A DNA stretch of 21,859 bases from a virus. A model generated the notes under the pieces. It worked only from the letters and a program-made list of their open reading frames with translations, did not search any database and was not told where the DNA came from. This document shows, in pieces, positions 1 through 21,859 of this stretch. The first letter of the stretch is position 1. Each line of letters opens with the position of its first letter. The translations under genes and the position numbers were made by a program. Location: positions 1 through 21,859 of IMG/VR virus record IMGVR_UViG_3300048835_000780; one strand, 5' to 3'.

Positions 1-700
1 GCGCCTGGTCGAAACCCTGGTGATGCAGCTGGGCCTTCTTGTTGCTGAACGAACTGAGACCGGCGGCGATGGCCGTGTTGCTACGCGGCTCGACCTTGAC
101 GTTGTACGGCGGGTCCATTGAAACCATGTCGATCCCGTTGCCGTCGAGCAGCCGGTCGAGGTCTTCCACGCTGCCGCTGTCGCCACACAGCAATCGATGG
201 TCACCCAGCACCCAGATGTCGCCGCGCTGCGTGATCGGATCATCCGGCGGTTCGGGCACCGAGTCCGGGTCGGTCAGCCCCTCGGCCACGCCGCCGTCGA
301 GCAGGTGGGCGAGCTCCTCCTCGTCGAAACCCAGCACGCCCAGGTCGTAATCGGCCTGCTGGAGGTCCTTGAGCTCGATGGGCAGCAACTCGAAGTCCCA
401 TTCGGCCAGCGTTGCGGTCTGGTTGTCGGCGATGCGATACGCCTTGACCTTCTCCGGCGGCAGGTCGGTCGCCACATGGACCGGCACCTTGGCCAGGCCC
501 AGCTTCTGCGCCGCCTTGAAGCGGGTGTGGCCGGCGATAATGACCCCCTGGGCATCCACGACAATCGGCTGGCGGAACCCGAACTCCTTTAAGCTCGCCG
601 CCACGGCATCCACCGCCTCGTCGTTGACGCGGGGGTTGCCCGGATACGGCTTGATGGCCTCGATGGGCCGCAGTTCAACATCGAACATCCTGGTCGTCAT
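1..700 (-). CDS. ParB-like domain / DNA methyltransferase fusion, C-terminus beyond the window
   Basis: Likely an N4-cytosine or N6-adenine DNA methyltransferase guided by a ParB-like N-terminal domain. The start is ATG at 700, after a good GGAGGT ribosome site. The frame stays open for 233 codons to the window edge, so the 3' end is missing. Residues 1-100 look like a ParB/Srx domain (IKPYPGNPR near 16-24, GHTR at 57-60). A short link leads to the methyltransferase, with WVLGDHRLLCGDS at 163-175 and the catalytic DPPYN at 196-200. This order (target region before DPPY) fits the beta class. In phages such genes often lie between replication and packaging genes, so terminase may lie to the left. 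I infer self-modification of element DNA; the target sequence is unknown. It has no close relation to the second ParB-methyltransferase at 3758-4834, which uses an NPPF motif. Confidence 0.9.
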   Translation of the reverse strand, partial: MTTRMFDVELRPIEAIKPYPGNPRVNDEAVDAVAASLKEFGFRQPIVVDAQGVIIAGHTRFKAAQKLGLAKVPVHVATDLPPEKVKAYRIADNQTATLAEWDFELLPIELKDLQQADYDLGVLGFDEEELAHLLDGGVAEGLTDPDSVPEPPDDPITQRGDIWVLGDHRLLCGDSGSVEDLDRLLDGNGIDMVSMDPPYNVKVEPRSNTAIAAGLSSFSNKKAQLHHQGFDQA

Positions 701-818
701 GGCTGCACCTCCATGTGGGTTGCGGAAAGAAAAAACGGACACGCAAAACAAACTGTCTCATCCCTCGCGACTGTTCCCGCGGGCATCTTCCGAGGCCTTG
801 GCCTGGAAGTACCTAATC

Positions 819-1075
819 TGAAGATTCGAAGATTCACCCCCCGTCATGCATACACATACGCATACACGCGGGCGGGCGTCGCGCGAGGGGGTAGGGGTGA
901 AAGAGAGAAACATGAAGAGAGAGTTGTTGTTTTTCCTTATATTCCTGCTGTTTTCGCGGTTCTGAAGATTCACCCTTGGGGGGGTGAATCTTGGGTGAAC
1001 CTTGGGGAATCTTCAGCCGGGTATGGGCGGTCAAGATTCACCCCCTGGTGAAGTTTCACCCTGAAGATTCACCCC
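819..1075. repeat. Cluster of GAAGATTCACCCC iteron-like repeats, possible replication origin
   Basis: Nine full or partial copies of GAAGATTCACCCC lie in 257 bases. Plus-strand copies: 819-827 (partial), 828-840, 964-975, 1032-1045, 1050-1061 (one change), 1063-1075. Inverted copies: 982-992, 994-1003 (one change), 1004-1014 (two bases missing). Two opposed copies form a hairpin: AAGATTCACCC at 965-975 against GGGTGAATCTT at 982-992, with a 6-base loop. Between the outer groups lie an alternating purine-pyrimidine tract (845-870) and an AT-richer stretch (900-955). The 701-1030 gap holds no gene I accept. Repeats beside a primase-helicase gene resemble an iteron origin, but they could also be operator sites or a recombination tract. 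Confidence 0.75.
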
Positions 1076-3346
1076 ACCCGCCAATCGGTAGGACCGGATG
1101 GGCCAGCCCGGCTTCGCCGTCGTGGTGATCTCGATGTCGCCTTGCTGTACCAGTGTCTCCACCAGCATGCCGAAGTTCTTGGAATCCATCTTCATCCGCT
1201 TGAGCAGCACGCTGTGGGGCAATTCGTTGCCCGGAGCGCTACGGAGTTTCTCGACCGCCTTGAGGCACTCGGCGTGGAACGGGTTCTCCGCGACGTGTCC
1301 GGCCGCCATGAAGAGCATCCGCCGGGTTTGGTGCATGACGAACGCCGACGCCCACTGGATCGCCGCCAGGCCGATGCGTGGTGAGTGGTGGTTCTCGCTG
1401 ATGGCGTACAAGAGCGCCAGCTTGCGAACCTGTTCGCTGACGCGGCCCCAGACGGTGGTGCCGACCGAATCGCTTTTGGCTTCCGCCTTGGCGTATTCGG
1501 TCTCGGCCGCCTTGCGCGTCTCGATTAACAATCGCCTGGCCTCATCGGTCTGCTCGACGACGGCGGGCACGGGGTGGATGCCCAGCAGGTTGCCCCTACG
1601 CTCGCCGGGCTGATAGTCCGCCCACCACTTGGCCGTCGCCAGCACTCTTGGCGGGGGCGGGTCGAGTCCCGGCTCCTGACCCGCTGGCCTGGGCCCGGAT
1701 TCGAGGATGATCATGCGGGCGAAGAAGCCGTTGGTGAGCATCCGCTCGGAGAGCGCCTCGTAGTAGTGGTTGGGGATCGCCGTGCCGTAGATGACCAGGC
1801 AGGGTTGGTCGATGACCCCCGGCGATTCCTTTCCGGCCTTGCGGCGCATGGGGAAGACGCTGTTGGCCGATGAATACATCGTCAGCAGCGTCGACATGAT
1901 CGCCTCGTGCCGGGCGTCCTTGGCCTTGTTGATCGACTGCAGCATCCCGTCGATCTCATCGGTCTGGAAGAGCATGCTGGGGGTCTGAAAGAGCGCATCT
2001 TGCAGCCCCTCGCCACTGGCAAAGTGCAGCCCAAGGCAATCGGCCATGCCAACGGCGTGGAGCACGTCGTTGTTGACCTTACGCGACTGGTCTTTGCCAG
2101 CGCTGGAGTGCGCCAACCCCAGCAGGTAGATGTTGGTGCGGTTATCACCCGGATCGCGGACTTTGCGGCCCGCAAGCACCGCCTGAAGCGCCAAGGCCCC
2201 GGCGAAGGCCATCACCGGGTTGGGGTAGGGCGCGATGGCCAGCGTATGATCCATCACCTCACTGATGAAGCCCGGCACCCGCAGCATCTCTGGCGGCAAC
2301 GGGCCGGGGTCTGGAATCTCCGGCGCACGCGGTACATCGGCCGGGCATGCACTGGGGTTCGAGGCCATATCCACGATGCCGGAGATGTTCACGCCAAGGT
2401 CATCCTCGGGCATCGCGCCCCCATAGCCGGCCAGGCGCAAAGCGCCAGCGGCCTCTTCATACCGGCCGCCGTGGTTCAGCAAGGTGTAGACCGAGAAGGG
2501 CGAGTAGGCGCGATTGGGCTCAAACGGATCGGCACTGGCGCTGAAGACGTAGAAGACGCGGTCTTGCAGCGTGGCAGACCAGCCCGCATCCTTGCCCGGC
2601 CGTCGCCAATACTCGTTGACGCCCTCGCGCACCCGCGTCCACCCGGCCTGCGCCAGCACTTCGCGGACATCCCCACGCTGGTTGAAATCGTCACCGGGCC
2701 GATCGGCGCTGGCGCACGAACCCGCTGCGGTCGGCGGCGTGACCATCGCGGATGTGGGACGCGGCGGCAGATCCACCACCGGCGGCACATATTCATTGAG
2801 TTCCCAGGCCGCCTGCAGCAGCACATCCCTCTCGGACTCGCTCAGCACGGGCGGGTGGGCCAGGTCGCCCTGGATCACCTCATAACCCGGCGTCGGCGCG
2901 CAGAGGAAGAGGCCGCCTTCGCCACGGGTCTCGATGAGTGTGGTAATCTTGTCATCTCGCCGACGCTGGGCCAATTTCATGTTGCCGCAGACGCTGGTCT
3001 GGCAGCGGTAGAAGACGTGGCGACCATCACGCTGGGTGCGCTCGATCACCAGCTTCGCCAGCAGGTCCGGCGGCACACGCGACGCCCAGGCATCGAAGAG
3101 TTCGCCGGCGGCGTCAAAGTCGATCATCTCGGCATGGCCGGAGACGGCCCCGCAGATAATGCACAGCGCGTCTGGCCCGTTGGCTAGCCACGCCGAGAGC
3201 TCCATCTCGGTGGGCAGTCGCTCGCGGTAGCGCTTCCACCTGCCGACGGCGGGGCGCTTCTGGGCGCGCCTGGCCGGCAGGATGCACAGCTCCGCCCGGA
3301 GGCAGGCAGAGGCGGCGACGGCAATGTTCCCTGGGCTCAGTTGCAC
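1031..3346 (-). CDS. Bifunctional primase-polymerase / DUF3987 helicase-like protein
   Basis: Probable replication initiator that primes and unwinds element DNA. The N-terminal 165 or so residues look like a Prim-Pol (archaeo-eukaryotic primase) domain, with metal-binding MIDFD at 74-78, H110 in RHVFYRC and E139 in ETRGEGG. Residues 221-310 form a linker domain common in phage primases. From about 345 comes a DUF3987 ATPase-like region with a P-loop-like SSAGKDQ at 414-420 and a Walker B-like MLFQTDEID at 458-466. I chose GTG at 3346 (771 aa), just after GGGAGG and overlapping the previous stop; TTG at 3376 would add ten residues. The gene overlaps its upstream neighbour by 10 bases, so coupling is likely. 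Oddly, the last 14 or so codons are made of the iteron-like repeats at 1032-1075, giving a Gly/Ser/Glu-rich tail. Confidence 0.9.
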   Translation of the reverse strand: MQLSPGNIAVAASACLRAELCILPARRAQKRPAVGRWKRYRERLPTEMELSAWLANGPDALCIICGAVSGHAEMIDFDAAGELFDAWASRVPPDLLAKLVIERTQRDGRHVFYRCQTSVCGNMKLAQRRRDDKITTLIETRGEGGLFLCAPTPGYEVIQGDLAHPPVLSESERDVLLQAAWELNEYVPPVVDLPPRPTSAMVTPPTAAGSCASADRPGDDFNQRGDVREVLAQAGWTRVREGVNEYWRRPGKDAGWSATLQDRVFYVFSASADPFEPNRAYSPFSVYTLLNHGGRYEEAAGALRLAGYGGAMPEDDLGVNISGIVDMASNPSACPADVPRAPEIPDPGPLPPEMLRVPGFISEVMDHTLAIAPYPNPVMAFAGALALQAVLAGRKVRDPGDNRTNIYLLGLAHSSAGKDQSRKVNNDVLHAVGMADCLGLHFASGEGLQDALFQTPSMLFQTDEIDGMLQSINKAKDARHEAIMSTLLTMYSSANSVFPMRRKAGKESPGVIDQPCLVIYGTAIPNHYYEALSERMLTNGFFARMIILESGPRPAGQEPGLDPPPPRVLATAKWWADYQPGERRGNLLGIHPVPAVVEQTDEARRLLIETRKAAETEYAKAEAKSDSVGTTVWGRVSEQVRKLALLYAISENHHSPRIGLAAIQWASAFVMHQTRRMLFMAAGHVAENPFHAECLKAVEKLRSAPGNELPHSVLLKRMKMDSKNFGMLVETLVQQGDIEITTTAKPGWPIRSYRLAGGVNLQGETSPGGES

Positions 3347-3771
3347 GGAGCCTCCCGTGCTGGGAGCAAGGCACAATGGGTCATGGCGTACTGCGACCAG
3401 GCTCGGATGTGCCGACGCAGCTCATCGAGGTTGGCACTTTCGGTCCTGGAGATTTCGCCCTGCCAGACAGTCCGGAGGCTGGTGACGCTCATGTCCTGCG
3501 CATCGCCCTCCACAATAAGCACCGTGGCCGGGCAGAGCCGCGTGAGGCGTTGAAATAGAATGCGCTGACCGGTGGCGATCTGACTGTGCTCCTTCCACTC
3601 CAACAACAGCAGGTTGCCGTTGATCTCGACGATGCCGTCGATATCGCCGAAGGCGATGCGCCCGGGCAGGCAGTCGGCCAGCAGCTCGATCTTCGGGCGT
3701 TTGACGCGGTTGAAGCATCCGCGCGTGGCGCAATCCCAGCGCATGGGGTTGATTCCGCTATCGGACGACAT
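3337..3771 (-). CDS. Small PD-(D/E)XK nuclease-like protein
   Basis: A 144-aa protein with the core of a PD-(D/E)XK nuclease fold: GDIDGIVEINGNLLLLEWK at about 42-60, where the Asp and the later E-W-K would bind metal, and a Gln in the following helix (TGQR). The first 25 residues contain two Cys (CATRGCFNR), perhaps a small metal site. Proteins of this type occur in phage replication clusters and resemble VRR-NUC or resolvase-like nucleases, but I cannot assign a substrate. Start ATG at 3771 follows GGGGAG with 8 bases between. It overlaps the 3' end of the Dam gene by 14 bases and the primase start by 10, so the three are probably one translation unit. A role in branch or end processing is inference. 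Confidence 0.75.
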   Translation of the reverse strand: MSSDSGINPMRWDCATRGCFNRVKRPKIELLADCLPGRIAFGDIDGIVEINGNLLLLEWKEHSQIATGQRILFQRLTRLCPATVLIVEGDAQDMSVTSLRTVWQGEISRTESANLDELRRHIRAWSQYAMTHCALLPAREAPCN

Positions 3772-4834
3772 GACACACGCTCCCCAGGTCCGAAAAGGCC
3801 TGCGTGAATGCCTCAATGCGGGGCCCCAGGTAGAGCAGGGCCTGCCCCTGGAGCGGCGCGGACTGCTTGTTGGGATGCCAGAAGCGAATGCGGCCTGCCG
3901 GAAAGCAGACCGCCGACGCCGCGCCCAGGAGCAACTGAAACCATCGCGTTTCCGTGGCGTTGTTCACCAGCACCACCGCCTGCGGAACGTCGCCGGCCCG
4001 GTGATGGGCGACGAGTTTCTCGCAGAATTGTTGAATCAACGGCTGGGCAAAGGGCGGGTTCATCCACACGCGGCCGTGCCACGGCTGGAGCAGGCCATCG
4101 TCCTGGGCGGTGAAGAACCGCGCCGCATCGACCACCGCGTTGGCCGCCGCGCTGGAGGCCGGGTCCAAATCGATGCCGCCCATGACGCTCAGGGCTCGCC
4201 GGATGTGATCTTCCGGCGTGTACCACTCGTTGTCGCCGGAGTTGCGGGCGACATGTGGTTCTTTCAGCTTGGTGTACTCGGCGTGAATGGACGTTTCGCC
4301 GCGACGAAGCTTCTCCTGCGTCTGATCATCGCCGTGGCGGGCGATGTAATCAGCCTTGGCCAACGTGTCGTGGGAGATGCCGACCGCCTTGGCGAGCTGC
4401 CTGTTGTTGTCGATCTCCCGACTGTCAGAATCCTGACGCTCGGGCGTCGTGTCTCCTTCGCGCAGATTGGCCAGCCGCTTCCGCGTGGCCTTCTCCGCGA
4501 TCAGCGGCTTAAGTTTCAGGGCAAGCTCCGCCCGCTGGTATGGCGTGAGGTTCCGTCGCCCAAACTGATGCTCGATGATCCAGCGCTGCGCCTCGTTCCT
4601 GTCATCGAGGCTGAGCTCGCACACCTTGTACTCGATGCCGTGCCGGTCGCAGATCTCCTTGCGATGGTGACCATCCAGCAACACGCTCTGCTCGGCCCAC
4701 ACAACCAGCGGATGGAGACAGCCGTCGCGCAGCAGATTCTGCTCCAACCGCGAGCGCTCCTCCTCGGTCAGCGGCGGGATCAACTGACGCAGCTGCTCAT
4801 CCACAATGATTACTTGTTCCAGGACACAGGTCAT
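3758..4834 (-). CDS. ParB-like domain / phage N6-adenine DNA methyltransferase (Dam type)
   Basis: Predicted to methylate adenine in DNA. Residues 10-110 look ParB-like (LLDGHHRKEICDRHGIEYK at 52-70), followed by an HTH-containing middle (NNRQLAKAVGISHDTLAKA at 143-161), as in ParB partition proteins. The C-terminal half carries the phage Dam family marks: NEWYTP at 202-207, DLDPAS at 222-227 and catalytic NPPF at 259-262. Length is 358 aa; ParB-fused forms of this family are known in phages. Start ATG at 4834 follows AGGAGGA, whose first bases are shared with the TAG stop of the upstream zinc-ribbon gene. Possible jobs are protection from host restriction or marking newly copied DNA; the target site is not visible. 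Confidence 0.92.
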   Translation of the reverse strand: MTCVLEQVIIVDEQLRQLIPPLTEEERSRLEQNLLRDGCLHPLVVWAEQSVLLDGHHRKEICDRHGIEYKVCELSLDDRNEAQRWIIEHQFGRRNLTPYQRAELALKLKPLIAEKATRKRLANLREGDTTPERQDSDSREIDNNRQLAKAVGISHDTLAKADYIARHGDDQTQEKLRRGETSIHAEYTKLKEPHVARNSGDNEWYTPEDHIRRALSVMGGIDLDPASSAAANAVVDAARFFTAQDDGLLQPWHGRVWMNPPFAQPLIQQFCEKLVAHHRAGDVPQAVVLVNNATETRWFQLLLGAASAVCFPAGRIRFWHPNKQSAPLQGQALLYLGPRIEAFTQAFSDLGSVCHVVR

Positions 4835-4849
4835 CGCTTTGGCTTCCTC

Positions 4850-5029
4850 CTACGAACAGCCCGTCGTGGTTCCACAGCCCAGGCACACGTAGCACGTCCC
4901 CGCGCGAACGGTCGCGCCGTCGCACTGGCCGCACCGCGGGCCTTGCGAGGGGGGCTGTGGGGACCGGGGCGTGGTCGTCGGCATGGCTGGCGGTGTTGGC
5001 GCAGGCGATGGGTTCGCTTTCTCGTGCAT
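4850..5029 (-). CDS. Small zinc-ribbon protein
   Basis: A 59-aa protein. The first 35 residues are rich in Pro, Thr and Ala and probably disordered. The end has four paired cysteines, CGQC near 37-40 and CYVCLGCG near 49-56, spaced like a rubredoxin-like zinc ribbon. The closing CYVCLGCGTTTGCS resembles the C-terminal cysteine tail of B12-dependent ribonucleotide reductases and related TSCPD proteins; that similarity is from memory. I prefer ATG at 5029, behind GAGG, over ATG at 5041. It lies between the helicase stop (5045) and the Dam start, with nearly no gap. Function unknown; an accessory to the helicase or methyltransferase is possible. Confidence 0.6.
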   Translation of the reverse strand: MHEKANPSPAPTPPAMPTTTPRSPQPPSQGPRCGQCDGATVRAGTCYVCLGCGTTTGCS

Positions 5030-5044
5030 GGGGTACCTCATGGT

Positions 5045-7780
5045 TTAAAAAGGGATATCGTCGTCGGCCGGCACGTAATTCGGCTCGTTCAGCGGCGTAT
5101 CGGCCATGGGCAGTTCCGCCAGGTCTGCAGGATCGGGCTTCTCGCCCAGTTCGCACTTGACGATCCGGTCGTACTTCTCGCCGGTGACGCTGCGGACGGT
5201 GATCGACAGCGCCTCAGCCAGCGCCCCGGCGTTCGCCAGGGCGACGGCGTCGTCGACGTTCTCCGGCACCGGCAGGCGCGAGCGCAGCTTCCACCAGGCC
5301 TCGGCCTTGCCCCTGGCGTAACCCGTGTGCTCGAAGCAGACCCACTCGCTACGGTGGTCATTGAAGCCGATGCGGTAATCCACCCGCATGGTTCGCGGGT
5401 GATCCTCGGGGGCGTCGCGCTTCACGTGGACGCTGTAGCCGACCTCACTGACGGCGTGCTGCGTCTCGGTGATCTCCCTGGAGAGGATGCCGGCCGTGGA
5501 CGCTTCCTGTTCATGCTGGCCGCGATTGGGGGGTGGGAACTCATAACCGCACTCGGGGCAGAGGGTGTAGGCGGCGTGGATCACCGCCTGGCACTGCGGA
5601 CATTCCTTGGCGGGCGCTTCACCCGAGCCTGTGGCTCGATCCTTGATCTCCAAGGCGTCGACGGGGCCATGCCGCAGGATATTGCCCCCGAAGTCCAAAA
5701 TCAGGCAGTCGGTCTTGCCCGGATGCAGCCGGAATCCTCGACCCACCATCTGGTAGTAGAGTCCCGGCGAGTTCGTCGGCCGCAACAACGCCACGCAGTC
5801 GATGTTGGGGGCGTCGAAGCCGGTCGTCAGCACGTTGACGTTGACCAGGTACTTGAGCTGCCCATCCTTGAACTTTTTCAAGAACTCCGCCCGCTCGAAC
5901 GGCAGCGTGTCGCCGCAGACAAAGCCGCATTCGTGGCCCATCTCCCCCAGCACCTTCTGCACGTGCAGGGCGTGCTGGACGCCGGCGGCGAAGATCAACA
6001 CTGAGTGCCGGTCGGCGGTCTGGTCGACGATCTCGCGGCAGGCCGAGCGCACCAGAGAGTCATCATCCATCAACGTCTCGACCTCGCCCGCGATGAACTC
6101 GCCGCCCCGAATGTGCAAGGTGGATGTGTCCACCTTGCGCTTCCCCGCCTTGCTTTTGAGGGGACAGAGATACCCCTGCACGATCAATTCGCGCACACCG
6201 ACTTCGTAGCAGATGTGGTTGAGCAGGTTCTCCGGGCCGCAGATCAGACCCGTGCTCATCCGGTACGGCGTGGCGGTCAGACCGACCAGGCGGATGTTGG
6301 GATTGACCACGCGGGCGTCGTCCAGAAACGTGCGGTACATCCCCTCGCCGTCCGGCGGGAGCATGTGCGCTTCGTCGATCAGGATCAGATCGAATCGGTC
6401 CAGTTCGGCGGCACGGCGGTAGACGCTCTGAATCCCCGCCACGATGATCGGGTGTTCGGTGTCGCGGCTCTTTAAACCCGCTGAATAGACCCCGATGCGG
6501 TTCCACAGGTCCGGAGCCATCGCGTGGAGCTTGTCGGCGGCCTGCTCGATCAGTTCCTTCACATGCGCCAGGATCAACACCCGCCCATCCCATTGCTGGA
6601 CGGCGTCACGGCAGATCGTCGCCATCACCGGGGTTTTGCCGCTGTTGTGATGAACGATGAAATGGCCGTCCAGGTAGAGATGGTCTGCGTCAAGGAGAAA
6701 GCCGTAGTAGCGCCCACGGCCGGCGGGCTCTACGCTGAAGCCCGTGCGCAGGACGGATTTCTTCTGCAGCCGCGCTGCCGGCCGGCGACGAGGAAGACGA
6801 CACGGAACTTCGCTGAAATCGCCCCAGATCGACAGGCGAAAATACCAGCCGCCGGCCCCGCTCTGGCAAGAGCAGTACTTTCGAGTGCAATGGGCGGCGA
6901 ATCCGAGACTACGCGCAAGGAACATGATGTCCGTCGCCAGTTCTCGGGACTGGGTGATGTGATCCACCCCGCTCTTGTTGGCGCAGCCATCGCTGTCCAG
7001 CAGGCCGGCCAAGAGCAACATTCGCTCTTGCCGCGTCGCGGTCAAATAGGTGTGCGGGATGAACTTGCTCGCCGCATTCCGGCCGGCCAACTCCAAAGAT
7101 GCCAGCGCTTCCGTAAGAATGCCGTATTTCCCCTCCTCCTTGACGATGCGATAGGAGGGGCAGCGACCACCCGAGGCATGGATGGTTACGCCACAGTTGA
7201 TGCCGTGGGCGTACTCAATCCAGGCGTCAGCAATCTCCTCGTCAGCGGTTGTCAATTGGATCGTGTCGTCGCTAAGGCAGCCGTCTCCAAGAAGCAGGCC
7301 AAAGATGTATGGAGGGATGGGAAGATTTGGGCGTGTCGTGAACTCGACCGCGACGCGACGGAGTTTTCGCAGGTGCCGCCAGGATTTCGGTTTCGTCAGG
7401 TAATCCTTGACGGCGATGTTGTCGATCTCGCCGCCACGCCGATAGCACGCGAACTCCCGTTTGCCCTCATTGGTACAGACCAGCGAAAGCACATGGCCCG
7501 CGTTGACGACGAACGGCTCGCCGCGGTGCGGCGTAACCCGGAACATGTCGTCCTCGCCCCGAAACAACTGTAGAACGCGGCGGGGTTGGCTGTCCGGTCC
7601 CATGAGCACATCACCGACAGTCACGTCCTCAACAGGCTTGACCGTACCGTCAAACATGAGGATGGGATGCCCTGCCGCATGGCACGCGGTAGGCAGGACC
7701 ACGCAGGGGTGATCGTCCCGCGCCCGCAGGTGGGCGTAGACAGCGGCGATGGCCTCGGATTGGTATGGCCGAAGCTGCAT
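5045..7780 (-). CDS. Superfamily 2 DEAH helicase interrupted by an intein in the P-loop
   Basis: A 911-residue precursor that should splice to a 564-aa phage-type helicase. The extein starts MQLRPYQSEAI (Q-motif-like), reaches VVLPTA at residue 32, is broken by an intein (33-379), and resumes with SGKTPVMA, so the Walker A motif is rebuilt only after splicing. Further motifs: DEAH 469-472, TATP near 502-505, TGFDAPN near 653-659, QMVGRGFR 678-685. A zinc ribbon follows (C728, C731, C741, C744), then a C-terminal domain ending DDDIPF, an acidic tail like those that contact SSB-type proteins. Start ATG at 7780 has an ideal GGAGGAG site 5 bases away. It probably unwinds or remodels DNA during replication or recombination. 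Without splicing, ATP binding should fail. Confidence 0.93.
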   Translation of the reverse strand: MQLRPYQSEAIAAVYAHLRARDDHPCVVLPTACHAAGHPILMFDGTVKPVEDVTVGDVLMGPDSQPRRVLQLFRGEDDMFRVTPHRGEPFVVNAGHVLSLVCTNEGKREFACYRRGGEIDNIAVKDYLTKPKSWRHLRKLRRVAVEFTTRPNLPIPPYIFGLLLGDGCLSDDTIQLTTADEEIADAWIEYAHGINCGVTIHASGGRCPSYRIVKEEGKYGILTEALASLELAGRNAASKFIPHTYLTATRQERMLLLAGLLDSDGCANKSGVDHITQSRELATDIMFLARSLGFAAHCTRKYCSCQSGAGGWYFRLSIWGDFSEVPCRLPRRRPAARLQKKSVLRTGFSVEPAGRGRYYGFLLDADHLYLDGHFIVHHNSGKTPVMATICRDAVQQWDGRVLILAHVKELIEQAADKLHAMAPDLWNRIGVYSAGLKSRDTEHPIIVAGIQSVYRRAAELDRFDLILIDEAHMLPPDGEGMYRTFLDDARVVNPNIRLVGLTATPYRMSTGLICGPENLLNHICYEVGVRELIVQGYLCPLKSKAGKRKVDTSTLHIRGGEFIAGEVETLMDDDSLVRSACREIVDQTADRHSVLIFAAGVQHALHVQKVLGEMGHECGFVCGDTLPFERAEFLKKFKDGQLKYLVNVNVLTTGFDAPNIDCVALLRPTNSPGLYYQMVGRGFRLHPGKTDCLILDFGGNILRHGPVDALEIKDRATGSGEAPAKECPQCQAVIHAAYTLCPECGYEFPPPNRGQHEQEASTAGILSREITETQHAVSEVGYSVHVKRDAPEDHPRTMRVDYRIGFNDHRSEWVCFEHTGYARGKAEAWWKLRSRLPVPENVDDAVALANAGALAEALSITVRSVTGEKYDRIVKCELGEKPDPADLAELPMADTPLNEPNYVPADDDIPF
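6644..7684 (-). other. Intein with LAGLIDADG homing endonuclease domain (347 aa)
   Basis: Inserted between Ala32 and Ser380 of the helicase precursor, exactly inside PT-A/SGKT. Block A is CHAAGHPILM with Cys1. Block B is GEPFVVNAGHVLSL near 55-68, with His64. The two LAGLIDADG-type helices are FGLLLGDGCL (128-137) and LLAGLLDSDGC (224-234), both keeping the acidic residue, so the endonuclease may be active. The end is YYGFLLDADHLYLDGHFIVHHN, carrying block F and block G with penultimate His346, Asn347 and Ser as the +1 residue (in pieces: GFLLDADHLYL, then FIVHHN). All residues of a class 1 splicing intein are present. The stretch is less GC-rich than the flanking extein DNA, consistent with separate acquisition. 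Cys at several middle sites (268-274) may bind metal. Confidence 0.93.
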
Positions 7781-7782
7781 GG

Positions 7783-8595
7783 CTACTCCTCCAGCCTCGA
7801 ACCTTCCGAAACTGCGACTTCCGGCGCGGCCACCTTTGCGAGCAGCCGTCCGCTTCGCCTGCAGTCCACGCATTCGCGGCCTACGCCGAGGCGGCTATGC
7901 CGGCTTCGGTTGAACGCAGCGAATGGTTTGATTTGCCCGCAGTAGGAGCAGACCTGGGAATCCACGTCCGAATCTTGGCTAACGCCCAAGACCAGCCGAG
8001 GGTTGTCCTTCACGATTTCCCAATCGAGGCGACGAATCGCAAACCAACGATCATCGACGCCAATCGCCTCCTTAATTGCATCACAGACCAGATCCAGAAC
8101 ATTGACCGCGTCGCCCTTGTGGTTCGGCTTTTGAACGAGAACGTCTAACCACACCTTGTTGTTAACGACCCGAATTCCTCTCAGCGCATGCCTCAGTGCG
8201 GAGATGATGCCGCTGCGAATGGCTCTCGCTTCGCGTCGCAGTGCGACATGACCGGTGCGGCGCATCGTATAGATATGGTTTTTTGATGCGGCGTAGCTGA
8301 AAGGAACGTCGGCAGTCACCTTCCACAGCAGCGTCGGGGTGTCTGCTTCGCGCCACACCGTACCCCGAGCCACGGTACGGCTTGCTTGCGATCCCGCCTC
8401 TTTGGCGCGCTCCTTGCGAGCCCGACTACGTTTGATGTTGCGCACCCGTTGCGATTCAGTCGGCGGATGCCGTCTGGCCCACAGCTTCTTTCGGCGCAGG
8501 TCGCGCACATCCGAACATGGCCAACAGTACTTCTGTACCGGCCCGGTACGCAGCGACAGGCCACCGCAATCTTCGCAGAGGATCAGTTGTGACAT
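7783..8595 (-). CDS. RusA-like endonuclease domain flanked by two zinc fingers
   Basis: A 270-aa protein with three visible parts. Residues 7-27 hold a CxxC...CxxC finger (C7, C10, C24, C27), followed by a very basic stretch (30-70). Residues 90-205 look like the RusA resolvase fold: KGDAVNVLDLVCDAIKEA from 160 and GVDDRWF at 179-185 match the order of RusA acidic residues (D162, D172, D181, D182), although the usual second Asp of the DxDN motif is Val. A second finger follows (C216, C219, C242, C245). Start ATG at 8595 overlaps the end of the truncated rusA by 13 bases. The region is clearly less GC-rich than its neighbours. It may replace the lost RusA, or be an endonuclease-type selfish gene; the nuclease call is from motif pattern only. 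Confidence 0.7.
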   Translation of the reverse strand: MSQLILCEDCGGLSLRTGPVQKYCWPCSDVRDLRRKKLWARRHPPTESQRVRNIKRSRARKERAKEAGSQASRTVARGTVWREADTPTLLWKVTADVPFSYAASKNHIYTMRRTGHVALRREARAIRSGIISALRHALRGIRVVNNKVWLDVLVQKPNHKGDAVNVLDLVCDAIKEAIGVDDRWFAIRRLDWEIVKDNPRLVLGVSQDSDVDSQVCSYCGQIKPFAAFNRSRHSRLGVGRECVDCRRSGRLLAKVAAPEVAVSEGSRLEE

Positions 8596-8822
8596 GCGTC
8601 GTACTCCATTTCAGCCAGGTCTCGACGACGCCGATCGGGCGGAAAGGCGTCCATCATGAGCGCGATCCGCCCGCCGCACGGGGGCTTGCGCGGGCCGTTG
8701 ACCCCGGCCAGAAGGGCGCAGACGTTCGCGCGGAACGTCCGGCCCTCCCGGCTGATCACGGTGCGGCCTCGCAAGTGCCGCCAGTAATGGTTGATCGATG
8801 GCGGGTATGGCAGCGTGATCAC
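8583..8822 (-). CDS. rusA: Truncated RusA-like Holliday junction resolvase (N-terminal half)
   Basis: RusA cuts Holliday junctions in phage and prophage DNA. This 79-aa product opens with the family signature LPYPPSINHYWRHLRGR and runs through PPDRRRRDL at 61-69, where RusA normally continues with an Asp-Asn pair, a helix and the DD motif (about 50 more residues). Here it changes to AEMEYDACHN and stops, so the catalytic acidic cluster is missing and the protein should be inactive alone. The truncation falls at the start of the zinc-finger RusA-like gene. I prefer GTG at 8822, which overlaps the upstream stop as GTGA and follows GGAGG by 7 bases; GTG at 8825 is also possible. A dimerisation role is conceivable but unsupported. 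Confidence 0.8.
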   Translation of the reverse strand: MITLPYPPSINHYWRHLRGRTVISREGRTFRANVCALLAGVNGPRKPPCGGRIALMMDAFPPDRRRRDLAEMEYDACHN

Positions 8823-9046
8823 CACCGTGCCTCCCCCCTGGCCCACTTCGTCCGACCGATCGCCATCGCCAGATCGAAGATGAGCAGGACCATCAACAGC
8901 AAGGTGCTGCCGAACAGGCACACCGGCAGCCAGAACAAGCGATCGGCCTTGGTCCACTTGCCAAAGACCTCGCGGTGTTCGCTGCGCACCTTGAAGTAGG
9001 CAAGGGCGGCGTTGAGAAACCAGAGAAACCAGAACAGGGCGTTCAT
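8819..9046 (-). CDS. Small membrane protein with two predicted helices
   Basis: A 75-aa protein with two hydrophobic segments, about residues 2-18 (NALFWFLWFLNAALAYF) and 38-63 (LFWLPVCLFG then LLLMVLLIFDLAMAI), joined by a charged loop (KVRSEHREVFGKWTKADR). The hairpin topology suggests an inner-membrane peptide. I do not recognise a family. Start ATG at 9046 follows AAGGA. Its stop overlaps the rusA start (GTGA), so it is translated with the replication genes. Such peptides in phage early regions are sometimes superinfection or host-takeover factors, which is only a possibility here. Confidence 0.65.
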   Translation of the reverse strand: MNALFWFLWFLNAALAYFKVRSEHREVFGKWTKADRLFWLPVCLFGSTLLLMVLLIFDLAMAIGRTKWARGEARW

Positions 9047-9100
9047 AGAGATTCCTTTGCAGAAGTTGCGGTTGGAGTGCGGGACTCGTTCGTGAATCGT

Positions 9101-9568
9101 TCAGCGCTTCCACGGTGGGGTGTTGCTGGCCACCGGGGCCTGCTGGGGCTGGCCACCTCCGGAGAGGTTTGCGGCCTTGGGTTCGTACCCCTTGATCTCG
9201 TTGGTGAGCTCGCCGGTGTCCTCACGCTTCTTGAGCTTCACGGTGATCACCAGCGGCAGATTGTGCAGCTCGACGCTGTCGCGCGGCTGCATGACCCCCA
9301 CGGCGTGACAGATGGCCGAGAGTTCCGACATGGCGATCTTCACCGCCGTGGCGTTGGGGTTGTTGAGGTTCAGCCGTGCCCAGACAACCCGGTTCCTGTA
9401 CTCGCCGTCCAGGATCGTGAAGGTGAGTTGCAGGTAGCTGCCGCCGCCGTTCTTGGTCGGCTTCATCTCGCTTTCGGTGATGGCGGCGAGATACTTGCCC
9501 GCCGGGATCGGCTCGAAACTGCCGGTTGGTTCGACTTCGGTTGCGTTGAATCCATTCAGGTTCGCCAT
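9101..9568 (-). CDS. DUF669 phage protein, probable ssDNA-binding partner
   Basis: A 155-aa protein of the DUF669 type: MANLNGFNA start, PIPAGKYLAAITESEMKPTK near 20-39, then a beta-rich middle (YLQLTFTILDGEYRNRVVWA) that reads like an OB-like fold, and a Gly/Gln/Pro tail ending SNTPPWKR. The family usually sits beside a Sak4 or RecT-like gene and is thought to act as a single-strand DNA-binding partner; here the Sak4-like ATPase ends 2 bases before this gene's start. Start ATG at 9568 is preceded by AAGGAG at 8 bases. The 54-base gap after it (9047-9100) holds only the ribosome site of the next gene. Confidence 0.88.
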   Translation of the reverse strand: MANLNGFNATEVEPTGSFEPIPAGKYLAAITESEMKPTKNGGGSYLQLTFTILDGEYRNRVVWARLNLNNPNATAVKIAMSELSAICHAVGVMQPRDSVELHNLPLVITVKLKKREDTGELTNEIKGYEPKAANLSGGGQPQQAPVASNTPPWKR

Positions 9569-9570
9569 GT

Positions 9571-10395
9571 TCAGTTCTCCTTGCTGTTGGTGTTCTGCTC
9601 CTCGCCCGCGAGGCGCAGGTGCGGACCTGCGGCGGGAGGCGGAGCCTGAGTCAATGCCTGCATCAACGCCGGCCACGAGAGGGGGAGCTCGGCGGGCAGG
9701 TCGAAACGGTTCTTGGCCACGCATGCCGGGCTGCCCACGGTGCGGAGGATGCGCTCGCCCCCATCCCTGCCCAGGCCCGCCGCGATGGTGCGCTCACGTC
9801 CGAAGCCCCCATCCTCGGTCTTGGTGATGATCTTCCGCGTGGCAAAAAGCACCGCATCGGACCATTCGGTCAGCAGCGCTGTCACGTTCTTGTGCAGTCG
9901 CGGCGAGTACCGGTCGTAGGCGCTGAACTCCGGGTCCTCGAACTTCTCGACCTTGGCGTGGGCCAGGAGGATCACGCACATGCCGCGCTGGGTGCGGAGG
10001 GTGTTGAGGTCCGCCAGGAGCCGCCGCCAGTGGGTGAGGGCGTGGGTGTACCCCCGGGCGTATCCACCATCGACCTTCTCGATGCTGGCGACGCCGTACT
10101 GTTCGCAGAGCACATCCCAGACGAGGCGTTCGAGCCAGTCGACGGAGTCGATGACGACCGTCTCGAAGTCGTGCTCCTCCTGGATCAGTGTCCGCAGCGC
10201 CGACTCGACATCCCTCAGGCTCTTGGCCAGCGGAAAGCTGACGCAGTCGATCTGGTCGAGGCCATCCTCGGTGGGGATGAAGATCGGCGTGGGGGCGGCG
10301 GCGGCGGTAGAGGACTTGCCGATGCCTTCGGTTCCGTAGAACAGCAGTCGCGGCGGTGAGTGCCGTCGTCCGCGATGGATGTTTGTCAGGGCCAT
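9571..10395 (-). CDS. RecA-fold ATPase, Sak4-like (AAA_24) recombinase
   Basis: A 274-aa ATP-binding protein with Walker A GTEGIGKSS (21-29), Walker B ETVVIDSVDWL (near 78-88) and a downstream CVILLAHAKVEKF stretch in the place of the RecA-fold sensor. This short single-domain layout matches the Sak4 group of phage recombinases, which bind single-stranded DNA and promote annealing with an SSB partner. Its neighbours fit: DUF669 directly downstream, a PD-(D/E)XK exonuclease upstream. The C-terminal 30 residues are Pro/Gly/Asn-rich and probably flexible. Start ATG at 10395 follows AAGGAG with 7 bases between. Confidence 0.85.
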   Translation of the reverse strand: MALTNIHRGRRHSPPRLLFYGTEGIGKSSTAAAAPTPIFIPTEDGLDQIDCVSFPLAKSLRDVESALRTLIQEEHDFETVVIDSVDWLERLVWDVLCEQYGVASIEKVDGGYARGYTHALTHWRRLLADLNTLRTQRGMCVILLAHAKVEKFEDPEFSAYDRYSPRLHKNVTALLTEWSDAVLFATRKIITKTEDGGFGRERTIAAGLGRDGGERILRTVGSPACVAKNRFDLPAELPLSWPALMQALTQAPPPAAGPHLRLAGEEQNTNSKEN

Positions 10396-10450
10396 GAAGA
10401 TTCTCCTTGGTCATGCATCTCGTCACGCCAGGTGAGCGTGCGAAAGCCAA

Positions 10451-10514
10451 TGGCAGGTGCGGGAGTCGAACCCGCGTCTTGGGGCTTATGAGGCCCCAAC
10501 AGCCCGGCCCTGCC
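10451..10514 (-). tRNA. tRNA-Met-like element (anticodon CAU) lacking a D-arm
   Basis: On the minus strand the 64 bases fold into an acceptor stem GGCAGG/CCTGCC, an anticodon arm with stem GGGGC/GCCCC and loop CTCATAA (anticodon CAT), and a perfect T-arm GCGGG/CCCGC with loop TTCGACT. Position 73 is A; no CCA is encoded. Between acceptor and anticodon stems there are only about 10 bases, too few for a D-arm, although GGGCTGTTGG recalls the normal D-loop consensus with a deletion. It lies in the 188-base gap between the exonuclease and the Sak4 gene. It may be a decayed phage tRNA, a structured RNA, or the tRNA-derived core of an attachment site. Confidence 0.6.
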
Positions 10515-10583
10515 AGATGCGCCCGGGGGTGGCCGTCACTGAAGGACTCGCCACAAACCGAGCGGGCGCGGTGAGATGGATGG

Positions 10584-11405
10584 TTACGCCACATCCAACA
10601 TGCGGATGCCCTCGTATCCAGTTGGCCACTGGTCATTCTTGCGACAGGCCAGGAGCCGGCGGATCGCCGCCTCGTTCTCCTGGCGGGCGATGGCCAGCGT
10701 GTCGTCGCTGATGCGCCAAACACCGCAGCGGAACGGCTCCTTCTTTTCCACCGCGATCAGGTGGACCGGCGCCATTTCGCCGTCGAGGGCCTCGGCGAGC
10801 ACGGCCTGGTAGAAGGCCATTTGTCTGTGGTAGCCGTAACGCTTCGAGTCGGCCTCGAACCAGGTCAGGTCATCGCAGGTCTTGAAATCAACGATGCCCC
10901 GGTGAGGATGCACCCAGTCGATGCGAATCTGGCAGGGTGTACCGCGGTAATCGCCCCGCACCACACCCTCGGGCCAGCCATACAGAAGCAGGTCCACGGC
11001 CTGGTTGTTCATGGCCACGCCAGACGCCATCTGCTCGACCAGGTCCACCTGTTCGTGTGACAACACCGGCTTGCCCTGCACCTTGGCCCAATCGGCGAAG
11101 GCCTTGGTGCCCGAGCCGAACGGCTTGCCGGTTTTGGGGTTCACCGGCCCCCCCAAGGCAAAGGCAGTCTCATAAGCCTCGCGGCCTTCGAGAATGCGGA
11201 CATGGGCGGCTCGGCCCACAAGAAAGCTGGTCGAGTCGGTCTTCTCGACCAGCCCGATGCTCTTCTTGCGGTGCAGCCAGGGGCACTTGATGAAGTCCAG
11301 CAGTTGATGACTGCTGAGGAAGCGGTCCGCCTTGGCGTGGTATTCCCCGGCGGGTTCGACTTCCAGGATGCTCAGGTCGATGTTCACGTCCATGTGTTCA
11401 CTCAC
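10584..11405 (-). CDS. PD-(D/E)XK exonuclease, RecE / DUF3799 type
   Basis: A 273-aa nuclease likely to resect DNA ends for the recombination system. Visible family marks are the GRAAHVRILEG motif (H68), D163 in QIRIDWV, the D173-F-K175 core in GIVDFKT, and the Gln/Tyr helix YHRQMAFYQ (192-200); these match the RecE/lambda-exonuclease-like PD-(D/E)XK order. Residues 86-105 (NPKTGKPFGSGTKAF) recall DUF3799 members. Start GTG at 11405 is backed by GGAG at 8 bases; an internal ATG at 11393 has no good ribosome site. The stop lies inside an 18-base word that recurs within the intein. Together with the Sak4 and DUF669 genes it makes a complete exonuclease/annealase/SSB set. Confidence 0.88.
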   Translation of the reverse strand: MSEHMDVNIDLSILEVEPAGEYHAKADRFLSSHQLLDFIKCPWLHRKKSIGLVEKTDSTSFLVGRAAHVRILEGREAYETAFALGGPVNPKTGKPFGSGTKAFADWAKVQGKPVLSHEQVDLVEQMASGVAMNNQAVDLLLYGWPEGVVRGDYRGTPCQIRIDWVHPHRGIVDFKTCDDLTWFEADSKRYGYHRQMAFYQAVLAEALDGEMAPVHLIAVEKKEPFRCGVWRISDDTLAIARQENEAAIRRLLACRKNDQWPTGYEGIRMLDVA

Positions 11406-11420
11406 GTTGGTGTCTCCTGG

Positions 11421-11491
11421 GTTCTCCAGACCAGCTCGCCCCTGGCCGCCTTCTGTTACTTACCCGGCGCAGGGGCGAACTGGCGGAGAAC
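11421..11491. repeat. Long inverted repeat between sigma factor and exonuclease genes
   Basis: GTTCTCC (11421-11427) pairs with GGAGAAC (11485-11491), and CCAGCTCGCCCCTG (11431-11444) pairs with CAGGGGCGAACTGG (11470-11483) with one wobble or mismatch, around a 25-base loop. It fills almost the whole 90-base gap. No U-run follows on the minus strand, so it is not a simple intrinsic terminator; an RNA processing or stability hairpin is more likely. Confidence 0.7.
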
Positions 11492-11495
11492 GCGA

Positions 11496-12089
11496 TTACC
11501 GCAGGTAGTCGTCCATGCCCTTGGCCGCGAAGACCTCACGCAGTTGCGTCAGGTGTTTCTCGCGGAAGGTGCGACGTGGGATGCCCAGTTCGCGGGCGAC
11601 TTGGGAGACGGACTTGGCCTGCAGCATCTCGGCGACCTGCCGCAGTTCCGGCGTCAGGCCGTCGAGCACCGAATCCATGTCGAGCTGGAGATGGGCGCGT
11701 TCCTCGGCGGGACGCGCGTACTTGCCCGTGCGGATGTCCTGATCGTCCTGGCTGATGGTGGTCAGACGCTGCACCGGCTCGTCTTCGCCGGTGTCGATCT
11801 CCTCGTTGAGCGAGCAGACCTCGCGCCGATGGTCACGCATCTCCGCCTGACGGTCGCGGAGCAGGTTGGAGATCTTCCGCTCGACCAGGCGGGCGACGAA
11901 CGTGTTGTAGGTCGCCTTGGCCGGGTCGAACTGGGGCAAGCGTTCCAGCAGGTCCACGATCAGGTTCTGCTTGATGTCATCCACGTCGTCCTGCGTGTAG
12001 CCCGCCTTTCCGACGAGTTGCCACGCCTTGTGATGGACGAGTTCGAGTGCGTAATCGGTCAGTTCACAACGCTTCGCATTGGTTTCCAT
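11496..12089 (-). CDS. Sigma-70 family RNA polymerase sigma factor
   Basis: A 197-aa protein with a region-2-like helix set at about 15-80 (DDVDDIKQNLIVDLLERL, then FDPAKATYNTFVARLVERKI), an acidic linker (90-130), and a region-4-like helix-turn-helix near 140-187 (LTPELRQVAEMLQAKSVSQ, then VARELGIPRRTFREK). Size and layout fit ECF-type or phage-borne sigma factors. It probably directs host RNA polymerase to element promoters, perhaps the late genes. Start ATG at 12089 follows GGAAGG; longer frames to 12146 would run into the inverted repeats. No anti-sigma gene is visible nearby. Confidence 0.85.
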   Translation of the reverse strand: METNAKRCELTDYALELVHHKAWQLVGKAGYTQDDVDDIKQNLIVDLLERLPQFDPAKATYNTFVARLVERKISNLLRDRQAEMRDHRREVCSLNEEIDTGEDEPVQRLTTISQDDQDIRTGKYARPAEERAHLQLDMDSVLDGLTPELRQVAEMLQAKSVSQVARELGIPRRTFREKHLTQLREVFAAKGMDDYLR

Positions 12090-12119
12090 TTGAGCCTTCC
12101 GTTGGCCGGGAGGCGTCGC

Positions 12120-12208
12120 GTGGGTGCCAGTCGAAGCGGCGACCACATGCAGTGGAGGCGTTGCAGGATTGCCGCTTCTGCGGCACCCACAACGCCTCCA
12201 CTTCGTGG
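12120..12208. repeat. Two interleaved inverted repeats upstream of the sigma factor gene
   Basis: Arm A1 (12120-12140, GTGGGTGCC...AAGCGGC) pairs with A2 (12171-12190, GCCGCTT...GGCACCCAC) over 9+7 bp. Arm B1 (12151-12163, AGTGGAGGCGTTG) pairs perfectly with B2 (12190-12202, CAACGCCTCCACT), extended by CCAC 12143-12146 with GTGG 12205-12208. The order A1-B1-A2-B2 gives either two alternative hairpins or a pseudoknot. It occupies the 188-base gap before the sigma factor start and could be a leader RNA that controls it. No gene is seen in the gap. Confidence 0.7.
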
Positions 12209-12277
12209 CCGGTTAGTTGTCAGGTACTTGGATTCGTTTCAGTCACACGTGCTGCTGGGGAGCCCAACCCCGTCGTT

Positions 12278-12616
12278 TCAGGCGCACACCTCCTCGACGG
12301 TCATGCGGAACGGCAGACCGCGCTGAATCTCGATGCAGGGGATCACGCCGTCGCCCAGCGCCTCCAGCTGGGCGAACAACTCGTGGACCTGGACCTTGAG
12401 CGAGAAGTCAGCCTTGGCCGACTCCGGTCGCGGCCCGTTCTCGGCGCTGAACTTGATCTCGCGGACGATGCGCGGCGGCGGGTCCATCACCGGTTCGCCA
12501 CGGCGCACCGGCAGCCCCTCGATGCGGCCGTAGTTGATCCGCTGCATCAGCTCGATGAGCCGGACCTTGGCGTGGGACACAGAGGACTTGGTGGGAACGT
12601 AACTGGCTTCCTGCAT
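12278..12616 (-). CDS. Hypothetical protein, 112 aa
   Basis: I do not recognise a family. The protein is soluble, mixed charge, with a Pro-rich middle (VMDPPPRIVREIKF near 43-56) after an amphipathic helix (AKVRLIELMQRINYGRI near 16-32). The C-terminal part (LKVQVHELFAQLEALG) could be another helix. Start ATG at 12616 follows GGAG at 7 bases, and the codon pattern is as GC-rich as the neighbours, so it is a real gene. It lies alone between two hairpin-rich gaps, upstream of the sigma factor. Confidence 0.7.
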   Translation of the reverse strand: MQEASYVPTKSSVSHAKVRLIELMQRINYGRIEGLPVRRGEPVMDPPPRIVREIKFSAENGPRPESAKADFSLKVQVHELFAQLEALGDGVIPCIEIQRGLPFRMTVEEVCA

Positions 12617-12633
12617 AACGATTCTCCGACAAA

Positions 12634-12799
12634 GGTGTCACTCGTGAGCAGCGCCCGTTGCGTTGCTCGACACCCTGGGGAGAAGTTGCAGGAAACGATG
12701 GCAAGAAATGTTCGTTTATCCGTAACCGCCTGCCATCAAGCCGGTTACGTCGTCGGATTTCCGAATTGCAGTTGCATCAAACGACGGCAACTGCAATTC
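12634..12799. repeat. Three successive inverted repeats in one intergenic gap
   Basis: Hairpin 1: GGTGTC (12634-12639) with GACACC (12669-12674), enclosing GAGCAGCG/CGTTGCTC (12646-12653, 12661-12668, one mismatch). Hairpin 2: CGTAACCG (12721-12728) with CGGTTACG (12742-12749). Hairpin 3: GAATTGCAGTTGC (12763-12775) with GCAACTGCAATTC (12787-12799), 13 perfect pairs, 9 bases after the stop of the 309-aa gene. Hairpin 3 may end transcription of the control cassette, though no U-run follows. The gap 12617-12807 has no gene. Confidence 0.7.
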
Positions 12800-12807
12800 C
12801 GCCGCCG

Positions 12808-13737
12808 TCAGCGGCTGTACTTGCGGACCATGTCGATGCTCTCCACGGTCTGGAGCAGGATTCTCAACTCCAGATCCCCGCTCTTGGTGATTGCCCGCGA
12901 AACAGCCGGTGGCTTTACACCGATCGCTTCCGCCAGTTGCTTCTGAGTCACCCGGGGCAGGTCAAAGGGCTTGTCGGCGTCGTCGGCGTGCCGGATGGCA
13001 CTTTTGAGCGACAGGATGCGCTCGTGCAGTTCGCGCTTCAGCGCCCCGACCGTGGCGTCGCGCTGCGTCTGCTTCTTCGTCTTCTTCGTGACCGACGGCA
13101 CGGCGACATCCGACACCTGGCGCTCGACGGCTTGAACGTCAACGACCAGGTCGTCGTTCATCGACATGACGGTGCGCATCTCGATGATCGACTCACGCGG
13201 AACGTCCAACAGACCGTCGTCACCCGCCTGACCGAGGAAGAACAGGATGGGGGATCGTCCCTTCGGCAGCGATGCTGCGATCTGCCCGGCGTCGGGCCAG
13301 GCCAACCCCCGCGCCGCCCAGATGGGCTTGGACTTGCCTGCCAACGATACCCGGCCCAGATTCCACACACGTCTGGGCACAACCTCGGCGATTGGCTCCT
13401 GCGCAGACAGCGCCTTGGCCAGCGCGGCCAGGAGCGGCGTGTAGTCCACCGCCAATTGCAGCAGGCGATCTCGCGACACCTCGACCCGCCCGTTCTCGGG
13501 GCACCGGATGAAGAATCGCGTCTGGCCGCTGGGATACTTGATCGGTATGACACACTCGACGTGATGCTCGTCGCACGCATCGCAGATCACGTGCGTCGCC
13601 GTCGACGCGGGCCGGAGAACGCCGAGTTCGGTTAGCCGTGTCACGACCTGAGGCCCACCGACGAGTTCCTCGGCGGTGAAGACCGGGTTCGGGTTGTCCG
13701 CCGATCGCCAGATGATGTCGAGTGGGTCAGACAACAT
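12808..13737 (-). CDS. Unknown protein with cysteine cluster and C-terminal HTH (309 aa)
   Basis: No named family recognised. Residues 22-43 (AEELVGGPQVVTRLTELGVL) read like a winged-helix segment. C52, C55, C62 and C79, with H58/H59 nearby, could form a zinc site. A long middle follows, then a basic coil (TKKTKKQTQRDATVGALKR) and a clear helix-turn-helix at about 262-300 (VTQKQLAEAIGVKPPAVSRA). A DNA-binding role is likely. ATG at 13737 follows GGGGGA and overlaps the previous gene's end by 11 bases, so it is coupled to the 392-aa gene and belongs to the XRE-ImmA cassette. Confidence 0.75.
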   Translation of the reverse strand: MLSDPLDIIWRSADNPNPVFTAEELVGGPQVVTRLTELGVLRPASTATHVICDACDEHHVECVIPIKYPSGQTRFFIRCPENGRVEVSRDRLLQLAVDYTPLLAALAKALSAQEPIAEVVPRRVWNLGRVSLAGKSKPIWAARGLAWPDAGQIAASLPKGRSPILFFLGQAGDDGLLDVPRESIIEMRTVMSMNDDLVVDVQAVERQVSDVAVPSVTKKTKKQTQRDATVGALKRELHERILSLKSAIRHADDADKPFDLPRVTQKQLAEAIGVKPPAVSRAITKSGDLELRILLQTVESIDMVRKYSR

Positions 13738-14905
13738 CGATCCCCCAGCGCTTGAGGTACTTCTCACCCAGCAGACGCTGATCGTCCCGCTTGCTCTTGA
13801 GGTCGCAGCCGTTCGGGAATGTGACATTGAACGTCAACGATCGGCCGTGCCCGTTGCCGTTGAGCTTGAAGTTCAGCATGGCCTTGGTGACGTGCAGGAT
13901 GGATTTGGGCAGGCGGCGGCGGTTCAGGTCGTCCTCGAGCATCTCGTAGATGCGGTCGCGGCCGTCGTTCGGATCAGGTTCCAGTGTGATGCGCCCGCGC
14001 CTGCGCCCCAGGATCGACAGCCGCATGCCGCGAACCGTTACATCTTCGATGCCGTCTTCCGGATCAGTCTGGAACGCGAAGCCTCGCTCCATAAGACCGT
14101 TGAGCTGGTAGGCCTGTGCGCCCGGCTCCTCGGGCTGCAGCGGCTCGCCGAGAATGATCATCGAGAACATCTGCTGCAGCGGCTCGATGACTTTCTTGCC
14201 GCCCTTGGCGTACATCTCCAGGGTGCTCGATGAACTGTCGTAGGCGAACACGATCTCAAAGGCCCGGCGCTCGGGCGTGCGCTGGAAGTGCCCCGCGTCG
14301 TCGAAGTTGATGTAGGTGTCGGCGTAGTCGCTCAGGTACACGAAGAAGTAGTGGTGGTCGCTGCCGCGCGGAAAATACTCGACCTTGCAGTGATGACCGC
14401 GCCCCTGGCGGTCGCGGTAAAAAGCCGACATGGCTTCCTGGAACGCCAGAAGTGTCTCGGCGTCGGACATGGGGCCGTTCTCCGTCGGCACGTTGCCTCG
14501 CTTGATCCACGAACGCCCGCCGCTGAGCGAATCCGCCTTGGCAAAGCGCACCGCCGCGTCCCAGACCGCTGGACGATTCATGAACGTCCAGATCGCCTTG
14601 TCGTACCGGCTCTCCATCGGCTCGAGCAGGGGCGCGAGGTTCTCGCCGTGATACTGGCCTTCTTCGATGATGACGCACGTGCCGTCCTCGTCGGCCATCT
14701 CATGCACATCGTGGAACGCGATCTCCACGGCCTTGCGCTGGTCGTCGGGCAGGCGTTGCCAGGCGTCGAAGATGTCGTCCACCTGCGTGTTCGTCAGACG
14801 ATCCCAATCCACATCCAGAGGATAGCCTTGCCGCTCGAAGAACTCCTTGAGCAGTGGATTGGAGATCTGCCGAAGCACGCGTTTCGGGTTGAACTGCTGA
14901 ACCAT
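13727..14905 (-). CDS. Unknown 392-aa protein of the XRE-ImmA cassette
   Basis: No named family recognised. The N-terminus is helical and charged (NPKRVLRQISNPLLKEFF near 6-23). The middle has alternating hydrophobic and polar residues typical of beta sheets (HHYFFVYLSDYADTYINFDD), and the C-terminal third includes RGMRLSILGRRRGRITLEP and GHGRSLTFNVTFPNG. No signal peptide or membrane span is seen. Start ATG at 14905 follows AAGGAG at 9 bases. It lies 81 bases after the metallopeptidase gene and overlaps the next gene, so it probably works with both. It could be the effector or target of the cassette. Confidence 0.75.
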   Translation of the reverse strand: MVQQFNPKRVLRQISNPLLKEFFERQGYPLDVDWDRLTNTQVDDIFDAWQRLPDDQRKAVEIAFHDVHEMADEDGTCVIIEEGQYHGENLAPLLEPMESRYDKAIWTFMNRPAVWDAAVRFAKADSLSGGRSWIKRGNVPTENGPMSDAETLLAFQEAMSAFYRDRQGRGHHCKVEYFPRGSDHHYFFVYLSDYADTYINFDDAGHFQRTPERRAFEIVFAYDSSSSTLEMYAKGGKKVIEPLQQMFSMIILGEPLQPEEPGAQAYQLNGLMERGFAFQTDPEDGIEDVTVRGMRLSILGRRRGRITLEPDPNDGRDRIYEMLEDDLNRRRLPKSILHVTKAMLNFKLNGNGHGRSLTFNVTFPNGCDLKSKRDDQRLLGEKYLKRWGIDVV

Positions 14906-14986
14906 GATTCGAGACTCCTTCCTCAAGCAGTTGTCGTCCGTGGCCTAAACACTAAACGACTGCCTGAAAAAAAGATGCGGTCCGAG

Positions 14987-15688
14987 TCATCCTTTGAACA
15001 GATCGGGCGCGGGCACCTCGGTCCGAATTAGCCCAAGCCCGATCAAACGAATCTGCATCGCCTGTCCCGACACGTTGAACGCACGGGCCATCTCTTTCGC
15101 AACGTCCACGGTCGGCTGCTCGTCATCCGCCAGGCCCCACTTGGCCGACAGGTTGGCCATCTCGTCCTTGGCGATGTACGGTTCCAGGCCGCCGAAGCGC
15201 TTCCGCCATGCCGCGAAGACCATCTCCTTGGGCATGAGCAGGTAGCCCGCGAACATGTCGGCCTGCCACTCCATCGGTTCCTTGCGTGAACTGGTGCGGC
15301 AGACGATGGACGGCGCGGGCTTATCGTCGAACAGTGACGGTTGCGCGGCCTCGGCCAAAAAGCCGTGCCGGTGGAGTTCCCAGTGGCCCAGCTCGTGGGC
15401 GAGGGTGAAGCGGTAGCGACCTTCCTTGCGTGGGTTGTCGGTGGGATCGAGCGACTGATCGACGAGCACAACCTTGTCCTGAATCCACGTCGCCCCGAGC
15501 ACGTCGGGCACGCCGATCAGCTTCGGCAGGTTGTCGAAATCGAACGCCAGACCCAGGTGACCTTCGAGGATGGCGTCCACCGGCACGGGCGGCTCGATCA
15601 CTTCGCCGTACCTGCGGCCGTACTCGGCCAGCAGGCAAAGCGCGGCGTTCTCGATCTCGTCATGTTTGAGAAACTTGATCTTGGCCAT
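14987..15688 (-). CDS. ImmA/IrrE-family metallo-endopeptidase
   Basis: A 233-aa zinc peptidase with the HELGH motif at 98-102 and the usual downstream helix MEWQADMFAGYLLMP (139-153), where E140 or D144 would complete the metal site. In mobile elements ImmA cleaves an XRE repressor (ImmR) to release lysogeny or transfer genes; in Deinococcus IrrE acts on DdrO. The C-terminal third (AKEMARAFNVSGQAMQIRL) is an added helical region. It starts at ATG 15688, 14 bases after the XRE stop, and so matches the standard repressor/peptidase pair. A likely role is to sense DNA damage or another signal and cleave the neighbouring XRE protein. Confidence 0.92.
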   Translation of the reverse strand: MAKIKFLKHDEIENAALCLLAEYGRRYGEVIEPPVPVDAILEGHLGLAFDFDNLPKLIGVPDVLGATWIQDKVVLVDQSLDPTDNPRKEGRYRFTLAHELGHWELHRHGFLAEAAQPSLFDDKPAPSIVCRTSSRKEPMEWQADMFAGYLLMPKEMVFAAWRKRFGGLEPYIAKDEMANLSAKWGLADDEQPTVDVAKEMARAFNVSGQAMQIRLIGLGLIRTEVPAPDLFKG

Positions 15689-15702
15689 GCTCGCCCCGCG
15701 TG

Positions 15703-16068
15703 TCAGTCCTTTTGTTCCTTGCGTGCCCGTTCCGTGAGCTTGCGAAGCTCCTCCGCCGACATGCCGCGCACCGTGCGCAGCAGGTCTGGCAGGGCCGTCG
15801 GCTGTTCCTTGATGATCTTCTCCAGCTCCGGGTCCACCTTGTTGGCCAGCGCCAGCAGTTTGTCGGCGTCCACGCCCAGCAGCTCGGCCATCTTAATGAT
15901 GTTCTCCGCCTTGGGCGGGTCGAACTCGCCGCGCTCGACCTTGCTCAGGAAAGTCGCGCTGATGCCGACCTTTTCCGCGAACTGCCGAAGCGTGAAGGTC
16001 GCGTCCTCTTGGAGTTTGGCCTCCCGAAGCTCGCGTATCTTCTTGCCAAATAATTGGTTGCCTGCCAT
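15703..16068 (-). CDS. XRE-family transcriptional repressor
   Basis: A 121-aa protein with a Cro/CI-type helix-turn-helix at about 24-60 (TLRQFAEKVGISATFLSKVE), followed by a helical tail (60-121) likely to serve dimerisation or peptidase recognition. It is the first gene of the cassette and lies just downstream of a near-consensus promoter with three ATTCGT repeats at the expected transcription start, a layout typical of self-repression. Start ATG at 16068 has GGAGA close by. Partner: the ImmA/IrrE peptidase gene 14 bases away. Confidence 0.93.
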   Translation of the reverse strand: MAGNQLFGKKIRELREAKLQEDATFTLRQFAEKVGISATFLSKVERGEFDPPKAENIIKMAELLGVDADKLLALANKVDPELEKIIKEQPTALPDLLRTVRGMSAEELRKLTERARKEQKD

Positions 16069-16087
16069 AGTCTCCAGCCTCGCACCT

Positions 16088-16113
16088 ATTCGTTGAAGCG
16101 ATTCGTCATTCGT
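16088..16113. promoter_or_regulatory. Three ATTCGT direct repeats, probable XRE operator
   Basis: ATTCGT occurs at 16088-16093, 16101-16106 and 16108-16113, between the -10 element and the XRE start codon, overlapping the predicted transcription start near 16114. A bound repressor here would block its own promoter. Confidence 0.6.
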
Positions 16114-16120
16114 TTAGGAC

Positions 16121-16149
16121 ATACTACACAAGGCGGCCTCATCTGTCAA
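16121..16149 (-). promoter_or_regulatory. Sigma-70 promoter of the XRE-ImmA cassette
   Basis: On the minus strand, a perfect -35 TTGACA (16149-16144) is separated by 17 bases from a -10 TAGTAT (16126-16121). Strength and spacing are near ideal. The only genes directly downstream are the XRE cassette. Confidence 0.8.
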
Positions 16150-16240
16150 TCCCCGTCTCGCGATTTTCTGGTTCGGGGTAGTTGTCCAAGCCGGATGCGG
16201 CCCATTTCGGATCTCGCCGTCGATAGTCACTGTCACCTCT

Positions 16241-16333
16241 TCACGCATCATCTACCTCGACGACGAGATAGGTGCTGGTGTGAGATGCACCCAAGGCGAT
16301 TACATCGCCGTGCGACAGTCGCCTGACCAATGC
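16241..16333 (-). pseudogene. Tail of an FHA-like domain, gene remnant
   Basis: In the frame one base off the kinase fragment, the 3' end reads ALVRRLSHGDVIALGASH, then TSTYLVVEVDDA and a TGA at 16243-16241. The L-x-HGDVI-x-LG pattern is the usual end of an FHA domain, which binds phosphothreonine. There is no start codon or body, so only the last 30 or so codons of a gene remain. It overlaps the kinase remnant, which suggests that one deletion joined the two. Confidence 0.5.
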
Positions 16334-16529
16334 GCGAGAGTAGTAGCGCCTCCGCCAAAAGATTCTCGATCTCCCCAAGGTTGGCCCCGGACAGCTTCAG
16401 AACCTTCATCGCCTGACGCCCCAGGAAGCGGTGCTGGACGCGATACACTTCAGCACACGCCCCCTCGCCGAGGAATCGCTCCACGATGTAGGTGTCTCTG
16501 ATAATCTGTCCTTCTGCTAAAAGGGCCAT
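16248..16529 (-). pseudogene. N-lobe fragment of a Ser/Thr protein kinase
   Basis: Starts properly (ATG at 16529 behind GGAG, 43 bases after the helicase gene) and encodes a recognisable kinase N-lobe: DTYIVERFLGEGACAEVYRV with the glycine loop, the ATP-binding Lys in QAMKVLK and a following helix (EIENLLAEALLLSR). Then the frame drifts to an unrelated end (CNRLGCISHQHL) and stops at 93 aa. The catalytic loop and DFG region are absent, so it cannot be an active kinase. Its position right after the helicase-nuclease gene suggests that a kinase, and an FHA partner, once belonged to that operon. Confidence 0.7.
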
Positions 16530-16572
16530 AACATCTCCGCTTATTTTCCACCAATGTGCTTTGTCATGCTCC

Positions 16573-19500
16573 TTACCGCCTCTCGATCCACTGCTTGACC
16601 AAGGAGACACAGCAATCTAGGTCATCTCGCACCTGGTACACCCAAAATCGCATCACATCCCAACCCAGTTCCATTAGGCGCTGATTTCTGATCTGATCCC
16701 TGCGGCACAACTCGCCGTCCCAGTTGCGATGGTATCGCTCACCATCGATCTCGATGTTCAGTCGCCTGTCGCCCGTGACCACAGCGAAGTCCAAAGCATA
16801 TTTCTCCACCGGATACTGCGGAATCGGGCGAATCCCTGCTGCGTAGATGGCTCGATAGAAAAGCCGTTCCCATTCGGAAACACGTTCCGGTTGCGATACG
16901 GGCGGGTACTCAGGACCATGCTCTGCATTTGCCTCCGTTTTCGACGGTTGGCACATATCGCCAACCCGGTCGACGTATGCGGCAAACCTCGACAGGTAGT
17001 CCACGCTGCAATTCAATGCTGTTGCCCGATCCCCCACAACGATAAGGGCGGCTCGCGCGCGGGTAATGGCAACGTTAAACAGGTTGGAATTGCTTCGAAG
17101 GAAACCCAAGGCGCTGTCAGCTACGCCGACTGATACCACCGGCGAAAAGATCATTACGTCACGTTCATCGCCTTGGAACTTGTGAACGGTATCCGCCAGA
17201 AAGTCAACGTCGGCAATACGCGAACTCAAACCGTCGTGCTGATAGACCAAGTCACGGATGCGGTTCGCTTGGGCTCGGAACGGACTGACTACGCCAATAC
17301 TGCCTCGGTATCCTTGGCTAAGCAGGCGCTCGATCTCCACGACAACCCTGCTCGCTTCCTTCTCATTTACGGCTCCGCCCATTCCGGGGCGGACCGTCTT
17401 CCCCTGAACATGTACCCACCGAACTGCCGGTTCGTCCTGCCGGGGACGCCGCAAGCGATCATAGCGGGTAGCTACTCTGAGGCGACCCTCGTAGAATGTT
17501 TCGTTCGAGAACTCGATGATATCCGCATGCGACCGATGATGGTCACGCAGCGCCACAATGTCCTCGCTGCGACATAGGCTGCTGGCCAGATCAAACAGCG
17601 ACCGCGGCGAATAGGCCCACCCTGGGTATTCATCCACGAGCCCGTGTTTGCCCAGCAACTGTTGGTCTTGCTGCTTGGAAAGTGTGCTGATGTGCCGCAG
17701 TTGCATCGGGTCGCCAATCACTACTGCCCTGCGAGCCCTGAACAGAAGGGGCAGAGCAGACGCGATGTCGCACTGACTGGCCTCATCCACAACGAGCAGA
17801 TCGAAGAAATTCGGTTCGAACGGCACCCGCCCTCGGGCAGAAAGCGAGGTAACCGCCCAACAGGAAAGGATTGACGTGATCTGCGGGAACAGTTGGTAAT
17901 ATCGCCGGAATGCATCCCGCCCGAGCTGGCGGTTCTGGTCGTTTGCCGACACGATCATCTGAAGCAGCGCGCTATAGTCGCCAAGCAGCTTGCGTTGCTC
18001 CGGACTCATACGCGCAGGCTGGAGCCGCAACCACGCCTGCCAGAGCGCCTCCGAGTTGACGGAAAGCTCATCAGTCAAACCCTTGCGCAGTCGACTGAGT
18101 TCCTCGATGGAGCGTGCCTGTGTCAACGATGCCAGCTTCCCGAAGTATTCTTGGGCTTCAGTAACCTGAGAAACGCGTTTGGCCAGCCTGTGGCCATATT
18201 GGACCCACTCACTGATCGTCAATGAGTCAACTGCACCTTCAGGAAGCGGCGACCCAAGTTGCTGCGAGGCGTTCCGAAACGGCTCGACTTTCATCGCTAG
18301 GCGTTTGAACCGCCTTCCTCGCACAAACGGCCATACCAACCTTGTCAAGATGCCCTGCTTGGCCTTGTTGGCATGGTCGATAGCCCCTCGGACGTGTGCG
18401 GCCGCACGCGCGAAGTTCTCTCGATCTGTCAACCTCGCCCGTCGAAACACGTCCTCTCCCATGTCATGACGCACCTGCTCCACGCGCTGCTCAAGGGCGT
18501 CCACTTCGTTGCGAAGCTGGACTATCGCCTGAAATTGAGCATCAAGGGCATCGAATCGCTGCTGCAACCGACCGTGTATGGCTTCGCATTCCCGATAACG
18601 CGCGTGATCGTCTGCCGTTGCAGTAGCGGCGAGGAGTGACACAAGGTAATCGGCAAGTCTGGTCTGGTACTCATTGGCTCCGAGGCGAAGCAGCACGGGA
18701 CGAGGTCCCATCGCATTCACCCGGGTCTCGACGACGTCCACCGCCTTATTGTTCTTGCTGGCAAACAGCACGGTTTTGCCCTGCCAGGCGGCATTGACGA
18801 GAATCGATGTGACCACCTGCGACTTGCCTGTGCCCGGTGGTCCGGTGATGACGGTCAGCGGATTCGACAGGGCCTGTCGTACTGCTTGGCGCTGTTCGCT
18901 ATTCAGCGGAAGTACTTCCAGTAAGGGTTGCTGGTCCGCTGGCGGGGAATCAATAGTCTTCCTGGTCAGCCATGCCCCAAGGGCGGTCCCATGATACTTA
19001 CCCTCCTCCACTGATTGCAGCATCCCCAGTTCAGATTCGAGCCCTCTGGTGTAGGGCGAACGTTCAGCGGAAACGAGAATGGCCCGGTTGTAGATGCCTT
19101 GCTGGTTGAGGTTAGCCAGGGGCGCGCCGCTACTCAAGATGTAAGGGTCGAGGTTCTCTTGCCAATCCCAGTCCGAACGAATCTCCCGCATCCGCGATAA
19201 CAACTCGTCCAGGTCAGGGTGATCTCCCGCTGCGTTGCCAAACCCGAGTTCTTCAGCAAGCTGAATCGCCTCCTCCATCAGACTCGTCTCACCGGTATTC
19301 GACAGGGAACGTAATGCCTGTAAGTTGATCTGCGGCAGGTCGTCCCCAAGCGATGGTTTGCCGTACTGGTTGTTGACATCCTGAAACGGGAAAAGCAGAA
19401 GGGGCTCGACCTTGAACCCCTCCCAACTCGTCTTGCGCGAGCGGATCAGATTGAGTCGAACGGGATAGCCCAGAAAGATCGCCTGTCGGTTGCGATCCCG

Positions 19501-19917
19501 TCTGACTCTTCCAAGCAACTGGCGTCCGCCATCGGAGTCGAAGGGGTCGCTGCTGCCCTGATCGAATATCGGCAAAGCTGTCAGCTCGACGTAGCTCGGT
19601 TGGCCGTACTTCGACGACGCGAACTCGCTCACGCCTCCAAGGTCGTCGTGGCTCAAGCAGTCCAGGTAGTAGCAGCAAAGCCTGGCGAGCGGTGTGTCGA
19701 GGCGCTTCGGGCCTTGATCTTCTCGCCTGTCGATGCCAGACGAGCCTTTGACGTACCAGCGGTAGCTCTTATCTTGCTGAACCTTTCCCTTGAGCCGACC
19801 ATAGAGTGCCGAATTGACAAGTTGTCTGTCAACGCCAAGCTGCGCAGCGATGTCCTTGGCCTTCTGTCCAGGCTTGACCTTGATCATCTCAAGAACACGA
19901 TCATGCAGATCACTCAT
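16573..19917 (-). CDS. Superfamily 1 helicase with N-terminal winged helix and C-terminal Vsr/DUF559-like nuclease
   Basis: A 1114-aa protein. Residues 1-56 form a winged helix (AKDIAAQLGVDRQLVNSALY). An extended region leads to a UPF1/DNA2-type helicase: LNSEQRQAV (338-346), Walker A GPPGTGKSQ (359-367), a coiled-coil-like insert near 440-490, DEASQ (711-715), GDPMQL (735-740), VHKFQGDERD (911-920) and NVAITRAR (948-955). The C-terminus (1015-1114) matches the MTES_1575/DUF559/Vsr-like PD-(D/E)XK set: YALDFAV, LNIEIDGERYH, RRDQIRNQRLMELGWDVMRF. Helicase-nuclease proteins of this plan occur in anti-phage loci; that role here is inference. ATG at 19917 overlaps the stop of the small HTH_17 gene and lacks a clear ribosome site, so coupling probably drives translation. 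Base composition is lower in GC than the phage module. Confidence 0.92.
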   Translation of the reverse strand: MSDLHDRVLEMIKVKPGQKAKDIAAQLGVDRQLVNSALYGRLKGKVQQDKSYRWYVKGSSGIDRREDQGPKRLDTPLARLCCYYLDCLSHDDLGGVSEFASSKYGQPSYVELTALPIFDQGSSDPFDSDGGRQLLGRVRRDRNRQAIFLGYPVRLNLIRSRKTSWEGFKVEPLLLFPFQDVNNQYGKPSLGDDLPQINLQALRSLSNTGETSLMEEAIQLAEELGFGNAAGDHPDLDELLSRMREIRSDWDWQENLDPYILSSGAPLANLNQQGIYNRAILVSAERSPYTRGLESELGMLQSVEEGKYHGTALGAWLTRKTIDSPPADQQPLLEVLPLNSEQRQAVRQALSNPLTVITGPPGTGKSQVVTSILVNAAWQGKTVLFASKNNKAVDVVETRVNAMGPRPVLLRLGANEYQTRLADYLVSLLAATATADDHARYRECEAIHGRLQQRFDALDAQFQAIVQLRNEVDALEQRVEQVRHDMGEDVFRRARLTDRENFARAAAHVRGAIDHANKAKQGILTRLVWPFVRGRRFKRLAMKVEPFRNASQQLGSPLPEGAVDSLTISEWVQYGHRLAKRVSQVTEAQEYFGKLASLTQARSIEELSRLRKGLTDELSVNSEALWQAWLRLQPARMSPEQRKLLGDYSALLQMIVSANDQNRQLGRDAFRRYYQLFPQITSILSCWAVTSLSARGRVPFEPNFFDLLVVDEASQCDIASALPLLFRARRAVVIGDPMQLRHISTLSKQQDQQLLGKHGLVDEYPGWAYSPRSLFDLASSLCRSEDIVALRDHHRSHADIIEFSNETFYEGRLRVATRYDRLRRPRQDEPAVRWVHVQGKTVRPGMGGAVNEKEASRVVVEIERLLSQGYRGSIGVVSPFRAQANRIRDLVYQHDGLSSRIADVDFLADTVHKFQGDERDVMIFSPVVSVGVADSALGFLRSNSNLFNVAITRARAALIVVGDRATALNCSVDYLSRFAAYVDRVGDMCQPSKTEANAEHGPEYPPVSQPERVSEWERLFYRAIYAAGIRPIPQYPVEKYALDFAVVTGDRRLNIEIDGERYHRNWDGELCRRDQIRNQRLMELGWDVMRFWVYQVRDDLDCCVSLVKQWIERR

Positions 19918-20059
19918 GGCCAACTCGCGGAAGTGGTCCTTGTTTGATCCAAGCGCCAATGGCGTCCTTGTGGAACCGCCAACGCTTGCCGATTCTCTGT
20001 CGCACCAGCCCGTCACAGCTTGTCACAGCTCGCTGTCGTAGCTTGTCACAGTAACTCAT
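19910..20059 (-). pseudogene. Truncated HTH_17 (excisionase-like) protein, possibly still translated
   Basis: A 49-aa frame from ATG 20059 to TGA 19910. Its C-terminal half reads QRIGKRWRFHKDAIGAWIKQ, which matches [20 protein letters not shown] of the intact HTH_17 protein at 21120-21314; the DNA agrees at about 35 of 41 bases (19959-19999 against 21166-21206). The N-terminal helix-turn-helix is missing and is replaced by a tract of TGTCACAG repeats. Its ATG overlaps the Fic stop (ATGA), and its stop overlaps the helicase ATG (ATGAGTGA). It may persist only to couple translation. Confidence 0.65.
20012..20051. repeat. GTCACAG repeats upstream of the helicase
   Basis: GTCACAG occurs at 20012-20018, 20022-20028 and 20045-20051. 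The longer word AGCTTGTCACAG is exact at 20017-20028 and 20040-20051. They replace the coding region expected for the first half of the HTH_17 domain and may mark the rearrangement that truncated it. Confidence 0.55.
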
Positions 20060-21123
20060 GGCCTAGCCCTTTCCCCGAGCGTGTACCGCTTTGTCGGATC
20101 GGTCGGGCTGGTCCCGCTTTCGTTCAGTAAGCCCTTGTCAAGCATCGTCTTGAGGTCACGTTGGAGCGAGCGTCGGTTGACGCCAGGGCACAGGGTCTCG
20201 TAGTCCTGGATCGTCATGCTGCCATGCTCCATCACTTGCCCAAGCGCCTTGATCTGGCGTTCGGACAATCCGTGCTCCTTGGCCAGGATGTCCCGCTGAA
20301 TCACCCGCTCACCGCGCTGGCGGACTTCGGCCAGTTGCGTTGCCAGCCCGTCAACGAAATATTCCAGCCAGCCGGTCAGGTCCATGCCACTATCGCGCAC
20401 GCCCTGGATTGCCGCATAGAACGCCGCCCGGTCGCGGTCGTAGTACTCGCTGATCGTGAACAGCCGTTTGAAGTCGTAGCCCGCCCGGTACAGACACAGC
20501 GTGGATAGCAGCCGCGATGTCCGCCCATTGCCGTCCAGGAATGGGTGAATGTGGACGAGCTGGAACTGCGCCACGCCGCTGACCAATACCGGATGCACCT
20601 GGCCTGGTGCATTGAGCCAAGCCACCATCTCCGTCATCAATGGCGGCACATCCTGTGCTGGCGGCGGAGTGTAGACCGTCTGGCCCGTTGCGCCGTTGAC
20701 CACGTAGTTCTGAACCTTGCGGTATTGGCCCGGCGTGGCGCTGCCGCCGCGCACGCCCTCGACCAGCCGCTTGTGAATCTCACGCACCAACCCCTCGGTG
20801 ATTGGCGAGCCGCTGTCCAGATACTCCGAGACGAACTCGAATGCTCGGCGATAGTTCAGCAGTTCCCGTGCATCGTCCGGATCGGCCTCTGGCACCGCCT
20901 CGCCCGCCATCAGCCGCTCGGCTTGGTCCAGCGTCAACCGCGTGCCCTCGATGTGCGTTGTGTGGTGCGCTTCGAGCACCAGCGCCCGTTCACCCATCGC
21001 CAGAACCCAGTCCTCGGACAGCGTCGCGGCCTCCAGGAACCCACGGGCGCGCTCGATCCGCGTCAACGCCGCCGTGATGGCGTTGGTGATCGAGAACTTC
21101 GGTTGCAGTCCAGACCTGTTCAC
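20056..21123 (-). CDS. Fic family protein (class II, with built-in inhibitory motif)
   Basis: Fic enzymes attach AMP or other phosphate-linked groups to target proteins. The 355-aa protein has the full active site [12 protein letters not shown] (193-204) and an N-terminal inhibitory T-x-x-x-E-G motif (T55 to G60, TTHIEG), the mark of class II self-inhibited Fic proteins. Residues 270-350 form a winged-helix-like end ([19 protein letters not shown]). Start GTG at 21123 overlaps the stop of the HTH_17 gene (GTGA), so the two are coupled. In this setting it may act as a toxin-like effector or stress regulator; the target is unknown. Confidence 0.93.
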
Positions 21124-21314
21124 CGCTTCGTGCCTTTCTCAGGGTGCTGCCTGAGCCACTCGTCGATGGCCTCCCTGTGGAACCGCCAGCGCTTGCCCAA
21201 TTTCTGGCCGGGCAACTTACCCTCTTGAACGAGCTTGTAGAGCGTGGACTTGGATATCTTCAGGTACTCCGCCAGCGCGTCGATGGTCATGATGTTGTCA
21301 GATGGTTCCGCCAT
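21120..21314 (-). CDS. HTH_17 / excisionase-like DNA-binding protein
   Basis: A 64-aa single-domain protein: [20 protein letters not shown] (9-28), then [20 protein letters not shown] (33-52), the classic MerR-like winged helix of the HTH_17 family found in excisionases and small regulators. Start ATG at 21314 follows GGAG at 6 bases. It is the first gene of the Fic-helicase operon and probably regulates it, or acts as a partner of Fic. An excisionase role is possible but no integrase is present in this window. Confidence 0.9.
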
Positions 21315-21384
21315 AGGCGTCTCCTGGGCCAGCCCAGATCAACCTTGCCAAGCCGCAACGTTCGTCCGCCCGCCAGCACCCAGC

Positions 21385-21407
21385 ACGAACGGCAGACGAA
21401 CACGAAC
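21385..21407. promoter_or_regulatory. Three ACGAAC repeats, possible operator of the HTH_17-Fic operon
   Basis: ACGAAC lies at 21385-21390, 21396-21401 and 21402-21407, with an inverted copy GTTCGT at 21360-21365. They fall just downstream of the proposed -10 element. The word is close to the ATTCGT (ACGAAT) repeats of the XRE promoter. Confidence 0.4.
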
Positions 21408-21411
21408 GCAG

Positions 21412-21441
21412 ATATTATCAGTATCTGGCGGATTTTCGCAA
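21412..21441 (-). promoter_or_regulatory. Candidate promoter of the HTH_17-Fic-helicase operon
   Basis: Minus strand: -35-like TTGCGA (21441-21436), 18 bases, -10-like TAATAT (21417-21412), inside an imperfect palindrome AGATA...TATCT. The -35 is weak. It lies about 100 bases from the first start codon; the gap 21315-21486 holds nothing else I can name. Confidence 0.5.
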
Positions 21442-21486
21442 GTGGAATCTGCTGGCCTCGGTGAGATTTGCTGTCATACCAAAGTA

Positions 21487-21859
21487 GTAATGTCGTGAGC
21501 GCCACGCCAACTGCATCTTCACCTGGCGGTCGTCGGTGTTGATGATGGCGGTATGAACAAGAGCATATCATCGGTGATTTTGGAATCGGAACAGGGTCAA
21601 CCCGTCAAGCCGCCGGATATGGCGGCGCGTTGGCGGAAGGTGCTGGAGGATCAGCGAATCAGTGGATTGCCGATTTCGGTGTTCTGCCGCCAGCGTGGAA
21701 TCCCGCAGTCCTCGCTGTTTGCCTGGCGTCGCCGGCTCGCTGGCGTCGGCCGGGCGTTCCAGGCGGTGAAGATCATGGCCGGGCCGGCGGCGTCGCGATT
21801 GTCTTCCCATCGCGCGGGCGGCGACGGCGCGGCCGTTGAGGGTGACGGCGCGGCCGCCG
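21487..21859 (+). mobile_element. Left end of an IS66-family insertion sequence, cut by the window
   Basis: The TnpA-type gene at 21553 identifies the family. GTAATGTCGTGAGCGCC at 21487 starts with GTAA, as many IS66 ends do, and is my guess for the left inverted repeat. The other end and TnpB/TnpC lie outside. The exact border is uncertain. Confidence 0.6.
21553..21859 (+). CDS. tnpA: IS66 family TnpA-like accessory protein, 3' end beyond the window
   Basis: Open for 102 codons from ATG 21553 to the window edge. The core WRKVLEDQRISGLPISVFCR (27-46) and GIPQSSLFAWRRRL (49-62) is the small helix-turn-helix of IS66 Orf1 (TnpA), which works with TnpB and TnpC in transposition. The following stretch (AFQAVKIMAG) is also usual for the family. 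It is the only gene on the plus strand, as expected for a later insertion. Confidence 0.88.
   Translation, partial: MNKSISSVILESEQGQPVKPPDMAARWRKVLEDQRISGLPISVFCRQRGIPQSSLFAWRRRLAGVGRAFQAVKIMAGPAASRLSSHRAGGDGAAVEGDGAAA

Follow-up and report, generated by a model that had tools for sequence, protein, structure and literature searches.

At this locus a resolvase gene breaks off at its active-site codons and a second gene overlaps what is left of it; the question is what the second gene encodes and how it came to lie there. RusA is a DNA-junction-cutting enzyme (a Holliday junction resolvase), and the original prediction saw in this arrangement either a variant that had replaced the resolvase or a selfish, endonuclease-type gene that had landed in rusA. 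Here we analyse the 21,859-nt virus record IMGVR_UViG_3300048835_000780 (positions 1 to 21,859; the whole stretch is referred to as the window), in which all features with coordinates given for the window lie on the minus strand. We consider it fairly probable that an active, zinc-fingered RusA variant displaces rusA and spreads as an allele by homologous recombination.

The rusA stub and the overlapping gene

The 5′ stub of rusA (8583–8822) starts with GTG and encodes 79 residues, 10 of which are foreign. Homology to RusA spans 8616–8822 and ends at RRRRDL (codon end at 8616): stub residues 2–69 match PHROG 34 (RusA-like Holliday junction resolvase) with E = 4e-20, and the Pfam RusA model is matched over its first half only (profile positions 1–63 of 124; E = 0.0013). 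The unrelated residues AEMEYDACHN follow, and then a stop. The gene is thus normal up to RRRRDL and cut at its active-site codons, as originally read. In the intact relative L027, whose RusA is 83% identical to the stub at the protein level, the same codons continue as RRRRDLDNLQKPALDALEHAGIYEDDSQ. Comparison with this relative, which carries a full rusA beside the same helicase, places the breakpoint at CTGG (8615), where DNA identity stops and L027 has CTGGACAACCTAC. The same DNA comparison delimits the junction and leader, from the rusA break to the start of the next gene (8596–8615); the leader is comparable in L005 and L137. No right-hand remnant of rusA is recognisable in the window. The dN/dS ratio of the stub is 0.10 (window versus L027), a low value that fits a recent cut and would also fit retained function.

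The next gene (7783–8595) encodes 270 residues and overlaps the stub directly, by 13 bases. Its lower GC content, already noticed at the outset, amounts to 59.5% versus 69.4% in the stub; its GC3 is 65.9, and that of neighbouring phage genes is 81–87. Directly downstream lies a DNA helicase (5045–7780; ResIII 2e-19, Helicase_C 2e-15, PHROG 16), and upstream a DUF669 single-stranded DNA-binding protein (9101–9568; PF05037, 2.5e-20; PHROG 6015, ssDNA-binding). The helicase itself contains a Hint/LAGLIDADG intein at its Walker A motif (6644–7684; GC3 73), which is absent from L027, L032 and L037 and constitutes a second mobile element adjoining the rusA break.

Predicted fold, zinc fingers and putative active site

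An AlphaFold2 model of the 270-residue protein, built with ten relatives, has a mean pLDDT of 83.4. In a Foldseek search with this model, the seven best PDB matches were all seven RusA chains (Escherichia coli; E values 6.2e-7 to 5e-4; TM scores 0.71–0.75 by target length). The model of L022, a family member that is 39% identical, has a pLDDT of 88 and returned the same seven chains on top (E values 2e-6 to 2e-4). A RusA fold is therefore predicted for two distant members, and the suspicion of a RusA-like protein stands: the models point to a complete RusA fold of its own, with the core at about residues 86–207 (7975–8340; Foldseek match to 1q8r and 2h8c). At the sequence level the likeness is faint. 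The Pfam RusA model aligns with residues 156–203 of the window protein at E = 0.051 and 14.6 bits, against a gathering cut-off of 22.8 that other members do pass (L009/L010, 28.8 bits; L016/L017, 24.5; L153, 25.2). The profile–profile match to RusA (hhalign) is weak (E = 0.01, probability 4%), and a search of the PDB by sequence with the family profile retrieved no RusA, the link being visible by fold comparison only.

The core is flanked by two putative zinc fingers, each with a pair of CxxC motifs that would bind zinc. The N-terminal finger (C7, C10, C24 and C27; 8515–8577) is at least 90% conserved among 24 aligned members, and the C-terminal one (C216, C219, C242 and C245; 7861–7950) is invariant in them. 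The latter is of the type found in phage endonuclease VII and HNH proteins, and PHROG 1035 matches 22 of the 24 members; these endonuclease VII/HNH matches are limited to the finger (about residues 207–249), whereas the nuclease core is RusA-like.

Between the fingers lies the RusA-like acidic pattern of the original prediction (D162, N165, D168, D172, D181 and D182), which together with K175 forms the putative active site (8050–8112). Among the 24 members D162, N165, D172, D181 and D182 never vary, and conservation of D168 and K175 is at least 90%; counted across 24–26 members, the catalytic-type acids are invariant. In the alignment to RusA, the equivalents of D70, N73, D80, D90 and D91 are kept, those of the catalytic Asp70 and Asp91 being the invariant D162 and D181/D182. 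By contrast, RusA D72 is replaced by V164 and K76 by D168, and the protein does not have the Ser72 plus Glu79 variant either. D72 and K76 both belong to the four canonical catalytic residues of RusA, so that resolvase activity cannot be taken for granted. (One of the titles that PMC3485210 cites describes RusA K76 as catalytic.) Because the other five equivalents are kept, however, the active site is remodelled rather than lost; D168 and K175 may compensate for the missing Asp72 and Lys76, and the remodelled site may well work, in which case the protein would act as a nuclease on DNA junctions.

The replacement of two canonical residues would also suit an inactive, DNA-binding RusA relative, or moron-type cargo, that happens to lie in a hotspot of rearrangement; the interval from rusA to the helicase does hold variable genes in relatives. 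Invariant acids and purifying selection speak against this (dN/dS of the new gene is 0.16–0.31 where computable), and in the slot described below the gene and an intact rusA never occur side by side, a pattern that neutral cargo would not explain. We regard this alternative as improbable.

About 35 distinct family members were found in scans of viral contigs and GTDB genomes; they occur in phages and on contigs binned as Planctomycetota, Acidobacteriota and Alphaproteobacteria. When the window and L022 proteins were compared by tblastn with 50,697 phage records, and the window protein with 72,556 plasmid records, no match was returned; no Pfam, PHROGs or NCBIfam model spans the whole protein. 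The family is an unannotated branch of RusA with a moved active site. In the Geobacillus phage phiOH2, a relative of the L022 and L161 phages, gene 35 adjoins rusA; it was considered as a member and found not to be one. Two members are possibly decaying copies or assembly errors, one with an in-frame stop (L145, 14–772) and one with a frameshift (L142, 1165–1942). Three further ORFs stood out on family contigs: a DNA methyltransferase ORF containing a LAGLIDADG-like stretch (AAMVDGEGSIYIH) just upstream of a member that does not have the N-terminal finger (L011, 1711–3741); an HNH/AP2-like endonuclease ORF close upstream of a member (L016, 2820–3326); and a Sak4-like ATPase whose Walker A motif is immediately followed by an intein-like Hint/LAGLIDADG insert (L143, 495–2285).

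State of rusA in related slots

In the window's nearest relatives, an intact rusA occupies the slot that separates the DUF669 protein from the helicase. The closest of these by helicase is L027 (88% identical; DUF669 protein, 90%), in which rusA, with no new gene, is followed directly by the helicase. L003/L004, L005, L006 and L137 have a rusA stub truncated no more than a few codons from DLD. In L003/L004, L005, L137 and L138 the new ORF closes with the terminal codons of rusA itself (CCGGAGAACAACTGA and close variants). This tail (PEDN, ENN or ESN followed by the stop) occurs at the ends of five rusA genes and five new genes and at none of the other 458 ORF ends among the 468 compared. The new gene therefore lies inside rusA, as had been proposed, and is flanked by both rusA ends in L003/L004, L005 and L137; it occupies the place of rusA residues from about 73 to some 5–7 codons before the stop. 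With about 35 family members and the same cut in L003/L004, L005, L006 and L137, the arrangement is not a matter of chance.

Elsewhere, shorter stubs precede the new gene in L021 (PHROG 140 RusA, E = 7e-5) and L023 (PHROG 34 RusA, E = 6e-4), a weaker one precedes it in L153 (E = 0.025), and a full-length rusA does so in L015, L022 and L024. L022 differs from L161 by a clean insertion of 1,260 bases immediately behind the rusA stop. This insertion also contains a second ORF (2268–2609; MNQLTIFDFVDDEQT...) and a short ORF, so the new gene may travel with companions there. A break at KPDVDN between L022 and phiOH2 was examined as a cut at the same codons and rejected, being a difference between two native rusA alleles. 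At least 12 members lie away from rusA.

To learn how the slot looks otherwise, we drew records by their upstream DUF669 protein, blind to rusA and to the new gene. As the 80 records drawn are the window's closest matches in DUF669 and may exclude its own record, they give no measure of the frequency of the new gene. Of 79 informative slots, 76 held a full rusA and 3 neither gene. None held a stub alone; a short form of RusA conserved on its own did not turn up in this sample. Intact rusA is missing from all 15 slot contexts that contain the new gene and from 3 of 79 without it (Fisher's exact test, P = 9e-15), which supports the proposal that the resolvase was replaced. Across 23 family contigs no second full rusA was seen except for the tandem neighbours, although, the contigs being fragmentary, one located elsewhere may have escaped notice.

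L022 and L024 adjoin an apparently intact rusA, and takeover is thus not universal. The tandem rusA of L015, directly upstream of the new gene, is probably dead, because among 178 distinct RusA motifs (159 with D72 and no E79, 18 with S72 and E79) it is the only one with S72 and no E79. More generally, RusA positions 72 and 79 covary (L015, L022, L024, L160–L251 and others), and a catalytic acid seems to have shifted along the helix. The S72 of tandem rusA genes was also considered as a form of resistance to cleavage; this idea was dropped, as the S72 and E79 pair occurs in relatives without the new gene.

Where the new gene is present, the stub decays: it is garbled in L005 and absent from L138, which keeps the rusA tail in the slot. 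Nine further slot contexts with the new gene contain no stub (L007, L012–L014, L018, L139 and L141–L143). These cases bear on the idea of a split RusA, in which the 79-residue stub and the 270-residue protein would act jointly, for example as an unequal dimer. The two ORFs overlap and are probably translationally coupled, and the stub is still RusA-like in the window, L003/L004, L006 and L137, as joint action would have it. The garbled stub of L005, the large protein occurring alone in the nine contexts above and in L138, and the predicted completeness of its RusA fold make a joint enzyme very improbable.

Mutual exclusion and stub decay fit a resolvase displaced by one that makes it dispensable. 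In such a displacement the 270-residue protein would be a working, metal-dependent endonuclease with a RusA fold and two added zinc fingers, and branched DNA would be its substrate. Its gene would have entered rusA with removal of the catalytic half, the protein would have taken over the resolvase function, and the 79-residue upstream ORF would be what remains of rusA, no longer needed for any function. Homologous recombination through shared flanks would then swap the two alleles, rusA and its inserted form, between phages.

Transfer of the gene and comparison with known systems

The helicase tree pairs the window with L027 as sisters (support 99), L027 having an intact rusA. In this tree the state of the slot, new gene or rusA, switches at least 8 times, with 6 of the switches forced by well-supported branches. 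Truncated stubs formed one clade in 0 of 200 bootstrap trees, and 3–5 state changes are needed; a single clade gave P = 0.07 in the AU test, the stub sequences being short. A block common to L003 and L004 shows one mismatch in about 1,018 nt; it takes in the final 55 nt of the stub and the new gene and extends about 100 nt further. To its left the stub diverges by about 16% (dN/dS 0.16). Since a near-identical block abuts a diverged stub, the flanks of the recipient rusA appear to have been kept on transfer. The block was considered as a homing tract and rejected as such, because other L003/L004 blocks are equally similar.

Repeated transfer into different rusA backgrounds is predicted by homing and by phage homologous recombination alike. 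Under homing, a RusA-fold endonuclease would cut insert-free rusA near its DLDN codons, and repair would copy in the gene together with rusA flanks; the protein may also do RusA's work and thereby make up for the harm done. This accounts for a gene inserted at the active-site codons and, in relatives, bordered on both sides by rusA sequence, for the L003/L004 block beside its diverged stub, for the stubs that never group as one clade, and for the association with rusA across several RusA families, including the clean insertion in L022 relative to L161. A zinc finger common to phage HNH and endonuclease VII proteins also agrees with it, and F-CphI, with its Holliday-junction-resolvase motif, is a precedent (PMC6083498). 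Against homing, the catalytic half of the target is deleted rather than split and retained, cut points vary outside the DLD group, the L003/L004 tract is not unique, the AU result is not decisive, and homologous recombination accounts for the transfers without any cleavage. A mobile intron or intein leaves both halves of its target in place. Of the reading made at the outset, the RusA fold, the landing in rusA and the replacement of the resolvase held up; homing itself is the less likely part, as no locus retains both target halves and at least 12 members lie away from rusA. Because of the deleted catalytic half and the members far from rusA, we hold homing to be unlikely, while leaving it a real minority share. 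The combined scenario, in which a RusA-fold homing nuclease cuts the active-site codons of rusA, inserts itself and then serves as the phage's resolvase, is likewise doubtful. A rival resolvase displacing rusA is likelier, and a selfish DNA cutter targeting rusA less so. Remnants at both ends of the old gene would then record one junction-resolving enzyme displacing another inside the same gene, and they make it testable whether a DNA-repair resolvase fold can become a selfish, self-inserting nuclease.

Known selfish nucleases resemble the system in part. F-CphI is a DHHRN homing endonuclease with a motif that goes back to the resolvase endonuclease VII, and its cleavage has been shown experimentally (PMC6083498), so a phage resolvase-type nuclease can serve as a homing endonuclease; it differs from the 270-residue protein in having the endonuclease VII (beta-beta-alpha metal) fold and not that of RusA. 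The free-standing (intronless) homing endonucleases SegF, SegG and MobE of T4 are well known beside their targets (PMC2988022). Like the new gene, theirs lie beside or in the target region and spread with co-converted flanks, but they have GIY-YIG or HNH folds and are intergenic, so that the target gene stays intact and no catalytic half is lost. Our literature search returned neither a homing endonuclease of RusA type nor a comparable RusA with zinc fingers; as far as searched, a resolvase fold turned selfish is known for endonuclease VII and was not found for RusA.

Among resolvases, G44P of SPP1 is a RusA-like enzyme of 27.5 kDa that cuts Holliday junctions and replicated D-loops and partly complements the loss of RecU, according to the part of PMC3485210 that describes it. 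Both it and the 270-residue protein are enlarged phage RusA-family proteins with extra sequence outside the RusA region. As that part of the source describes G44P, its RusA-like region is C-terminal, no zinc-finger pair is reported and no insertion in another rusA is mentioned. A close likeness is to the RusA resolvases themselves (PF05866, PHROG 34/140/1682; PDB 1q8r, 2h8c and 2h8e), whose fold is the one predicted for about 120 residues of the protein and which have the same phage recombination-gene context and genome slot. They do not have the two zinc fingers, being about 120 rather than 270 residues long, and they differ at the equivalents of D72 and K76 (V and D in the window member, which falls below the Pfam cut-off). 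The 270-residue protein is thus an undescribed, distantly related RusA-type enzyme with two zinc fingers.
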